Positions 1-64,000 of a stretch of 64,000 nucleotides of DNA are shown one piece after another (the stretch's first letter is position 1; each line of letters opens with the position of its first letter). Made by a program: the position numbers and the translations under genes. The stretch lies in NCBI GenBank assembly GCA_913774665.1, contig CAJYHN010000004.1:62001-126000 (forward strand), written 5' to 3'. Source of the DNA: an uncultured Microbacterium sp. Its GTDB lineage: Bacteria > Actinomycetota > Actinomycetes > Actinomycetales > Microbacteriaceae. The notes under the pieces were generated by a model. The model was not told where the DNA came from and ran no database searches. It saw nothing but the letters and a program-made list of their open reading frames with translations.

Positions 1-715
1 ACCCCAGGGCCAGCGCCCCCTCGCGCTCGCCGATCGGGGCCTGAGAGAAGGCCTCGCGCATCACCGACGTCTGGGTCGGCGCCACCATCAGGGCCACGAC
101 GATCCCCGCGATGAACGCCGACGAGGTGAATTCCCCCGCGGCGGTCGTGCGTGCGCCGCCCGGGTCGGTGACGGCGAAGATCGGGATCCAGGCGAAGTAG
201 TACGAAATCCATTGCGCGACGGGGATCACCGCCGCCTGCAGGAAGAACACCCCCCACAGGCCGTAGACAACGCTGGGGACGGCGGCCATCAGGTCGACGA
301 GCGTGATGAGCGCCGACCTCAGGCGGGGGGCGGCGATCTCGGAGATGAGCAGGGCCGTCCCCAGCGCGAGCGGCACCGAGAAGGCCATCGCGACGAGAGC
401 GATCGACACCGTGCCGAACAGCACGGCGACGATGCCGAACGAACCCGCCTCGGGGTTCCACTCCTGCGTCCAGAAGAACGAGGGACCCGCGATCGCGAGG
501 GCCTCGCTGCTGCGCAGTCCCAGGAACACGCCGACGGCGAGCATGATCGCGACGGTGATCCCACCGGCCGCATAGCAGGTGACGCGGAAGATCGCGTCGC
601 CGCCTGAGGGACGCGTCCGCAGCTCGCGAGCGGAGACGTCGGAGCCAGGAGCGGTCGGCGAGGGCTCGGCCGCGCGCAGCAGCTCGGTGAGCTCGTCAGG
701 ACCGGCGCTGGTCAT
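1..715 (-). CDS. pstC: Phosphate ABC transporter permease PstC (3' end outside window)
   Basis: Inner-membrane permease of the high-affinity phosphate importer PstSCAB. About 238 residues are visible; the C-terminus lies beyond the window edge. After a cytoplasmic lead of about 40 residues come a first membrane helix (AGGITVAIMLAVGVFLGL), the segment SFFWTQEWNPEAGSFG and the loop DLMAAVPSVVYGLWG, all typical of PstC. The ATG at 715 is preceded by GAGGGGAG about 5 nt away. No pstS lies directly upstream, where it is usual; the preceding gene on the same strand is a kinase, 179 nt away. The family is clear from the sequence; the missing half and the other pst genes cannot be checked here. Confidence 0.9.
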   Translation of the reverse strand, partial: MTSAGPDELTELLRAAEPSPTAPGSDVSARELRTRPSGGDAIFRVTCYAAGGITVAIMLAVGVFLGLRSSEALAIAGPSFFWTQEWNPEAGSFGIVAVLFGTVSIALVAMAFSVPLALGTALLISEIAAPRLRSALITLVDLMAAVPSVVYGLWGVFFLQAAVIPVAQWISYYFAWIPIFAVTDPGGARTTAAGEFTSSAFIAGIVVALMVAPTQTSVMREAFSQAPIGEREGALALG

Positions 716-815
716 GCGGCTCCCCTCGGTGGACGCGCGCGAACGCGCGGGAGGATGGTCTCATCGGGCTTCCTGAGAACACGGACCGGCGGCGGGTTCC
801 GGCCGGATCCTCGAC

Positions 816-837
816 AGCGTGAGGTCCGAAGGTGAAC
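816..837 (-). promoter_or_regulatory. Possible PHO box upstream of pstC
   Basis: On the minus strand two adjacent 11-nt units, GTTCACCTTCG and GACCTCACGCT, lie about 100 nt before pstC. The first resembles the GTTCA-type direct repeat bound by PhoP in Streptomyces; the second matches poorly. The position fits phosphate control, but the assignment is only by resemblance. Confidence 0.3.
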
Positions 838-894
838 GACGGGCCACCAGCCGAGGAAGGACGCTTGGCCGTGATGTGAGCGAGGTCGAGACGC

Positions 895-2568
895 TCACGG
901 CGTCGGCTCCCCCGTGGGAGTCGGGGTCGGACGCGACGGCGTCGGACTCGCGGTGGCAGCCGGCGTGACCGGGTCGCCGGCGAGGACGAGCGTGACCCGT
1001 GCGCCGCGCCGCACGCGCGTGGCGACCGGGGGCTCGGCATCCATCACCGTCCCGGGCCGGGCCGACGCGGTCGGCACCCGCCGCAATGCGATCTCGAGAC
1101 CCGCGGATGCCACGGTGTACTGCGCGTCATCGGCACCGCGTCCGCGGATCTCGGGGACGACGGTGAAGCCGCTTGCGACCGTCAGCGTCACGGCCGAGCC
1201 GGGCGGCACCTGCTCGCCCGGAGCGGGGGTGAGGGCGAGGACCGTCCCCGCCGGACGGGGGTCGTCCGAGGTGAGGGGAGGGGCGACCGCGCTCAGCCCC
1301 ACGGCGGCCAGGACCGCACGCGCCTCGTCCAGGCTCAGCCCCGCCAGCTCGGGGACGGCGACGCGGGACGGCGACTGCTCGACGACGGGGGCGACCGTGG
1401 CGATGGGCGGGGGCGACGCGACGGGTGAGGGCATTGCGGCGCTCGCCGTGGGGACGACGGCGCCGTCCTGTGCCTCGACGGGACCGCCACGGGGAAGCAG
1501 TGCGAAGACGAGCACCGCGATCAGAACGGCGGCTCCCGTCAGCAGTGCCCACAGGGCCGGTGACGATGCTCTGCTCGTCTCACGGACCGGCGGGGCGACC
1601 GCGGCGGGGAGCACGCGGGTGGCCGCGGGGCTCGGGGATGGTGGGGGCGCGGCCGGCTCGATCGGCGCCACCGGCGACCGCGGCGGGCCGGTCGTCGCCG
1701 CGACCAGTGCCGCGCGCATCTCTGCAGCCGACGCGAACCGGTCGTCGGGGTCCTTCAGCAGGGCGCGCACGACCACCCGGTCGAGGGCGGCGGGCACACC
1801 CCGCACGCGCACCGAGACCGTCGGCGGCACCGACGCGAGGTGCGCGCGAACGGTGTCCTCGGTGCGCGAGCGCACGAAGGGCGGCTCCCCCACGAGCGCC
1901 ACGTGCAGCAGACCACCCACCTGATACAGGTCGCCCGCAACACCGACGGGATCGCCCCGCAACTGCTCGGGCGAAGCGTAGGACGGGTTGCCGACAATCC
2001 TCGGCTCGCCCCTCCCCCGCTCCCCCTCGTCGCCGAGCAGGACGTCGCCCGCGCGGGTCGTGCGGCCGACGAGGTCGGCGAGGCCGAAATCGATCAGGCT
2101 CACGCCCGCGACCCCTCCCGCGGCATCGCGGTGCACTAGCACGTTCGACGCGGACACGTCGCGGTGCACGAGCCCGGCACGGTGAACGGCATCCAGGGCT
2201 TCCAGGACCAGCTCGATCGCGCGCACCGCGCGGGGCACGGTCAGCGGCCCCTCGGTCCGTACGATCTCGGCAAGGGTCGATCCGGGCGCGAAGGTCCAGG
2301 CCGTCCAGACCGCGTCGGCCGGGTCGTCGCCGACGCCAATCACCCGGGGGATGCCGGAGTGCTCGACGCGACGCGCCCGCTCCGCTTCGCGCAGGAACGC
2401 CGCTCGCGCCCCGGGGGCGAGTGCCAGGTGCGGGTGCAGCATCTTCAGCGCGACGAGCCCACCCTCCTCGACGTCGAACGCCTCGTACACCGAGGCGGTT
2501 CCGCCCGAACCGAGCAGCCCCCGCACCCGGAAGCGTCGACCCACCAGGTCGAGGCTGTCGCTCGTCAC
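895..2568 (-). CDS. PASTA-domain Ser/Thr protein kinase
   Basis: Membrane-anchored Hanks-type kinase, 557 aa. The N-terminal kinase domain (about residues 10-290) has every catalytic element: glycine loop GSGGTASV (20-27), VALK lysine 42, HRD at 135-137 with Asn142, and DFG at 160-162. A Pro/Ala linker leads to one membrane helix (about 338-358). Outside the membrane are two PASTA repeats (about 405-470 and 471-535), then a Pro/Thr-rich tail. PASTA modules bind muropeptides or lipid II, so the protein probably senses wall status. It starts with GTG after GAGGACGACCCC. Unlike classical pknB it is not in a division-gene cluster but sits upstream of pstC on the same strand. Confidence 0.93.
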   Translation of the reverse strand: MTSDSLDLVGRRFRVRGLLGSGGTASVYEAFDVEEGGLVALKMLHPHLALAPGARAAFLREAERARRVEHSGIPRVIGVGDDPADAVWTAWTFAPGSTLAEIVRTEGPLTVPRAVRAIELVLEALDAVHRAGLVHRDVSASNVLVHRDAAGGVAGVSLIDFGLADLVGRTTRAGDVLLGDEGERGRGEPRIVGNPSYASPEQLRGDPVGVAGDLYQVGGLLHVALVGEPPFVRSRTEDTVRAHLASVPPTVSVRVRGVPAALDRVVVRALLKDPDDRFASAAEMRAALVAATTGPPRSPVAPIEPAAPPPSPSPAATRVLPAAVAPPVRETSRASSPALWALLTGAAVLIAVLVFALLPRGGPVEAQDGAVVPTASAAMPSPVASPPPIATVAPVVEQSPSRVAVPELAGLSLDEARAVLAAVGLSAVAPPLTSDDPRPAGTVLALTPAPGEQVPPGSAVTLTVASGFTVVPEIRGRGADDAQYTVASAGLEIALRRVPTASARPGTVMDAEPPVATRVRRGARVTLVLAGDPVTPAATASPTPSRPTPTPTGEPTP

Positions 2569-2604
2569 GGGGTCGTCCTCAGGTGCGATCCGACCGATGG
2601 CGTG

Positions 2605-3168
2605 TCAGCCAAGGAGGTCCATGGGCTCGCGCGTCTGCCGGTAGCGTCGGCCGGACCGCGTGCCGATGTTGACCGCACGGGTGATGGACGCCCCGCCGAG
2701 GTACGTTCGTGTGGCCCGCGCGGCGGCGGCCGCCTCACCCGGCGACTCGTACCATCGCGAGCACATCAGCACGGGTTCGCCGTCGAGACGTAGCGCCCAC
2801 CCGTGCCGCGTCGACAGATCGCCGCGCAGGGTGATCGACGAAAGGTCGGCTGCCCGCTCGCGCAGGTGCTCGGCGTCGGCCCAGGCGCGGTCGGGCGAGG
2901 GGTGCAGCACAGTACCCCGCGCCAGCTCGCGATTGTTCGTCGCGAGTAGGCGCCAGACCCCGTAGACGCCCGTCCCGGGCGCACCGTCGGCGGAGCGGAT
3001 CTGCGGGGCAGCCGCCGCGGGGAGGATGCGGGCGCGGAACGACAGCCACGACGCCAGTAACGGGTCGGTCGCCGATCGGAAGGTGTCGAAGACCACGCGC
3101 GCGGGCGCGACCGGTCGTGCGGAGAGCGGATCGCCCACGGATGGCCCCTGTCTGACGGACCCGCGCAC
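2605..3168 (-). CDS. Hypothetical protein, DUF1508/YegP-like half
   Basis: 187 aa from a GTG start; a later GTG 10 codons downstream is also possible because neither has a good ribosome site. The middle (about residues 65-150) reads GVWRLLATNNRELARG, a spacer, then WYESPGEAAAAARATRTYL. This recalls the YegP/DUF1508 pattern of a short beta strand with xLxATNGRxLA followed by YxSxxxAxxAI. Function is not known. It lies just upstream of the kinase on the same strand, 36 nt apart, so the two may be co-transcribed. The family link is a pattern match by eye only. Confidence 0.6.
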   Translation of the reverse strand: MRGSVRQGPSVGDPLSARPVAPARVVFDTFRSATDPLLASWLSFRARILPAAAAPQIRSADGAPGTGVYGVWRLLATNNRELARGTVLHPSPDRAWADAEHLRERAADLSSITLRGDLSTRHGWALRLDGEPVLMCSRWYESPGEAAAAARATRTYLGGASITRAVNIGTRSGRRYRQTREPMDLLG

Positions 3169-3243
3169 CGGGGGTTCGGGTCACCCAGCGCTGTTCCGCA
3201 CAGATGACGGTGGCGGTTCCATGTGGACGTGGCGCGAGCAGCG

Positions 3244-3262
3244 GGTGAACGAGCGGTTCACC
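3244..3262. promoter_or_regulatory. Inverted repeat GGTGAAC-N5-GTTCACC, possible operator
   Basis: Perfect 7-bp arms with a 5-nt spacer, about 75 bp upstream of the GTG start of the gene ending at 2605. The size and symmetry fit a TetR- or MarR-type site, but no cognate regulator is adjacent. Confidence 0.35.
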
Positions 3263-3673
3263 AGCCGTCAACGATTCTCAGCAGATGCTCACGATTTACT
3301 GGCCCGGCGCATCACCCCAGGCGTCGAAACGGGCACGGGGGGCTCGCGCGAGTCCGTCGACGGAGCTGTCGGTCCGGCGCGGGCCGTCGTCGGGTGTCCG
3401 ACGGACGCGGCGGACCCTTGCGTGTTCGTCGGGCGCGGCCTGCTTTCGTGTCTGCGCCCGTGGCGATTCTTCGTCAAAAGAGCGGGCCCCCGAGAATCTG
3501 CGGCGAATCGTCCGAGTTTCGCGAGGTTCTCCGAGTCCCGCGCGCCCGAAGCTGAGACCTACGGCGAGGCGGAGGGCCGGAAGGCCTGCTCCCCCGCCCG
3601 GAGGGGAGTGGAGGCGGCGGGATGCCGGCATCCCGAAAGTCGAATATGACACCACCTCGGAGAATCCGTGCCG

Positions 3674-3693
3674 AAAAGCCGGCTCGCGCCGGC
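3674..3693 (-). terminator. Rho-independent terminator after recR
   Basis: On the minus strand GCCGGC-GCGA-GCCGGC is followed directly by TTTT, 4 nt beyond the recR stop codon. It ends the dnaX-recR transcript. Confidence 0.8.
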
Positions 3694-3697
3694 CGCC

Positions 3698-4291
3698 TCA
3701 GAGCGTGCGACGCCCCTCGAAGGCGCGACCGAGAGTCACTTCGTCGGCGTACTCGAGGTCGCCGCCGACGGGGAGACCGGATGCCAATCTCGTCACGCGG
3801 ATCTCGAGGGTGTGCAGCAACCGGCTGAGGTAGGTCGCCGTCGCCTCGCCCTCGAGGTTGGGGTTGGTCGCCAGGATGACCTCCTGAACGGTGCCGTCGG
3901 CGAGCCGCTGCATGAGCTGGGTGACGCGCAGGTCGTCGGGGCCGACGCCCGCGATGGGGCTGATCGCGCCGCCGAGCACGTGGTACAGCCCGCGGAACTC
4001 ACGGGTGCGCTCGATGGCGGCCACGTCTTTGGCGTCTTCGACGACGCAGATGAGCGTCGCGTTGCGACGCGGGTCGCGGCAGATCGAGCAGCGATCCTGC
4101 TCGGAGACGTTGCCGCAGATCTCGCAGAACTTCACCTTGTCGCGGATCTCGCCGAGGAGTGTCGACAGGCGCGACACGTCGAAGGACGGCGACTGGAGGA
4201 TGTGGAACGCGATGCGCTGCGCCGACTTCGGGCCGATGCCGGGGAGGCGTCCGAACTCGTCGATCAGGTCTTGGACGATGCCGTCGTACAT
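3698..4291 (-). CDS. recR: Recombination mediator RecR
   Basis: 197-aa RecR, which works with RecF and RecO to load RecA on gapped DNA. Visible parts: helix-hairpin-helix [17 protein letters not shown] (about 14-30), a four-cysteine zinc finger (Cys56, 59, 68, 71) and a Toprim domain starting [12 protein letters not shown]. Length is standard for the family. Its ATG overlaps the TGA of dnaX by one base (TGATG), so translation is coupled. The dnaX-recR order is common in bacteria. Confidence 0.97.
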
Positions 4292-7200
4292 CAGGTGAAC
4301 CTCGTCGGGGGCTCGTAGGGTTCGTCGCGCACGTAGGTGGCGCCGAGCATCTGGCGGACCACGGCTTCACCGTAGCGCTGGACTCCCCCGCTGAGCGGGG
4401 CCATGCGCGGGACGACCACGGGCGGGATGGGCGCCTCGACCTCGTCGACCGGGGGGATGACGTCGTCGTCGTCGACCTCGTCGGGGGCGGGCACCGAGGG
4501 GGTGACCTCGCGCGGCGAGAGGACCGCGCCCTCGTGCACCGCCGCGGGAGCGACGGCTGTGGCTTCATCGGGCTCGTCGTCGACAGCGAGCGCCGTAGAC
4601 GGTGCCACCGGGGCCCGGAGGGCGGTCGGTGCGGAACCCTCGGATGCCGGAATCGGGGCGACGGCCCATTCGGTGACCGACGACGAGTACGGTGCGGAGG
4701 TCTGCGAGCCACGGGGACCGGACATCGGGGCTCCCGAGGCGGGACGGCGCGAAGGCGCCGAGCCTGCCGGACCACGAGACGGCCCGCCGGGACCGGAGCC
4801 ACCGGGACCGCCGGAGCCGTCCTGCTCGAGGCGGGCGAGGTATTTGACCCGGACGCCGAGGACGGCCTGGATGGCCTGGCGGAGGTCTTCGCTCGGACCG
4901 CCCTCCGGGGTGCGCGTTTTGAAGGCCGTGAGGTCGCTGGCCGTGCGGAACGCCAGGGTGAGCACGTCGCCCTCGAAGGCGGCGACCGCGGCGGTGGACA
5001 CGACGAGCCACGACGACCGGCTCGCGACCTCGAGCTGGCCGAGCACTTCGGGCCACGCGTCGCGCACGTGGCCGAGCTCGATCGGACCGACCGGGGTGGC
5101 CGGCGGTGTGGGCGCGGTCGGCTCGAGAGGAGACGCGTCGTCGGCGGGTGGGGCGTCGGCGGGCGGGCCATCGGCGCTCGATGCAGCGACCGGCGAAGGG
5201 GCGGCCGTCGGGCCGTCTCCGGCCGACGTGACGGTCGACGAGGACGGGGCAGCCGGTGCATCGTCGCGGGGCGACGTACCCCTCTCGGAATCCGCTGCGG
5301 TCGGCGCCGGGGTGGAGTCGGCGTCGCGGTCCGCGGCGGCGGCCTCGGGGGTGGGGGCCGTGTCGAAGGGATGGGCCTCGTCGGAGGGGAGAGCGCGGGC
5401 ACGACCGGCCGCGGGGGAACCGCTGCGCGCGGGGGCGGTCGCCCCCGACATCGACGCACGGTCGGGCTGCTCCTGCCCCCGGGGATCTGCGGCGGCCACC
5501 GGCGCAGACGGGGACATCGGCTCGTCGTCGTCGAAGGGAGGAGGGGCATCGTCGTCGGTGAACGGCGGCGGGGCGTCGTCATCGCTCGGCAGAGGCTCGG
5601 CCGAGGTGTCGGGCCGGCCGGGAGCAGCGTCTCTCGAGGGCGCGACGGCGGACGGCACCGCTTCGGACGGGGCCGCGTCCGGCGACGCCGCTGCGGCGGG
5701 GGCGACGGAGGGGGATGCCACGGGGGACGCTCCCGCCGTCGGGGACGCCACCTCGGGCGCTGCGATCCGCCCCGGAGACGCCACGGTCGGCGGCGCGACG
5801 GCGGCGGAACCCGAGCGAGGCGAAGCGGTGGGCGAAGCGACCGCCGGCGAGGCAGTACTCCGCGGAGCAACGCCCGCCGAAGTGCTGGCCGGCGAAGCGA
5901 TACCCGGTGACGCCACGCCCGCCGACGCGGTACCCGGCGACGCGATACCCGGCGACGCGACGCCCGGTGACGTCGCGCCCGGCGACGCGACACCGGGAGA
6001 TGGCGCCGCCGGCGACGCCGCACCCGGTACCGCGATTCCCGGCGCAGCGACCCGAGAACCACTCGGGCTCGTGACCGCGGGGGCCGCCGGAGCCGCACCC
6101 GGGGTCGCGATGTCAGCGGAGGGCGATGCCGGGCGCCCCGTGGCCGGGGCGGGGGCGTTCCCCCCGCCGCGTGCCACCTCGAGGTCGTGCGCCAGGGCGG
6201 GCGATGCGCCCTGGGCGACTCCGGCGTGGGTGAGGACGCGCGCGACCAGGAGCTCCAGCTGGAGCCGCGGGGACGTGGCCCCGGTCATCTCGTCGAGAGC
6301 GGCGACGACCAGGTCGGCCGTGCGCGAAAGGCGCGCCGCGCCGAACGCCGTCGCCTGGCGCGACATGCGATCGAATTCGTCGTCGGGGATCCCGCGCAGG
6401 ATCGCCGAGGCGCCCGCACCGGTGGCGGCCACGACGATGAGGTCGCGAAGCCGCTCGAGCAGGTCGTCGACGAACCGACGCGGATCCTGACCGGTCTGAA
6501 CGACCCGGTCGACGGCGGCGAAGGCTCCTCCGCCGTCGTTCGCGGCGAAGGCGTCGACGACCTCGTCGAGCAGCTCGGAGTGCGTGTAGCCGAGCAGGGC
6601 GACCGCGCGCTCGTAGCGCACCAGCACGTGCCCCTCGGCATCGACGTCACTGCCGGCGATGAGCTGGTCGAGCAACGAGAGGGTGTCGCGCGGCGACCCT
6701 CCGCCGGCGCGCACGACGAGGGGCAGCACGCCGGCTTCGACGCCCACGCCCTCGCTCTCGCAGAGCTCTTGGACGTACTCGAGCATCGCGGCCGGCGGCA
6801 CGAGCCGGAACGGGTAATGGTGCGTGCGCGAGCGGATGGTGCCGAGCACCTTCTCGGGCTCGGTGGTGGCGAAGATGAACTTCACGTGCGCGGGCGGCTC
6901 TTCGACCAGCTTGAGCAGGGCGTTGAAGCCCTGCTGCGTGACCATGTGCGCCTCGTCGAGGATGAAGATCTTGAAGCGATCGCGCGCGGGGGCGAAGATC
7001 GCGCGCTCACGAAGGTCGCGCGCGTCGTCGACGCCGTTGTGGCTCGCCGCGTCGATCTCGACCACGTCGAGCGAGCCCCCGCCTCCGCGCCCCAGCTCGA
7101 CACAGCTGTCGCACGTTCCGCACGGGGTGTCGGTGGGGCCGGCTGCGCAGTTGAGGCAGCGGGCGAGGATGCGGGCCGACGTGGTCTTTCCGCAGCCGCG

Positions 7201-7335
7201 CGGACCGGAGAACAAGTACGCGTGACCTACGCGGTCGCTGCGCAGGGCGGTCATGAGCGGCTCGGTCACCTGCGACTGCCCGATCATCTCGCCGAACGCC
7301 TCGGGGCGGTAGCGGCGGTACAGGGCTGTGGTCAC
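4291..7335 (-). CDS. dnaX: DNA polymerase III subunits gamma/tau, with long Pro/Ala/Ser linker
   Basis: Clamp-loader ATPase of the replisome, 1014 aa. The AAA+ part (about 1-370) has Walker [10 protein letters not shown] (44-52), zinc cysteines at 60/63/72/75/78, Walker B ILDEAH (125-130) and the [13 protein letters not shown] sensor region. Residues about 395-760 form a low-complexity linker with many PG-x-ASPG units, then a folded tau-like region ([19 protein letters not shown] onward) and a Pro/Gly-rich tail. The linker is much longer than usual. I saw no obvious slippery frameshift signal for a separate gamma form. The GTG start lies 6 nt after a TAGGCT -10 box, which suggests a leaderless mRNA. 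Confidence 0.96.
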
Positions 7336-7363
7336 TCCCCCAGCCTACGGCGTACCTCCGACA
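7336..7363 (-). promoter_or_regulatory. Leaderless dnaX promoter, PafBC/RecA-NDp-like
   Basis: Read on the minus strand: TGTCGGAG (7363-7356), 8 nt, TAGGCT (7347-7342), 6 nt, then the GTG start at 7335. The damage-response promoter class described in mycobacteria is TTGTCRGTG-N8-TAnnnT, so this differs at one core base. The same arrangement occurs before pta. Confidence 0.55.
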
Positions 7364-7420
7364 TCGCCTCCGCGGCCGCTCCCCCGGGGCCGGCGCCGCG
7401 CCTCCCGCCCGAAACGCCGA

Positions 7421-7452
7421 ACGCGGCGACACCCCGAAGGGTGCCGCCGCGT
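7421..7452 (-). terminator. Hairpin terminator after GH65 gene
   Basis: A 14-bp stem with one mismatch and loop CGAA, located 10 bp past the stop of the GH65 gene and before the dnaX promoter. Only short T runs follow on the minus strand, so it is probably an actinobacterial-type terminator with a weak tail. Confidence 0.6.
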
Positions 7453-7461
7453 CACGCAGAT

Positions 7462-9999
7462 TCAGAAGCCGCCGTCGAGTCCGACCGCGATCGGGCCGGT
7501 GTCGTCGCCGACGATCGGGATCGCCGTGGTGACGATCGGGACCGACGCCGACAGCAGCGTCCCGTCCTCGCGCACCGATCCCTCGAGCTGCCGGATCGAC
7601 GGGCGTCCCGGACGCACCGGACCCTGACCGTGCAGCGCGACGCGCACCGTCTCGCCCGGGCTGACGGTGTAGTCCACTCCGCGCACCGCGAAGGTGACCG
7701 CTTCGCCCTCTCCCCCGGCGCGCAGGGTGAGCGCCGACGCGGTGAGGGTGATGTCGAGGCGCGTGCCGTGCCAGTGCAGCACGTACGACAGCTCGGGCCA
7801 GTCCGCGGGGAGACGCGGGTCGAACGTGAGCAGACCGAAGTGATCGCGCATACCGCCGAAGCCGCTGACGAGGGCCGTCCACACGCCACCCGCCGAGGCC
7901 ACGTGCACCCCGTCGGAGGCGTTGTGGTGCAGGTCGCCGAGGTCGACGAACGCGGCCTGACGGAAGTACTCCAGCGCGAGGTCCTGGTAGCCCACCTCGG
8001 CCGCGAGGATCGATTGCACGACCGCCGACAGCGTCGAATCACCCGTGGTCAGCGGGTCGTAGTACTCGAAGTCGGCGAGCTTCTCGGCATCCGTGAAGTG
8101 ATTTCCCTGCAGGAACAGCGCCAGCACCACATCGGCCTGTTTGAGCACCTGGTAGCGGTAGATCACCAGCGGGTGGAAGTGCAGCAGCAGCGGGCGCTGA
8201 TCGGGCGGGGTGTTCTCGAGGTCCCAGATCTCGCGCTCGAGGAAGACGGCGTCCTGAGGATGGATGCCGAGGGCCTCGCTGAACGGGATGTGCATGGCCT
8301 CGGCGGCTTTGTCCCAGCGCTCGGGCTCGGAGGGGTCGAGGTTCATGCGGTCGGCCATCTGCGCGTAGGCCTCGGGGTTGTTCTCAGCGAGATCGCGCAC
8401 GGTGCGCGCCGCGAAGCGCAGGTTGAAACGCGCCATGACGTTCGTGAAGAGGTTGTCGTTCACGACGGTCGTGTACTCGTCGGGCCCGGTGACGCCGTGG
8501 ATGTGGAACGAGTCGTGCTCGCCCTCGTCGGCCGCGTCGCTCGAACGCCAGAACCCGAGCGTCGACCACAGGCGCGCGGTGTCGACGGCGATGTCCACTC
8601 CCTCGCGCGCCAGGAACTCCTCGTCTCCCGTCGCGCGGACGTACTTGGCCAGGGCGAAGGCGACGTCGGCGTTGATGTGGTACTGCGCGGTGCCCGCGGC
8701 GTAGTACGCGGAGGCCTCTTCGCCGTTGATGGTGCGCCAGGGGAAGAGCGCCCCTGCCTCGTTGAGCTGGTGCGCGCGCTTCCGCGCGGCAGGGAGCATG
8801 AGGTAGCGCATGCGCAGCGCGTTGCGGGCCCAGAGCGGCGAGGTGTACGCCAGGAACGGGAGGACGTAGACCTCGGTGTCCCAGAAGTAGTGGCCGCTGT
8901 AGCCGGAGCCGGTGACGCCCTTGGCGGGAACGCCCTGTCCGTCGGCGCGGGCCGCGGCCTGCGCGAGCTGGAACAGGCACCAGCGGGTGGCCTGCTGCAG
9001 GTCGCCGTGACCGCCGATGCGCACGTCGGAGCGGTCCCAGAAGTCGGCGTACCAGGCGATCTGCTTCTCGACGAGCTTGTCGATACCCGTCTCGACCGCG
9101 CGATCGAGCGTGCGACGGCAGCGGTCGAGGAGCTCACCCGTGGGAACACCCCGCGAGGTGTGATAGCTCACGAGCTTGGTGATCGTCGTCGGGACGCCGG
9201 CCCGTGCGTGCACGCGGAAGACGTTCTTGGCGATGTCGGGCTCGACGAGCTGACGCGAGGTGTACTCGTTCTCGGTCTCGACGAGGTGGTCGGCGATGAC
9301 AGCGAGGGTCATGTTCGACTCGCTGACCTCGTAGCTGAGGGCCGAACGGTTACCGTCCTGCCAGTACTCGCGCGGCTGCAGCACGCGGTCGCTGAGCTTC
9401 TCGGTCTTCCGCGGGTCGAAACCCGACTGCTTGGATGCCATCGGCGAGCCGCCGTAGATGCCCTCGCCGTCCTGCCGGTTGAGCAGCTGGCTGCTGACGG
9501 TGACGGGAGCGTCGGCGTCGAGCACGGTGACCGTCAGGCGCAGCACCGCGAGGTGCTTCTCGTCGAACGAGACGAAGCGTTCGTCCTCGATGCGGACGCG
9601 CTTGCCCGAGGGGGTGACCCACAGGATGTTGCGGCGCAGGATCCCCTGGCGCATGTCGAGCACGCGCTCGTACTCGCGGACGTCGGCGACATCGAGAGAG
9701 AGCGGCTCGTCGTCGACGTAGACCCGCATGACCTTGGCATCCGGGGCGTTGATGATCGTCTGCCCGACCTCGGCGAAGCCGTAGGCCTGCTCGGCGTGAC
9801 GGATGGGGAACGTCTCGTGGAACCCGTTGATGAACGTGCCCTGCTCGAGGGCGAACCGTCCCTCGATGGAGTTGCCGCGCAGGCCGAGGTAGCCGTTGCC
9901 GACGGCGAAGAGGGTCTCGGTGACCCCCACATCGTCGATCGAGTACTCGGTCTCGACGAGGCGCCATTCGTCGACGGGGAAGCGATCGCGATCGATCAT
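7462..9999 (-). CDS. GH65 disaccharide phosphorylase (trehalose/maltose/kojibiose type)
   Basis: 845-aa glycoside hydrolase family 65 protein. Such enzymes split an alpha-glucosyl disaccharide with phosphate and release beta-glucose 1-phosphate. The N-terminal beta-sandwich includes FAVGNGYLGLRGN. The (alpha/alpha)6 barrel has GYSGHYFWDTEVYVLPFL, and the catalytic acid lies in HGVTGPDEYTTVVNDN (Glu at about 508). Full length, with no missing motif. The substrate cannot be read from sequence by eye; trehalose, maltose, kojibiose and nigerose phosphorylases all look alike. The next upstream gene is a beta-phosphoglucomutase, which would use the product, so the pair forms a sugar-salvage route. 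Confidence 0.92.
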   Translation of the reverse strand: MIDRDRFPVDEWRLVETEYSIDDVGVTETLFAVGNGYLGLRGNSIEGRFALEQGTFINGFHETFPIRHAEQAYGFAEVGQTIINAPDAKVMRVYVDDEPLSLDVADVREYERVLDMRQGILRRNILWVTPSGKRVRIEDERFVSFDEKHLAVLRLTVTVLDADAPVTVSSQLLNRQDGEGIYGGSPMASKQSGFDPRKTEKLSDRVLQPREYWQDGNRSALSYEVSESNMTLAVIADHLVETENEYTSRQLVEPDIAKNVFRVHARAGVPTTITKLVSYHTSRGVPTGELLDRCRRTLDRAVETGIDKLVEKQIAWYADFWDRSDVRIGGHGDLQQATRWCLFQLAQAAARADGQGVPAKGVTGSGYSGHYFWDTEVYVLPFLAYTSPLWARNALRMRYLMLPAARKRAHQLNEAGALFPWRTINGEEASAYYAAGTAQYHINADVAFALAKYVRATGDEEFLAREGVDIAVDTARLWSTLGFWRSSDAADEGEHDSFHIHGVTGPDEYTTVVNDNLFTNVMARFNLRFAARTVRDLAENNPEAYAQMADRMNLDPSEPERWDKAAEAMHIPFSEALGIHPQDAVFLEREIWDLENTPPDQRPLLLHFHPLVIYRYQVLKQADVVLALFLQGNHFTDAEKLADFEYYDPLTTGDSTLSAVVQSILAAEVGYQDLALEYFRQAAFVDLGDLHHNASDGVHVASAGGVWTALVSGFGGMRDHFGLLTFDPRLPADWPELSYVLHWHGTRLDITLTASALTLRAGGEGEAVTFAVRGVDYTVSPGETVRVALHGQGPVRPGRPSIRQLEGSVREDGTLLSASVPIVTTAIPIVGDDTGPIAVGLDGGF

Positions 10000-10120
10000 C
10001 GGGGCGTGCCTTCCGGTGGCAGGGTCGAACGTCGACGCGAGACGGCGGGGGCCGCTCGCGCGGGTGGTGCGCGGTGTCGCCGTGCGGGACGGCGCGGGGG
10101 TGTCGCGGGGTGGCGACGGC

Positions 10121-10855
10121 TCAGTCTACGAACGCGGCGAGGTCGTCGACGACCACGGTGGCCCCGGCGGAGCGGAGGTCGTCGGCTCCGACGCCCCGGT
10201 CGACCCCCACGACGACGCCGTAACCGGCCGCCGCGGCCGAGCGCACGCCACTCAGGGCGTCTTCGACGGCCACGGATCGCGCCGGGTCGACGCCGAGCAG
10301 ACGCGCGGCCTCCGCGAACACGTCGGGGGCCGGCTTGGATGCCAGGTGGTCGCGCTCTGCGATCACTCCGTCCATCACGACGGGGAAGCGGTCGCGGATG
10401 CCGGCGGCCTCGAGCACCTCGACGGCGTTCTTCGAACTCGACACGACGGCGATGGGCGTCCCCGCCTTCTGCAGCACGTCGAGGAGCGCGATCGATCCGG
10501 GATAGGGGCGGATGCCCTCGCTGCGGAGGATGCGCGAGAACACCTCGTTCTTGCGATTGCCGACGCCGCAGACGGTGTCTTCGCTCGGGTCGTCGGACGG
10601 GTCGCCCCACGGCACCTCGACGTCGCGGCTGCGCAGCAGGCTCGCGACCCCGTCGTAGCGCTTCTTGCCGTCGACGTACTCGAAGTAGTCGCGGTCGGTG
10701 TAGGCCGGCTCGATCTTCCACGCGGCGAACAGCTCGTCGAACATCGTCTTCCACGCCCGCATGTGCACCTCGGCCGTGGGCGTGAGCACGCCGTCGAGAT
10801 CGAAGAGCACGCCCTCGAACGTCGTGAGATCGGGCAGGGCGGCGGTTTCGGTCAC
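10121..10855 (-). CDS. pgmB: Beta-phosphoglucomutase (HAD family)
   Basis: 244-aa HAD-superfamily enzyme that converts beta-glucose 1-phosphate to glucose 6-phosphate. The nucleophile motif is VLFDLDGVLT with the acid/base Asp two residues on; further motifs are VVSSSKN, SKPAPDVF and VEDALSGVRSA. The start is set at the GTG at 10855 because AGGAG lies 6 nt upstream; upstream frame extension has no family similarity. It precedes the GH65 gene by 121 nt on the same strand and supplies the second step of its pathway. Confidence 0.92.
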   Translation of the reverse strand: MTETAALPDLTTFEGVLFDLDGVLTPTAEVHMRAWKTMFDELFAAWKIEPAYTDRDYFEYVDGKKRYDGVASLLRSRDVEVPWGDPSDDPSEDTVCGVGNRKNEVFSRILRSEGIRPYPGSIALLDVLQKAGTPIAVVSSSKNAVEVLEAAGIRDRFPVVMDGVIAERDHLASKPAPDVFAEAARLLGVDPARSVAVEDALSGVRSAAAAGYGVVVGVDRGVGADDLRSAGATVVVDDLAAFVD

Positions 10856-10973
10856 GTCGGGCTCCTGGTCGGGTGGCAGGTCGTCGAGACGCCGAAGCGC
10901 CGCCCTCCAGCGTAGTGGCCGGGTCCGGCCCCGCGGCCGGTCGCGCGCTCGACGCGCGGGGGTGTCGTCGAGC

Positions 10974-12134
10974 TCAGCGCGCGGGCACGACGAGAGAGCG
11001 ACCGCCGATCCAGACGGCGGAGGGATGCCAGTCGGCATCCCACTGCACGAGATCGGCGAGAGCACCCTCGGCGATGTGCCCGATGTCGGTGCGCCCCAGC
11101 GAACGCGCGGCGTTCTCGGTGCAGGCCGAGAGGACTGCCGACGGGTCGAGTCCCGCGGCGATCATGCGTCGCACCCCCTCGTCGAGGACGATGCCGGCCC
11201 CGGCGATCGTGCCGTCGCGGCGACGCCCCAGACCGCGCGCGTCGTTGGCGACCGGCTGCCCGCCGAAGTCGCACCACCGATCCGCGTCGAGGCCCGCGGT
11301 CACGATCGCGTCGGTGACGGCGACCGTGCGGCGACCGGCGGACGCGAGCACGAGCGCGACGACGCTCGGGTCGAGGTGCTGGCCGTCGACGATCGTGCCG
11401 ACGAAGAACCGGTCGTCCGCGAGGACCGCCCCGGGAACCCCGGGCTCGCGCGGCTTGAGGGGCCGTTGGGCATTGAAGACGTGCGTCGTCATCGTCGCTC
11501 CGGCGTCCCCCGCGGCGTGCACCTGGGCGGCGGTGGCGTCGCTGTGACCGACGGCCACGACGTATCCGTCCCCAGACAACCGGCGCACGGCATCCAGTGC
11601 TCCGGGCAGCTCGGGCGCGAGGGTGATCGTCCGCAGGGCTTCGCGAGCCGCGGCGCTCCCGAGCAGCACGTCGAGGTGCTCGCGGGAGGGCAGCAGCATG
11701 CACTCGGCGCGGTGCGCCCCCTTGCGGGCGGGCGACAGGAACGGCCCCTCGAGGTGCGCCCCCAGCACGCGGGCGACGGGCTCGTCGGCGAAAGCCGAAC
11801 GCGCGCGCCCCACGCGCTCGAGCGCCGCGACGGTCTCGGGCAGGGGGGCCGTGATGATGGTGGGCTCCACGGCCGTGACGCCTCGGGCCGCGAGACCGCT
11901 GAGCAGCGTCCGCCACCCGGCATCGTCCGCCGCAGCCACGTCGACGCCGAACGATCCGTTGACCTGGAGATCGAGCATGCCCGCGGTCAGGACACCGTCG
12001 ACGATGTCGTGGTCGACCTCCTCCTCCCCCGTCGCCGGGCGGATGCGGCGGATACGCCCCCCGCTGAGATCGAGGACGATCGGTCCGACGAAGGATCCGC
12101 CGATGAGGGCGCGGGCCGCCCGCACGCGCCTCAC
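10974..12134 (-). CDS. nagA: N-acetylglucosamine-6-phosphate deacetylase
   Basis: 386-aa amidohydrolase that removes acetate from GlcNAc-6-P to give GlcN-6-P. Seen: LDLQVNGSFGVDV, metal motif HLEGPFLSPARKGAHR, VGHSDATAAQ, THVFNAQRPL and the catalytic Asp in VTDAIVTAGL. The GTG at 12134 overlaps the nagB stop by four bases (GTGA), which fixes the start and indicates coupling. Function is strongly supported by the neighbouring nagB and GlcNAc-type PTS genes. Confidence 0.94.
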   Translation of the reverse strand: MRRVRAARALIGGSFVGPIVLDLSGGRIRRIRPATGEEEVDHDIVDGVLTAGMLDLQVNGSFGVDVAAADDAGWRTLLSGLAARGVTAVEPTIITAPLPETVAALERVGRARSAFADEPVARVLGAHLEGPFLSPARKGAHRAECMLLPSREHLDVLLGSAAAREALRTITLAPELPGALDAVRRLSGDGYVVAVGHSDATAAQVHAAGDAGATMTTHVFNAQRPLKPREPGVPGAVLADDRFFVGTIVDGQHLDPSVVALVLASAGRRTVAVTDAIVTAGLDADRWCDFGGQPVANDARGLGRRRDGTIAGAGIVLDEGVRRMIAAGLDPSAVLSACTENAARSLGRTDIGHIAEGALADLVQWDADWHPSAVWIGGRSLVVPAR

Positions 12135-12916
12135 AGGCCCTGCCCCTCGGGCTTGCCCGCGTAGGTCGTGCGGTAGTAGTCCACGAAGGCGAGCTGGCCG
12201 GCGGCGTCCTCGTCGACGACCACGGTCGCGTGCGGGTGGAGCTGCAGCACCGAGGCCGGCCACCGCGCCGAGAGCGCCCCCTCGACGGCCTCGCGCACCG
12301 CCTGGGCCTTGCCGCGGCCGAACCCGAGCATGATCGCGTGCCGACTGTCGAGGATCGTGGCGAGTCCCTGGGTGAGGCAGTGGGTCGGCACCTGATCGAT
12401 GTCACCGCCGAAGAACCGGGCGTTGTCGTGCCGGGTTCGCGGGGTCAGTGTCTTGAGGCGCGTGCGACTGGCGAGGCTCGACATCGGCATGTTGAAGGCC
12501 AGGTGCCCGTCGGACCCGATGCCGAGGATCTGCAGGTCGATGCCCCCCGCCTCGCGGATCCGCTGCTCGTACGCGGGTCCCGCCTCGAGCGGCGCGGCAT
12601 CGAGATCACCGGGGCCGACGATGGCGTCCGCGGCGAAGTCGACGTGCTGCTCCAGCTCGGCGCGGATGAACTCCCGGTAGCGCTCGGGGTGCCCGGCGGG
12701 CAGCCCTACGTACTCGTCGAGGAGGAAGGCCCGGGCTCGCGCGAAGCTCAGGCCCTCGTCGCGGTGGCGGCGGATGAGCTCGCGGTACACCGGAAGCGGG
12801 GTGGACCCCGTGGCCAGGCCGAGCACCGCCGCGGGCGTGCGGCGCAGGAGGGCCGAGTACGCGTCGGCGACGACGCGCGCGGCCTCGTCGGGGGTGGAGA
12901 CGACGACGACCTCCAT
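12131..12916 (-). CDS. nagB: Glucosamine-6-phosphate deaminase
   Basis: 261 aa; converts GlcN-6-P to fructose 6-phosphate and ammonium, feeding amino sugars into glycolysis. Family motifs are GLATGSTPLPVY, FLLDEYVGL and ILGIGSDGHLAFNMP, plus TLTPRTRHDNARFF. The ATG at 12916 has GAGGGGGG just upstream. It lies 49 nt after nagE and overlaps nagA, forming the operon crr-nagE-nagB-nagA. A 12-nt word (CTCCATCACAGC on the plus strand) is repeated at its start and at the nagE stop. Confidence 0.95.
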   Translation of the reverse strand: MEVVVVSTPDEAARVVADAYSALLRRTPAAVLGLATGSTPLPVYRELIRRHRDEGLSFARARAFLLDEYVGLPAGHPERYREFIRAELEQHVDFAADAIVGPGDLDAAPLEAGPAYEQRIREAGGIDLQILGIGSDGHLAFNMPMSSLASRTRLKTLTPRTRHDNARFFGGDIDQVPTHCLTQGLATILDSRHAIMLGFGRGKAQAVREAVEGALSARWPASVLQLHPHATVVVDEDAAGQLAFVDYYRTTYAGKPEGQGL

Positions 12917-12965
12917 CACAGCCCCCCTCTCGCTCGGGCGCCGAGGACACGGCATCCGGTCTCCA

Positions 12966-14537
12966 TCACAGCACCTCGAGGATGTCGTTCTTGAGCATCT
13001 CTGCGCGGAGGCCGAAGACGGCTTGGACGTTGTCGCCCACCTCGAGCACGCCCGCGGCTCCGAGTTGCTTGAGACGGGCGTGATCGACGAGGGTGCGGTC
13101 GGCGACCTCCATGCGCAGACGCGTGATGCACGCGTCGACGTGGACGAGGTTGTCGCGGCCTCCGAACGCGGCGATGAGCTGCTCGGCGGGGGAATCCGTC
13201 ACCGCGGCGGCGGCCGGCGCCGCAGCGGTCGAGGCCACCGTCGGCGAGGCGGCGTCGATGGATGACGCCGCATCCGCGTCCACCGCGGGAGCGTCTTCTG
13301 TCGGAGCGGAGAGGTCCTCTCGGCCGGGAGTGCGCAGGTTCCACTTCTTGATCACGAGGCGGAACAGCAGGTAATAGACGCCGAAGTAGACGACCCCCAT
13401 GACCACGAGCAGCCAGACGTTGTTCGCCGCCGGAGCGGTGCCGTACAGGAGCAGATCGAACAGTCCGGCCGAGAACGAGAAGCCGAGGTGGATGTCGAGC
13501 AGGTAGGCGACGGCGAGCGAGATACCCGTGAGTACGGCGTGCACGACGTAGAGCGGGAACGCGGCGAACATGAAGGCGAACTCGAGCGGTTCGGTCACCC
13601 CGGTCAGGAACGCGGTGAGACCCGCGGCGCCGAGGATGCCGATCGCGGCCTTGCGCTGCGCCGGGTTCGCGAGGTGGATCATGGCCAGCGCCGCGGCGGG
13701 CAGACCGAACATCAGCACCGGGTAGAAGCCCGAGGTGAGCGCGCCCGCGGTGGGGTCGCCGGCGGCGAAGCGGGTCAGCTCACCCGTCACGACACTGCCG
13801 TCGCCCTTCGTGTACGAGCCCTGCAGGAACCACACGTAGGAATTGAGGATGTGGTGCAGTCCCACGGGGATGAGCATGCGGTTGGTGAAGCCGTAGACGA
13901 ACGCCCCCAGCGCGCCGGTACCGCCGATGAAGGCGCCCAGACCCGTGAGGCCCGTGTTGAAGATCGGGTAGAAGTAGCTGAGCCCGAAGCCGACGACGAG
14001 GCTCGCGAGCGAGACCACGATCGGCACGAACCGTCGCCCGCCGAAGAAACCCAGGTAGGAGGGCAGTTGGATGGTGTGGTACCGGTCGAAGAGCCACGCC
14101 GTGAGCAGTCCGATGACGATGCCGCCGAACACGCTGTAGTTGATCTGGACCTGCTCGCCCGCGGCGGTGGTCTGGCCCGCCAGCACGACCGGCGACATCG
14201 CCTTGAACACGTTCGCGAGCACGAGATACCCGACGACGGCCGAAAGCGCGGTCGAGCCGTCGGCCTTCTTCGCGAACCCGATCGCGACACCGACCGCGAA
14301 CAGCAGGGCGAGGTTGTCGAACAGGGCGCCGCCGGCGGCGCTCATCGCCTGGAAGAACGGGCCGATCACCGGTAGGTCGATCTGGCCCAGCAGGTCGGGT
14401 TGACCGAGACGGAGCAGGATGCCGGCCGCGGGCAGGACCGCGATGGGCAGCATCAGGCTCTTGCCGAGTCGCTGCATCTGGGCGAAGCCGGGGATGCCGC
14501 GGCGGCGGCGGGTGGCGGCGGGAGTGGTGGCGGTCAT
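12966..14537 (-). CDS. nagE: PTS EIIBC component, N-acetylglucosamine/glucose type
   Basis: 523-aa sugar permease with an EIIC membrane domain (about 15-390: MQRLGKSLMLPIAVLPAAGIL, FGLPAAALAMIHLANP, GVTEPLEFAFMF) and a C-terminal EIIB domain (about 445-523) whose phosphorylated cysteine lies in VDACITRLRMEV. An Ala-rich acidic linker joins them. The order C-B and the nagB-nagA neighbours favour GlcNAc over glucose. EIIA is a separate gene 30 nt upstream. The ATG has AAAGAGA 7 nt before it. Confidence 0.92.
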   Translation of the reverse strand: MTATTPAATRRRRGIPGFAQMQRLGKSLMLPIAVLPAAGILLRLGQPDLLGQIDLPVIGPFFQAMSAAGGALFDNLALLFAVGVAIGFAKKADGSTALSAVVGYLVLANVFKAMSPVVLAGQTTAAGEQVQINYSVFGGIVIGLLTAWLFDRYHTIQLPSYLGFFGGRRFVPIVVSLASLVVGFGLSYFYPIFNTGLTGLGAFIGGTGALGAFVYGFTNRMLIPVGLHHILNSYVWFLQGSYTKGDGSVVTGELTRFAAGDPTAGALTSGFYPVLMFGLPAAALAMIHLANPAQRKAAIGILGAAGLTAFLTGVTEPLEFAFMFAAFPLYVVHAVLTGISLAVAYLLDIHLGFSFSAGLFDLLLYGTAPAANNVWLLVVMGVVYFGVYYLLFRLVIKKWNLRTPGREDLSAPTEDAPAVDADAASSIDAASPTVASTAAAPAAAAVTDSPAEQLIAAFGGRDNLVHVDACITRLRMEVADRTLVDHARLKQLGAAGVLEVGDNVQAVFGLRAEMLKNDILEVL

Positions 14538-14567
14538 GGGGATCTCTTTCGACGGTGAAGGAGCGGA

Positions 14568-15017
14568 TCAGACGGACAGGAGCGGAGCCCCGGGCAGGAT
14601 GCCGGAGCCCTCGGCGGGAAGAACGGCGACCTCGTCAGCGGAGCGTTCGAGGACCACGACGGGGACGACGCTCGACAGACCCGCGGCCCGGATGGCCGGA
14701 ACGTCGTAGGCGATGACGGGGGTGCCCGCCTCGACGCGATCCCCCTTCGCGGCGAAGGCGGTGAATCCCTCGCCCTCGAGCCGGACGGTGTCGAGCCCGA
14801 GGTGCACGAGGACGGCGAGGCCGTCGTCGGCGACGACGACGAAGGCGTGGGGGAAGACCTGCAGGAGCGTCCCCGCGATGGGGGCGACGGCGTCGACGAC
14901 CTCTGCGGGGGGATCGATGGCGACACCAGGGCCCATGGCCCCCTGCGCGAACAGGGGGTCGGGAACCGCGGGCAGCGGCAGGACGGTCCCGACCAGCGGG
15001 GACAGGATGTCGGGCAC
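14568..15017 (-). CDS. crr: PTS EIIA component, glucose/GlcNAc type
   Basis: 149-aa soluble phosphocarrier that passes phosphate from HPr to the EIIB domain encoded next. Seen: ILSPLVGTVLPL, FAQGAMGPGVAI, and the two active-site histidines in FPHAFVVVADDGLAVLVHLGLDTV. I set the start at the GTG at 15017 because GAGGAG lies 5 nt upstream. An in-frame GTG at 15059 lies 6 nt after TATGCT and could begin a leaderless version with 14 extra residues. First gene of the amino-sugar operon, divergent from the GntR gene. Confidence 0.9.
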   Translation of the reverse strand: MPDILSPLVGTVLPLPAVPDPLFAQGAMGPGVAIDPPAEVVDAVAPIAGTLLQVFPHAFVVVADDGLAVLVHLGLDTVRLEGEGFTAFAAKGDRVEAGTPVIAYDVPAIRAAGLSSVVPVVVLERSADEVAVLPAEGSGILPGAPLLSV

Positions 15018-15119
15018 GGGCACTCCTCGATGAGACGGCGGGTCAGCGGTACGCACCACCGCGCGAGCATAGGCTGGGCGGAAACGATTCTCCGCAGCAC
15101 GGTCCGCCCACTGGCTCGG

Positions 15120-15135
15120 ACTGGTACGTACCAGT
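15120..15135. promoter_or_regulatory. dre-type operator (perfect palindrome)
   Basis: ACTGGTACGTACCAGT is a perfect 16-bp palindrome in the crr/GntR divergent region. It matches the DasR-responsive element pattern ACTGGTCTAGACCAGT except in the central four bases. It lies about 50 bp upstream of the likely crr -10 box and 24 bp before the regulator start, so it can control both. Confidence 0.85.
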
Positions 15136-15158
15136 GAAGCTAATGGCCCCGGGCGACC

Positions 15159-15935
15159 GTGTCAACACCGAAAGCCGACACCGCCATGTCCCGTCTCCGC
15201 GATGCCGACACTCCCCCCGCCGCGGTCACCCCCGGCCCGGTCCCCAAACACGCCCAGGTCCGGGCGATCCTCCTCGCCGACATCGGGAGAACGTGGCCCG
15301 CGCACGCGGCGATCCCGTCGGAGCGCGACCTCTCCGCGCGGCTTGGAGTCAGTCGCGCCACCGTCCGCGAGGCGCTGCGCCAGCTGATCGAGGAGCAGAA
15401 GCTCTACACCGTGCAGGGTAAGGGCACCTTCGTCGCGGGAGAGCGCGTCCAATCCCAGTTGCACCTCGCCTCCTTCACCGAGGACATGCGACGCCGCGGA
15501 ATGGTCGCCACCACCCTGGTGCGCCGCGCTGAGCGCGCGGCGCCGCCCCTCGAGGTACGCGCCGCACTCGGCCTCGACGAGGGCGAGCGCGCCTGGTCGA
15601 TCGAGCGGCTCCGCCTGGCCAACGGCATCCCGATGGCCCTCGAGCTCGGCTGGTACTCGCCGCGCGTGGCCGCAGACCTCGGCGAGCGCGACCTCGGCAC
15701 CTCGCTGTACGGCGTTCTGGCCGAGCGCTACGGCGTCCGCATCGACGCGGCCGAGCAGACGGTGTGGGCGGAGACCGTCGACGGCGATCTCGCGGCGGCA
15801 CTCGACGTCGCCGTCGGCTCGCCGGTGCTCGTCTTCCGCCGCACCTCGCGCGCGGGCGGAACCCCGGTCGAGCACGTCCTGTCGTGGTACCGCGGCGACC
15901 GTTACCAGGTGCACATGGCTCTGGCCGGCAGCTGA
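15159..15935 (+). CDS. GntR/HutC-family (UTRA) regulator, DasR/NagR-like
   Basis: 258-aa repressor with an N-terminal winged helix (about 35-95: SERDLSARLGVSRATVREALRQLIEEQKLYTV in outline) and a UTRA effector domain (about 110-255). DasR-type members bind GlcN-6-P or GlcNAc-6-P and release dre sites. The dre palindrome just upstream and the divergent nag operon make that role very likely here. The GTG at 15159 lacks a ribosome site; an ATG nine codons on (15186) is the alternative. Confidence 0.88.
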   Translation: MSTPKADTAMSRLRDADTPPAAVTPGPVPKHAQVRAILLADIGRTWPAHAAIPSERDLSARLGVSRATVREALRQLIEEQKLYTVQGKGTFVAGERVQSQLHLASFTEDMRRRGMVATTLVRRAERAAPPLEVRAALGLDEGERAWSIERLRLANGIPMALELGWYSPRVAADLGERDLGTSLYGVLAERYGVRIDAAEQTVWAETVDGDLAAALDVAVGSPVLVFRRTSRAGGTPVEHVLSWYRGDRYQVHMALAGS

Positions 15936-15972
15936 GGCTCGCGGCCCCCGGCAGCACGCCGCTCAGAGGGTG

Positions 15973-16180
15973 ACGGGGTCACGCCGTGAGCGGGGTCGCC
16001 GAGCGGGCGGGCCGCGCGCGGCCACGGGGTCGCCGAGCAAGCGGGCTGAGGACGAGACCGCGCTCACACGGCCACGGGGTCACGCCGTGAGCGGGGTCGC
16101 CGAACGGGCCGCCCGCGGCCACGGGGTCGCCGAGCGAGCGAGCTCAGGACGCGACCGCCCTCACTCGGCCACGGGGTCAG
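15973..16180. repeat. Degenerate ~50-bp tandem repeat, about 4.5 copies
   Basis: The word ACGGGGTC recurs at 15973, 16024, 16074, 16121 and 16171, each within a longer unit containing GGCCACGGGGTCGCCGAGC-like sequence. Alternate units resemble each other more, suggesting duplication of a ~100-bp pair. It fills the space between convergent GntR and ackA genes. A short open frame through it has no start signal. Confidence 0.8.
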
Positions 16181-16193
16181 GCCGCGACCGGGC

Positions 16194-17422
<1,229 letters not shown>

Positions 17423-17426
<4 letters not shown>

Positions 17427-19567
17427 GGGGTGCCTCCCTGGGCCTGGATCGCGGTGATGGCGATGGTGTTGACGATGTCGTCGACGAGGGCGCCGCGAGA
17501 GAGGTCGTTGATGGGCTTGTTGAGTCCCTGCAGGACGGGGCCGATCGCCACCGCGCCGGCCGAGCGCTGCACGGCCTTGTAGGTGTTGTTGCCGGTGTTG
17601 AGGTCGGGGAAGACGAACACGGTCGCGCGACCGGCGACCTCGGAGTCGGGCATCTTGGCCCGGGCGACGGCCGCGTCGGCGGCGGCGTCGTACTGGATGG
17701 GCCCCTCGACCAGCAGCTCGGGCGCGCGCTCGCGCACCAGGGCGGTCGCCGTGCGGACCTTCTCGACGTCTGCTCCGGTGCCCGACTCCCCCGTGGAATA
17801 CGACAGCATGGCCACGCGCGGCGCGATGCCGAACTGCTCGGCCGTCGCGGCCGACGACACCGCGATGTCGGCGAGCTGCTCACTGGTGGGGTCGGGGATG
17901 ACGGCGCAGTCGCCGTAGACGAGAACGCGATCGGCGAGGGCCATGAGGAACACGCTCGAGACGACCGAGACGCCGGGGGCGGTCTTGATGATCTCGAACG
18001 CGGGCCGGATGGTGTGGGCCGTGGTGTGCGCGGCGCCCGAGACCATGCCGTCTGCGAGACCCAAGTGCACCATGAGGGTGCCGAAGTACGACACGTCGGT
18101 CACGGTGTCGGCGGCCTGCGCGAAGGTGACGCCCTTGTGGGCGCGGAGCCGCGCGTACTCGGTCGCGAACTTGTCGACGTGCACGGCGTCGAAGGGGCTG
18201 AGCACCTCGGCGTCGCGGATGTCGATGCCGAGCTCGATCGCGCGCCCGCGCACCTCGATCGGTTCGCCGAGGATCGTGAGGTCGGCGATGCCGCGCGAGA
18301 GCACGGTGGCCGCGGCGCGCAGCACGCGGTCGTCGTTACCCTCGGGCAGCACGATGCGGCGCTTGTCACTGCGGGCACGGTCGACGAGCCCGTACTCGAA
18401 CATGAGCGGGGTGACGACGCTCGGGCGGGCGACGCCCAGCTCGCGCGTGAGCAGCTCGGTGTCGACGTGGCGCTCGAACAGGGCGAGAGCGGTGTCGTAG
18501 CGGTGCTGGGAGTCGGCGGCCAGCCGCCCGCGCGTGTTCATGATGCGCACCGCGGTGTCGTACGTGCCGAGGTCGGTCGCGATGATCGGCAGGGGCGAGC
18601 CGAGGCCGTCGATCAGGCGCACGATCGGATCGGGCAGCTCGAATCCGCCGTTGAGCACGATAGCCGCGAGCGAGGGGAAGGTGCCCGAGGCGTTGGCGAG
18701 CAGCGCAGCGATCAGCACCTCGCTGCGGTCGGCCGGGATGACCACGACCGCCGATTCTTTGAGCCGCGGCAGCACGTTGACCATCGACATGCCGGCGACG
18801 ACCACGTCGAGCACCTCGCGGGTCAGCAGCGCCGGATCGCCCTTGATGAGCTCGCCCTCCACCGAGCGCAGCACGCCGCGCACCGAGGGAGCGATGAGGA
18901 AGCGGTCTTCGGGAAGCGCCCAGACGGGCACGCTGCGGCGCTCGGCCGCGGCACCGACGGGAAGGGTGTCGACGACCTGACGCACGGATGCCGTGATCTC
19001 GTCGAGGCGATCGGGATCGGCGCGGTTGGCGATCACGGCGAAGAGCGCCGCCCGCTCGTGCTGCAGCTCGGAGACGGCGAGCGAAGCGATCTGGCCCACC
19101 TCGTTCGGAGTGCGCGCGACCGACATGCCCAGGGTCTCGCTGTGTCCCTGCTGCGCGCGGCCGCCGAGCACGAGCAGAACGGGGGCGCCGAGGTTCGCGG
19201 CGATGCGGGCGTTGTAGGCGAGCTCGGCGGGGCTGCCGACGTCGGTGTAATCGCTGCCGATGATGACGACCGCGTCGCACTGAGCCTCGACGGCCTTGTA
19301 GCGCTCGACGATGCGGGCCAGCGCCGCATCGGCGTCGTCGCGCACGTCGTCGTAGGTCACGCCCACGCAGTCGTCGTAGGCCAGATCGACACTGTCGTGA
19401 TCGAGCAGCATCTCGAGGACGTAGTCGCGTTCGGCGGTGGAGCGCGCGATGGGGCGGAACACCCCCGCGCGCGGGGTGACGCGGCTGAGGGCGTCGAGCA
19501 CGCCCAGAGCCACGGAGGACTTGCCCGAATGACCTTCGGCCGACGTGATGTAGATGCTCTGCGTCAC
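17423..19567 (-). CDS. pta: Phosphate acetyltransferase, long DRTGG-type
   Basis: 714-aa Pta that converts acetyl-CoA and phosphate to acetyl phosphate. The N-terminal part is a P-loop-like AAA_26 domain (TSAEGHSGKSSVALG), the middle a DRTGG domain (about 215-330), and the C-terminal half the catalytic PTA_PTB domain (from about 385: RIVLPEGNDDRVL, DGMVSGAAHTTAHTIRPA, SYSTGESGTG, LQGLNKPINDLSRG). The GTG start lies exactly 6 nt after TAGGCT, so the mRNA is probably leaderless. Confidence 0.96.
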
Positions 19568-19595
19568 GAAGCCAGCCTATTGCGGGCCTCCGACA
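19568..19595 (-). promoter_or_regulatory. Leaderless pta promoter, PafBC/RecA-NDp-like
   Basis: Minus strand: TGTCGGAG (19595-19588), 8 nt, TAGGCT (19579-19574), 6 nt, GTG. Identical core and spacing to the dnaX promoter. Confidence 0.55.
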
Positions 19596-19625
19596 CCGCC
19601 GCGGGGTTGCTTCGGCGTCGAGTGA

Positions 19626-20387
19626 TCACGAGAGGCGCGCGGGCAGGATGCGCGCGCCGGCCGAACGGAGGTCACCGGCGAGCGCGGCGTCGGGATCGAG
19701 GTCGGCGATGATCCCCGACACCTCGTCGAGCGGCAGGATGCCGAAGCGCGACGCCGTACCGAGTTTCTCCTCGCTCGCGAGGACGAACGTCTCGGCCGCG
19801 CGGCCGGCGAGAGCGCGCTTCATGGCCGCCTCCTCGGCATCCCCCGTCGACAGCCCTGTTTCGGGGTGCACGCCGGTCACCCCCAGGAAGAAGAGGTCGG
19901 CGCTGACGTTCTGGGCCGCCTCCATCGCCGCGGCTCCGCAGGCGACGGCGGAGTGCTTGAAGAGGCGCCCACCGAGCACGATGACCTCGGCGTCGTGGTC
20001 GAGGAGCGCGGCGGCGATCGTCGGCGAATGCGTGATGATCGTCCCCGCGAACGAACGGGGCAGCGCGTCGACCAGCGCCAGGGTGGTCGTGCCGCCGTCG
20101 AGCAGGACGGTGGAGCCGGGCTCGATGAGAGCGACCGCGGCGGCGGCCACACGCTCTTTGCTCCCCCGCGCGACCTCGCGCCGAGCGGAGTAGTCGGCGA
20201 CGGCCGGCGACGCCGGGAGCGCCCCGCCGTAGACGCGGACCGCGAGGCCCGCGGCATCCAATTCTCGAAGATCCCGGCGGATGCTGTCTTCGGAGAGCCC
20301 CAGCTCGACGGCGATGTCCTTCACGACGAGACGCCCGTCGCGCCGGAGCCGGTCGAGCAGGGCGTCTTTGCGGGCGGCGGCGAGCAT
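19626..20387 (-). CDS. DeoR/GlpR-family transcriptional regulator
   Basis: 253 aa. The N-terminal helix-turn-helix (about 5-55) includes VKDIAVELGLSEDSIRRDLRELDAAG, the DeoR signature. The C-terminal DeoRC sensor domain has VLLDGGTTTLALVDAL and GVHPETGLSTGDAEEAAMKRAL, typical of sugar-phosphate binders. It is divergent from nudK, and three ~10-bp direct repeats in the 41-bp gap suggest autoregulation. The nearby ROK kinase and amino-sugar genes hint at a carbohydrate effector, but the target is unknown. Confidence 0.9.
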   Translation of the reverse strand: MLAAARKDALLDRLRRDGRLVVKDIAVELGLSEDSIRRDLRELDAAGLAVRVYGGALPASPAVADYSARREVARGSKERVAAAAVALIEPGSTVLLDGGTTTLALVDALPRSFAGTIITHSPTIAAALLDHDAEVIVLGGRLFKHSAVACGAAAMEAAQNVSADLFFLGVTGVHPETGLSTGDAEEAAMKRALAGRAAETFVLASEEKLGTASRFGILPLDEVSGIIADLDPDAALAGDLRSAGARILPARLS

Positions 20388-20417
20388 ACTTCACATTCTT
20401 GCACGTTTCTGCACTAT
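20388..20417. promoter_or_regulatory. Three 10-bp direct repeats between deoR-type gene and nudK
   Basis: On the minus strand the units AGTGCAGAAA, CGTGCAAGAA and TGTGAAGTAT follow each other with 10-bp period. Phased direct repeats are the usual DeoR-family operator form. They overlap the start of the regulator gene's mRNA and the nudK promoter area. Confidence 0.5.
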
Positions 20418-20428
20418 CGTTCCGAATC

Positions 20429-21097
20429 ATGAACGACGCTCGCCCCGGCACCACCGTCGCCGATCACCGCGGCCGCACCGGCCTGCACCTGACGGGTCTC
20501 GACCTCGACCGCAATCCACGGGTGGAGGTCACCGACGTCGACCTCCTCGCGGCCGGCTGGCACGTGCTGCGGGCGACGACGTTCCGGTATCGCGGCGACG
20601 AGGGCGAGTGGACGACCCTGACGCGCGAGACCTATGACCGCGGCAACGGCGCGACGATCCTGCTGTACGACCCCGCGCGGAGGACCGTGCTGCTCACCCG
20701 GCAGTTCCGCTACCCCGCCTACGTCAACGACCACCCCGACGGCATGCTCATCGAGACCGCCGCGGGGCTGCTCGACGACGACGACCCCGTCACCGCGATC
20801 CGCCGCGAGGCCGAGGAGGAGACGCGAGTGCACGTCGATGAGGTGCAGCACGTGTTCGACGTCTACATGAGCCCCGGATCGGTCACCGAGTGCCTGCACT
20901 TCTACGCCGCGGCCTACGACGGCGCCGAGCGCGAAGGCGATCGCGGGGGCCTGGCCGAGGAGCACGAGGAGATCGAGATCCTGGAGTACGACATCGACGT
21001 CGCGCTGGCGAAGATCCGAGACGGGTCGATCCAGGATGCCAAGACCATCATGCTGCTGCAGTGGGCGGTGCTCGACGGGCCGTTCGCCCGGCACTGA
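20429..21097 (+). CDS. nudK: GDP-mannose pyrophosphatase-like NUDIX hydrolase
   Basis: 222-aa NUDIX enzyme. The region LLDDDDPVTAIRREAEEET is the NUDIX box, and FDVYMSPGSVTECLHFYAA followed by EEIEILEYDIDVALAKIRDG matches the E. coli NudK arrangement closely. NudK hydrolyses GDP-mannose to GMP and mannose 1-phosphate. The ATG at 20429 is preferred over an upstream TTG at 20399; TATCGT ends 8 nt before it, so the message may be leaderless. Exact substrate is inferred from the family. Confidence 0.85.
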   Translation: MNDARPGTTVADHRGRTGLHLTGLDLDRNPRVEVTDVDLLAAGWHVLRATTFRYRGDEGEWTTLTRETYDRGNGATILLYDPARRTVLLTRQFRYPAYVNDHPDGMLIETAAGLLDDDDPVTAIRREAEEETRVHVDEVQHVFDVYMSPGSVTECLHFYAAAYDGAEREGDRGGLAEEHEEIEILEYDIDVALAKIRDGSIQDAKTIMLLQWAVLDGPFARH

Positions 21098-21133
21098 GGC
21101 ACGGCATCCGAATCGGGGCCCGGGCAAAGAAAA

Positions 21134-21221
21134 GACCCTCCGCGCACCCGGTAGAGCCTGGTTACCCTTGCTACGTTTCCGTCCTGGGGGAGTTGGCCGG
21201 GATACCGCCACGCGGAGAGCC
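21134..21221 (-). ncRNA. ffs: Signal recognition particle RNA, small bacterial type
   Basis: The 88-nt minus-strand segment folds back on itself: the ends GGCTCTCCGCG and CGCGGAGGGTC pair over 11 bp. The apical part holds AACTCCCCCAGG, ACG-GAAA-CGT (a GNRA tetraloop on a short stem) and AGCAAGGGTAACC, the conserved Ffh-binding core. A T-rich run (21133-21125) follows the 3' end and acts as terminator. A TAGGCT -10 box lies 6 nt before the predicted first base. It binds Ffh to target membrane proteins. Confidence 0.93.
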
Positions 21222-21256
21222 GAGTACAGCCTACCCGACGCGGACGGGCGGTCGAA
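21222..21256 (-). promoter_or_regulatory. Promoter of ffs
   Basis: Minus strand: TTCGAC (21256-21251), 17 nt, TAGGCT (21233-21228), 6 nt, then the first base of the folded SRP RNA at 21221. The structure-defined 5' end gives an independent estimate of the -10 to start distance used at dnaX and pta. Confidence 0.7.
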
Positions 21257-21297
21257 TCGCCCCTCGCCCACCGGCGCTTCCTCCGCGTGACAGCCCG

Positions 21298-22230
21298 TCA
21301 GGACTGCAGAGCCAGCGCCGCCGCCCCGAGCAGCGGACCGTCTCCGTCGAGGCCCGAGCCGACGATGCGGCAGCGCCGCGCGTAGGCGTGCAGCGACGCG
21401 GCCTGGGCGGCCGCACGCACCTGGTCGACGTAGTCGGGGGCCACCTGCGAGAAGCCGCCGGCGATGGCCACGGCCTCGAGATCGCACAGCGTGGCGGCAG
21501 CGGCGATGGCCTGTCCGACCGCGGTCGCCGATCGGGTCACGGCGGCGATCGCGACGGCATCCCCCGCCGCGTGGGAGGCGGCGAGATCGAGACCGGTCTC
21601 GCCCCGCCAGCCCTGCTCCTTCGCCCAGGCGACGGTACCCGGCCCCGCGGCCACGGCTTCGAGGGTGGCCGCGACGACCTCGTCGCCCTCGAGGGTGCGC
21701 ACGAAGGTCTGTCCCAGATGACCCGCGTTTCCGCTGGCGCCGCTGACGGGGCGCCCGCCCAGCACGAGGCCGCCGCCCACCCCCGTCGACACGACGATCG
21801 CCATCGCGTCATCGCAGCCGGCCAAGGCACCGCGCCAGTGCTCGGCGAGGGCGATGCACGTGCCGTCGAGGGCCAGGTGGATCGGGCCGTCAACGAGTCC
21901 GGCGAGGACATCGTCGATCGGCAGACCCGCCGCGAGGGGCAGATTGAGGGGCGACACCGACCGCGAGGGCAGGTCGACCGGGCCCGCGCTGCCCACGCCG
22001 ATCGCGGTCACCGTGACCCCGGGGACGGCGGCCAGCGCCGCGGCGGCGGCCTCGCGTACGTGGCGGGCGATCGTGTCGCGGTCGCTCTCGCGACCGGTGG
22101 GGCGGCGGGTCACGCTCGCGCGGACCACCTCGCCCGAGGCCGAGACCAGGGCCGCGTCGACCTTCGTCCCGCCGATGTCGACGGCGAGCACGTGGGCGGC
22201 GGCGGGCAGGGACGGGGTGGTGTGCGACAT
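21298..22230 (-). CDS. ROK-family sugar kinase lacking the zinc cluster
   Basis: 310 aa. ATP-binding LAVDIGGTKVDAALV opens the protein; GVGSAGPVD, IVVSTGVGGGLVLGG and GNAGHLGQ follow. The likely catalytic Asp is in LALDGTCIALAEH. The usual ROK zinc motif CxCGxxGCxE after GH is absent, replaced by TFVRTLEGDEVVAAT. Glucokinase, ManNAc kinase and GlcNAc kinase are all possible; the nag genes 6 kb away make an amino sugar plausible. GAGGAG precedes the ATG and a TAGGAT -10 box lies further up. Confidence 0.85.
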   Translation of the reverse strand: MSHTTPSLPAAAHVLAVDIGGTKVDAALVSASGEVVRASVTRRPTGRESDRDTIARHVREAAAAALAAVPGVTVTAIGVGSAGPVDLPSRSVSPLNLPLAAGLPIDDVLAGLVDGPIHLALDGTCIALAEHWRGALAGCDDAMAIVVSTGVGGGLVLGGRPVSGASGNAGHLGQTFVRTLEGDEVVAATLEAVAAGPGTVAWAKEQGWRGETGLDLAASHAAGDAVAIAAVTRSATAVGQAIAAAATLCDLEAVAIAGGFSQVAPDYVDQVRAAAQAASLHAYARRCRIVGSGLDGDGPLLGAAALALQS

Positions 22231-22399
22231 GCGCGGGGCTCCTCGGGTGGACCGACGCTCCCCGATCCTAGGGGCGCCCCGCTCTCGCCGAGTACCGCCT
22301 GTACACCCGCGGTATTCCGACCCCCGTCTCTGTGGCGCGGGTTACGATCGGGTCACGGCGGCGACGACGCGCCTCCGCCTCCGCGACACAAGGGATGCC

Positions 22400-23452
22400 A
22401 TGGACGAGACGGTCACGCCCGAGGCGACCACGCGGCTGCGCCGCGCCGACACCGCCGGCGGTCCCGCCCGCCCCGGGGTCGACACCGCTCTCGACACGGA
22501 GTCTTTCGCTCGCCTGACCGGGGAGATCCTGGCATCCGTCTCGAAGGTGATCGACGGTAAGCCCGAGGCCGTGCGCAGCGCCCTGATCGCGTTGCTGGCC
22601 GAGGGGCACCTGCTCATCGAAGACGTCCCGGGTGTCGGCAAGACGATGCTGGCCCGGGCGCTCGCCGCCACGGTCGACGCCGACGTCCGTCGCATCCAGT
22701 TCACCCCCGATCTTCTGCCCGGCGACATCACCGGCGTCTCGGTGTTCAATCCGGTGCAGCGGCAGTTCGAGTTCACCCCCGGCGCCGTGTTCGCCCACAT
22801 CGTCATCGCCGACGAGATCAACCGCTCCTCCCCCAAGACGCAGTCGTCACTGCTCGAGGCCATGGAGGAACGCCAGGTCACCGTCGATGGGCGCACGCAT
22901 GTCCTGCCCTCGCCGTTCCTCGTGGTGGCCACGCAGAACCCGTTCGAGATGGAGGGGACCTACGTCCTCCCCGAGGCGCAGCGCGACCGCTTCCTGCTGC
23001 GCATCTCGATGGGATATCCGGATGCCGCGGCCGAGGCGCTCATGCTCCGTCAGCGCGACGCGGTGAATCCCCTCGACGGGGTGACGCCGGTCGTGACCGC
23101 GCGCCAGGTGACCGCGATGATCGCCTGGGCCCGGGGCGTCCACGTGGCCCCCGCGCTCGAGGAGTACGTCGTCGCCCTCGCACAGGCGACGCGCAGCCAC
23201 CCCGACATCCGCCTCGGCGCGAGCCCCCGAGCGACCCTGCAGCTCATCCGCGCCGCGAAGGTCCGCGCCGCCCTCGACGGCCGCGCCTACGTGATCCCCG
23301 ACGACATCACCGCCCTGCTGTCGCCGGTGTTCGCCCACCGCCTGATCGCCAACCGGTCCGCCGCGGGTGGCCGCGCCGGAGCCGCGGTCGTCGCCGACGC
23401 CCTGGACCGCATCGCGACGAGCGTGCGCGTTCCCCTCGCCCCTCGGCCGTGA
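22400..23452 (+). CDS. MoxR-type AAA+ ATPase
   Basis: 350 aa. Walker A IEDVPGVGKTML, Walker B IVIADEINRSSPKTQ, sensor region VVATQNPFEMEGTYVLPEAQRDRF, all diagnostic of MoxR. The first 40 residues are variable. The ATG at 22400 follows AAGGGATGCC. It is the first gene of a tight MoxR-DUF58-transglutaminase operon, a module thought to mature or assemble cell-surface proteins; substrates are not known. Confidence 0.94.
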   Translation: MDETVTPEATTRLRRADTAGGPARPGVDTALDTESFARLTGEILASVSKVIDGKPEAVRSALIALLAEGHLLIEDVPGVGKTMLARALAATVDADVRRIQFTPDLLPGDITGVSVFNPVQRQFEFTPGAVFAHIVIADEINRSSPKTQSSLLEAMEERQVTVDGRTHVLPSPFLVVATQNPFEMEGTYVLPEAQRDRFLLRISMGYPDAAAEALMLRQRDAVNPLDGVTPVVTARQVTAMIAWARGVHVAPALEEYVVALAQATRSHPDIRLGASPRATLQLIRAAKVRAALDGRAYVIPDDITALLSPVFAHRLIANRSAAGGRAGAAVVADALDRIATSVRVPLAPRP

Positions 23453-24705
23453 GAGCCGGCGTGACGCGCCTGTGGCCCTTCACCCTGCGGGGCACGGGGG
23501 CGGTCCTCCTCGCCGTCGCGGGGTTCGTCATCGCGCAGCGCGCCGGCATCCCGGAGCTGCTGTACTTCGCAACACTCCTCGTCGCCCTGCTGGCGGCATC
23601 CGCGATCGCCCTGCTGGTGACGCGCGGGACGGGGTCGGTCTCGCGCGTCGTGACTCCCGAGACCCCCGAGGTCGGGGGCTCGGCGACGGTCGTGGTCCGC
23701 GCCGGACTCTCGAGCGCCCTCCCCACCGGTCCGGGTCGGTGGAGCGACACCCTCCCCGCGGGTCTGACCGGGCGCGCCGAGGGGGCCTCGGCTCCCCTCG
23801 CCTCGACGTTGGCGCGAGGTGCCGGCACGGTGGAGGTGCGCTACGACGTGGTCGGCGCGTCGCGCGGCATCCACTCGATCGGTCCGCTCGAGGTGACTAC
23901 GACCGACCCGTTCGGTCTGGTGCGCCGACGACTCGCCCTCGGACGCACGACCGCGGTGACGGTGGCCCCGGCGATCGTCGATCTCGCGCCGCTGCCCTCC
24001 GCCTCGGGCGAGGCCGGCGGCACGCGCCAGACCGCGGCGCTGCAGCTCGGTCAGGGCGCCGACAACCTCGTCGCGCGCCCCTACGCTCCCGGCGATTCGA
24101 TGCGGCGCATCCACTGGCGAGCGACCGCGCATCGGGACACCCTGATGGTGCGCCAGGAGGAGCAGGAGTCTTCTCCCGCAGCGACCGTGGTCATCGACCG
24201 TGGGCTCTCGCGGTGGTCGCCGCAGGCCGCGCACGCCCCCGGGAGCGACCCCGCGTTCGAGACGGCGGTGACCGCGTGCGTGTCGGCCATCGCCCATCTC
24301 GTGCACGAGGGCTACACGGTCGACGTCGTCGACAGCGACGGCACGCTCCTCACCGATCCCGTCGAGGGCGGGGACGACGTCGAGGCGCGAGCGGCCGCGG
24401 CCGGGTTCGCGAGCCTGCGCGCCCGCGCCGGCGACCCCTCCCCCCGCATCGTGCCGGCGACCGTGTCCGCCCTGCTCGGTCCGGTCGTGGTGATCACCGG
24501 GAGCATGTCGCCCGAGGACCGCGCGACGCTGGGCGCGGCGGGCCTGCACTCGGCGCTTCCCGTCCTGATCGTCGTGGCCGAGCACGCGGAGCTCGACGCC
24601 CTGCAGCTCGCCGGCTGGCGCGCGGCGCACCTGCTTCCGGCCGGGGACGTGGCCCGGGCGTGGGACGACGCGATGGAACAGGGGTACGCCCGTGTCGGCC
24701 GCTGA
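23449..24705 (+). CDS. DUF58 membrane protein
   Basis: 418 aa. Two N-terminal membrane helices (about 15-60), a beta-rich extracytoplasmic part, then the DUF58 signature ARPYAPGDSMRRIHWRATAHRDTLMVRQEEQE (about 207-238, given here as two joined motifs) and a von Willebrand-like fold with VVIDRG. GTG start overlaps the moxR stop by four bases. DUF58 proteins pair with MoxR ATPases; the function is scaffolding by inference. Confidence 0.92.
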   Translation: MRAGVTRLWPFTLRGTGAVLLAVAGFVIAQRAGIPELLYFATLLVALLAASAIALLVTRGTGSVSRVVTPETPEVGGSATVVVRAGLSSALPTGPGRWSDTLPAGLTGRAEGASAPLASTLARGAGTVEVRYDVVGASRGIHSIGPLEVTTTDPFGLVRRRLALGRTTAVTVAPAIVDLAPLPSASGEAGGTRQTAALQLGQGADNLVARPYAPGDSMRRIHWRATAHRDTLMVRQEEQESSPAATVVIDRGLSRWSPQAAHAPGSDPAFETAVTACVSAIAHLVHEGYTVDVVDSDGTLLTDPVEGGDDVEARAAAAGFASLRARAGDPSPRIVPATVSALLGPVVVITGSMSPEDRATLGAAGLHSALPVLIVVAEHAELDALQLAGWRAAHLLPAGDVARAWDDAMEQGYARVGR

Positions 24706-27013
24706 TCTCACCGTGCTGCGCTCCCCCCGTCGGCGTCGCGACGCCACCCTGCTGACCGTCGGTCTGTTCGCGGCGATCGCCGCGGCGATGCTGCCGGTCT
24801 TCTCGGTCATCGCCCCGGGGGCGTGGGTCGCGGGGGCTGTGCTGGTGGCCGGGGGCGCTCTCGGCGCGGGCCTGATCGTGCGCCTCTCGCGCCTGCCGGC
24901 GCTGCTCGCCAGCGTGGCCGAAGTCGTCGTCTGGATCGTTCTGCTCACCGCGATCTTCGGGCGGACGACGGCGATCCTGCTGGTGATCCCCACTCCGTCG
25001 ACCTTCGCCTCGGTTCCGGGTCTGCTCGCTCAGGCCTCGGCCGAGATCCGCGACGGCGTCGCCCCAGTGCCCCCGAACGAGGGCCTGGCGTTCCTGCTGG
25101 TCGCGGCGATCGGCGCGCTCGCGATCGTGCTCGATCACGTCGTCCTGACGGCCCGGATGCCGCTGCTCGCCGGGGTCGGACTGGTCGCGGTCTCCCTCAT
25201 CCCGACGATCGCGATCCCCTCCGACGTCGACATCGCGAGCTTTGTGCTGCTGGCGGCGGCGCTGTTGTTCCTGTTGCGCATCGATACACGCGCGCGGACC
25301 GCAGCTCCGCCCCGACGCGACGGACGCTCGCCCGATCCGACACCCCGCCGCGTGTTCGGGGTGTCGGCGACGGCCCTCGGCGTCGCGGCCGTGGCCGTGA
25401 TCGTCGCGGTGGTGGCCACTCCCCTGCTGCCCCAACCGGGACTGCGGTTCGCCAGCGGCGGGACGGGCGGGCTGGGGACCACCATCAACCCCAACCTCGA
25501 GCTCGGAAACGACCTGCGCCAGCCCCGTGACGTCGAGGTGCTGACGGTGCGCACCACGGGTCCCACCGCCCCGTACCTGCGCGCGGTCACGCTCTCTCGC
25601 TTCGACGGAGCCGTCTGGCAGCCCGACAGCTTCGACACCGTCCCCCTGCCCTCGGACGGCGCGGTGTTCGACCGCGTCGGCGTGGACGGCGACATCACCC
25701 TCGCCGACTGGACGACCTCCGTCACCGTCGATCAGCTCGACAGCCCGTGGCTGCCGGTGCCCTATCCGGCCTCGACGGTCACGGGGCTCAACGGCGACTG
25801 GCTGGGCATGCCGCAGAACCGCACGGTCGTCACGCGCGCGGGGTCGACGCGACAGCAGGTCTACGAGGTGCAGGCGAACGTTCCGCGCCCGACCCTCGAG
25901 CAGATCCGTTCCAAGACCGTGGGTGGCGCCGATCTCGATCCCGCCCTGACCGCTCTCCCCGCCGACGTCCCGGCCGTCATCGGCGACACCGCCCGCGAGG
26001 TGACCGCCGACGCTCAGACGCCCTATGACAAGCTCGTGACCCTGCAGAACTGGTTCCGCAGCAGCCAGTTCCGCTACTCCCTCGACGCCCCGGTCGACGC
26101 CGGTTTCGACGGGGCGGGCCTGGACGCGGTCGCGCAGTTCCTGCAGGTGCGCGCCGGATACTGCGTGCACTACGCGTCGGCCTTCGCCGTGATGGCGCGC
26201 ACCCTCGGAATCCCGGCGCGCATCGTCATCGGATATCTGCCCGGCACCGCCTCGAGCCTCCCCCAGCAGGGCGGCACCGAGTACACCGTCACCTCGAGCC
26301 AGCTGCACTCGTGGCCCGAGGTGTACTTCGCGGGCATCGGGTGGGTGCCGTTCGAGCCGACGAACAGCCTCGGCGTTCCCACGAACTTCGCCTCGGGCTC
26401 TTCGGGCGGCAGCAACACGACCCCGAACACCCCGAGCCAGGATGCCGAGGCCCCGGCCGACCAGCCCTCGACGGCCCCCTCGACGGCAGCCGAGAACGAC
26501 CCCGGGGCGCAGACCACCGGCGGCGGCTCGGTGACCGCGCGTCAGAGCACGGCGTGGGTCGCCCCCGTCCTCGGAGTCCTCGTTCTGCTGCTGCTCGCCG
26601 GGGTTCCGGCCGTGGCCCGGATGGAGCTGCGCCGTCGACGCCTCGCCGCCGCGCGCGCGGGCGACCCGGTGGCGGCGTGGACGGCGATGCTGGAGGACGC
26701 GGTGGATCTCGGCATCCCGGTTTCGTCCGCTCTGTCGCCGCGTGCCTTCGCCGCACTGCTCGTCGAGGAGCACGGCGCGACGGCCGACGACGTCGATCTG
26801 CTGCGTGACGCGGTCGAACGGGTCAGCTACGCGGGCGACAGTCTCGACCCCGCTCGGGGACCCGCCCTCGTCTCCGCCGTCGCGGGCGTGCGTGCCGCTC
26901 TCGAGGGCCGAGCGACAGCGCTGCGTCGCGTGCTCGCGCGCGTGTACCCCCGCTCGCTGGTCGTGCGGCCCGGCACCGTCGGCGCGGTCGAGCGCGAGAG
27001 CGTGTCGCGGTAG
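24692..27013 (+). CDS. TgpA-like membrane transglutaminase/protease with DUF4129 tail
   Basis: 773 aa. Six or so helices occupy residues 20-235, followed by an extracytoplasmic transglutaminase core: Cys491 in RAGYCVHYASAFAVMARTLG, His539 in SQLHSWPEVYF, and the third position in GWVPFEPTNS, where Glu stands where Asp is common. A Ser/Thr/Pro linker and one helix (about 628-650) lead to a cytoplasmic DUF4129 domain. The GTG overlaps the DUF58 gene by 14 bases. The enzyme probably crosslinks or cleaves surface peptides. Confidence 0.92.
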   Translation: MSAADLTVLRSPRRRRDATLLTVGLFAAIAAAMLPVFSVIAPGAWVAGAVLVAGGALGAGLIVRLSRLPALLASVAEVVVWIVLLTAIFGRTTAILLVIPTPSTFASVPGLLAQASAEIRDGVAPVPPNEGLAFLLVAAIGALAIVLDHVVLTARMPLLAGVGLVAVSLIPTIAIPSDVDIASFVLLAAALLFLLRIDTRARTAAPPRRDGRSPDPTPRRVFGVSATALGVAAVAVIVAVVATPLLPQPGLRFASGGTGGLGTTINPNLELGNDLRQPRDVEVLTVRTTGPTAPYLRAVTLSRFDGAVWQPDSFDTVPLPSDGAVFDRVGVDGDITLADWTTSVTVDQLDSPWLPVPYPASTVTGLNGDWLGMPQNRTVVTRAGSTRQQVYEVQANVPRPTLEQIRSKTVGGADLDPALTALPADVPAVIGDTAREVTADAQTPYDKLVTLQNWFRSSQFRYSLDAPVDAGFDGAGLDAVAQFLQVRAGYCVHYASAFAVMARTLGIPARIVIGYLPGTASSLPQQGGTEYTVTSSQLHSWPEVYFAGIGWVPFEPTNSLGVPTNFASGSSGGSNTTPNTPSQDAEAPADQPSTAPSTAAENDPGAQTTGGGSVTARQSTAWVAPVLGVLVLLLLAGVPAVARMELRRRRLAAARAGDPVAAWTAMLEDAVDLGIPVSSALSPRAFAALLVEEHGATADDVDLLRDAVERVSYAGDSLDPARGPALVSAVAGVRAALEGRATALRRVLARVYPRSLVVRPGTVGAVERESVSR

Positions 27014-27028
27014 TCACCCGTGAAATGC

Positions 27029-27060
27029 GAAGAGCGCCACCCTCTCGGGTGACGCTCTTC
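27029..27060. terminator. Hairpin between tgpA-type gene and tRNA-Ser
   Basis: A 14-bp stem with one mismatch and loop TCTC. It lies 15 bp past the stop of the transglutaminase gene and 3 bp beyond the tRNA 3' end on the other strand, so it can end both transcripts. Confidence 0.7.
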
Positions 27061-27063
27061 GTG

Positions 27064-27155
27064 TGGCGGAAGTGACAGGATTTGAACCTGCGAGGCGAGT
27101 TACCCCGCCTACATGGATTCCAGCCATGCTCCTTAGGCCGCTCGGACACACTTCC
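27064..27155 (-). tRNA. tRNA-Ser (anticodon GGA)
   Basis: 92 nt including encoded CCA. Acceptor GGAAGTG pairs with CACTTCC; the anticodon stem CATGG/CCATG encloses CTGGAAT with anticodon GGA; the long variable arm (GTAGGCGGGGTAACTCGCCT) is typical of serine tRNAs; the T-arm loop is GTTCAAATC. Reads UCC and UCU. Confidence 0.97.
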
Positions 27156-27218
27156 AAGGGTCGATCCTACACGGCCCTCCGGCCCCGCTCGAACCGGCCC
27201 GCGCCCGGGCCGCCCTCC

Positions 27219-28145
27219 TCAGAGCACGCTCTTCGGCAACCGGTGAAGGGTCACCGCCCCCACGGCGCGGAACGGGTGCAGCGGGTCGGGCGTCTCCGAA
27301 CCCGTCGGGCCGCCCAGTTCGCTGTGCACGAGGGCGCTCATCACCGCGTACGCGTCCATCCGGTCCCAGCCGCGCTCGTCGACGAGGTGGTCGAAGACGT
27401 CCTCGTAGCCGCGTCGGATGCTCTCCTGCACCGGGTCGCCGAGGCCGACGAAGATCCACTCCTCGTCGGTCTCGACGCGGGGCGCGCGCAGATCGGCATC
27501 CGGGATCAGCTCGACGGAGACGACGGCGACCCCCGCCGCCTCGATGGCGACGAACGACGACTCGCCCCGGGCCATCACGGCGTGAATGTCGCCGATCGAC
27601 AACAGCGCCCCCTCGACCTCGACGGGCAGGTACACGGTCGCACCCGGGGCGACGTCGGTGAGGTCCATGTTGCCGCCGAGGGCGGTCGTCGGCATGACCG
27701 TCGAGTTCGACCCGGTGGCGGGCGCCGTGCCGATGCACCCGATCATCGGACGGACGGGCACCACGTGCCGCTCGGTGAGGTGCACGCCCTCCGCGTCGAT
27801 CGGGATGCGACGACTGACGACGTGATCGGGCATGCGGTGCTGCAGCGCCCCGGCGCCGGGGAGGCTCTGCGACCACCCGTACGCGCCGAGGCGGATCTCG
27901 TGCACGTGCACGGCGAGGGCGTCGCCGGGCTTCGCCCCCTCGACGTACACGGGGCCGGTGACCGGGTTGATGGGGGCCTTCAACGCCCCGAGGTCGCCGT
28001 GCTCGTGCAGCTCGGCGTACACCGCGTCGTCGGTCTCGAAGGCGATCCTCTCCCCGGTCCCGGGACAGATGCGCAGCGCAGGGGGCACCGACGCGTCGTA
28101 CCCCGGGCGACCGTGCTCCTTGCCGAGCCAGTGCTCCTCGGTCAT
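27219..28145 (-). CDS. Acetamidase/formamidase family protein
   Basis: 308 aa. FmdA/AmdA-type hydrolases free ammonia from short amides. Seen: AKPGDALAVHVHEIRLG, PMIGCIGTAPATG, GGNMDLTDVAPGATVYLPVEVEGALLSIGDIHAVMARGE in outline, and the metal-binding Asp/His of IGDIHA. ATG overlaps the stop of the permease gene by four bases (ATGA). It is the last gene of an operon with an amino-acid permease and an S33 hydrolase, consistent with uptake and breakdown of amide or peptide nitrogen. Confidence 0.88.
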   Translation of the reverse strand: MTEEHWLGKEHGRPGYDASVPPALRICPGTGERIAFETDDAVYAELHEHGDLGALKAPINPVTGPVYVEGAKPGDALAVHVHEIRLGAYGWSQSLPGAGALQHRMPDHVVSRRIPIDAEGVHLTERHVVPVRPMIGCIGTAPATGSNSTVMPTTALGGNMDLTDVAPGATVYLPVEVEGALLSIGDIHAVMARGESSFVAIEAAGVAVVSVELIPDADLRAPRVETDEEWIFVGLGDPVQESIRRGYEDVFDHLVDERGWDRMDAYAVMSALVHSELGGPTGSETPDPLHPFRAVGAVTLHRLPKSVL

Positions 28146-29566
28146 CGCGACGCCACCTCTCCGCCGCCCTCGCCGGCGGTCGCCGTGGCGTGCTCGGGCA
28201 GGGGGCCGGTGGCCCCGCCGTTCTTGCGGGCGAAGATCAGGTAGACGATCCCGCCGACGACCAGCCACAGGATGCCGCCGATCTTGGCGGTCATGTCGGC
28301 GTTGAGCAGGACGTATCCGATGATGAGGAAGCCGACCAGCGGCACGACGAGGTGTAGCAGGTAGTTCTTCGACTTCTTCTTGCCGAGGTAGTACGCCGCC
28401 ACCGACACGTGCAGCAGCATGAAGCCGAGCAGGGCGCCGAAGTTCACCAGCGACGAGATGACCGCGATCTGGCCGACGAAGAAGAGCACCAGCACGAGCG
28501 AGATCGCGCTCACCAGCAGGATCGCCGCCATGGGCACCTGGCGCGAGGTGACCTTCGACAGGAAGGCGGGCAGACGCCGGTCGCGGCTCATCGAGTAGAG
28601 CAGGCGCGAGGTCGCGGCCTGAGCCGCGACGGCGTTCGCGATGCCGACCGCGATGACGTTGACCGCGAGGAACGCGGTCGCCCACCCGCTGCCGGCGGCC
28701 TGGGCCACGAGCAGGAAGAAGGCGTTGTTGACCTCGTCGTCGCCGAAGGCGATGGTGCCGTTGGCGAGGGCGGCGGCGAACCAGGTCTGCGCGATGAAGA
28801 GCACCGCGACCACGAGCAGCGCGATGATCATGGCGCGGCCGCCGGACTTCCGGTCACCGGTGGACTCCTCGGCCATGGTCGAGATGCCGTCGAAGCCGAG
28901 GAAGCTCAGCACCGCGATCGAGAGGGCGGTGGCGATGAGCGCGGGGTTGACCTTCTCGGCATCCCACAGCGGAGCGATCGTGAACTCGGCACCCGGAATC
29001 GTCCCGGACGACAGGGCGATCATCGCGATCACGACGAAGATCACCACGAAGGCGAGCTGGATGCCGAGCATGACGCGATTCGCGATCTTGATCGAACCGA
29101 TGCCGAGCACGTTGATGACGGTGTTGATGATGACGAAGGCCACCGCCCAGATCCACTGCGGCACGTCGGGGAAGATGCCCGCCATCGACGAGGCGGCGAA
29201 GACGTACAGGAGCGTGGGAACGAGCAGGTAGTCGAGCAGGATCGCCCAGCCGGCGAAGAAGCCGACCGTGGGGTGCAGACCGCGACCGACATAGGAGAAC
29301 ACGGAGCCGGCGATCGGGAACGCCTTCGACATCTGCGCGTAGGCGAGGGCGGTGAAGATCATCGCGATCACACCGGTGAGGTACACCAGCGGGACCATGC
29401 CGCTCGCGGCGTTGAACACGACACCGAAGATCGCCCAGGGGGCGATCGGCACCATGAAGACGAGACCGTAGACCACGAGGTCGAAGGTGGACATGGAGCG
29501 CTTGAGCTCCTGCGTGTAACCGAACGACTCCAGCGACTGCTGGGCCTCGGGGGCGGGGTGCGACAT
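28142..29566 (-). CDS. APC-superfamily amino acid permease
   Basis: 474 aa, about 12 membrane helices. The first helix region VVYGLVFMVPIAPWAIFG and the helix 6 segment LSFLGFDGISTMAEE are the APC substrate-binding elements; the latter resembles the GFDxxSTxAEE motif of the AAT/CAT group. ATG with AGGAG 7 nt upstream. Imports an amino acid, polyamine or small amide; the substrate is not readable. Translationally coupled to the acetamidase gene. Confidence 0.92.
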   Translation of the reverse strand: MSHPAPEAQQSLESFGYTQELKRSMSTFDLVVYGLVFMVPIAPWAIFGVVFNAASGMVPLVYLTGVIAMIFTALAYAQMSKAFPIAGSVFSYVGRGLHPTVGFFAGWAILLDYLLVPTLLYVFAASSMAGIFPDVPQWIWAVAFVIINTVINVLGIGSIKIANRVMLGIQLAFVVIFVVIAMIALSSGTIPGAEFTIAPLWDAEKVNPALIATALSIAVLSFLGFDGISTMAEESTGDRKSGGRAMIIALLVVAVLFIAQTWFAAALANGTIAFGDDEVNNAFFLLVAQAAGSGWATAFLAVNVIAVGIANAVAAQAATSRLLYSMSRDRRLPAFLSKVTSRQVPMAAILLVSAISLVLVLFFVGQIAVISSLVNFGALLGFMLLHVSVAAYYLGKKKSKNYLLHLVVPLVGFLIIGYVLLNADMTAKIGGILWLVVGGIVYLIFARKNGGATGPLPEHATATAGEGGGEVASR

Positions 29567-29601
29567 CGGGTCTCCTGGTTCGGGTGGGGTGGGGGCGGGT
29601 G

Positions 29602-30492
29602 TCAGGGAAGGGGCGCGAGGAAGTCGGCGATGACCGCGCGGAAGGCGTCGGGCATCTCGAGGTGGGTGCAGTGGCTCGCGCCCGCGAACACGTGGGAGCG
29701 GGCACCGGGGATGTGCGCGACGAAGGGCTCCCAGGTCTCGGGGGTGGCCTCGTCGAACTCGCCCGCGACCACCAGGGTGGGCACGGCGACCTGGGGCAGG
29801 CGGTCGATGATCGTCCAGTCGCGACCGGTTCCGACGACGTGGAACTCGTTCGGCCCGTTCATCGTGAAGTAGACCGTGGGATCGGCGAGCATCTGCTGCT
29901 CGCTCTCGACGAAGTCCTGCGGCATCGGCGTGACGCGGCACACGTGACGTTCGTAGAAGACGCGCGTGGCCTCGGCGTACTCGGGGTCGTCGAGGGTGCC
30001 GGCGGCCTCGTGCCGGTCGAGGGCCTCGCGGGCGTCGTCGGGGAGCTCGGCGCGCAGTCGCGCCGCTCCCGCGAGCCAGAGGGCCATGGATGCCGGCGAG
30101 TTGCAGATCTCCAGGCTCCGAAGCCCCGCGGGCTGACGCACGGCGATCTCGGCGCCGAGCATGCCGCCCCACGACTGACCGAGCACGTGGTACTCGTCGA
30201 AGCCCAGCGCCTCGCGCAGGTTGTGGAACTCGTCGACGAAGAGCTGCGGCACCCACTGCGAGGCCGGGGCGTCGGGGTGGTGCGAGCTCTTGCCGCAGCC
30301 GATCTGGTCGTAGTGCACGACGGTGCGCCCGGTCAGCTCGGCGAGGGCGTCGAGGTTGGACACGTAGTTGTGCGCCATTCCCGGGCCCCCGTGGAGCACG
30401 AACAGGGGCGCTGCGCCGGTGGGCTCGGCCGGTTCGGTCAGACGGGCCCAGGTGTAGCCGTCGCGGAAGGGGACGGTGATCTCGCGTTGCAT
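29602..30492 (-). CDS. Proline iminopeptidase-family alpha/beta hydrolase
   Basis: 296 aa. Oxyanion motif LHGGPGMAHNY, DQIGCGKS, nucleophile elbow GQSWGG (Ser about 108), acid EFDEATPE (Asp about 243) and HCTHLE (His about 270). S33 proline iminopeptidases and L-amino-acid amidases share this form; the adjacent permease and acetamidase-type gene favour peptide or amino-acid-amide hydrolysis. No signal peptide, so it acts inside the cell. Divergent from the FadR-type regulator. Confidence 0.88.
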   Translation of the reverse strand: MQREITVPFRDGYTWARLTEPAEPTGAAPLFVLHGGPGMAHNYVSNLDALAELTGRTVVHYDQIGCGKSSHHPDAPASQWVPQLFVDEFHNLREALGFDEYHVLGQSWGGMLGAEIAVRQPAGLRSLEICNSPASMALWLAGAARLRAELPDDAREALDRHEAAGTLDDPEYAEATRVFYERHVCRVTPMPQDFVESEQQMLADPTVYFTMNGPNEFHVVGTGRDWTIIDRLPQVAVPTLVVAGEFDEATPETWEPFVAHIPGARSHVFAGASHCTHLEMPDAFRAVIADFLAPLP

Positions 30493-30512
30493 GGAGTCAT
30501 CGTGGACCCCTT

Positions 30513-30534
30513 AAAGGTGCGTTGGCAAACCTTT
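30513..30534. promoter_or_regulatory. Inverted repeat in hydrolase/FadR divergent region
   Basis: AAAGGT-N10-ACCTTT, perfect 6-bp arms, 20 bp before the hydrolase ATG and 37 bp before the regulator ATG. A reasonable operator for the FCD-type regulator. Confidence 0.45.
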
Positions 30535-30570
30535 TCTGCGGAATTAACATGGAGGAAACGACGGGAGCCC

Positions 30571-31314
30571 ATGGCCGAGACCGACGACGCCTCCCTGGTG
30601 GAGCGCGTGACCGAGCGACTGATCACCGCCGTGGCGGTGGGAGAGTTCCTCCCGGGCACCCGTCTTCCCGCCGAGCGCGACCTCTCCCCCCTCCTGGGCG
30701 TCGGGCGCACGACGGTGCGCGCCGCCCTCGACGACCTGTCGACCCGGGGCCTGATCGAGCGTCGTCGCGGCCGGGGCGGTGGCACCTTCGTCGCCGAGGA
30801 CTGGCCCGCCTCGATCGTGGTCGGCGTCGACCGGTGGTTCGAGGAACGCTGGAGCGACCTCGTCGACGCGTGCACGGCGAGCTCGATGCTGCACTCCTCG
30901 CTCGCGCGCCTGGCCGCCGAGCGGCGCACCGACGCCGACATCACCGCGATGCGCGGCCGCCTCGACGACTTCCATTCCGCCGAGTCGGGCGACCCGAAGC
31001 AGCGCGCCGACAGCCTGCTGCACCTCGCGATCATCGAGGCCGCGCACAACACCGCACTGCGCGACATCCTGCTCGAGCACGAGCGGCACCTCTCGCTCTC
31101 GGCCCCGGCTCACCCGTGGGGTGACCGCGAGAGCCACCGCCGCATGGAGACGCGCGCCGCGCGCGAGCACGACGCCATCGTCGACGCGATCGTGCAGGCG
31201 ACCCCCGACGAGGCTGCCGAGCTGGCCCGCCGACACGTGCAGATCGACCTCGAACTGTTCGCCGAGGCGCGCGAGTTCGCCCGCCGCCGTGCGGCGGAGA
31301 CCACCGCGGGCTGA
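30571..31314 (+). CDS. FadR/GntR-family regulator with FCD domain
   Basis: 247 aa. N-terminal winged helix (about 8-75) with RLPAERDLSPLLGVGRTTVR, then an all-helical FCD domain containing the metal-site style residues LHLAIIEAAHN and REHDAIVDAI. FCD regulators bind small carboxylates or amino acids. ATG with GGGAG 4 nt upstream. Divergent from the hydrolase-permease-acetamidase operon, which it probably represses. Confidence 0.9.
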   Translation: MAETDDASLVERVTERLITAVAVGEFLPGTRLPAERDLSPLLGVGRTTVRAALDDLSTRGLIERRRGRGGGTFVAEDWPASIVVGVDRWFEERWSDLVDACTASSMLHSSLARLAAERRTDADITAMRGRLDDFHSAESGDPKQRADSLLHLAIIEAAHNTALRDILLEHERHLSLSAPAHPWGDRESHRRMETRAAREHDAIVDAIVQATPDEAAELARRHVQIDLELFAEAREFARRRAAETTAG

Positions 31315-31317
31315 GCC

Positions 31318-31893
31318 TCAGCCGCGCAGGCGCTCCCGAAGACCCGCGCGCACGGCGGGCCACTCGTCGCGCAGGACCGAGAAGTACAGCGTGTCGGAAA
31401 CACTGCCGTCAGGGGCGATGCGGTGCCGCCGGAGGCGCCCCTCGCGCGTCGCGCCGAGACGCTCGATGGCGCGAGCGCTGCGCTCGTTGCGCGCATCGCA
31501 TCGCAGGGCCACGCGATTGACCTCCCACTGCTCGAAGGCATGGGCGAGAAGCAACAGCTTCGCGGCGGGGTTGGTGCGACCGCCCTGGAAGGCGCGACCG
31601 TACCAGGTCGTGCCGATCTCGACCCGCCCCTGCGCGGGCACGTACTCGTAGAACGTCGTCGCTCCGCGGACCTTGTCGGTCTCGGCATCCCGGACCGTGA
31701 AGGCGTACAGACCCGGCGTCGCGTGCTGCTGCTCGACGCGCGCGGCGTAGGCCTCGACCGAGTCGGCCCACGGGGTGGTCATGCGACTCCACAGCTCGGC
31801 GTCGGTCAACGGCCAGGCTTCGGCTGCGTCGGCGGTTCGAGCGGGAGACAGACGGATGCCGTGACCCTCGAGGGTGATGTCGTGCGCGGTCAT
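31318..31893 (-). CDS. GNAT acetyltransferase, RimJ/RimL type
   Basis: 191 aa. Late GNAT elements are clear: RVEIGTTWYGRAFQGGRTNPAAK, LLLAHAFEQWEVNRVALRCDARNERSARAIERLG and GRLRRHRIAPDGSVSDTLYFSVL (in outline). This is the RimJ/RimL group, which acetylates N-termini or small amines. ATG overlaps the MerR-type gene stop by four bases, so the regulator and enzyme are one transcript. Confidence 0.88.
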   Translation of the reverse strand: MTAHDITLEGHGIRLSPARTADAAEAWPLTDAELWSRMTTPWADSVEAYAARVEQQHATPGLYAFTVRDAETDKVRGATTFYEYVPAQGRVEIGTTWYGRAFQGGRTNPAAKLLLLAHAFEQWEVNRVALRCDARNERSARAIERLGATREGRLRRHRIAPDGSVSDTLYFSVLRDEWPAVRAGLRERLRG

Positions 31894-32261
31894 CGTGCCT
31901 CCAACTGAGCGATGAACTCGTCGGCTGCGGCGACCTTGCGGCGGAGGTCCTCCCGCCGCTGGTGCGCCTCGTCCCGGATGTCGGCGAGTCGCGCGCGGAG
32001 CGCCTCGTCGGAGGAGTCGGTCTCGAGGCCGTCGACCACCGAGAGCAGTTCTCCCATCTGCTCGAGGGAGTATCCGAGCGGCTTCATGCGACGGATGAGG
32101 AGCAGGCGCGACTCGTCGTCGGCCGTATAGAGGCGGAAGCCCCCCTCGGTGCGAGCCGACGGGCGGAGCAGACCGATCTCGTCGTAGTGGCGGAGGGTGC
32201 GGATCGACAGCCCCGTCCGCTCGGCGAGCTCGCCGATCTGCATCGGTCGCACCTCGGTCAT
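31890..32261 (-). CDS. MerR-family transcriptional regulator
   Basis: 123 aa. N-terminal HTH MQIGELAERTGLSIRTLRHYDEIGLLRPS and the wing GGFRLYTADD are the MerR signature; a C-terminal coiled coil (about 80-120) would dimerise it. No metal-binding cysteines, so an organic signal is more likely. Upstream, CTCT and AGAG half-sites (about 32283-32299) flank the start region. Controls its own operon with the GNAT gene. Confidence 0.92.
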   Translation of the reverse strand: MTEVRPMQIGELAERTGLSIRTLRHYDEIGLLRPSARTEGGFRLYTADDESRLLLIRRMKPLGYSLEQMGELLSVVDGLETDSSDEALRARLADIRDEAHQRREDLRRKVAAADEFIAQLEAR

Positions 32262-32380
32262 CGCATCCCCGATCCCGCAACCCTCTCGTTACGGTAGAGT
32301 CTTCTCCGTCGCGATCGCGACCCCCCTATTCTCCCCCGCGCCGACGCGGGTACCCTCCCCCTACCTCCCGGAGATTCTCC

Positions 32381-33874
32381 ATGACCTCTGCCCTCGCGCG
32401 CCCCCGCACCGAGCCCACCGTCCTGAACGCCCTTCGCTCCCCCCGCCTGTTGACCCGCGAGGCGCTCGCGGGACTCGTCGTCGCCATCGCCCTCATCCCC
32501 GAGGCGATCGCGTTCTCGATCATCGCCGGGGTCGACCCGCGCCTCGGACTGTTCTCGTCCTTCGTCATGGCCGTCGCGATCGCCTTCCTCGGCGGGCGCC
32601 CCGCGATGATCTCGGCCGCGACCGGCGCGATCGCGCTCGTCATCGCCCCCGTCGCCCGCGAGCACGGGGTCGACTACCTGCTCGCCACGGTGATCCTCGG
32701 CGGTATCCTGCAGGTGATCCTCGGCCTGCTCGGGGTGGCCAAACTCATGCGCTTCATTCCGCGCAGCGTGATGGTGGGCTTCGTCAACGCGCTCGCGATC
32801 CTCATCTTCACGGCGCAGGTGCCGCAGCTGATCGGTGTGCCGTGGGCCGTCTACCCGATCGCCGCCGTCGGACTCGCGATCATGTACCTGCTGCCGCGTG
32901 TCACCAAGGTCGTGCCCGCCCCGCTCGTGGCGATCGTGCTGCTGACCGGCGCCGCTGTCGTCTTCGGCATCTCGGTCCCCACGGTCGGCGACCAGGGGGC
33001 GTTGCCCGAGAGCCTGCCCGCCCTTCTCCTGCCGAACGTCCCGCTGACCGGGGAGACGCTCGCCATCATCCTGCCCTTCGCCGTCGCGATGGCGATCGTC
33101 GGCCTGCTGGAATCGCTCATGACCGCCGCCCTCGTGGACGACATCACCGACACCCGCTCCTCCAAGACGCGGGAGTCGCTCGGACAGGGCGCCGCGAACG
33201 TGCTGTCGGGCCTGTTCGGCGGGATGGGCGGCTGCGCGATGATCGGCCAGACCATGATCAACGTGAAGGCGTCGGGGGCGCGCACCCGCATCTCGACCTT
33301 CTTGGCCGGCGTCTTCCTCCTCGTGCTCGTGCTCGCCTTCGGCGACGTCGTCGCCGTCATCCCGATGGCGGTGCTGGTGGCCGTGATGATCGTGGTGTCG
33401 ATCGCCACCTTCGACTGGCACAGCATCCGTCCCTCGACTCTTCGTCGGATGCCGCTGAGCGAGACGATCGTGATGGTCCTCACGGTCGCGATCACGGTGT
33501 GGACGCACAACCTCGCGATCGGCGTGGGAGTGGGCGTGGTCGCCGCCGCCATCCTGTTCGCCCGCCGGGTCGCCAGCGTCACCTCCGTGACGCGCGAAGT
33601 GGAGGGCGACACCGCTCGCTACACGGTGGAGGGCGAGCTGTTCTTTGCCTCGAGCAACGACCTGACCACGAAGTTCGCCTACCACGACGACCCGCGACAG
33701 GTGGTCATCGACCTCTCGCGCTCGCACGTGTGGGATGCCTCGACGGTCGCCGCCCTCGACGCGGTGCAGACGAAGTACGCCCACCTCGGCACGACGGTCG
33801 AGATCGAGGGCATGAACGCCACGGCCGCCCGGTTGCACGCGCGTTTGAGCGGAGGACTCGGCGGCGGGCACTGA
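32381..33874 (+). CDS. SulP-family anion transporter with STAS domain
   Basis: 497 aa. Helical part (about 20-400) opens with LAGLVVAIALIPEAIAFSIIAGVDPRLGLF, the SulP signature, and includes GGMGGCAMIGQTMINVKASGARTR. The C-terminal STAS domain (about 405-495) has VVIDLSRSHVWDASTVAALDAV. SulP proteins carry sulfate, bicarbonate or other anions; no carbonic anhydrase or cys genes are adjacent, so the substrate is open. ATG with GGAG 8 nt upstream. Confidence 0.92.
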   Translation: MTSALARPRTEPTVLNALRSPRLLTREALAGLVVAIALIPEAIAFSIIAGVDPRLGLFSSFVMAVAIAFLGGRPAMISAATGAIALVIAPVAREHGVDYLLATVILGGILQVILGLLGVAKLMRFIPRSVMVGFVNALAILIFTAQVPQLIGVPWAVYPIAAVGLAIMYLLPRVTKVVPAPLVAIVLLTGAAVVFGISVPTVGDQGALPESLPALLLPNVPLTGETLAIILPFAVAMAIVGLLESLMTAALVDDITDTRSSKTRESLGQGAANVLSGLFGGMGGCAMIGQTMINVKASGARTRISTFLAGVFLLVLVLAFGDVVAVIPMAVLVAVMIVVSIATFDWHSIRPSTLRRMPLSETIVMVLTVAITVWTHNLAIGVGVGVVAAAILFARRVASVTSVTREVEGDTARYTVEGELFFASSNDLTTKFAYHDDPRQVVIDLSRSHVWDASTVAALDAVQTKYAHLGTTVEIEGMNATAARLHARLSGGLGGGH

Positions 33875-33910
33875 CCGGGTACCGCGCAGGAGTCGCCTGA
33901 ACCCCCGGGT

Positions 33911-34846
33911 CTACGACCTCAGCGTGGTCGACGGCGTCTCGCCGAACTCTCCGCGGTACATCGCGGCGAACCTCCCGAGATTCGAGAACCCCCAGCGCGC
34001 GGCGATCGCCGCCACCGTCTCGACGGAGGGATCCGCGCTGCGCAACTCCGTGCGCGCGGCATCGAGCCGGACACGGCGCAGGTACTGCATCGGCGTCCGG
34101 CCGGTGGCCGCGCGGAAGGCGTACTGCAGGCCGCGCGGAGACAGCCGCGCCGCTTGGGCGATGTCCGACAGCACGACAGGCTCGGCCGCGTGAGCCTCGA
34201 CGTACGCCTTGGCCCGACGCACCGGCGCGGGAAGGGGGCGCGACGGGCGGCCCGCGGCCAGCGCCTCGGTGAAGGTCGTGGGGAACGTCAGCAGGGACGC
34301 CTCCAAGAGCAGGGTTCGCGCCTGCTGCTCGATGATCGGGGTGCGCTCGGGCGAGCGCAGCAGGACGTCGCGCGCGTACTCCCAGGTGCGCGACCAGTAG
34401 CGCAGACGCTGCTCGCTCACCGGTGCGTAACCGGTGGGCCGAACCCTCAGGGTGTCGTCGCCGGACATGCGGCGCGCGGCCTCGTCGAATTCGGTCCGCG
34501 CGAAAGAGACGGCGGTGCCCGCGATACGGCCCGTGAACGCGATCTCGAGAGGGCGATCCACCACCATGAACGGCACGGCCGTGTCGATCCGTTCGCGGCG
34601 ATAGGTGCCCGACACCCGCGGGCCGGCGATGCGACCGACCACGACCTGATCGAGGGGGTCGGATTCGACGAGCATCGTCGAACCGATCGTGTAATCGCAG
34701 AAAGCGAAACCGGGCTCGGATGCCGCGTGCCAGGCGAGCGCGGGCTGAATCACCTCTGCACGCGAGATGCGCGCTCCGGGAACCACGGTCTGCCAGAGGT
34801 GCTCCACCGTCTCGGCGTCGCGGGTTTCGATGTTCGTATGCTCCAC
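33911..34846 (-). CDS. AraC-family regulator (AraC-binding-like N-terminus)
   Basis: About 311 aa from the GTG at 34846, chosen because AGGA lies 8 nt upstream; an ATG at 34888 would add 14 residues without a ribosome site. The C-terminal double HTH (about 210-310) has VVLSDIAQAARLSPRGLQYAFRAATGRTPMQYLRRVRLDAAR and SVETVAAIAARWGFSNLGRFAAMYRGEFGETPS in outline. The N-terminal half resembles the AraC_binding_2 sensor of ORFs near catabolic genes. A similar regulator is found at 54563-55492. The regulated genes are not evident. Confidence 0.88.
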   Translation of the reverse strand: MEHTNIETRDAETVEHLWQTVVPGARISRAEVIQPALAWHAASEPGFAFCDYTIGSTMLVESDPLDQVVVGRIAGPRVSGTYRRERIDTAVPFMVVDRPLEIAFTGRIAGTAVSFARTEFDEAARRMSGDDTLRVRPTGYAPVSEQRLRYWSRTWEYARDVLLRSPERTPIIEQQARTLLLEASLLTFPTTFTEALAAGRPSRPLPAPVRRAKAYVEAHAAEPVVLSDIAQAARLSPRGLQYAFRAATGRTPMQYLRRVRLDAARTELRSADPSVETVAAIAARWGFSNLGRFAAMYRGEFGETPSTTLRS

Positions 34847-35270
34847 GCCTTGTTTCCTAAATAGTCCGAGGATGTGCGGCAAGACCATTGCGCTCAGCGG
34901 CGGGGGCCACTATGGGAACGCTCTCACGCTGTGCAGTTTCAGAGACCGCGGTGTCGTGGATGCCCCCCATCCGCATTCCACGCTATCTCTCATAGGAAAA
35001 ACAATGCGCAATTCGGCGCATTCAGCCCTTAGACGCGAATAGACATCCTCGATGCGAAAAATGGACGGCGTCCACATTGACCGTGAGTACGGACGGGGGT
35101 GAGCATTTCCCCGCGGCATCCGTGCCGTGCACCGACCGCTCCTCGTTCCCCGGCGGGTGGTCGTCCCGCGCCTCGGGGCGGAGCTCGTGACCCCGCTCCG
35201 AGGCGTAGGAGACCACCCCATAATGGGAGGGGTCGCCGCCCGGCGTCCGTCTGTCGAAGGGACCCCGCCC
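34847..35270. other. Intergenic region, locally AT-richer, with a palindrome
   Basis: Divergent region between the AraC-type gene and a small gene. The stretch about 34900-35090 has clearly more A and T than the rest of the window. It holds ATGCGC-AATTCG-GCGCAT at 35004-35021. No RNA gene or convincing open frame was recognised. Confidence 0.55.
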
Positions 35271-35612
35271 ATGCCGTTTCGGACGATGACCACGCTGCAG
35301 GAGTGGGTCGACGACTTCCGGGCGCTCGGCTACGACGATGCGGGGATTCTGCGCGTCATCCCCCAGGACAGCGAGGACGGCGCGGATGCCGGCCTCATCG
35401 CCGCTCAGCTCAAGAGCGTGTCGACGACGTTCTTCGTCGCCCCCGGCCCCGAGGTCCACTCCACGGAATGGGCCGTCACCTTCGAGCCCCGCGAAGACGC
35501 CGCGCCGCTTCCCGCGGGTCGAGTGATGGCGCTCGCCGGCGAGCTGGCGACGCTGTCAGCCCTCTGCTCTTTCCTGCAGGCTCGCTCGGAAGCGTTCCTC
35601 GCGAATATCTGA
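35271..35612 (+). CDS. Hypothetical protein
   Basis: 113 aa from ATG at 35271, with a distant GAAGGG upstream; an ATG five codons later (35286) is equally possible. Sequence opens MTTLQEWVDDFRALGYDDAGI and continues with mixed helix-strand character (VSTTFFVAPGPEVHSTEWAVTFEPRED). No membrane segment, no known motif. It stands alone between an AraC and a MarR regulator. Real-gene status rests on amino acid composition and reading-frame codon use. Confidence 0.6.
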   Translation: MPFRTMTTLQEWVDDFRALGYDDAGILRVIPQDSEDGADAGLIAAQLKSVSTTFFVAPGPEVHSTEWAVTFEPREDAAPLPAGRVMALAGELATLSALCSFLQARSEAFLANI

Positions 35613-35647
35613 GCACCCCTCACGCCGGGGCCGGACCCCTCGGGGTC

Positions 35648-36100
35648 TCAGCTGCCGGCGCTCGGCGTGATGTGCGTGAGCAACCGCGCGACGCGTCGTG
35701 CGTCGTCGGGGTCGAGTTCGGCGATCGCCTCTTCGACCGCCGCGTCGAACGCGCGCAACTGCGACCACGGCGGGGTGTCGAGTTCGACGATCGCGGTGAT
35801 GTGATTGACGCGGCGATCCTCCTCGTCGAGATCGCGACGCACGGCTCCGCGCTGGACGAGCCGGTCGATGAGCGTGGTCACTCCGGCCGAGGTGATGCCC
35901 AGATGGTCGCGGACGTGCGTGGGCCGGGCTCCGGGGTTCTCCGCCACGAAGAGCAGGGCGCGCGCGTCGAGCTCGTTCAAGGACAGCTCGCGACGGGCCT
36001 CAGCGGCGGCGGCACGACGCGCTTCTCCGTAAGACAGGAGGGCGCGACCGAGCTCCGACCCCGGCGAGAGGGGAGGCGACGTATCGGAGGACGAGTGCAC
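35648..36100 (-). CDS. MarR-family transcriptional regulator
   Basis: 150 aa. The winged helix shows LNELDARALLFVAENPGARPTHVRDHLGITSAGVTTLIDRLVQRGAVRRDLDEEDRR in outline, with the characteristic DxRR wing. Helices at both ends would form the dimer. The target is unknown; the small gene at 36316 is divergent and could be under its control. Confidence 0.9.
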   Translation of the reverse strand: MHSSSDTSPPLSPGSELGRALLSYGEARRAAAAEARRELSLNELDARALLFVAENPGARPTHVRDHLGITSAGVTTLIDRLVQRGAVRRDLDEEDRRVNHITAIVELDTPPWSQLRAFDAAVEEAIAELDPDDARRVARLLTHITPSAGS

Positions 36101-36315
36101 GACCCACGATCGTACTCATTCCTGCACAGCACGCGCGCAGCTTGCGCGGAGCGCCTCCGCGTGTTCCGCCGGGCCCCGCCCGGGTGAGCGGGGCACTGCG
36201 CACCCGATGACGCCTGTCAAGCCGGTCTCGACCCCTGCCACCGCGGTCTATGACGGAGGAAGAGCCGTCGGGAGACGGTCGGACCTCGTCGGGAGACGGG
36301 AGTGAGGAGAAGAGC

Positions 36316-36504
36316 ATGATCTACGGACAGCAGAACGAACGGCAGACGGGCTCGGTGTGGAGCATCGCCATGACGGCCGCCATGGGCAACGGCATCGGGC
36401 CGCGCTCGGTCGAGGAGACACCCGCGCCGCGCTCGGCGAAGCGGTGGCCCTGGTCGCGCACGACCCCGGCCGGCGAGGCGATGGTGGTCGCGCCCCGCGC
36501 CTGA
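36316..36504 (+). CDS. Small hypothetical protein
   Basis: 62 aa. The ATG at 36316 follows GAGGAGAAGAGC, a strong ribosome site that fixes the start. Sequence MIYGQQNERQTGSVWSIAMT, then a short hydrophobic patch and a basic, Pro-rich tail. Function unknown. A TTGACA-type element on the opposite strand (about 36213) lies 100 bp upstream, similar to those near other small genes in this window. Confidence 0.6.
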   Translation: MIYGQQNERQTGSVWSIAMTAAMGNGIGPRSVEETPAPRSAKRWPWSRTTPAGEAMVVAPRA

Positions 36505-36677
36505 TCCACCGCCCCTTCACCCGACGCGTCGGCTTCTTCCCCCGGAAGTCGGCGCGTCGGCTCGTGTCCGGGCGTTCACACGATGGTCTCTGCGGTGTAA
36601 CCCACCGCACGGGGTCGAGGCCTCAGCATGGGACGACCGCATCCGCGGTGGTGGATCCCGGCTTGAAAGCGACCCCG

Positions 36678-37874
36678 ATGACCCGACCCGTGCGCGTGCT
36701 CTCGCTCTACGAAGGCTTCTTCGCCGGAGGAGCGAGGATCCTTCATTCCGATGTGGTGGCGGGCCTCGCCTCCGACGGATCGCAGGAGCATCGCGTGCTG
36801 TCGCTCACCTCGGCCGCGCGCCGCGATGCTTCCCTCCAGTTCGCCCGCGACGACACCCGATTCCGCCGCCTGCAGGACCGCGGGGTTCGCATCGACGCCT
36901 TCGACCGTGTCGCGGGCGATCGGCCGCTGACTCCGGAGGAGTTCTCGCGGGCCGAACTGGAGCACGCCGCTCGACTGTTCGACGAGGCCGATGTCATCCT
37001 CTCGCTCAAGGAGCAGCCCCTGAGCCTCGTGATCGCACTCGAGCGCGCCGGACTGCTGCCCGACCGACCGGTCGCGGCCTGCCTCCACCGCTCCGACCCC
37101 ACCCATTCCGGCCCCGCGCTGGGGTGGCTGGTCGAGGCCGCGGATTCCGGCGCGGTGAGCGCGACGATCTCGTGCGCCGAATCCACCTCCCGCGCCTACG
37201 CGCGCGCCGGCGTCTCCGCCGGCGAGGCATGGGTCATCGACAACGGCATCGACACCCGCCGCTTCCGCCCCGGCACACGCGCCGAGCGCCGACGGATCCG
37301 CGGGGGGCTCGGCATCCCCGACTCCGCCCCCGTCGTCCTGCTGGCGGCGCGCTTCGACGCCATGAAGGACCCGGGACTTTTTCTCCGCGCCGTCGCCGCG
37401 CACGCGCGGACCGCGCCGGGCACGCACTACGTGGTGTGCGGGTCGGGCATGACCCGCACCAACCCGGCGTTCGTCTCGCTGCTGGCAGACAGCGGCGTGG
37501 ACGACGAGGTGTCCCTGCATGCCCTCGGCCTTCGCGAGGACATGCCGGAGCTGTATCGGATCGCCGACGTCGTCGCACTGACCAGTGCGTTCGGCGAGGC
37601 GTCCCCGCTGTGCCTCGTCGAGGGAGCGGCATCCGGAGCCGTCCCGGTGACCACGGACGTGGGAGACGCGGCGCGACTGGTGGAGGGGTTCGGACTCGTG
37701 ACCGCGCGTGAGGTCGAAGAGATCGTCGAGGCGTGGGGAGACGCCCTCGCCCTCGGCCCGGCACTCCGGGCAGCCGCCCTCGCCGCCCGAGGACGCATGG
37801 ACCGGGGACGAATGATCGCCGACTACCGGACGACCGTCGAGGGCCTGCTCGTCTCGCGCATGCTCGCGGCCTGA
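36678..37874 (+). CDS. Glycosyltransferase family 4
   Basis: 398 aa, two Rossmann-like halves. N-terminal VRVLSLYEGFFAGGARILHSDVV; C-terminal GT4 elements WVIDNGIDTRRFRPG, PVVLLAARFDAMKDPGLFLRAVA and the nucleotide-sugar motif TSAFGEASPLCLVEGAASGAVPV, with the EX7E glutamates. Donor and acceptor are unknown. It lies just before the type III PKS operon on the same strand, 77 nt apart, and might glycosylate a product of that pathway, but an inverted repeat and promoter lie between. Confidence 0.9.
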   Translation: MTRPVRVLSLYEGFFAGGARILHSDVVAGLASDGSQEHRVLSLTSAARRDASLQFARDDTRFRRLQDRGVRIDAFDRVAGDRPLTPEEFSRAELEHAARLFDEADVILSLKEQPLSLVIALERAGLLPDRPVAACLHRSDPTHSGPALGWLVEAADSGAVSATISCAESTSRAYARAGVSAGEAWVIDNGIDTRRFRPGTRAERRRIRGGLGIPDSAPVVLLAARFDAMKDPGLFLRAVAAHARTAPGTHYVVCGSGMTRTNPAFVSLLADSGVDDEVSLHALGLREDMPELYRIADVVALTSAFGEASPLCLVEGAASGAVPVTTDVGDAARLVEGFGLVTAREVEEIVEAWGDALALGPALRAAALAARGRMDRGRMIADYRTTVEGLLVSRMLAA

Positions 37875-37880
37875 GACCCG

Positions 37881-37948
37881 TCACTGTAGACGGCGGGTCG
37901 ACACGACGCCATCCCCGCCGAAGGGTGTGACAACCGTGTCTACAGTGA
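37881..37948. promoter_or_regulatory. Inverted repeat around the type III PKS promoter
   Basis: TCACTGTAGAC (37881-37891) and GTCTACAGTGA (37938-37948) are perfect 11-bp inverted arms 46 nt apart. The right arm contains TACAGT, a good -10 box 5 nt before the PKS ATG. A repressor bound here could loop and block the promoter. Confidence 0.55.
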
Positions 37949-37951
37949 GTC

Positions 37952-39046
37952 ATGACCGCCCGCATCCTCTCGATCGGCACGGCCCTGCCCGACACCCGTG
38001 TCGACCAGTCGACCCTGCGTGACCTGTTCGCCGCTCAGCCCGGATTCGACCGCAAGGCCCAGCGTCTGGTGGGGGCCGCTTTCGATGCGGCGGCGATCGA
38101 CAGCCGTCACGTGGTGCTCCCGCAGCTCGCGGGCGGCGAGGGCGGAGCGCTCGGGGTGCGCGACGGCGACACCCTGCTCATGCCCCCGACCGGGGCGCGC
38201 AACGACGAGTACCGTCGCACCGCTCCGCCCCTCTCCGCGGAGGCCTCGCGCGCCGCGATCGCCGGGTCGGGACGGACTCCGGATGCCATCACCCACGTCG
38301 TGACCGTCTCGTGCACCGGCATGTTCGCACCCGGACCCGACTACCACCTGGTCCGCGACCTCGGCCTCTCCCCCACCGTCGAGCGTTACCACCTCGGCTT
38401 CATCGGCTGCGCGGCGGCGATCCCGGCTCTGCGTCTCGCGGCACGCATCGTCGGTGACGACCCTGACGCCGTCGTCCTCGTCTCCTGCACCGAACTGTGC
38501 TCGCTGCACTGGCAGACCTCGTCTCACCCCGACCAGATCGTCGCCGCCTCGGTGTTCGCCGACGGGGCGGGGGGCGCGGTGGTGGCATCCGGAGACCCCT
38601 CCCGAGCGGGCTTCGACCTCGAAGGCTTCGCGACCCATGTCACCGACGACGGCGAGAAGGACATGGCGTGGACCGTCGGCGACTCGGGGTTCGAGATGAC
38701 CCTCACACCCGAGGTTCCACGCATCATCGGCCGCGAGATCTCGGCCATCGCCGCCGACGTGCTCGGCGACCTCGGCGAGATCGACGCGTGGGCGGTGCAT
38801 CCCGGCGGGCGCAGCATCCTCGACCGGGTCGAAAGCGCCCTCTCCCTGGATGCCACCGCCCTGGCCCCCTCGAGAGAGGTGCTGCGCGCGCACGGCAACA
38901 TGTCGAGCGCGACGCTGCTGTTCATCCTGCGCGACCTGCTCGCGGACTCCGCGCGCGCCGACGGACACCGCGTCGCAGCTCTCGCGTTTGGCCCGGGACT
39001 CACGGTGGAGGCGGCACGTCTGACGCTGCGCCGCCCGGCCGAGTGA
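37952..39046 (+). CDS. Type III polyketide synthase (alkylresorcinol/alkylpyrone type)
   Basis: 364-aa chalcone-synthase-like enzyme. Catalytic Cys lies in GFIGCAAAIPALRLA, His in AVHPGGRSILD and Asn in HGNMSSATLLF. These enzymes extend an acyl starter with malonyl-CoA and cyclise it to resorcinols or pyrones. The next two genes encode a methyltransferase and a FAD hydroxylase, the same three steps as Streptomyces griseus srsABC, which makes alkylquinones. ATG 5 nt after TACAGT suggests a leaderless message. Confidence 0.93.
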   Translation: MTARILSIGTALPDTRVDQSTLRDLFAAQPGFDRKAQRLVGAAFDAAAIDSRHVVLPQLAGGEGGALGVRDGDTLLMPPTGARNDEYRRTAPPLSAEASRAAIAGSGRTPDAITHVVTVSCTGMFAPGPDYHLVRDLGLSPTVERYHLGFIGCAAAIPALRLAARIVGDDPDAVVLVSCTELCSLHWQTSSHPDQIVAASVFADGAGGAVVASGDPSRAGFDLEGFATHVTDDGEKDMAWTVGDSGFEMTLTPEVPRIIGREISAIAADVLGDLGEIDAWAVHPGGRSILDRVESALSLDATALAPSREVLRAHGNMSSATLLFILRDLLADSARADGHRVAALAFGPGLTVEAARLTLRRPAE

Positions 39047-39747
39047 TGGGGTTGTCCCAGCGCGACGTCGCGCTGACCGAGCTGATGGACGACCCCGACT
39101 GCGATCCCCGGGCGCTCGCGGCCACCTACCGCCGCTTCGACCTGGTGAACAGGCTCGTCTCGGCGTGGGGGCACGTCTACCGCTCGCACGTGCGACCCGA
39201 GCTGCGTGCGCTCGGCCGCCCCGCGCGCATCCTCGACCTGGGGTGCGGCGGAGGGGACGTGCTCGTGCGGCTGGCGGGCTTGGCCGCGCACGACGGCTTC
39301 TCGGTCGAGTGCGTCGGAGCCGACCCCGACCCGCGCGCGATCTCGGCCGCCCGCGAACGCAGCCGGCCCGGGGTGCGCTTCGTCGCGCAGGACTCGACGG
39401 CCCTGCTCGCCGCCGGGGAGAGATTCGACCTCGTCGTCTCGAACCACGTGCTGCATCACCTCGACGCGCAGGCGCTGCGAGGGTTCACCACCGACTCGCT
39501 GGCCCTGTCGAGCGGTCCCGTGCTGCACGCCGACATCGCCCGCGGACGTCTGGCGTACGCCTTGTACGCCGTGGGCATCGCGCCACTGTCGGCGGGCACG
39601 TTCCTGCGCGTCGACGGCCTCCGTTCGATCCGCCGCAGCTATCGGGCTCCCGAGCTCGCCGCGGCGCTCGAGAGCCCCTGGCACGTCGAGACCCCGGCGC
39701 CGTTCCGGCTCCTCGCCGTCGCTCGCGGAAAGGCCGGGAATGACTGA
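39046..39747 (+). CDS. SAM-dependent methyltransferase of the phenolic-lipid cluster
   Basis: 233 aa. SAM motif I ILDLGCGGGDVLVRLAG, acidic residue in VGADPDP, motif FDLVVSNHVLHHLD. ATG overlaps the PKS stop by one base (TGATG). Position matches SrsB, a methyltransferase acting on the alkylresorcinol ring. Substrate is inferred from context. Confidence 0.9.
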   Translation: MGLSQRDVALTELMDDPDCDPRALAATYRRFDLVNRLVSAWGHVYRSHVRPELRALGRPARILDLGCGGGDVLVRLAGLAAHDGFSVECVGADPDPRAISAARERSRPGVRFVAQDSTALLAAGERFDLVVSNHVLHHLDAQALRGFTTDSLALSSGPVLHADIARGRLAYALYAVGIAPLSAGTFLRVDGLRSIRRSYRAPELAAALESPWHVETPAPFRLLAVARGKAGND

Positions 39748-40852
39748 GGTCCTCGTCGTCGGCGCCGGCCCCGTGGGACTGGCGTTGGCCGCCGACCTCA
39801 GCGCGCGCGGCGTCGACGTCGCCCTCGTCGAGCGTCGCACCGAGATCGGCGAGGGAACGCGGGCGATCGGCATCCACTCCCCCGCCCTCGCCCTGCTCGA
39901 GGCCTCGGGCGCCACGGACGGGATCCTCGACCGCGCGGTGCGGATCGCCCGAGGGGAGGCACGGGCCGACGGGCGCCTGCTCGCCGCGATCCGTTTCGAT
40001 CAGCTGCGGGCGCGGCATCCGTACGTCGCGGCGTTGCCGCAGTCCGACACGATCGAGGTGCTGACGGCCCTGGCCCCGGCGGTGCGACGCGGCGTGACCG
40101 TGGAGTCGCTGCGACAGGACGGGGACGGCGTGCGGGTCGGGGTCGCGGGCGGCGGCGAGCTGCGCGCGGGAGTGGTCATCGTGGCATCCGGATGGGCGGG
40201 ACGCTCGCTCGTCTACCGCGACGGGGCCGTGCGCACCCACCACTACCCCGACCGCTACGTCATGGCCGACGTCAGCGCACCGGGTGGGCCGGTGGCGCGC
40301 GTGCACCTCGAGCGCGACGGCGTGGTCGAATCGTTCCCCCTCCCCGGCGGGCGCAGACGACTGGTCGCCTGGGCGGGTCGGGAGGAGGTGCCGGATGCCG
40401 CGGACTTCTTGCGAGACGCCGTGGCCCGACGCACGGGGGTCGAGGTCGACATCGCGGGTGCCTCGAGCTTCGGCGTGCGGCGCGCGGTGGCTCCCGCGCT
40501 GCGACGGGGCCGGGTGATCGTGGTCGGCGACGCCGCGCACGAGGTGAGCCCGATCGGCGGGCAGGGGATGAACCTGGGACTGCTCGATGCGCTGACCCTC
40601 GCCCCGCTGCTCGTGCCGTGGGTGCGCGGGGGCGACGGCGACGGCCTAAACCGCTGGGAGCGCGACCGGCTCGCATCGGCCCGGCACGCCGCCCGCCTGG
40701 CGTTCCTCAACACCCTGCTCGGCCGGGCTTCCGGGCCGCGCACGCACGCCCTGCGTTCCGCCGCCCTTCGCACCGCCCTGCGCGGACCCGGCGGTGAGGT
40801 GTTCACCCGGGCCTACGCGATGCGCCTCGACCGGGCGGCATCCGGGACCTGA
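39740..40852 (+). CDS. FAD-dependent aromatic hydroxylase
   Basis: 370 aa. N-terminal dinucleotide-binding VLVVGAGPVGLALAADLSARG, later GDAAHEVSPIGGQGMNLGLLDA, the FAD ribityl-binding motif of the PheA/TfdB group. Overlaps the methyltransferase gene by 8 bases. By analogy with SrsC it would hydroxylate the resorcinol ring and lead to a quinone. Its last twelve codons are the first unit of the tandem repeat that follows. Confidence 0.9.
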   Translation: MTEVLVVGAGPVGLALAADLSARGVDVALVERRTEIGEGTRAIGIHSPALALLEASGATDGILDRAVRIARGEARADGRLLAAIRFDQLRARHPYVAALPQSDTIEVLTALAPAVRRGVTVESLRQDGDGVRVGVAGGGELRAGVVIVASGWAGRSLVYRDGAVRTHHYPDRYVMADVSAPGGPVARVHLERDGVVESFPLPGGRRRLVAWAGREEVPDAADFLRDAVARRTGVEVDIAGASSFGVRRAVAPALRRGRVIVVGDAAHEVSPIGGQGMNLGLLDALTLAPLLVPWVRGGDGDGLNRWERDRLASARHAARLAFLNTLLGRASGPRTHALRSAALRTALRGPGGEVFTRAYAMRLDRAASGT

Positions 40853-41082
40853 AGGCCGGGCTCGCGGGGGCCTCGGCGGCGCGGCATCCGGGACCGGAGG
40901 GCCGGGCTCACGCGGGCCTTCGCGATGCGCCTCGACCGGGCGGTGCCCGGAACCTGAAGGTCCGGCTCACGCGGGCCTTCGCGATGCGCCTCGACCGGGC
41001 GGTGCCCGGAACCTCAGGGCCGGACTCACGCGCGCCTCTAGGACGCGCTTCGATCGGGCGGCGCCCGCGACCCGGGCCGAGC
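40817..41082. repeat. ~59-bp tandem repeat starting inside the hydroxylase 3' end
   Basis: The word GCGATGCGCCTCGACCGGGC occurs at 40817 (coding), 40922 and 40981; a worn copy begins near 41041 and a partial one near 40880. Units continue with CCGGAACCTGAAGG-like and CGGGCTCACGCGGGCC-like sequence. It fills the gap between convergent genes and ends at the UbiA stop codon. Confidence 0.85.
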
Positions 41083-41916
41083 TCAGGCGACGACGAGCTG
41101 GGCGGCCAGCAGGAGCGCCGCGAGCATCGTCAGCTGGAACACCGCGCGGCCCGGAGGCCGCACCAGCACGAGCACCGCCGTGACCACCGCGACCGCGATA
41201 ACGGCCGTGAAGAACACCGCGCCCGCGGCATCCACTCCGCCCGGGGGCCCGAGGAGCACGGCCAGCGCGCCGACGACGATGCCGGCCGCAGCGATCAGCA
41301 CCGACCAGCGTGCACCGAGGCGGTGCGGCAGTCCGCGCACGCCGGTGCGGCGGTCGTCGTCGATGTCGCGCACGACATTGGTGAGGTGCACGGCCGCTCC
41401 GAGCGCGGCACCCGCGAGCGCCGCCCACGACGCGGCGAGCGCGCGGTCGGGACCGGCGAGGGTGGCGAACGAGGGGAAGAGACCGAAGCTCAGGAGGAAC
41501 GGCACAATCGAGAACGGCGTCGACTTCAGCCCCGCGTTGTAGGCCCAGGCCGAGGCGAGGGAGATGGCGTGCGCGGCAACGAGACCCGCGCCCAGAGGCG
41601 CCGACAGCGCGAGCGCGACGACCAGGGCGCCCACGGCGACGGACAGGGCACGCTCGGTGGTGACCGCTCCTCCCGCGATGGGCTTGTCGGTGCGCCCGAC
41701 AGCGGCATCGCGCGCTCCGTCGATGGCGTCGTTCGACAGCCCGACCGACACCTGCCCGGCGAACACCGCGACGACCAGCAGTCCCAGGCTCCAGGGCTCG
41801 AGACCCGCGGCGACGCCCAGGGCGAGCGAGAGGACGGTCACGACGAGCGTGGGCCCGGGGTGGGTCGCGCCCCACAGGGCCCGTAGGGGCGACCTGGTGG
41901 TCGCGGCATCCGTCAC
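41083..41916 (-). CDS. UbiA-family prenyltransferase
   Basis: About 277 aa with eight or nine helices. The two Asp-rich magnesium motifs are NDAIDGARD and DIDDDRRTG, as in UbiA, MenA and related intramembrane aromatic prenyltransferases. GTG at 41916 is chosen because TAGCGT ends 7 nt before it (leaderless form). Placed convergent to the PKS-methyltransferase-hydroxylase operon; it could prenylate the phenolic product or act in another lipid or quinone route. Confidence 0.88.
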   Translation of the reverse strand: MTDAATTRSPLRALWGATHPGPTLVVTVLSLALGVAAGLEPWSLGLLVVAVFAGQVSVGLSNDAIDGARDAAVGRTDKPIAGGAVTTERALSVAVGALVVALALSAPLGAGLVAAHAISLASAWAYNAGLKSTPFSIVPFLLSFGLFPSFATLAGPDRALAASWAALAGAALGAAVHLTNVVRDIDDDRRTGVRGLPHRLGARWSVLIAAAGIVVGALAVLLGPPGGVDAAGAVFFTAVIAVAVVTAVLVLVRPPGRAVFQLTMLAALLLAAQLVVA

Positions 41917-41957
41917 GCGTCCGACGCTACCGCGCGGCGGCGGGTCGGCGGCCTCCC

Positions 41958-42047
41958 CCGTGCACAACGGCGGAGATCCTCCGCGACGCGCCGCGGACCG
42001 GCATCCGGAGACGGCGTGTCAACCACGCGGCCCGCCGTTGTGCACGG
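41958..42047. repeat. 16-bp perfect inverted repeat, 58-nt spacer
   Basis: Arms at 41958-41973 and 42032-42047 are fully complementary. It lies upstream of the UbiA gene and not beside a stop codon, so a simple terminator role is unlikely. Confidence 0.7.
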
Positions 42048-42314
42048 CACCGGCGGCGGGGCGGCCTGTCCGTCACCCGCGGCATCCGACCCGCCCACTC
42101 CTTATGCAGCGCGCACTGCGCGCGTCGGGGGACACACCGCAGCTCATCGAGCAGGAACAGCGCGATCTCGGGGCGGTCCCGGGGAGGCCGCCCCTTCTCG
42201 CGTCGGACGGAAGTGATCGCGCCGCGTGCCGGGGATCTGAACCTCACCCGCGCGAACACACGGTTTCCCCGTGCCCGTCACGTCCGCCGCCGCGCGCGGG
42301 AGGGACAGAACGAT

Positions 42315-42343
42315 GCCCCGGGCACCGCGAACGGGCCCGGGGC
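42315..42343 (-). terminator. Hairpin after the acidic protein gene
   Basis: GCCCCGGGC and GCCCGGGGC pair over 9 bp with an 11-nt loop, 14 bp past the stop codon at 42357. No strong T run. Confidence 0.55.
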
Positions 42344-42356
42344 GCAGAGGGAGGGG

Positions 42357-42716
42357 TCAGAGGTCCTCGGGGGCGAGGTCGCCCTGGCCCTCTTCGCCGA
42401 GCTCGACGACACCGGGATCCTCGCCCTGAGAATCGGTGCCGGTGGACTCGGGGTGGATGTCCTCGAGCGGGATGTCGCTGTCGTCGGCGGGGATCTCCGC
42501 CGGGTCGGCGCCCGTTGCGGTCGCCGGGTTGATGTCGGCGGGGTCCGCCCCCTCGTCCAGAGCGGTCGTCGCGTCCCACTCCGCCTGGGCGGGATCGAGA
42601 GAGGGGTCGGGCTCGATGGAGGTGTCTCCGTCCCGCAAGGGCTGCACGCCCGCGATACCCACGTCGGCGGCCGGGGTCGTCGCGTCGGGGGTCGGGTCGA
42701 TCGAAGCGTCGCTCAT
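42357..42716 (-). CDS. Small acidic low-complexity protein
   Basis: 119 aa, rich in Asp, Glu, Pro, Ala and Thr, with no hydrophobic core (for example SDIPLEDIHPESTGTDSQGE). It is probably unfolded. ATG at 42716 has AAAGGA 8 nt upstream, a strong start. Function unknown. It is one of three acidic proteins here (also 44681 and 54301) placed next to stress-type genes. Confidence 0.72.
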   Translation of the reverse strand: MSDASIDPTPDATTPAADVGIAGVQPLRDGDTSIEPDPSLDPAQAEWDATTALDEGADPADINPATATGADPAEIPADDSDIPLEDIHPESTGTDSQGEDPGVVELGEEGQGDLAPEDL

Positions 42717-43017
42717 GGGGGGGTCCTTTCGTGGGACGCACAACACCGCCGGGATCAGCGGTCCCCTTATCCAACGGGCCGCTCGCCTCCGGGCCCCGCC
42801 CCTTGACACGCCCATCCCCGCCTTCGTACGGGCCGCCCCTCAACCCGTCCCCCGCGCCGGCGGAAAACCCGCGCGGCCGCGCCTGACGCCGCGACCGGAG
42901 CAGACGGCACGCACGTTTATAGGCCACGACGGCCGATCCCTCAACCCCCGGGCCTCGAGGCCGACGACGAACGAAGACTGGGGGGCAGCCCCGGAAACCA
43001 CACGAAAAGAGGACACC
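42717..43017. other. Divergent promoter region
   Basis: Contains CCTTGACACGCCC (42801-42813), also present at 54198-54210, and the AT-rich word GTTTATAGG near 42916. These may be parts of promoters for the acidic protein and the SRPBCC gene. No other gene seen. Confidence 0.5.
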
Positions 43018-43470
43018 ATGGCACAGGTCATCGAAACCGTCAACGTCAACGTTCCCGTCCGCGTCGCGTACAACCAGTGGACGCAGTTCGAGGAGTTCCC
43101 GCACTTCATGAGCTTCGTGGAGTCGATCACGCAGAAGACCGAGACCCTCACGCACTGGAAGGTCAAGATCGCCGGCGCCGAGCGCGAGTTCGACGCCGAG
43201 ATCACCGAGCAGCACCCCGACGAGCGCGTCGCCTGGAACAGCGTGGGCGGCGACGAGAACCACGCCGGCGTCGTGACCTTCCACCGCCTGTCCGACGACG
43301 AGACGCGCGTCACGGTCCAGATCGACTGGGCGCCGTCCGGCGTTCTCGAGAAGCTCGGCGCCGTCTTCGGTGCCGACGACCACTCCGTGAAGAAGGACCT
43401 CGAGAACTTCAAGAAGTACATCGAGTCGCGCGGTGCCGAGTCCGGCGCCTGGCGCGGCGACGTCAGCTGA
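43018..43470 (+). CDS. SRPBCC/START-fold cyclase-dehydrase-like protein
   Basis: 150 aa. N-terminal VIETVNVNVPVRVAYNQWTQFEEFPHFM is the START-like opening of the polyketide cyclase/dehydrase group; WKVKIAGAEREFDAEITEQ and VTVQIDWAPSGVLEKLG follow. Such single-domain proteins often belong to stress regulons in actinobacteria and may bind lipids. AGAGGA lies 5 nt before the ATG. Ligand unknown. Confidence 0.88.
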   Translation: MAQVIETVNVNVPVRVAYNQWTQFEEFPHFMSFVESITQKTETLTHWKVKIAGAEREFDAEITEQHPDERVAWNSVGGDENHAGVVTFHRLSDDETRVTVQIDWAPSGVLEKLGAVFGADDHSVKKDLENFKKYIESRGAESGAWRGDVS

Positions 43471-43480
43471 CGTCCTCCCC

Positions 43481-43527
43481 TGACGAAAGCCGGGTCCGTC
43501 CGTGAGGGACGGGCCCGGCTTTCGTCA
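43481..43527. terminator. Long bidirectional hairpin
   Basis: A stem of about 20 bp (TGACGAAAGCCGGGTCCGTC against GGACGGGCCCGGCTTTCGTCA in outline) lies between the convergent SRPBCC and aldo/keto reductase genes, 10 bp from each stop. Runs of AAA and TTT in the stem suit termination both ways. Confidence 0.8.
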
Positions 43528-43535
43528 TGAGCGGG

Positions 43536-44528
43536 TCACCACTGGGGGTGGATCTCCGCCCGCAGTCGTCGGTCGTACACGTCGCGCACGAGCGCGTCGA
43601 AGGCCTCGATGTCGAACCCGCCGTCGAGCAGATCTGCCGCGCGAGCGTTCGCGGCCGCCTGGTCGGTGGAGCGCGCCCCCGGAATGACCGAGGTGACGCC
43701 CTCCCGAGAGGCGATCCACGCGAGGGTGGCAGCCGGGAGCGTCACGCCCTCGGGAAGCGAGGCCTTCAGCTCGTCGGCGGCGGCGACGCCCTCGTCGAAC
43801 GGGACGCCCGAGAACGTCTCGCCCTTGTCGAACGCCTCACCGTTGCGGTTGTAGGAGCGGTGGTCGTTCTCGGCGAACGTCGTTGAGCGGGAGTATCTGC
43901 CCGACAGCAGTCCGCTCGCCAGCGGCACGCGCGCGAACACGGCGACGTTCTTCTCGGCCGCGAGCGGCAGCACCTCGTCGAGGGGCTTGAGGCGGAAGGG
44001 GTTGAAGATGATCTGCAGGTTGGTCAGGTTCGGTCGCCGCAGCGCCGAGAGAGCCTGATCCATCGTCTCGACCGAGGCGCCGTAGGCCGCGATGACGCCC
44101 TCGGACACGAGCTGATCGAGTGCCTCCCACGTGGCGTCGTCGTCGATGACGGCCGACGGCGGGCAGTGCAGCTGCACGAGGTCGAGGGTCTCGGCGTCGA
44201 GCAGGCGCCGCGACCGGTCGAGCCAGACGCGGAAGTTCTCCATCACGTAGTTCTCGGGCACCTGGTCTTCGCGACGGCCCATCTTGGTCGCGACGGTGAT
44301 GTCGTCGGCATCCCGATCCTTCAGGAACCGCCCGATGATCTGCTCCGAGCGACCGTCGCCGTACACGTCGGCGGTGTCGAAGAGCGTGACGCCGGCGTCG
44401 GCCGAGGCCGCCAGCACGGCGCGGGCGTCGTCTTCGCTGACATCACCCCAGTCGGCGCCGAGCTGCCAGGTGCCGAGACCGACGGCCGAGACCTCGCGGC
44501 CGGTACGGGAGAGGGGACGCTGCTGCAT
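43536..44528 (-). CDS. Aldo/keto reductase
   Basis: 330 aa, NADPH-dependent (beta/alpha)8 oxidoreductase. Catalytic tetrad visible: Asp and Tyr in FDTADVYGDG, Lys in VATKMG, His in VQLHCPPS. C-terminal VIPGARSTDQAAANA binds the cofactor phosphate. ATG with GAAAGGAAACCGC upstream. Aldehyde detoxification is a likely role given the stress-type neighbours. Confidence 0.93.
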   Translation of the reverse strand: MQQRPLSRTGREVSAVGLGTWQLGADWGDVSEDDARAVLAASADAGVTLFDTADVYGDGRSEQIIGRFLKDRDADDITVATKMGRREDQVPENYVMENFRVWLDRSRRLLDAETLDLVQLHCPPSAVIDDDATWEALDQLVSEGVIAAYGASVETMDQALSALRRPNLTNLQIIFNPFRLKPLDEVLPLAAEKNVAVFARVPLASGLLSGRYSRSTTFAENDHRSYNRNGEAFDKGETFSGVPFDEGVAAADELKASLPEGVTLPAATLAWIASREGVTSVIPGARSTDQAAANARAADLLDGGFDIEAFDALVRDVYDRRLRAEIHPQW

Positions 44529-44680
44529 TGCGGTTTCCTTTCGAAGCTCCGTCGAGCCTATCCAGCCCCTCCGACGTCGGGGCCGCGCGGGATCGGATGC
44601 CGCGAACCGGCGTCGCGCAACCCCGCCCCCGCTCGCCGGGCGGCGACCTAGCGTGGCGTCACACCCACGGAAGGATCAGC

Positions 44681-45130
44681 ATGGACACCCCCGCCGAGCG
44701 GCTCCCCGGAGCCGACGAAGAGAACCTCATCCCCGAGTCCGACGGTCTCGCCGCCGACGTCCCCGCGGGCGCGGCCGGAGCCGACTCCGGGGCCGTGGGC
44801 ACGGCCCGCATCGATTCCGACGACGAGGCGCGCCTGCAGAACATCTCGAGCCAGAACGACCTGCCCGGAGTCGGCACCCGCGCCGCCGACGGCCTCACCG
44901 AGCGGGACTCGGGCGAGCGCGGGTCGACCTCGCGCCACACCGAGGACACGCAGGACACCGATCACCACGCGACCGAGAGGACCCTGGCCTCTCCCCCGCG
45001 CGATGCCGAGGGCGGCGAGGCGCACGTGGACGCCGACGACCCGATCGCGGCGTTCCAGCCGGGCGTCGGCCGCGACTCCGCGGCATCCAGCAAGATCGCC
45101 CAGCGCCTGCCCCGCCCCGACGACGCCTGA
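44681..45130 (+). CDS. Acidic hydrophilic hypothetical protein
   Basis: 149 aa with very few hydrophobic residues, many Asp, Glu, Ser, Thr and Gly. Includes ENLIPESDGLAAD, RLQNISSQNDLPGVGTR and DDPIAAFQPGVGRD. Probably disordered. ATG has AAGGA 5 nt upstream. No known family was recognised. Resembles the acidic proteins at 42357 and 54301 in composition. Confidence 0.7.
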   Translation: MDTPAERLPGADEENLIPESDGLAADVPAGAAGADSGAVGTARIDSDDEARLQNISSQNDLPGVGTRAADGLTERDSGERGSTSRHTEDTQDTDHHATERTLASPPRDAEGGEAHVDADDPIAAFQPGVGRDSAASSKIAQRLPRPDDA

Positions 45131-45217
45131 CCGGCCCGCGCGGGAGGCTCCGCCACCGACGCCTCCCGCGCCCGGTCCCCTCGACGGGCTCGGGTCTTCT
45201 CGCCGGAGGTCGAGGCG

Positions 45218-46546
45218 TCAGTGCGCCAGGCGCAGCGCGTCCTCGGCGAGGTGGAAGAATCCGGGCATCGCCTCCGACACCGCCGCGGCGTCGGTGTCGG
45301 CCATCATCAGCACCACCGTCGCCTCTCCGGTCTCATCGCGGACGAACCAGCTGCCGGTGAGTACGCCGCGGCTCGACCCGCCCTTGAACGCCACGTACGG
45401 CCACGTTCCGACGTCGAGTCCCTCCCCCGGGTTCTCGCTCAGGATGCCGAGCACCTCGGCATCCTGCGTCTGCTGCAGCGCGCGATGCACGGCGGCGACG
45501 TCGGCGGCCGAGGCGAACCAGTCGAAACCGTCCTGCCACTCGGGGGTCACGACCCTCTCGCCCTCGACGGCGAGCGGGGCCGCGTCGATGCGGTCGAGGA
45601 GCGCGCGCTTGCCCGCCTCGTCGGCCGCCTCCCACTCGGCGCGGACGGCGGGGTCGCCCCACCCGAGCGTGAACAGCTCCTTGGTCGAGACGAAGGGCCG
45701 CAGCGCGGCGGGATCGGAATGACCGCTGCGCGCCACCGCCGCCTCGACGCGCTCGCGCCCGAGCCGCGCGATCAGCAGGTCGGTCGCGGTGTTGTCGCTG
45801 ATGCGGATCATCGCCGAGGCCGCCTCGCGCACCGACACCTCGGTGCCCGTGGGAGCGTCCTGGAGCTCGCCCGAGGGGAGGCTGCGATCGGTGTCGTCGA
45901 GCACGAGCGTGTCGTCCCAGGACAGATCGCCGGATGCCACGGCATCCGCCACCGCCAGGAGCACGTACAGTTTGAACACCGAGGCCAGGGGCGCGGAGCG
46001 TTGGGCGTCGATCGAGACCACCGTCTCGTCGCCGCGCTGCACGAGCGCGCTCACCTGGCCGGGCAGCTCGTGCAGCCGCTGCTCCACCTCGTCCAGCGAG
46101 GTCGAGCGTTCCCACGTGGGGGCGACCGGACCCAGCAGCATCGTGGTGACGCGCCCGGCGGAGTCTATCGCGAGCGTGAGGTCGAACGGATCGCCGAGGG
46201 CGCCGGCGAGCGTGGCACGGGCCTGCGTCTCGGTCCCGGTGTAGGCGGTCACGGTGAAGGGCGCCGCCGGACGGATCTGCCGGTTCACCATCTCGGCGAC
46301 CTGCTCGGCCGGCACCTGCTTCTGGAAGTTCTCGTCCAGCACGCGGGCCCACGCGCCCGGGGTGGTGTCGTCCTCGGCCTCGAACACGTCGATGATCCAC
46401 GCCATGCGCTCTCCCACTCCGGTGGCGGGGATGTCGACGGATGCCGCGGGACTCCCGCTCGGAGCGGGTTTCGCGCTCGCGCACGCGGTGAGGGCGGCGA
46501 CGGCGACGAGCGAGACGAGGGCGGTGAGGCGACGGGCGAGAGTCAC
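45218..46546 (-). CDS. Class A beta-lactamase-like serine hydrolase lipoprotein
   Basis: 442 aa. Lipoprotein signal with lipobox ALTAC (Cys21). A leading domain (about 40-150) resembles the Cpe/DUF3887-type helper region; the hydrolase domain has SVFKLYV (SxxK), ISDNTATD (SDN) and FKGGSSRG (KTG-like, with Gly for Thr). It could hydrolyse beta-lactams or act as a wall-peptide enzyme. GTG follows GGAAGGACCCCC, with a TAGCGT -10 box further up. Confidence 0.85.
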   Translation of the reverse strand: MTLARRLTALVSLVAVAALTACASAKPAPSGSPAASVDIPATGVGERMAWIIDVFEAEDDTTPGAWARVLDENFQKQVPAEQVAEMVNRQIRPAAPFTVTAYTGTETQARATLAGALGDPFDLTLAIDSAGRVTTMLLGPVAPTWERSTSLDEVEQRLHELPGQVSALVQRGDETVVSIDAQRSAPLASVFKLYVLLAVADAVASGDLSWDDTLVLDDTDRSLPSGELQDAPTGTEVSVREAASAMIRISDNTATDLLIARLGRERVEAAVARSGHSDPAALRPFVSTKELFTLGWGDPAVRAEWEAADEAGKRALLDRIDAAPLAVEGERVVTPEWQDGFDWFASAADVAAVHRALQQTQDAEVLGILSENPGEGLDVGTWPYVAFKGGSSRGVLTGSWFVRDETGEATVVLMMADTDAAAVSEAMPGFFHLAEDALRLAH

Positions 46547-46662
46547 GGGGGTCCTTCCGGCGGGGTCCTCCCACGCTACGAGCGCGCGGCGTCGCTCGCC
46601 TCCCTCTCACGGCGGAGAAGAGGCGGCCGGACCGCCGGGGCCGTCTCTGGGAGGCTGGAACC

Positions 46663-47076
46663 GTGAACGATCTGCGCCTCGAGCCCCTCGCCCCGTCCCT
46701 CGACGACTACCTCGAGCTCCGCCGCGCCTCCGGGCTCACCCCGGTGCGCCCCGATCAGGGCGCCCCGGCGCTCGCGAACAGCTGGGCGTGGCGACGGGTC
46801 GTGGACGCCGACGGCCGAGCGGTCGCCATGGGCCGGGTGGTGGGCGACGGCGGGTGGTACTTCCTCGTGGCCGACATGGCCACCCTGCCCTCGCATCAGC
46901 GGCGCGGGCTCGGCCGCCGAATCCTCGAGGACCTGCTCGCGGAGATCCGCGAGAAGGCCCCCGAGGGCGCCTACGTGACGCTGCTGGCCGACCCGCCGGG
47001 CCAGGCGCTGTATCGCAGCCTCGGCTTCACCGAACCGACGAACGGCTCCGTGACCATGCACCAGGTCCTGGGCTGA
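46663..47076 (+). CDS. GNAT acetyltransferase
   Basis: 137 aa. Acetyl-CoA pyrophosphate motif LPSHQRRGLGRRILEDLL (RRGLGR), then VTLLADPPGQALYRSLGF, the usual C-terminal GNAT element. Substrate unknown. The GTG at 46663 lies 6 nt after GAGGCT, the same spacing as the leaderless starts elsewhere in the window. Divergent from the lipoprotein gene. Confidence 0.88.
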   Translation: MNDLRLEPLAPSLDDYLELRRASGLTPVRPDQGAPALANSWAWRRVVDADGRAVAMGRVVGDGGWYFLVADMATLPSHQRRGLGRRILEDLLAEIREKAPEGAYVTLLADPPGQALYRSLGFTEPTNGSVTMHQVLG

Positions 47077-47145
47077 CGGGCGCGAGGCGGCACCCCGCGG
47101 ACCACCGCCGATGAGACGTGTCCGCGCGATGCCGCCCCGGCGCGC

Positions 47146-48615
47146 TCAGCGCGACGCGGTTTCGCGCGACCTCGCGGCCACGGCGCGGCGTGCGCGCCAG
47201 CCGAGCAGCACGTCGATCACCACGAACGCCGCGAGAGTGTAGCCCACGAGCGGCAGGAACAGCCCGATCGCGATCGCGACGACGAGGACCGCCGCGATCC
47301 CCCACCACGGCGCGCGACCGAGCACCCCGCGAGCGGGGGCGGTCGCGAGGCCGCGGGTCGGCCGGCGCTTCCACCACATCGCGTATCCCAGCACGACCAG
47401 GGCCGCGATGCCGAGCGCGAGCGCGAGCAGCACGAGCTGGTTCGCGAGGCCGAACATCGTCCCCATGTGCAGGTCGACACCCCAGCGCGACAGCTTCGCG
47501 AGCAGCGGGAAGTCGGCGAAGTCGATCCGGTCGGTCACCTGCATGCTCGATCCGTCGATCGCGACGGCATCCACCTCGGTCGGGAAGCTGCGGTGGATCT
47601 CCTGCACCACCCACGCCTTCCCGGCGGCGGCCGGGGGTTTGATCTCGACGTCTCCGCTGTTGACGTTGATGCGCTGCGCGATCGCGAGGACGGCGTCGAA
47701 GGTCGCGGGGTTGGCCGCACCCGTCGGCGACGAGGCCGCGCCGCCGTGTCCGGCGTGCCCGGCGTGCTCACCGCCCGCGGCCGCCGCGCCGTCGAGCGAG
47801 GTCGTCAGCGCGGGAGTGCCCTCTCCGACGGCGGCGCGCAGGTCGGACACGTGCGCTCCCGCGAACGTCGACCAGGTGATGCCGGTCGCCGAGAGGAACA
47901 CCGCGCCGAGGACGACCCAGATCCCGACGGCCGAGTGCCATCCCGACAGCCGTCGGTACCCGGTGTGACGGCGGTTGGGGCGCAGCAGGTCGCGGCGTCC
48001 CCGGCGCGAGCGCACGAAGCGTCCGATCCAGAGTCCGAGCCCCGCGAGAGCGACGATCCCGAGCCAGGATGCCGCGAGCTCGCTGTACCAGCGCCCCACA
48101 TCGCCCAGGTGCAGCGATCGGTGCAGGTCGCTGATCCAGTGCCGCAGGGGCAGGGCGCCGCTCGTGCCGTAGGCGGGCAGGTCGCCGCGGATCTCGGTCG
48201 TGGCCGGGTCGACGAAGATCGCCCGCGTGGTGCTCTCGGGCAGCGTCTCGTCGGCGAACATGACGCGCGTGGTCGCCCCGGCCTCGGGGGCGGGGCGCAC
48301 GGCGACGGGCGTCGATCCGTCGCCGAGGTACGCCTCGGCCGCTTCGATCTGCGCGGCCAGCGGCACCCCGGCGGCATCCGAGGCCGCGGTCAGCTCGTGT
48401 GCGTAGACGACCTTCTCGAGCGTCGGGGTGACGGCGTACAGCGCTCCACTCCCCGCCGCGACGAGGATGAACGGTCCCACGAGCAGCCCCGCGAAGAAGT
48501 GCAGGCGGCGCAGGAGCGGGGTGAACCATCCGCCGCGGTCGGAGCGCGGGGTCGTACCGGGACGGGGAGCCGATGCGGCCGCGGCGGGCTCGGCGGGTTC
48601 GATGGTCGTGGTCAC
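47146..48615 (-). CDS. PepSY-domain membrane protein
   Basis: 489 aa, four main helices (about 35-57, 190-210, 240-262, 395-420) plus one or two near the C-terminus, with large extracytoplasmic PepSY parts. Conserved-looking histidines are in HFFAGLLVG, HWISDLHRSLHLGD and GWHSAVGI, fitting the PiuB/FrpA type of ferric or heme reductase-like proteins; a His/Gly patch (GEHAGHAGHGG, about 305-316) may bind metal. GTG overlaps the peroxidase gene stop by four bases. Role in metal reduction or uptake is inferred. Confidence 0.88.
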   Translation of the reverse strand: MTTTIEPAEPAAAASAPRPGTTPRSDRGGWFTPLLRRLHFFAGLLVGPFILVAAGSGALYAVTPTLEKVVYAHELTAASDAAGVPLAAQIEAAEAYLGDGSTPVAVRPAPEAGATTRVMFADETLPESTTRAIFVDPATTEIRGDLPAYGTSGALPLRHWISDLHRSLHLGDVGRWYSELAASWLGIVALAGLGLWIGRFVRSRRGRRDLLRPNRRHTGYRRLSGWHSAVGIWVVLGAVFLSATGITWSTFAGAHVSDLRAAVGEGTPALTTSLDGAAAAGGEHAGHAGHGGAASSPTGAANPATFDAVLAIAQRINVNSGDVEIKPPAAAGKAWVVQEIHRSFPTEVDAVAIDGSSMQVTDRIDFADFPLLAKLSRWGVDLHMGTMFGLANQLVLLALALGIAALVVLGYAMWWKRRPTRGLATAPARGVLGRAPWWGIAAVLVVAIAIGLFLPLVGYTLAAFVVIDVLLGWRARRAVAARSRETASR

Positions 48616-49835
48616 GACAGGATCCCCTCTCCGATGAAGCCGCCCTCGCGGCATCCCGGGGGCACCGCGAACACCGCCGATCCGATGGGGGTCGTCCACT
48701 CGTTGAGGAGGTCGAGCTCGTCGAGTCTGCGTTGGATGGGCACGAACTGCCTTTCGATGTCTGCCTGGAACGACACGAACAGCAGGCCCGCGTCGCTGAC
48801 CGCGCCGGCGGGCGGCGTCTGGTCGTAGTTGTAACCGCGGCGGAAGATCCGCTGCGTGGGGTCATCCGGGCGCGAGCGCCGCAGGTGCGAGAACTCGGCG
48901 ATGACGGGGAAGCCGATGGCATCCCTCGCGTCGAAGTCGGGTTCGTCGAACTCGTCGCTGCCGGTGAGAGGGGCACCCGAGGACTGGAACCTTCCGACGG
49001 CCTGATCCCGGCCGGGGCGATCGAGGTGGTCCCACTTGTCGAGGTCCATCGCGATGCGCCGCACCACCATCCCGGTCCCCCCGGCGAGCCATCCCTCCCG
49101 CGCCCAGACGATCTCGTCGAAGGCGGTCGTCCCGGGCACCGGGTTGGCGGTGCCGTCGACCTGACCGAAGAGATTGCGCATCGTCGTCCCGGGGCGCTCG
49201 GTGCCGTGCGCGCGACGGAACCCCTGCTGCACCCACCGCACGGCGGCGAACGCCCGCGCGTCCTTGAGCAGCATGCGCGCCGCGTGCGCGACCGTCACGG
49301 GGTCGTCGGCCGCGACCTGCAGCAGCAGGTCGCCGTCGCCGTACTCCGGCCGGAGGCGGTCGATCCCGAACGCCGGGAGCGGCTGCAGCCACGCCGGGGC
49401 CGACGCCCCGGCGCGCGCGACGAAGGCCGGTCCGAATCCGAACGTCACCGTCAGTCGCGCGGGGGCGACGGCCAACTCGGGTTCGGTGTCGGCCAGGGCA
49501 CCCCGCCCCTGGGTCAGCCGGGCGGCGTCGTCGGTGAGGGTGCGCATGAGCCGTCGCATCCCGTCTCGGTCGACCTCGGCGAGAAGGTCCAACGCGATGA
49601 GCGAGACATGCGCCTGCGCATCGGTGTCGACGCCGGCCTGATGCGTCCCGTAGAACGGCACGGTCGTCTCGCCGTTCAGCGGCGTCGACGCCCCGGGATC
49701 CTGCGCGCGGGCGGACACGGCCGCGTCGATCCCGATCGCGGCGACGGCCCCGACGCCCGCGACGGCCCCGCCGAACAGGAAGGTGCGTCTGGTCGCACCT
49801 CCGCCGTCGGCGGGGCTTCCGTCTCGGCGGGCCAT
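48612..49835 (-). CDS. Tat-exported DyP-type heme peroxidase (EfeB/DtpA-like)
   Basis: 407 aa. Twin-arginine signal ATRRTFLFGGAVAGVGA at the start. DyP features: GQVDGTANP (catalytic Asp of GxxDG), proximal His in EFSHLRR, Arg in FRRGYNYD. It oxidises substrates with H2O2 or assists heme/copper trafficking outside the membrane. ATG overlaps the PCu(A)C stop by one base. Neighbours resemble the copper-linked DtpA locus of Streptomyces more than an iron efeUOB operon, since no EfeU or EfeO is present. Confidence 0.94.
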   Translation of the reverse strand: MARRDGSPADGGGATRRTFLFGGAVAGVGAVAAIGIDAAVSARAQDPGASTPLNGETTVPFYGTHQAGVDTDAQAHVSLIALDLLAEVDRDGMRRLMRTLTDDAARLTQGRGALADTEPELAVAPARLTVTFGFGPAFVARAGASAPAWLQPLPAFGIDRLRPEYGDGDLLLQVAADDPVTVAHAARMLLKDARAFAAVRWVQQGFRRAHGTERPGTTMRNLFGQVDGTANPVPGTTAFDEIVWAREGWLAGGTGMVVRRIAMDLDKWDHLDRPGRDQAVGRFQSSGAPLTGSDEFDEPDFDARDAIGFPVIAEFSHLRRSRPDDPTQRIFRRGYNYDQTPPAGAVSDAGLLFVSFQADIERQFVPIQRRLDELDLLNEWTTPIGSAVFAVPPGCREGGFIGEGILS

Positions 49836-50359
49836 CAGTGACCCATGTCCATGTCGCCCATACCGCCGCCCTCGTAGTTCTCGTTCGCGCCCGAGAACTC
49901 CTTCACGGGGGCGGTGATCTCCGCGGTGGAGTCGTCGGCGAAGGTGAGCGTGATGGTCGTCTCCGCGCCGGCGCGCAGCGGCGAGGTCACGTCCATGAAC
50001 ATGAGGTGGTTGCCGCCGGGCGCGAGCTCGATCGATCCGCCCGCGGGGATGACGAAGCCGCCCTCGACCTCGCGCATCACCATCTGACCGGACTCGTTCG
50101 GCACGGTCTCGTGCAGCTCCATCGCGGAGGTCGCGTCATCGGTCGCCGAGACGACCGTGAGATCGGTGTCGCCGTCGTTGCGCAGCTGACCGAAGCCGGC
50201 GGTCATGCCGCTGTCGGCAGCCTTGACCCACACGTCGGTCGAGGCGAACGCGTCGGCCTGCGACGAGGTGGGGGCGGTGGATGCCGGCGCGGAGCAGCCC
50301 GCGAGGGCGAGGACAGCGGCGACGGCGAGGGCGCTGAAGCGCAGGGTACGAGGGGTCAT
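49835..50359 (-). CDS. PCu(A)C copper chaperone lipoprotein
   Basis: 174 aa. Lipobox LALAGC. Copper(I) ligands follow the family pattern: SAMELHETV, MVMREVEGG and GGNHLMFM (H-M and H-x-M pairs), plus a Met/His tail MGDMDMGH. Delivers copper to cytochrome oxidase or other cuproproteins. ATG with AAAGG 7 nt upstream. Encoded between copC and the DyP gene. Confidence 0.92.
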   Translation of the reverse strand: MTPRTLRFSALAVAAVLALAGCSAPASTAPTSSQADAFASTDVWVKAADSGMTAGFGQLRNDGDTDLTVVSATDDATSAMELHETVPNESGQMVMREVEGGFVIPAGGSIELAPGGNHLMFMDVTSPLRAGAETTITLTFADDSTAEITAPVKEFSGANENYEGGGMGDMDMGH

Positions 50360-50369
50360 GAGAAGCCTT

Positions 50370-50924
50370 TCAAGACTGTGCGTCACGCGCGGCGCGACGG
50401 CGGAGGAAGAAGAACACGACGAAGATCGCGAGAGCGACGGCCGCTCCCGCTGCGGCGACGATCACGACGCGGGGGATCCCGGCCGCCTCGTCGACCACCG
50501 GACCGGACGCCGCCTCGGCGGCGGGGACCGCGGCGGCGCGCTCGAGGGGAGCGCCGTCGCCGACGGTGAAGGGCACGACGCCCGAGATGGGATGACCGTC
50601 GCTCGAGACGACGCGCCACCGCACCTCGTAGCCCGCGGCGGGCAGCTCACCGCGCAACGGCACGGTGACCACCCCCGCGGACAGCAGGGGGTCGGCGCCC
50701 GCCCAGTCGACGCCGTCGGCGTCGGCCACGACGACCTCGGCGCCCACGTCGAGCACGTCGGCCGAGAAGCTCAGGGAGATCTCATCGGGGGCGGATGCCA
50801 GACGCTCACCCTCGGCGGGTGTACTGAACAGGAGTTGATCGTGGGCGGATGCCGGGACGATCGACGCCAGAACGACGGCGACGGCCACGACGATCCCGCC
50901 CGCGAGGGCACGGAAACGGAACAT
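50370..50924 (-). CDS. copC: CopC/YobA-family copper-binding protein
   Basis: 184 aa. Signal peptide ends ASA before His28, so the mature protein begins with the His of HDQLLFSTPAEGERL, the CopC copper(II) brace. DGHPISGVVPFTV carries the second His. One C-terminal helix (about 150-175) anchors it. GGAGAG lies before the ATG. No CopD domain follows in this window. First gene of the copper/heme operon. Confidence 0.92.
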   Translation of the reverse strand: MFRFRALAGGIVVAVAVVLASIVPASAHDQLLFSTPAEGERLASAPDEISLSFSADVLDVGAEVVVADADGVDWAGADPLLSAGVVTVPLRGELPAAGYEVRWRVVSSDGHPISGVVPFTVGDGAPLERAAAVPAAEAASGPVVDEAAGIPRVVIVAAAGAAVALAIFVVFFFLRRRAARDAQS

Positions 50925-51174
50925 TGGGGCACTCTCCGGGTGCACGCGGCACCCGTCATCGGCGCCCGTGCGCAGGCACGGGGCCGCAGTCCCGCGAGCA
51001 CGGCGGACGAGCGGCACGCGCGGCGATGCGAGGAGGCATCGGCGTGGCGTTCATGGCCGGCACACGAGGGCACGGGAACGAGAAGACGTCCGGAAGACGT
51101 CGAGCGACCCGCCCGGGCGCACGAGGCCCGTCGGGATCGGCCACCCCTACCGGCTCAGGCCGACGGGGTGGAAC

Positions 51175-51777
51175 TCACGCGGTCCGTGCCGGTGGACCGC
51201 GCCGTCGTGCGGAGGCGACGATGAGCGCCGAGACGGGCCGCACGACGGCCACCACCTCGGCCGAGACGCGGCGCAGCGGCGCCGGTCCGAAGGTCGTCGC
51301 GATGATCCGGGCGCGCGCGCGGACCCAGGCGATCGACCGCTGCGCGAGCTCGCGCAGGGCCGCGAGCGTGCGTTCCCCGCGGTGAAGGGCCGCGGTGGTG
51401 ACGAGGGCCGCGACGGCGTGCCACGCCCACATCCCGGCATCCGTCGTCATCACGTGCGGCATGGCGGCGCCGGTGGCCGCGACGGGCGCGGCTCCGTGGA
51501 CGTGTCCCTCGGCTCCCGGCCGATAGCTGCCCAGCACGAAGAGGGTGTGGAACAGCACCTGGCTGACCGCGACCGCCAGACCCAGCCGCAGCGCCGAGCT
51601 GCGGCGGCCGGCCAGCGCGGTGGACGCGACGAACGAGAGCGCGAGCGGCACGACGATGCCCAGGATGCCGGGAACCTCACCACCGCCGGAGACGTGCGAC
51701 AGCAGGGCGACGAAGGTCGCGACGGAGGCCGCGGCGGCACCGCGCGCGACGCGCGTGCCCCGGCCGTGTCGTCGCAT
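51175..51777 (-). CDS. Hypothetical membrane protein
   Basis: 200 aa from the ATG at 51777, which lies 7 nt after CAGGAT; an ATG three codons earlier overlaps that box. Helices at about 15-30, 37-58, 65-87 and 112-128, joined by a His-containing loop (GAEGHVHGAAP), then a basic tail. Upstream of copC on the same strand with 250 nt between, so a link to copper is possible but not shown. Confidence 0.7.
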   Translation of the reverse strand: MRRHGRGTRVARGAAAASVATFVALLSHVSGGGEVPGILGIVVPLALSFVASTALAGRRSSALRLGLAVAVSQVLFHTLFVLGSYRPGAEGHVHGAAPVAATGAAMPHVMTTDAGMWAWHAVAALVTTAALHRGERTLAALRELAQRSIAWVRARARIIATTFGPAPLRRVSAEVVAVVRPVSALIVASARRRGPPARTA

Positions 51778-51822
51778 ACGCTCCATCCTGCCAGCCCGCG
51801 CGCGATCACTCGACCGCGGGCG

Positions 51823-52713
51823 TCAGCGGTTCATGAAGAACGACACGACGATCATGCCCACGATGAACAGCCCCCCGGTGATGCCGTAGTACGTCCACGT
51901 GGTCTTGCGCGTGACGTCGGCTGATCGCTCGCGGACGGGGAGCGAGCGCGCCGCGGAGGCGCTCGCCCTCGTGCCCGCGGGCACCGCACCCACCGCCGGT
52001 GCACCGGTGTGAGAGGCGGCGGACAGCTTCGGCGCCGCCGCCGCGAGCGCGCGGCCCGCGACCTCGAGCACGGACAGGACGCGCTGCCACACCCCCGGGT
52101 CGGGCACCGAAAGACGACCCGGGTGATAGAGCAGGAGCCATCCGTCCGCGATCTCGAGGTTCAGCGCGAGTGCCTCGTCGTCCAGCAGGGTCACGAGTTC
52201 CGGCGTCATCACGGCCGCCGCCCAGGCGCTGTCGGCGGGGTCGGCGTAGAGGTCGCCCGCGTCGCGGTCCGCGGCCAGCGGAAGCGGCGTGAGCTCCGGC
52301 AGCGCCGGGAGCGCGCGTTCGGAGCGGGCGCGCCGGCTCTCGGCGATGAGCGGCGGGACGGCGTAGGGCAGCCGAACCGCGGCGTACCCCCATTCGACGC
52401 TGAACTGGTTGAGGTTGACCACGAACGAGTAGGCACTGTTGCCCACCTCGAGCCCCGCGGGACCGGGGACGCGCACGATGTCGCCCGCCCGCTGCACGTG
52501 ACGGGGCCGGCCCCGGTCATCGCGGAACACCACCCCGGGGAGCGGCTGCGCACCGGAGCCGATCTCGTACTCCCACCCGTTGGCCGCGGCGAACGCGGAA
52601 ACCGCCTGCGCGTCGCGCTTGAGTCGGGGATCGCGTGTCGGCGGATCGGTCAGTGCCGCGAACGAGACCGTCGCAGGCGTCGGGATCCAGGTGTTCGGCG
52701 GGAGGGCAGTCAC
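51823..52713 (-). CDS. Hypothetical protein with C-terminal membrane anchor
   Basis: 296 aa. Soluble N-terminal region (about 1-215) with NGWEYEIGSGAQPLPGVVF and YSFVVNLNQFSVEWGYAAVRLPY; a Pro/Ala/Ser linker; one C-terminal helix YYGITGGLFIVGMIVVSFFM at 275-294. Tail-anchored layout, so the bulk stays in the cytoplasm. No family recognised with confidence. GTG lies 6 nt after CAGGAT. Confidence 0.72.
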   Translation of the reverse strand: MTALPPNTWIPTPATVSFAALTDPPTRDPRLKRDAQAVSAFAAANGWEYEIGSGAQPLPGVVFRDDRGRPRHVQRAGDIVRVPGPAGLEVGNSAYSFVVNLNQFSVEWGYAAVRLPYAVPPLIAESRRARSERALPALPELTPLPLAADRDAGDLYADPADSAWAAAVMTPELVTLLDDEALALNLEIADGWLLLYHPGRLSVPDPGVWQRVLSVLEVAGRALAAAAPKLSAASHTGAPAVGAVPAGTRASASAARSLPVRERSADVTRKTTWTYYGITGGLFIVGMIVVSFFMNR

Positions 52714-52890
52714 ACCTCGATCCTGCCTCGTCCTCGGGGAACGCCAGGGCGGCTATCACCGGGCGACGCGTCTGACTAGCATCGTCGAGGGGACACGGAG
52801 GGGGACCTGTGATCGACAGAGCCAGGATGAGCGCGACGACGCCGTCCGCAGGATCGCGGGCGGCGTGACCTCCTCGCCCGCGCGGACGGG

Positions 52891-53898
52891 GTGACGTCGC
52901 GCCCGCGGGTCGTCGTGGCGGGCGCATCCGGCTTCGTGGGCCGGGCGCTGGTCGACGCGTTCCGGGGGGACGGATACCGCGTCGACACCGTCGGCCGATC
53001 CGGAACGGTCACCTGGGCCGATCCCGCCGGGATCGCCGGTGTCGTGGAGGGGGCCGACGTGCTGATCAACCTCGCCGGCAAGATCGTGTCGTGCCGGTAC
53101 ACCGACGCCGACCGCGACGAGATCCTGCGCTCCCGCGTCGACACCACACGGGCCCTCCACACCGCCGTCCGCGCCGCGGAGCGACCTCCGCGCGTGTGGA
53201 TGAACGCCTCCACCGCCACGATCTACCGGCACGAGACCGAGAGCGGCAACGACGAGATCGACGGCGTGATCGGCGAGGGGTTCTCGGTCGACGTCGCCAC
53301 GAGCTGGGAGAGCGCGTTCTTCGCGGGCGACCTCCCCCACACTCGGCGCGTGGCCCTGCGCATGGCGATCGTGCTCGGCGACGGCCCCGCCACCCGCATG
53401 CTCTTCGCCCTCGCGCGTCTCGGCCTCGGCGGTCCCCAGATCGACAGCTGGTGGTTCCCGCACCGCCGCTACCGCGGGATCGGCGCCCACCCCACCGGTC
53501 CGGTGTGGTCGTCGTGGCACCGCTCGCGCGGTCGCCAGCGCTTCAGCTGGATCCACATCGACGATGTCGTGGCATCCGTCCGCTTCCTCCGCGATCACGA
53601 CACGCTCTCAGGGCCGGTGAACCTCACCGCGCCGGGGGTCGCCGACAACCGCACGCTCATGCGCGAACTGCGCCGGGTGGCTCGGATGCCGTGGGGCCTC
53701 CCGGCCTGGCGGTGGATGCTCGACCCCGCGATGGCGATCCTGCGCAACGAGCCCGAGCTGGTGCTGAAGAGCCGGTGGGCGGTCCCCCGCGTCCTCACCG
53801 ACGCCGGGTTCGCCTTCGCGTTCCCCGAGCTGGGGGCCGCCCTCGACGACGTCGCGGCGACGCGTCGGCCACGGGCGCGTGATCTGTTCTCCGCCTGA
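52891..53898 (+). CDS. TIGR01777-type NAD(P)-dependent epimerase (SDR39U1-like)
   Basis: 335 aa. Nucleotide motif VVVAGASGFVGRALVDAF, VLINLAGKIVSCRYTDADRDEILRSRVDTTRAL in outline, MNASTATIYRHE, and FSWIHIDDVVASVRFL; the C-terminal DUF1731 helix bundle ends with ALDDVAATRRPR. Substrate of this family is unknown. Slightly longer than usual because of an insert rich in Arg and Trp (about 185-215). GTG start; no strong ribosome site. Confidence 0.88.
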   Translation: MTSRPRVVVAGASGFVGRALVDAFRGDGYRVDTVGRSGTVTWADPAGIAGVVEGADVLINLAGKIVSCRYTDADRDEILRSRVDTTRALHTAVRAAERPPRVWMNASTATIYRHETESGNDEIDGVIGEGFSVDVATSWESAFFAGDLPHTRRVALRMAIVLGDGPATRMLFALARLGLGGPQIDSWWFPHRRYRGIGAHPTGPVWSSWHRSRGRQRFSWIHIDDVVASVRFLRDHDTLSGPVNLTAPGVADNRTLMRELRRVARMPWGLPAWRWMLDPAMAILRNEPELVLKSRWAVPRVLTDAGFAFAFPELGAALDDVAATRRPRARDLFSA

Positions 53899-54000
53899 GC
53901 GGCGGGGCGGGGTCGAGACGCCGCACAACGACGCCGCCGCCCCGACGCGTCCACCCGAGGGCGGGACGCGCGGAGCGGCGCGACGACGTGGAACCGGCGG

Positions 54001-54159
54001 TCAGACCTGACGACGGATGAAGCGGAGGAGCGCGGCGATGACGCCGATGATCAGGATGACGATCCCGATCCAGAGCAGGAACTTCACGGCTTCGACGAAG
54101 ACGCCGAGGAAGAGGAGCACGAGGCCGACGATGACGAGGATGATGGCGAGAGCTGGAAT
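54001..54159 (-). CDS. Small membrane protein apparently starting at ATT
   Basis: 52 aa. The frame reads PALAIILVIVGLVLLFLG, then VEAVKFLLWIGIVILIIGV, IAALLRFIRRQV and TGA: two helices with a basic end, like the short membrane proteins common in actinobacterial stress loci. The frame has no ATG, GTG or TTG at the right place; a TGA closes it just upstream. ATT at 54159 stands where Met is expected, with AAAGG 8 nt before it. The alternative internal GTG would lose most of helix 1. Confidence 0.65.
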   Translation of the reverse strand: MPALAIILVIVGLVLLFLGVFVEAVKFLLWIGIVILIIGVIAALLRFIRRQV

Positions 54160-54198
54160 GCGGGCAACCTTTCACCCGGGGCAGGGCCGCGCGACGGC

Positions 54199-54237
54199 CT
54201 TGACACGCCCGGGGCCGCGCGACAGGGACGTGTCAAG
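54199..54237. repeat. 9-bp inverted repeat upstream of the acidic repeat protein
   Basis: CTTGACACG (54199-54207) and CGTGTCAAG (54229-54237) are exact complements 21 nt apart and each contains a TTGACA core facing outward. A paired regulatory site or divergent -35 boxes are possible. Confidence 0.5.
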
Positions 54238-54300
54238 ACGGTCGCGGACGCGGCATCCGCCCACTACCGTCAGGACCACGACGACCCCGAGGAGGCGGCA

Positions 54301-54561
54301 ATGGCCGAGCGCGACGTGAACGGACACGGTACGGATCCCGGTGAGGGCGCGTACACCGACGTCCAGCTCCCCGACGGGAAGATGGACCACGGCAGCGCGG
54401 ACGAGGCCGGCGAGTACGTCGACCGTCAGAACGCCGACGGGAGCGAGAGCCGGTCGCGCGTCGACGAGGCGGGGGCGTACACCGACGTGCAGCAGCCCAG
54501 CGGCCGCGAGGCGCGCGAAGACGTCGACGACCCGGGCGAGTACACCGACCGCGATCGCTGA
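54301..54561 (+). CDS. Small acidic protein with four internal repeats
   Basis: 86 aa. A ~19-residue unit recurs four times around the words GEGAYTDVQ, EAGEYVDRQ, EAGAYTDVQ and DPGEYTDRD, each followed by a G-rich polar stretch. No hydrophobic core. ATG preceded by GAGGAGGCGGCA gives a firm start. Function unknown; resembles desiccation- or stress-linked hydrophilic proteins in composition only. Confidence 0.75.
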   Translation: MAERDVNGHGTDPGEGAYTDVQLPDGKMDHGSADEAGEYVDRQNADGSESRSRVDEAGAYTDVQQPSGREAREDVDDPGEYTDRDR

Positions 54562-54562
54562 G

Positions 54563-55492
54563 TCAGCGGTTCAGAGTCTCCGCGGGGGCGACGCGGTGCA
54601 TCTCGCGGTACGCCCGCTCGAACTCGGCGGCATCGGAGAAGCCCCATCGCGCGGCGATGGCGGCCACGCTCGTGCCGCTCGGATCGGCCGCGATCAGGTC
54701 GGCGTGCGCGGCGCTGAGTCGCGCCTGCGACAGATAGTCCTCGGGAGTGGATGCCAGGTGTCCGTTCGCGAGGAACGCGCGGCGCAGGCCCTTCGTCGAG
54801 GTCCCCACGGCACGGGCGGCATCGTCGATCGTGACGGGAAGCGACGCGTGATCGTCGATCCACGATGCCGCCGAGGTGTAGACCGACGCCTGTTCGATCG
54901 CCGACGCCCGACGCTCGCGGGGGTCGCCGGCGAGGGGGAACGCCTCGAGCGTCGCCGCGGCGAGGGAGCGGCGCACCTGGGCGCGAACCAAGGGCTCGGC
55001 GAGCAGGGGGGTCTGTGTGAGCGCCCACCGCATCGTAGCCAGCCAGTAGTCACGCATCCGTCGCGAGACCGGACCGGTGCCGTCGAAACGCACTTCGAGC
55101 TCGTCGTCGCCGTAGATCGTCTGTGCCGCCTCGGTGAGCCACGCCGGGTCGAAGGTCAGCAGGTCGACCTCGGTCTGGTCAGGCCGACCCGAGAACTCCT
55201 GGCCGGGTTGCACGAGACCGGGCTCGACGCTGTAGTCCCCCGCGCACGCCCCGATGCGCCAGGCGAGACCGGGACCCGAGGTGGCGAAGAAGAACCGGTC
55301 CGCCTCGTAAGCGATCTCGGCGCGACAGGCCCACGTCAGCCTCCGCAGCGCGAAGCCCGCATCTCCGACCGCGTGCTCGGCGATCGCCGCGCGGTCGGCG
55401 AGCAGGTCGACGCGGCCGTAGTGCGTCTGAAGCCAGGCCTGCGTGTCGGAGGCGTCGGTGGTGCGGACGCGCGCATCGAAGAAGTCGTTCAT
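54563..55492 (-). CDS. AraC-family regulator (AraC-binding-like N-terminus)
   Basis: About 309 aa from ATG at 55492. C-terminal HTH region: VTIDDAARAVGTSTKGLRRAFLANG and SVAAIAARWGFSDAAEFERAYREMH. The N-terminal half has the same layout as the regulator at 33911-34846, so the two are paralogues of one subfamily. Its stop is 1 bp from that of the convergent acidic repeat protein. Targets unknown. Confidence 0.87.
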   Translation of the reverse strand: MNDFFDARVRTTDASDTQAWLQTHYGRVDLLADRAAIAEHAVGDAGFALRRLTWACRAEIAYEADRFFFATSGPGLAWRIGACAGDYSVEPGLVQPGQEFSGRPDQTEVDLLTFDPAWLTEAAQTIYGDDELEVRFDGTGPVSRRMRDYWLATMRWALTQTPLLAEPLVRAQVRRSLAAATLEAFPLAGDPRERRASAIEQASVYTSAASWIDDHASLPVTIDDAARAVGTSTKGLRRAFLANGHLASTPEDYLSQARLSAAHADLIAADPSGTSVAAIAARWGFSDAAEFERAYREMHRVAPAETLNR

Positions 55493-55579
55493 GGCGAGGG
55501 GCGCTCGTCCCCGAAAAGACGTCGCGCCAAGGCCCATGATAGTTAACCGCCCGCTTCGAAACAGCCTGGAAAGAGCCTC

Positions 55580-56044
55580 ATGACCGATGAACCCGTCGTC
55601 CGCCCCATCACGCCCGACGACGCCGGCGAGGTGCTGACGATCCAGCGCGCCGCATTCGCGAGCGAAGCCCTCATCTACGGCGACCCCGATATGCCGCCGT
55701 TGACGCAGACCCTCGAGGAACTCGCGGCCGAGCTCGTCGAGAACCTGGGCTGCGTGGCGGTGACCGACGGTCGTCTCGTCGGAGCCGTGCGCGCCCGGCG
55801 AGACGGCGACCTGCTGCTGATCGGACGGTTGGCAATCGCCCCCGACCAGCAGGGCGAGGGCCTGGGCACGCTGTTGCTCTCCGCGGTCGAGAAGCGCGGG
55901 CGCGAGGCCGGGGCGAGAACGGCCGAGCTGTTCACCGGAGGGCTCAGCGAGGCCAACCAGCGCCTATACGAGCGCGAGGGATACACGCGCACCGAGACCA
56001 CGGCCGACGGCGAGATCTTCTACCGCAAGCCGCTCGAGGCCTGA
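55580..56044 (+). CDS. GNAT acetyltransferase
   Basis: 154 aa. LLLIGRLAIAPDQQGEGLGTLLLSAVE is the acetyl-CoA site (QQGEGLG), and NQRLYEREGYTRTET is the C-terminal element. Substrate unknown. ATG with AAAGAG upstream. Divergent from the AraC-type gene. Confidence 0.9.
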   Translation: MTDEPVVRPITPDDAGEVLTIQRAAFASEALIYGDPDMPPLTQTLEELAAELVENLGCVAVTDGRLVGAVRARRDGDLLLIGRLAIAPDQQGEGLGTLLLSAVEKRGREAGARTAELFTGGLSEANQRLYEREGYTRTETTADGEIFYRKPLEA

Positions 56045-56169
56045 GCTCCTCCGCCGACGCCGATGAGCCAAGGGGCTCTCTTCGCCGCGCGGGTGTCGGG
56101 ACGCGCCGCCCGCGCTCGACGCGTCACGGCTGGCTCTCGCTCCCGAGGCGAAGGGCGCCGCGGCGGGAA

Positions 56170-56213
56170 CGCCGAAGGGCCGCCGCCCGGTTCCGGACGA
56201 CGACCCTTCGGCG
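56170..56213 (-). terminator. Hairpin after the SDR gene
   Basis: CGCCGAAGGG (56170-56179) pairs exactly with CCCTTCGGCG (56204-56213), 8 bp past the stop of the SDR gene. Confidence 0.6.
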
Positions 56214-56221
56214 CGAGGCGC

Positions 56222-57115
56222 TTACGGCGTGGGCATCCCGCCGTTGACGTTGAGCGTCTCGCCGATCACGTAGCTCGACTCCGCCGAGGCGAGGTAGACG
56301 TACGCCGGGGCGAGCTCGGCGGGCTGCCCCATGCGCCCGAGAGGAGTCTCTTCACCGAACTCGTCGACCTTCTCGTCCGGCTGGCCGTCGGTGACCTGGA
56401 GCGGCGTCCAGATGGGACCGGGGGCCACGGCGTTCACGCGGATCCCCTTCGGGGCGAGCTGCTGACCGAGGGCCTTCGTGAAGGTGTTGATGGTGGCCTT
56501 GGTCGAGGCGTAGTCCACGAGGATCGGCGCCGGCGAGTAAGCCTGGATCGAGGTCGTGTTGATGATCGTCGAGCCGGGCTTCAGGTGCGGCACGGCCTCT
56601 TTGCAGATCCAGAACATCGCGTAGACGTTGGTCTTGAACGTGTCGTCGAACTGCTCGTCCGTCAGGGTGGTGACGTCTTCGTTGAAGATCTGCTTCCCGC
56701 CGTTGTTGACGACGATGTCGAGGCCGCCGAGGCCCTCGACGGCTTCCTTCACCAGCGTGCGGGCGTAGTCGCGCTCGCGCAGGTCGCCGGGGATCTGCAC
56801 GACCGTCGCGCCGGCGTCGCGCAGGATGCCGGCGATGCGGTCGGCATCCACCTTCTCCTCGGGCAGGTACGACATCGCGACCGACGCTCCCTCACGGGCG
56901 AAGGCGATCGCGGTGGCCGCGCCGATGCCCGAGTCGGCGCCGGTGATGAGGGCCTTGCGCCCCTTCAGGCGCTCGGTTCCGACGTAGGTGTCCTCACCCA
57001 GCGCGGCCTTCGGGGTGAGCTCGGCGTCGAGGCCGGGCTCCTTCTGATCCTGCGACTGCGGGTCGATGTCGGCGTAGAGCTTCGCCGGGTCGGTGAAGGT
57101 GTACTGCGTGCTCAT
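56222..57115 (-). CDS. Short-chain dehydrogenase/reductase (YghA/general-stress type)
   Basis: 297 aa. Extra N-terminal ~45 residues (PQSQDQKEPGLDAELTPKA) typical of the YghA/YdaD stress group; cofactor motif KALITGADSGIGAATA; VVNNGG; catalytic Ser in NTTSIQAY and YASTK (Tyr, Lys). ATG has AAAGGA 7 nt upstream. Probably reduces aldehydes or ketones under stress. Follows the GH15 gene on the same strand across a 41-bp tandem duplication. Confidence 0.92.
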   Translation of the reverse strand: MSTQYTFTDPAKLYADIDPQSQDQKEPGLDAELTPKAALGEDTYVGTERLKGRKALITGADSGIGAATAIAFAREGASVAMSYLPEEKVDADRIAGILRDAGATVVQIPGDLRERDYARTLVKEAVEGLGGLDIVVNNGGKQIFNEDVTTLTDEQFDDTFKTNVYAMFWICKEAVPHLKPGSTIINTTSIQAYSPAPILVDYASTKATINTFTKALGQQLAPKGIRVNAVAPGPIWTPLQVTDGQPDEKVDEFGEETPLGRMGQPAELAPAYVYLASAESSYVIGETLNVNGGMPTP

Positions 57116-57126
57116 GGCGAGTCCTT

Positions 57127-57208
57127 TCATAGGGGGATGCCGAGGCGGGGACCGCCCCAGCGGAGGGTCATAGGGGGATGCCGAGGCGGGGACCGCCCCG
57201 GCGGAGGG
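57127..57208. repeat. 41-bp perfect-phase tandem duplication
   Basis: Units 57127-57167 and 57168-57208 differ at one base (CCCCAGC against CCCCGGC). Each contains a small GC hairpin. It lies between the GH15 stop at 57209 and the SDR start, so it lengthens that spacer. Confidence 0.92.
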
Positions 57209-59017
57209 TCAGCGGTCGGCGAGGTCGGCGTCGTCGACGAGGTCGCGGATGACGAGGGCGGCGTTGATGAGGGCGAGGTGGCTGAGGGCCTGCGGGAGAT
57301 TGCCCCAGAAGGCCCCGTCGGATTCGGCGATCATCTCCGAATAGATCCCGACGTCGTTGCCCTGGGCGACGAGCGCATCCATCGCCTCGAGGGCTTCCGC
57401 GTGACGTCCCACGCACGCGAGCGCCGTCGCGCGCCAGAACGCGCACGCGACGAAGGTCTGCTCCTCCTGGTCCATCCCGGTGTACCGGTAGACGAGGTGG
57501 TTCTCCGTGGTGAGGCGCTCGGTGATGGCATCCAGAGTCTTCGACATCCGCTCGCCGCGGTCGAAACCCGTGGGCGCGTGCAGCAGCACGGAGGCGTCGA
57601 GGTCGTCGGTTCCGGGGGCGAGGGTGTAGGCCTGCAGGGTCTCCGACCAGCAGCGTTCCTCGACCCAGCGGTGGATGCGGTCGCGCTCGGCGCGCCAGCG
57701 GTCGCCGTTGTCGGGGATGTGACCGCCCGTGGCCAGCCACTGCGCGTCGTCGAGGGCCTTCCAGCAGCCCATCTTCGACGAGGTGTAGTGGCGCAGCTCG
57801 GGAAGTTCCCACATGCCCGAGTCCTCACGACGCCAGAGGTCGCAGGTGCGGTCGGCGACGTCGGCGAGAAGCCGTCCGGTCTGGATGTCGAGGCGGTTTC
57901 CGGCTTCGACGTAGGTACGGCACAGTGCGATGAGATCGCCGTAGACGCCGAGCTGCAGCTGCCCCTGCGCGGGGTTACCGGTGACGACGGGCCGATTGCC
58001 GTTCCAGCCGGGCACCTGATGCTTCTCGAGGCCGATCTCGGCGTCGCCGTCGAGGGTGTACATCACCTGCACCTCGGGGCCGTTCTTGCGGATCGTGCGC
58101 AGCAGCCACGAGATCGCGGCGTGCGTCTCCTCGCGCAGGCCGAATCCCACCCACGCGTGCGCGGTGTAGGCGAGATCGCGCACCCAGGCGAAGCGGTAGT
58201 CCCAGTTCTTGCCCCCGCGGGGGTTCTCCGGCAGCGACGTGGTCGCGGCGGCCGCGATGGCACCGGTGGGGCTGAACAGCAGGAGTTTGAGGGCCAGGGC
58301 GCTGCGCTGCACGTCGTCGGCCCACGGGCCCTCGTACGAGAACTCGTCGGACCACATCTCCCAGCCGCCGATCGTGCGGTCGATGCCGCGGTCGACGTTC
58401 TTCGCGTCGGGGATGCGCAGGGGCTCGCCCTCGGTCGCGGCGATGACGAGCAGGTGCCGCGACCCCTTCGTCGTCGTGAAGCTCCCCTCGATGCTCTCGT
58501 TGCCGGCATCCGGATCGCCGTGGAGTCCGTGCTCGTGCCCCGTCACCGCGAGGGAGACGTGCCCGATGCGCATGATCGAGAACCCGTCGATGCGCTCGGT
58601 CCAGGGGGCCGCGGAGCGCAGCATGGTTCCCGGCTGCACGCACCACGCGAATTCGACCTCGCCCTTCACGCCGTCGACCCGGCGGGCGAGCTCGGCCCAC
58701 GGCAGACGACCGGCGATACCCGTGACCATCGCGTCGGTGACCGTCGCGACGCCGGTCGCGGTGGTGAAGGTCGTCTCGAGCACGTTGGTGCGCGGGATGT
58801 AGCGGCGCGTGACCTCGTACTCCCCCGCCGGTGCGAGTCCGATGCATCCGCCGGCGCCCTCGTCGACGAGGCGGGCGAACACCGGCCGCGAGTGGATGTT
58901 CGGCAACGGCAGCCAGTCGACGGAGCCGTCCAACCCGATCAGCGCGACCGTGCGTCCGTCGCCGATCGCGGCGTAGTCGCGGAGGGGCCGGGAGGGGGCA
59001 GGCGGGGTGAGGAGCAC
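57209..59017 (-). CDS. GH15-family glucoamylase/trehalase-like protein
   Basis: 602 aa from the GTG at 59017, which lies 7 nt after TAGCGT. The N-terminal beta domain has DYAAIGDGRTVALIGLDGSVDWLPLPN; the (alpha/alpha)6 domain has GKNWDYRFAWVRDLAYTAHA and REDSGMWELPELRHYTSSKMGCW with the general acid Glu. Actinobacterial members include trehalases, so trehalose or a maltooligosaccharide are likely substrates. No signal peptide: cytoplasmic. Near Dps and SDR genes, suggesting an osmotic or stationary-phase role. Confidence 0.92.
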   Translation of the reverse strand: MLLTPPAPSRPLRDYAAIGDGRTVALIGLDGSVDWLPLPNIHSRPVFARLVDEGAGGCIGLAPAGEYEVTRRYIPRTNVLETTFTTATGVATVTDAMVTGIAGRLPWAELARRVDGVKGEVEFAWCVQPGTMLRSAAPWTERIDGFSIMRIGHVSLAVTGHEHGLHGDPDAGNESIEGSFTTTKGSRHLLVIAATEGEPLRIPDAKNVDRGIDRTIGGWEMWSDEFSYEGPWADDVQRSALALKLLLFSPTGAIAAAATTSLPENPRGGKNWDYRFAWVRDLAYTAHAWVGFGLREETHAAISWLLRTIRKNGPEVQVMYTLDGDAEIGLEKHQVPGWNGNRPVVTGNPAQGQLQLGVYGDLIALCRTYVEAGNRLDIQTGRLLADVADRTCDLWRREDSGMWELPELRHYTSSKMGCWKALDDAQWLATGGHIPDNGDRWRAERDRIHRWVEERCWSETLQAYTLAPGTDDLDASVLLHAPTGFDRGERMSKTLDAITERLTTENHLVYRYTGMDQEEQTFVACAFWRATALACVGRHAEALEAMDALVAQGNDVGIYSEMIAESDGAFWGNLPQALSHLALINAALVIRDLVDDADLADR

Positions 59018-59186
59018 GAGCCTCACGCTATGAAAGGCCGCGCCGAGCCTCTCCCGGGGTTGTCGTCCGCGCCCGGAGCGGCTACGGATCGGCCGGTTAC
59101 CTCTCCTCCGTCGCCCCCGCAACCCCCGTCGGGCGCCGAAGCTCCACGCCTACCGTCGCTATCGACCGTGAGCGAAAGGAACGCGC

Positions 59187-59747
59187 ATGTCCACCACCAC
59201 CAAGGACACCCCCACCAAGAACCGTCGTCGCCCCGCGCGCGGAGGCAGCGGTCCCGAGACCACCGATGAGCAGAACGCCGAGCAGGGATTCCAGGCGTCC
59301 GAGAAGCTGATCGACGCCCTGCAGGCCGTGCTGGTCGACCTCATCGAGCTGTCGATCCAGGGAAAGCAGGCGCACTGGAACGTCGTCGGCAAGAACTTCC
59401 GCGACACGCACCTGCAGCTCGACGAGATCATCGATGCCGCGCGCGAGTTCGGCGATGAGATCGCCGAGCGCATGCGCGCCCTGCACGCCCTGCCCGACGG
59501 GCGCAGCGACACCGTCGCCGAGACCACCACCCTGCCGGAGTTCCCGCAGGGCGAAGTCGACACCGCCGAGGTCATCGACCTCATCACCGAGCGCCTCGAT
59601 GCCACGGTGGGCACCGTCCGCGAGGTGCACGACGGCGTGGACGAAGAAGACCCCACCAGCGCCGACATCCTGCACGGCGTGCTCGAGCGCCTCGAGCAGC
59701 TGTCGTGGATGGTCAGCGCCGAGAACCGCGTCGCCCGCAAGTCCTGA
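59187..59747 (+). CDS. dps: Dps-family DNA-binding ferritin-like protein
   Basis: 186 aa. Lysine/arginine-rich N-terminal tail (KDTPTKNRRRPARGG) for DNA contact. Ferroxidase residues in QGKQAHWNVVGKNFRDTHLQLDEIIDAA (His, His, Asp, Glu; in outline). Forms dodecamers that store iron and shield DNA. ATG with GAAAGGAACGCGC upstream. Confidence 0.95.
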   Translation: MSTTTKDTPTKNRRRPARGGSGPETTDEQNAEQGFQASEKLIDALQAVLVDLIELSIQGKQAHWNVVGKNFRDTHLQLDEIIDAAREFGDEIAERMRALHALPDGRSDTVAETTTLPEFPQGEVDTAEVIDLITERLDATVGTVREVHDGVDEEDPTSADILHGVLERLEQLSWMVSAENRVARKS

Positions 59748-59763
59748 CACACGCAGAAGACAC

Positions 59764-59795
59764 CGGATGCCGGGGCCCCAGGGCCTCGGCATCCG
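59764..59795 (+). terminator. Terminator after dps
   Basis: A 14-bp stem with one G-U pair (CGGATGCCGGGGCC against GGCCTCGGCATCCG) and loop CCAG, followed by TCGTT, 16 bp past the dps stop. Confidence 0.7.
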
Positions 59796-59828
59796 TCGTT
59801 CGCGTGCGGGTTACTGCAGCTCCACGAC

Positions 59829-60260
59829 TCACCCGCGCGCGATGAGGAACGGCGGCTGGGGGCCCTCGAGACGAGCCACCGTGGTTTTGATCTCGGAGAG
59901 GGTTTCCCCCACCGCGATGAAGCGCTCGTCCGTGCGCGCTTCGAAGCGCGCGAGGTCGAGCTTCAGACCGACGAGGGATTCTTCGAGAGTCGTGGAACGG
60001 GCGTCGGTCCGGTCCATGCGCGCGTCCATCCGATCGAGGCGTGCATCCATCCGATCGAAGCGCGTGTCCACCCTGTCGAAGCGTGCGCTGACCTCGGCGA
60101 AACGCGCGCTGACCTCGGCGAAACGCGCGCTGAACTCGGCGAAGCGCGCGTCGGTGCGGTGTTCGACACGACCGAGCATCCACTTCGTGCCCCCGAGGAT
60201 GGTCGCCGAACCGGTGACGAGCAATCCGATCGCGGTCGACAGCAGGGAAATCGTCTCCAT
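59829..60260 (-). CDS. Membrane-anchored coiled-coil protein with 7-residue repeats
   Basis: 143 aa. One N-terminal helix LLSTAIGLLVTGSATILGG, then an unbroken coiled coil built of heptads: ARFAEFS, ARFAEVS, ARFAEVS, ARFDRVD, TRFDRMD, ARLDRMD, ARMDRTD. The DNA repeats in 21-bp steps (60060-60160). ATG with AAAGGACCGGGGC upstream. Function unknown; likely a membrane-tethered oligomer. Confidence 0.82.
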   Translation of the reverse strand: METISLLSTAIGLLVTGSATILGGTKWMLGRVEHRTDARFAEFSARFAEVSARFAEVSARFDRVDTRFDRMDARLDRMDARMDRTDARSTTLEESLVGLKLDLARFEARTDERFIAVGETLSEIKTTVARLEGPQPPFLIARG

Positions 60261-60471
60261 GCCCCGGTCCTTTCCCGATGAGCTGCCACGACTGTAGGTC
60301 GTGGCGCGGACATTCTGCGGGGAGCTGCCGCGAGACTGTGCGGAAATTCACCCGATCACCCGCTGTGAAGAAGGCGGTCGTGACGCGCGCGAGATCGCGG
60401 CGACGGCTCGGCGACAGGATGCGCCCGCATCCCTCCGATAGCGTCGGAGCATCGACCGAGACGGGGGACTC

Positions 60472-61386
60472 ATGGACGATGACACCGACGTGCGCCGACG
60501 AACAGGTGCGGCGTGGTTCGCTCTGCTGGGCGCGGCGGGCGGCGTGGCGGGTCTTCTGCCCTGGCTTCTGACCGGGCCGTTCCTGCCGCTGCAGAACCTC
60601 GGCGAGGGGCAGGATGCCGCGAAGGACGGGCCCTTCGTGATGCTGCCCTACAGTCAGTACGCGATCACGACCATCATCGTGCTGCTCGTCGAGGGTGGCG
60701 TCGTGGCCGGGATCATCGCACGCGCACGGCGGTCGCGCCCGGGCCTGGCCCGACCGTTCGCCGCACTCGGCGGGCTCGTCGTCGTGCAGGTCGTCGCCAT
60801 CGTGCAGACCACGGCGACCACCCGCTCGGTGCTGCAGGAGCGCGACGAGTCGGTGCTCTACCTGGTGCTGTTGACGGCCGTGGCCGTCCTGGCCGCGGTC
60901 ACGGCGTGGGTCGCCTGCGTCCTCATCGCCGCAGCGCCACGCGCGGGTGCCGGTCTCGGCCTCGTGGTGGGGGCCGCCGCGGGCGGGTCGTGGATCGCGG
61001 CGTTCCTCTTCCCGCTCTTCTCGTACACCTCTCCGTTCGAAGCGCTGCTGCCGGTGCTGCCGTACCTCGCCCCGGTGCTCGTCGGACTCGCGATCGTCTG
61101 GACGGGCGTCTCGACGGTCGGGCGGGTGCTGACCGGCATCGTCGGACTCGTGCTGGTGTGGCTCGTGCCCGCGCTCACGACGGCCATCTCCTCCGCCGCG
61201 GGAACGCGAGTTCTCGCTCGCGACCTTCCCGGCATGGCCGAGTTCGGCGGACAGGTCTTCGTCTCGGCATCCACGATGCCGGAGATCATCGTGCCGCCGC
61301 TGGTGACGACCGTGCTGGTGGCCGTGGTGGGGCTGGTCCTCCGCCGCGTCGTCGGCCGGCGCCGCACCGGGCGAACCGCGCGTTAG
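60472..61386 (+). CDS. Hypothetical polytopic membrane protein
   Basis: 304 aa with about seven helices (about 14-35, 62-85, 97-115, 123-150, 158-180, 187-225, 275-295). No motif that I recognise. ATG preceded by GGGGGA. A TAGCGT -10 box at 60439-60444 lies inside CTCCGA-TAGCG-TCGGAG, a short palindrome that may be an operator. Its TAG overlaps the stop of the convergent helicase gene by four bases. Confidence 0.78.
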   Translation: MDDDTDVRRRTGAAWFALLGAAGGVAGLLPWLLTGPFLPLQNLGEGQDAAKDGPFVMLPYSQYAITTIIVLLVEGGVVAGIIARARRSRPGLARPFAALGGLVVVQVVAIVQTTATTRSVLQERDESVLYLVLLTAVAVLAAVTAWVACVLIAAAPRAGAGLGLVVGAAAGGSWIAAFLFPLFSYTSPFEALLPVLPYLAPVLVGLAIVWTGVSTVGRVLTGIVGLVLVWLVPALTTAISSAAGTRVLARDLPGMAEFGGQVFVSASTMPEIIVPPLVTTVLVAVVGLVLRRVVGRRRTGRTAR

Positions 61387-63977
61387 AGCCGCAGCACCTC
61401 GGTGACGCGCACGATCGCCGTGCCCTCCTCCTCGGAGGCGGCGAGGTCGACCTCGGCGCGGATGCGCCAGTCGTGGTCTCCGGCGGGGTCGTCGATGATC
61501 TGCTCGACGCGCCACACGCCGTCGGAGGCGGACGACTCGTCGATGACGACGAGGGCGGAGGAGCGCGCCGCTCCCCCGGTGCCGATCTCATCGTGCTCGT
61601 CGAAGTAGCTGTCGAGAACGCCCGGCCAGTCGACATCGGGGTCGAGTTCGACGAGCTCGTCGTCCTTCTGGAGTGCGGCGAGCTGCACGCGCCGGAACAT
61701 CTCGTTGCGCACGAGCACGCCGAACGCGCGCCGGTTGGTGAGGATCGACGGCGGAGCGGGCGGAACGACCGGGGCCGTCGGGTCGTCGGCCGGGTTGATG
61801 AGCTGCTCCCACTCGTCGACGAGGCTCGAGTCGACCTGACGTACGACCTCGCCGAGCCAGGCGATCAGATCGAGCAGGTCGGGGGTCTGCGCGTCGACGG
61901 GCACGGTCTGGCGGATCGCGCGAAACGCGTCGCTGAGGTAGCGCAGCACGAGGCCCTCGCTGCGAGCGAGCTGGTACAGCGAGACGTACTCGCCGAACGA
62001 GCACGCGCGCTCGTACATGTCGCGCACGACCGACTTGGGCGACAGCTCGAAGTCGCGGATCCACGGCTGGCTGGAGGCGAACACCTCGTACGCCTGCGCG
62101 AGCAGCCGGTCGAGGGGCTTCGGCCAGGTGATCTCCTCGAGCAACTCCATGCGCTCGTCGTACTCGATGCCCTCGCGCTTCATCGCCGCGACGGCTTCGC
62201 CACGCGCGCGGAACTGCTGCTGCGACAGGATCGGGCGCGGGTCGTCGAGGGTCGACTCGATGACGCTGACGACGTCGAGCGCATAGTGCCCCGTGCCCAC
62301 CGATGACGCCGGGGGCGCGGCATCCGGCCCCCTCCCGAGCTCGACCTCGGGGTCGAGCATCTCGATCGCGGCGAGCGCGAAGGGCGAGAGGGGCTGATTG
62401 AGCGCGAAGTTCGGCTGCAGATCGACGGTGAGCCTGATGCGTGAGGGGTCGGAATCTGTCGCTTGACCCCCCTCTGAAGCGACAGTCTTCGACCCCTCAC
62501 GCGAGGGCGGGGCGACCTCGACCACGCCGGCCTGCACCAGGGTGCGGAAGATCGCGATCGCGCGGCGCGCGAGCTCGTACTGGCGGGCTCGGGGCTCGTG
62601 GTTGTCGAAGACGAGCGAGCGGACGTTCGCGAAGACGTCGCCGCCGCGCGCGATGACGTTGATGAGCATCGCGGCGCTCAGCTTCATCTGCGGCTGCAAC
62701 GGTTCGGGCTCGGCCGCGACGAGGCGGTCGTAGCTCTGCTCGGTCCAGTTGACGAAGCCCTGCGGCGCCTTCTTGCGCACGATCTTCTTCTGCTTCTTGA
62801 GGTCGTCGCCGGCCTTGGCGATCTGCGCGGCGTTCTCGATCTCGTGGTCGGGCGCCATGACGACCACGGTCCCCGCGGTGTCGTAGCCGGCCCGGCCCGC
62901 GCGTCCGGCGATCTGATGGAACTCGCGCGCCGAGAGCTGGCGCATGCGGGTGCCGTCGTACTTGGTCAGCGCCGTCATGAGCACGGTGCGGATCGGCACG
63001 TTGATGCCGACGCCGAGGGTGTCGGTTCCGCAGATGACGCGCAGCAGGCCCCGCTGGGCGAGCGTCTCGACCAGGCGCCGGTAGCGCGGCAGCATCCCGG
63101 CGTGGTGCACGCCGATGCCTGCGCGGACGTATCGCGACAGCGTCTTGCCGAAACCGGTGGTGAAGCGGAAGCCGCCGATCGCCTCGGCGATCTCGTCGCG
63201 CTGCTCGCGCCCGATGATGCGGATCGACGACAGCGCCTGCGCGCGCTCCATCGCGGCGGCCTGGGAGAAGTGCACGACGTAGACGGGCGCCTGCTTCGTG
63301 TCGAGCAGCTCCTGCACCGTCTCGTGCACGGGAGTGCGCGCGTACTCGAAGTGCAGCGGCACGGGGCGCTCGACGCCGGTCACCCGCGCGGTGGGCCGCC
63401 CGGTGCGGCGCGAAAGGTCGTCCGCGATGTCGTCGACGTCGCCGAGGGTCGCCGACATGAGGATGAACTGCGCGCGGGTCAGCAGCAGCAGCGGCACTTG
63501 CCACGCCCAGCCGCGATCGGCCTCGCCGTAGTAGTGGAACTCGTCCATGACGACCTGGTCCACGTCCGCCTCGGCCCCCTGTCGCAGGGCGAGGTTCGCG
63601 AGGATCTCGGCGGTGCAGCAGATGATCGGGGCGTCGGAGTTCACCGACGAATCGCCCGTGACCATCCCGACGTTCTCGGCGCCGAAGATGTCGACGAGGG
63701 CGAAGAACTTCTCGCTCACCAGGGCCTTGATCGGCGCCGTGTAATACGTGCGTCCACCCCGGGAGAGGGATGCCGCGTGCGCAGCGACCGCGACGAGCGA
63801 CTTGCCCGTGCCGGTCGGGGTCGACAGGATCACGTTGGCGCCCGAGACGATCTCGATGACCGCCTCGTCCTGCGCGGGGTAGAGCGTGAGGCCGCGGGAG
63901 TTCGCCCACTCGACGAAGCCCAGGTAGGCGGCATCCGGATCGGCGCCGACGGGAACGTGCTCGAGGAGGGGGGTCAC
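61383..63977 (-). CDS. Ski2-like DEAD/DEAH-box RNA helicase with DUF3516-type C-terminus
   Basis: 864 aa. Walker A LSTPTGTGKS (about 52-61), motif II MDEFHYY, motif III MSATLGD, motif VI HQIAGRAGRAGYD; then a long C-terminal region of the actinobacterial DUF3516 type. Acts on RNA, by family. GTG at 63977 lies 6 nt after GAGGCT. Residues about 493-514 (SREGSKTVASEGGQ region) come from a palindromic element inserted in frame between two beta strands (VVEVAPP and RIRLTVDLQ). Confidence 0.93.
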   Translation of the reverse strand: MTPLLEHVPVGADPDAAYLGFVEWANSRGLTLYPAQDEAVIEIVSGANVILSTPTGTGKSLVAVAAHAASLSRGGRTYYTAPIKALVSEKFFALVDIFGAENVGMVTGDSSVNSDAPIICCTAEILANLALRQGAEADVDQVVMDEFHYYGEADRGWAWQVPLLLLTRAQFILMSATLGDVDDIADDLSRRTGRPTARVTGVERPVPLHFEYARTPVHETVQELLDTKQAPVYVVHFSQAAAMERAQALSSIRIIGREQRDEIAEAIGGFRFTTGFGKTLSRYVRAGIGVHHAGMLPRYRRLVETLAQRGLLRVICGTDTLGVGINVPIRTVLMTALTKYDGTRMRQLSAREFHQIAGRAGRAGYDTAGTVVVMAPDHEIENAAQIAKAGDDLKKQKKIVRKKAPQGFVNWTEQSYDRLVAAEPEPLQPQMKLSAAMLINVIARGGDVFANVRSLVFDNHEPRARQYELARRAIAIFRTLVQAGVVEVAPPSREGSKTVASEGGQATDSDPSRIRLTVDLQPNFALNQPLSPFALAAIEMLDPEVELGRGPDAAPPASSVGTGHYALDVVSVIESTLDDPRPILSQQQFRARGEAVAAMKREGIEYDERMELLEEITWPKPLDRLLAQAYEVFASSQPWIRDFELSPKSVVRDMYERACSFGEYVSLYQLARSEGLVLRYLSDAFRAIRQTVPVDAQTPDLLDLIAWLGEVVRQVDSSLVDEWEQLINPADDPTAPVVPPAPPSILTNRRAFGVLVRNEMFRRVQLAALQKDDELVELDPDVDWPGVLDSYFDEHDEIGTGGAARSSALVVIDESSASDGVWRVEQIIDDPAGDHDWRIRAEVDLAASEEEGTAIVRVTEVLRL
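62439..62502. repeat. Intragenic palindromic element in the helicase gene
   Basis: Arms 62439-62464 and 62477-62502 are complementary at 13 outer and 8 inner bases, with a 5-bp mismatched bulge and a 12-nt loop. All three phases stay open, so the helicase frame continues through it. No second copy was seen in the window. Confidence 0.85.
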
Positions 63978-64000
63978 TCCCCCAGCCTCTCATCCGCGGA

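Follow-up and report, generated by a model that had tools for sequence, protein, structure and literature searches.

How a long palindrome comes to lie in frame within a conserved helicase gene is the question raised by this locus, found in a window of 64,000 nucleotides (the whole stretch of DNA analysed) from an uncultured Microbacterium sp. (contig CAJYHN010000004.1). The palindrome reported in the first-pass annotation was recovered at 62439-62502, with arms (62439-62464 and 62477-62502) forming 23 of 26 pairs (88% complementary) around a 12-nt loop. No other inverted repeat in the window with arms of 26 nt and loops of 3-30 nt pairs as well, and none of six Markov-simulated windows reached 23 pairs, the top value being 21. 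The repeat ranking second in the window (43474-43535, 22/26) looks by eye like a terminator hairpin. The in-frame position within the coding sequence of a Ski2-like helicase was also borne out (Table 1). The protein, encoded on the minus strand, matches the Pfam families DUF3516 (E 3.1e-191) and DEAD (E 3.9e-19) and is related in sequence to Ski2/Mtr4 helicases, the insert falling outside the portion that can be aligned to solved Ski2-like chains. About 22 residues had been thought to be added; there is indeed an insertion, and the gain measured against empty orthologues is 63 nt (21 residues), the 14-nt C-rich leader and the 64-nt palindrome of the window allele replacing 15 nt of the empty alleles.

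Table 1. Features of the helicase locus and of the palindromic element that it contains (positions in the window).
Feature	Position	Strand	Basis
Host gene, 864-aa Ski2-like helicase with DUF3516 domain	61383..63977	-	ORF, Pfam
Palindromic repeat element, 64 bp, type A outer boxes	62439..62502	.	inverted repeat, genomic copies
Outer box GCGTGAGGGGTC, type A	62439..62450	+	alignment of 20 genomic copies
Variable spacer, 6 nt	62451..62456	+	copy alignment
Inner box TGTCGCTT, GTCGC nearly invariant	62457..62464	+	copy alignment
Loop, 12 nt	62465..62476	+	allele comparison
Inner box, mirror copy AAGCGACA	62477..62484	+	alignment of 20 genomic copies
Variable spacer of mirror side, 6 nt	62485..62490	+	alignment of 20 genomic copies
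Outer box, mirror copy GACCCCTCACGC	62491..62502	+	alignment of 20 genomic copies
C-rich leader, coding GTCGCCCCGCCCTC	62503..62516	-	helicase-site comparison of 18 genomes

The element belongs to a repeat family. An 81-base query returned 31 matches in the window's own genome (G000) at 74-100% identity, the window copy among them, and alignment of 20 copies gave the consensus GCGTGAGGGGTC-N6-TGTCGCYT, followed by a loop of 11-12 nt and the mirror image. With a covariance model (R1), 67 matches corresponding to at least 34 distinct places were obtained in this genome at E<=0.001, the E-values being rough and the count a lower bound from the best 150 of 6398 candidates; further copies, for which a BLASTN-type search had been proposed, are thus present. 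Scoring the best 35 candidates per genome, a match was found in at least 37 of 149 genomes of the genus, of which 10 reached this limit of 35. In the Microbacteriaceae at large (best 26 candidates per genome, hence lower bounds) matches, mostly with weaker scores, occurred in at least 42 of 199 genomes and at least 29 of 85 genera, the own genome counted, and nine loci read in other genera kept the architecture while their sequence drifted. Among 74 copies, positions 5, 6, 10, 12 and 20 were invariant in all, and positions 8, 9 and 11 switched on both arms. The set from the own genome hinted that the spacers might be deliberately unpaired, an idea ruled out by many fully palindromic copies elsewhere. 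No Rfam family matched the repeat at gathering score in the 12 sources searched, where the sole Rfam match was a Guanidine-III riboswitch (L009:495-560) about 2 kb from another copy. Titles and abstract beginnings in the open-licence literature yielded no article dealing with repeats of this kind in the Microbacteriaceae and, as far as these show, the repeat is an undescribed REP-like palindromic family of the Microbacteriaceae.

Some copies occur in particular arrangements. Tandem arrays at L013:3343-3618 (four copies) and L014:2444-2723 (three copies) probably reflect local amplification. At C2:604716-605481 of the own genome (L017:1713-2486), the two arms of a single type A element are separated by about 0.7 kb, a stretch that contains several copies of another palindrome (TTTGCCGCACATGGTCGC...). 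Near-identical copies with matching inverted flanks (G000:C3:678 and C3:24971) lie near both ends of a 25.6-kb contig.

The placement of the family was studied with 111 copies mapped in eight genomes, sampled non-randomly from strong listed matches and excluding the helicase-site copies of the other seven filled genomes; genes were called with a simple codon-score caller written for the analysis. Fifty-two copies lay between convergent genes, 50 between tandem and six between divergent genes, two at a contig edge and one within a gene, namely the helicase copy. The family is therefore REP-like in the broad sense of a dispersed extragenic element with many copies, 110 of the 111 being outside called genes (two of them at contig edges and 21 with the 3' end of a called gene inside the element). 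The closest gene end was a 3' end for 94 of 108 copies, with median distances of 15 nt to 3' ends and 70 nt to 5' ends, and at 20 called gene ends the stop codon was the TGA of the element's own GCGTGAG. At the site orthologous to G000:C4:232910 (L214-L215, L220-L221), two genomes (G006 and G072) hold, by eye, a different palindrome (ATAAACGCGATT...), as if several repeat families shared gene ends.

Such a location behind stop codons brings to mind a functional 3' element, that is, two-way terminators or stabilisers of mRNA 3' ends maintained by selection, with the type drifting along with the species. The copies have the place for it, their short median distance being accompanied by 52 of 108 in convergent context (a figure for which no expectation was computed) and by the stop codons that the element itself supplies. 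They also have the fold: the coding-strand RNA of the helicase palindrome reaches -41.6 kcal/mol (z -6.8), and six copies range from -41.6 to -59.5 kcal/mol. The strong mid-message hairpin foreseen in the first-pass annotation thus stands as a predicted fold, but selection for an RNA hairpin does not, since in 74 copies GU pairs were no commoner on the sense strand than AC mismatches (72 versus 92), which led us to reject RNA-level selection. Moreover, a U-tract of the kind that marks intrinsic terminators (at least five T in the next 10 nt) followed none of the 73 copies with a clear sense, the conservation of the boxes exceeds what a hairpin needs, and the helicase copy sits in the middle of a gene. 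A terminator or 3'-end role is possible in view of the strong hairpin and its place, yet as an explanation of the family it appears unlikely.

Two principal types of the element can be told apart by exact half-site patterns, GAGGGGTC for type A and GAGTCGCC for type B. The A/B half-site counts were 37/9 in the window's genome, 65/7 in G009, 0/62 in G027 and 19/29 in G058, against 0 to 2 per strand with reversed patterns as control, and the totals in the clade ran from 0 to 72 per genome, with the maximum in G009. When the two arms of 161 copies were typed, 90 were A/A, 60 B/B, six I/I (I for intermediate), four B/I and one B/other; none was A/B, although independent arms would be expected to give 70. 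Loop length tracks the type, being 11 nt in 78 of 90 type A copies and 12 nt in 56 of 60 type B copies. The concerted switch of both arms around invariant positions, together with a type set by the species, could be taken to mean that a putative DNA-binding protein recognises the mirror boxes at gene ends, the passage from A to B being a change of its specificity. This is a distinctly improbable account, because A and B copies stand side by side in genomes such as G058 and G024, and loop length and spacer, which binding would not require, change with the type.

The copies keep their positions between species. Among the 161 copies from 16 genomes, 33 orthologous sites (32 besides the helicase) had copies in at least two genomes. 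Between pairs of 10 genomes, 98 site pairs were shared against 2.3 expected under random spacers, a comparison that assumes 3000 equal spacers and uses 148 copies, the other 13 of the 161 (the helicase group and synteny-selected stretches) being excluded. Agreement in type between species at these sites was 0.464, practically that obtained by shuffling types within species (0.459, with 940 of 2000 shuffles as high), meaning that it is the species, and not the site, that sets the type. Similar flanks secure the position of 23 sites; two or more types occur at 12 of these, and the pairs from the 23 sites agree in type in 23 cases and differ in 19, with 21.2 agreeing pairs expected from the species frequencies. 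The flanks of type-discordant orthologous pairs are more similar than random ones (p 8e-19; here and below, p values on site pairs count related pairs as independent). A best-side flank similarity of at least 0.5 was found in 18% of 103 discordant pairs, 26% of 88 concordant pairs and 0.00 of 1750 random pairs, so that only about one in five discordant pairs has its exact position secured.

Between these flanks the inner sequence behaves differently according to type. Orthologues of the same type retain both spacer (p 5e-5) and loop (p 4e-10), also in the 23 pairs secured by flanks (p 7e-7 and p 3e-11, respectively). All A-B orthologous pairs taken together are no more alike than random A-B pairs (spacer p 0.89, loop p 0.067), and in the 14 such pairs secured by flanks spacer similarity does not exceed chance (p 0.31) and loop similarity barely does (p 0.047). 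One A-B pair has GATTCC in common. With inner parts near chance between similar flanks, the changes from A to B look like the exchange of whole units between flanks that were kept. For the same reason, a change of the outer boxes alone, as expected of a co-evolving binding site and hinted at by single examples, was rejected for A-B pairs; it is possible for A-intermediate pairs, one of which (own C4:232910 and G024) shares 0.75 of the spacer and 0.83 of the loop, and differences of that kind may arise stepwise.

The same observations can be read as recurrent independent insertion, with A and B being two mobile subfamilies that strongly prefer the same gene ends, so that sites are re-invaded and not converted. 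The joint difference of the subfamilies in outer box, spacer and loop length agrees with this, as do the wide range of half-site totals in the clade, the inner sequence little or not shared by A-B orthologues, and the flanks of 82% of the discordant pairs, in which no clear similarity was seen. It is harder to reconcile with the discordant pairs, about a fifth, that can be aligned up to the edge of the element, with the lack of target duplication or terminal tag detailed further below, and with the helicase site, where both types occupy one place behind a similar leader. On balance, re-invasion seems to us somewhat unlikely.

The helicase site itself was inspected at single-base level in 18 genomes with helicases at least 87% similar, and in some named loci, out of the 149 genomes of the genus. 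A strong palindrome was present in three of 81 helicase linker segments (the own and 80 loci), and the 18 closest genomes comprised eight filled alleles, three of type A (G000, G016 and G083) and five of type B (G006, G058, G024, G092 and G027; the loci L022 and L023 duplicate the sequences of G027 and G058), and 10 empty ones. The alignment of orthologues proposed at the outset thus showed most of them to be devoid of the palindrome, and neither of the two circumstances named there as speaking against an insertion, a segment carried by all orthologues and an absence of further copies, was encountered. All 10 empty alleles have one identical short linker; a C-rich leader of variable length is present in the eight filled alleles and absent from the 10 empty ones. 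The right junction is shared by A and B alleles and their leaders are similar, which suggests one place of insertion. The loop of the A alleles measures 12 nt, as in the B alleles, and that of the window is identical in the G016 copy and different from those of type B. On the helicase tree, a single clade of filled genomes was rejected (p 9.6e-7), the window's genome pairing with the empty G063 and G016 with the empty G020, each with 100% bootstrap. The idea of a linked haplotype carrying the insert was also discarded, the elevation near the site being weak (0.07-0.09 versus a mean of 0.054). Differences between species in the insert were 0.286, 0.214 and 0.286 at codon positions 1, 2 and 3, against 0.081, 0.027 and 0.245 in the right flank, which is under normal constraint; this near equality within the insert indicates that the peptide seems to be little selected, the frame and the palindrome being what is kept. 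One Microbacterium isolate (3-1141-3Z, L027) has a long in-frame linker that contains, at this position, a weak inverted repeat equalled by 1 of 60 shuffles; it may be the decayed remnant of an earlier insertion.

The first-pass annotation had compared the locus with the in-frame palindromic elements of Rickettsia (RPEs), and a selfish element of that kind, coding in frame and targeting genes, would account for the reading frame, for the 21 residues gained over empty alleles and for a linker of variable length. As in RPEs, the palindromic DNA of the helicase element is read in frame within a conserved gene. The likeness did not extend to the family, which is overwhelmingly extragenic: the frequent in-frame insertion into genes that characterises RPEs came down here to one copy in 111. 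RPEs are described as elements of about 150 bp, nearly half of them within ORFs (PMC10969869), in contrast to the 64 bp of the Microbacterium repeat. As the peptide also differs between the A and B alleles, an element of the Rickettsia kind is highly improbable. In-frame palindromes in genes are also mentioned outside Rickettsia, for the GTAG/CGTC REPs (PMC3733652).

If the family moves, its mobiliser would be expected to leave traces. The RAYT transposase domain Y1_Tnp (PF01797) was found in one of 149 genus genomes and not in the window's genome, while 5 of 14 controls were positive, and RAYT was thereby ruled out as mobiliser. The sole Y1_Tnp gene (G041:C15:20980-21342, L140) belongs to a genome with no listed R1 match. 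At the ends of 160 copies, direct repeats suggestive of target duplication were not above shuffled levels for k of 2-7, with one 8-base match, and within 6 nt outside the ends the tags CGTC, GACG, GTAG and CTAC were seen 7, 5, 1 and 1 times, none consistently. No family of neighbouring genes recurred widely beside the copies, the widest, dehydrogenase-like by eye, spanning five site groups and the following ones three and two. One locus of the own genome contains a 298-aa gene (L013:2378-3274, G000:C4:227877-228770) with weak matches to the nuclease-like Pfam families MTES_1575 and DUF559, which is flanked on both sides by palindromes in G000, G016, G027, G055 and G058; gene fragments remain in G024 and G006, one element was recognised by flank homology in G009, and neither gene nor elements were seen in G063, G072 and G092. 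This gene was dismissed as an autonomous partner, being confined to one locus and having no close match in G009, the genome richest in half-sites. Carriage by viruses or plasmids was set aside as well, since viral contigs gave no exact match to the two type patterns and no plasmid matched one type A copy with its flanks.

Compared with other repeats, the family has mixed features. RUP and Correia elements are examples of MITEs. As in these, the Microbacterium repeat is short, dispersed and built of inverted repeats, with no gene of its own; it differs in showing no target-site duplication and no neighbouring gene that clearly recurs as a candidate transposase, and in its size of 63-64 bp with a centre of 11-12 nt. 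REPs lie mostly downstream of coding regions, in spacers whose neighbouring genes are in tandem or convergent, with some copies in genes (PMC3733652), and the short dispersed palindromes, their placement at gene ends and occasional in-gene copies are shared with REPs and REPINs. Unlike these, the repeat is one hairpin of 63-64 bp with two boxes per arm, carries no GTAG/CGTC end tag, has no Y1_Tnp in its genome and shows turnover of types at recurring sites. As the tests for tag and transposase failed, we class it as REP-like, outside the GTAG/CGTC REPs and the REPINs.

In summary, the repeat is probably a dispersed REP-like family of the Microbacteriaceae with in-place replacement of its copies, and its member in the helicase gene a tolerated in-frame passenger. 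According to this model, each replacement would exchange a complete copy, the simplest route being ectopic gene conversion by another copy and the alternative precise re-insertion, and switching of the template from arm to arm within the palindrome would keep the arms complementary. Template switching within inverted repeats has been described elsewhere (PMC8604942, PMC8794818). At quasipalindromes it would account for complementary arms but would not alone explain a type that follows the species. The helicase element would be translated as a linker, and the varying length of this linker among orthologues suggests that selection keeps little beyond the frame. Several findings count against the model: the exact position is not secured at most sites, neither a mobiliser nor a target duplication was found, no A/B chimera was seen among the 161 copies, though partial conversion tracts should leave some, and the inner sequence shared across types at some sites fits a stepwise change of the outer boxes. 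Turnover might also proceed by new insertion, given the other palindromes found at orthologous gene ends. A bolder version, which we put forward tentatively as having less than an even chance, is that a RAYT-less family undergoes concerted evolution across the genome, with dozens of 63-bp palindromes keeping their positions between species while whole units, the helicase copy included, are repeatedly replaced by the current type of the species through ectopic conversion or a putative palindrome-homing enzyme.

It has long been asked whether REP-like repeats spread through transposition or evolve through gene conversion, a matter reportedly discussed already by Higgins et al. in 1988. A family lacking the usual transposase offers sites at which the presence of a copy, its position and its type can each be scored on their own, and the helicase copy provides a coding site where frame and flanks fix the position. 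The repeat would also add an actinobacterial family to the REP-like repeats, the word Actinobacteria being absent from the main text of the work on GTAG/CGTC REPs (PMC3733652). If concerted evolution proves true, a protein segment of the helicase would be rewritten by a DNA process operating genome-wide.
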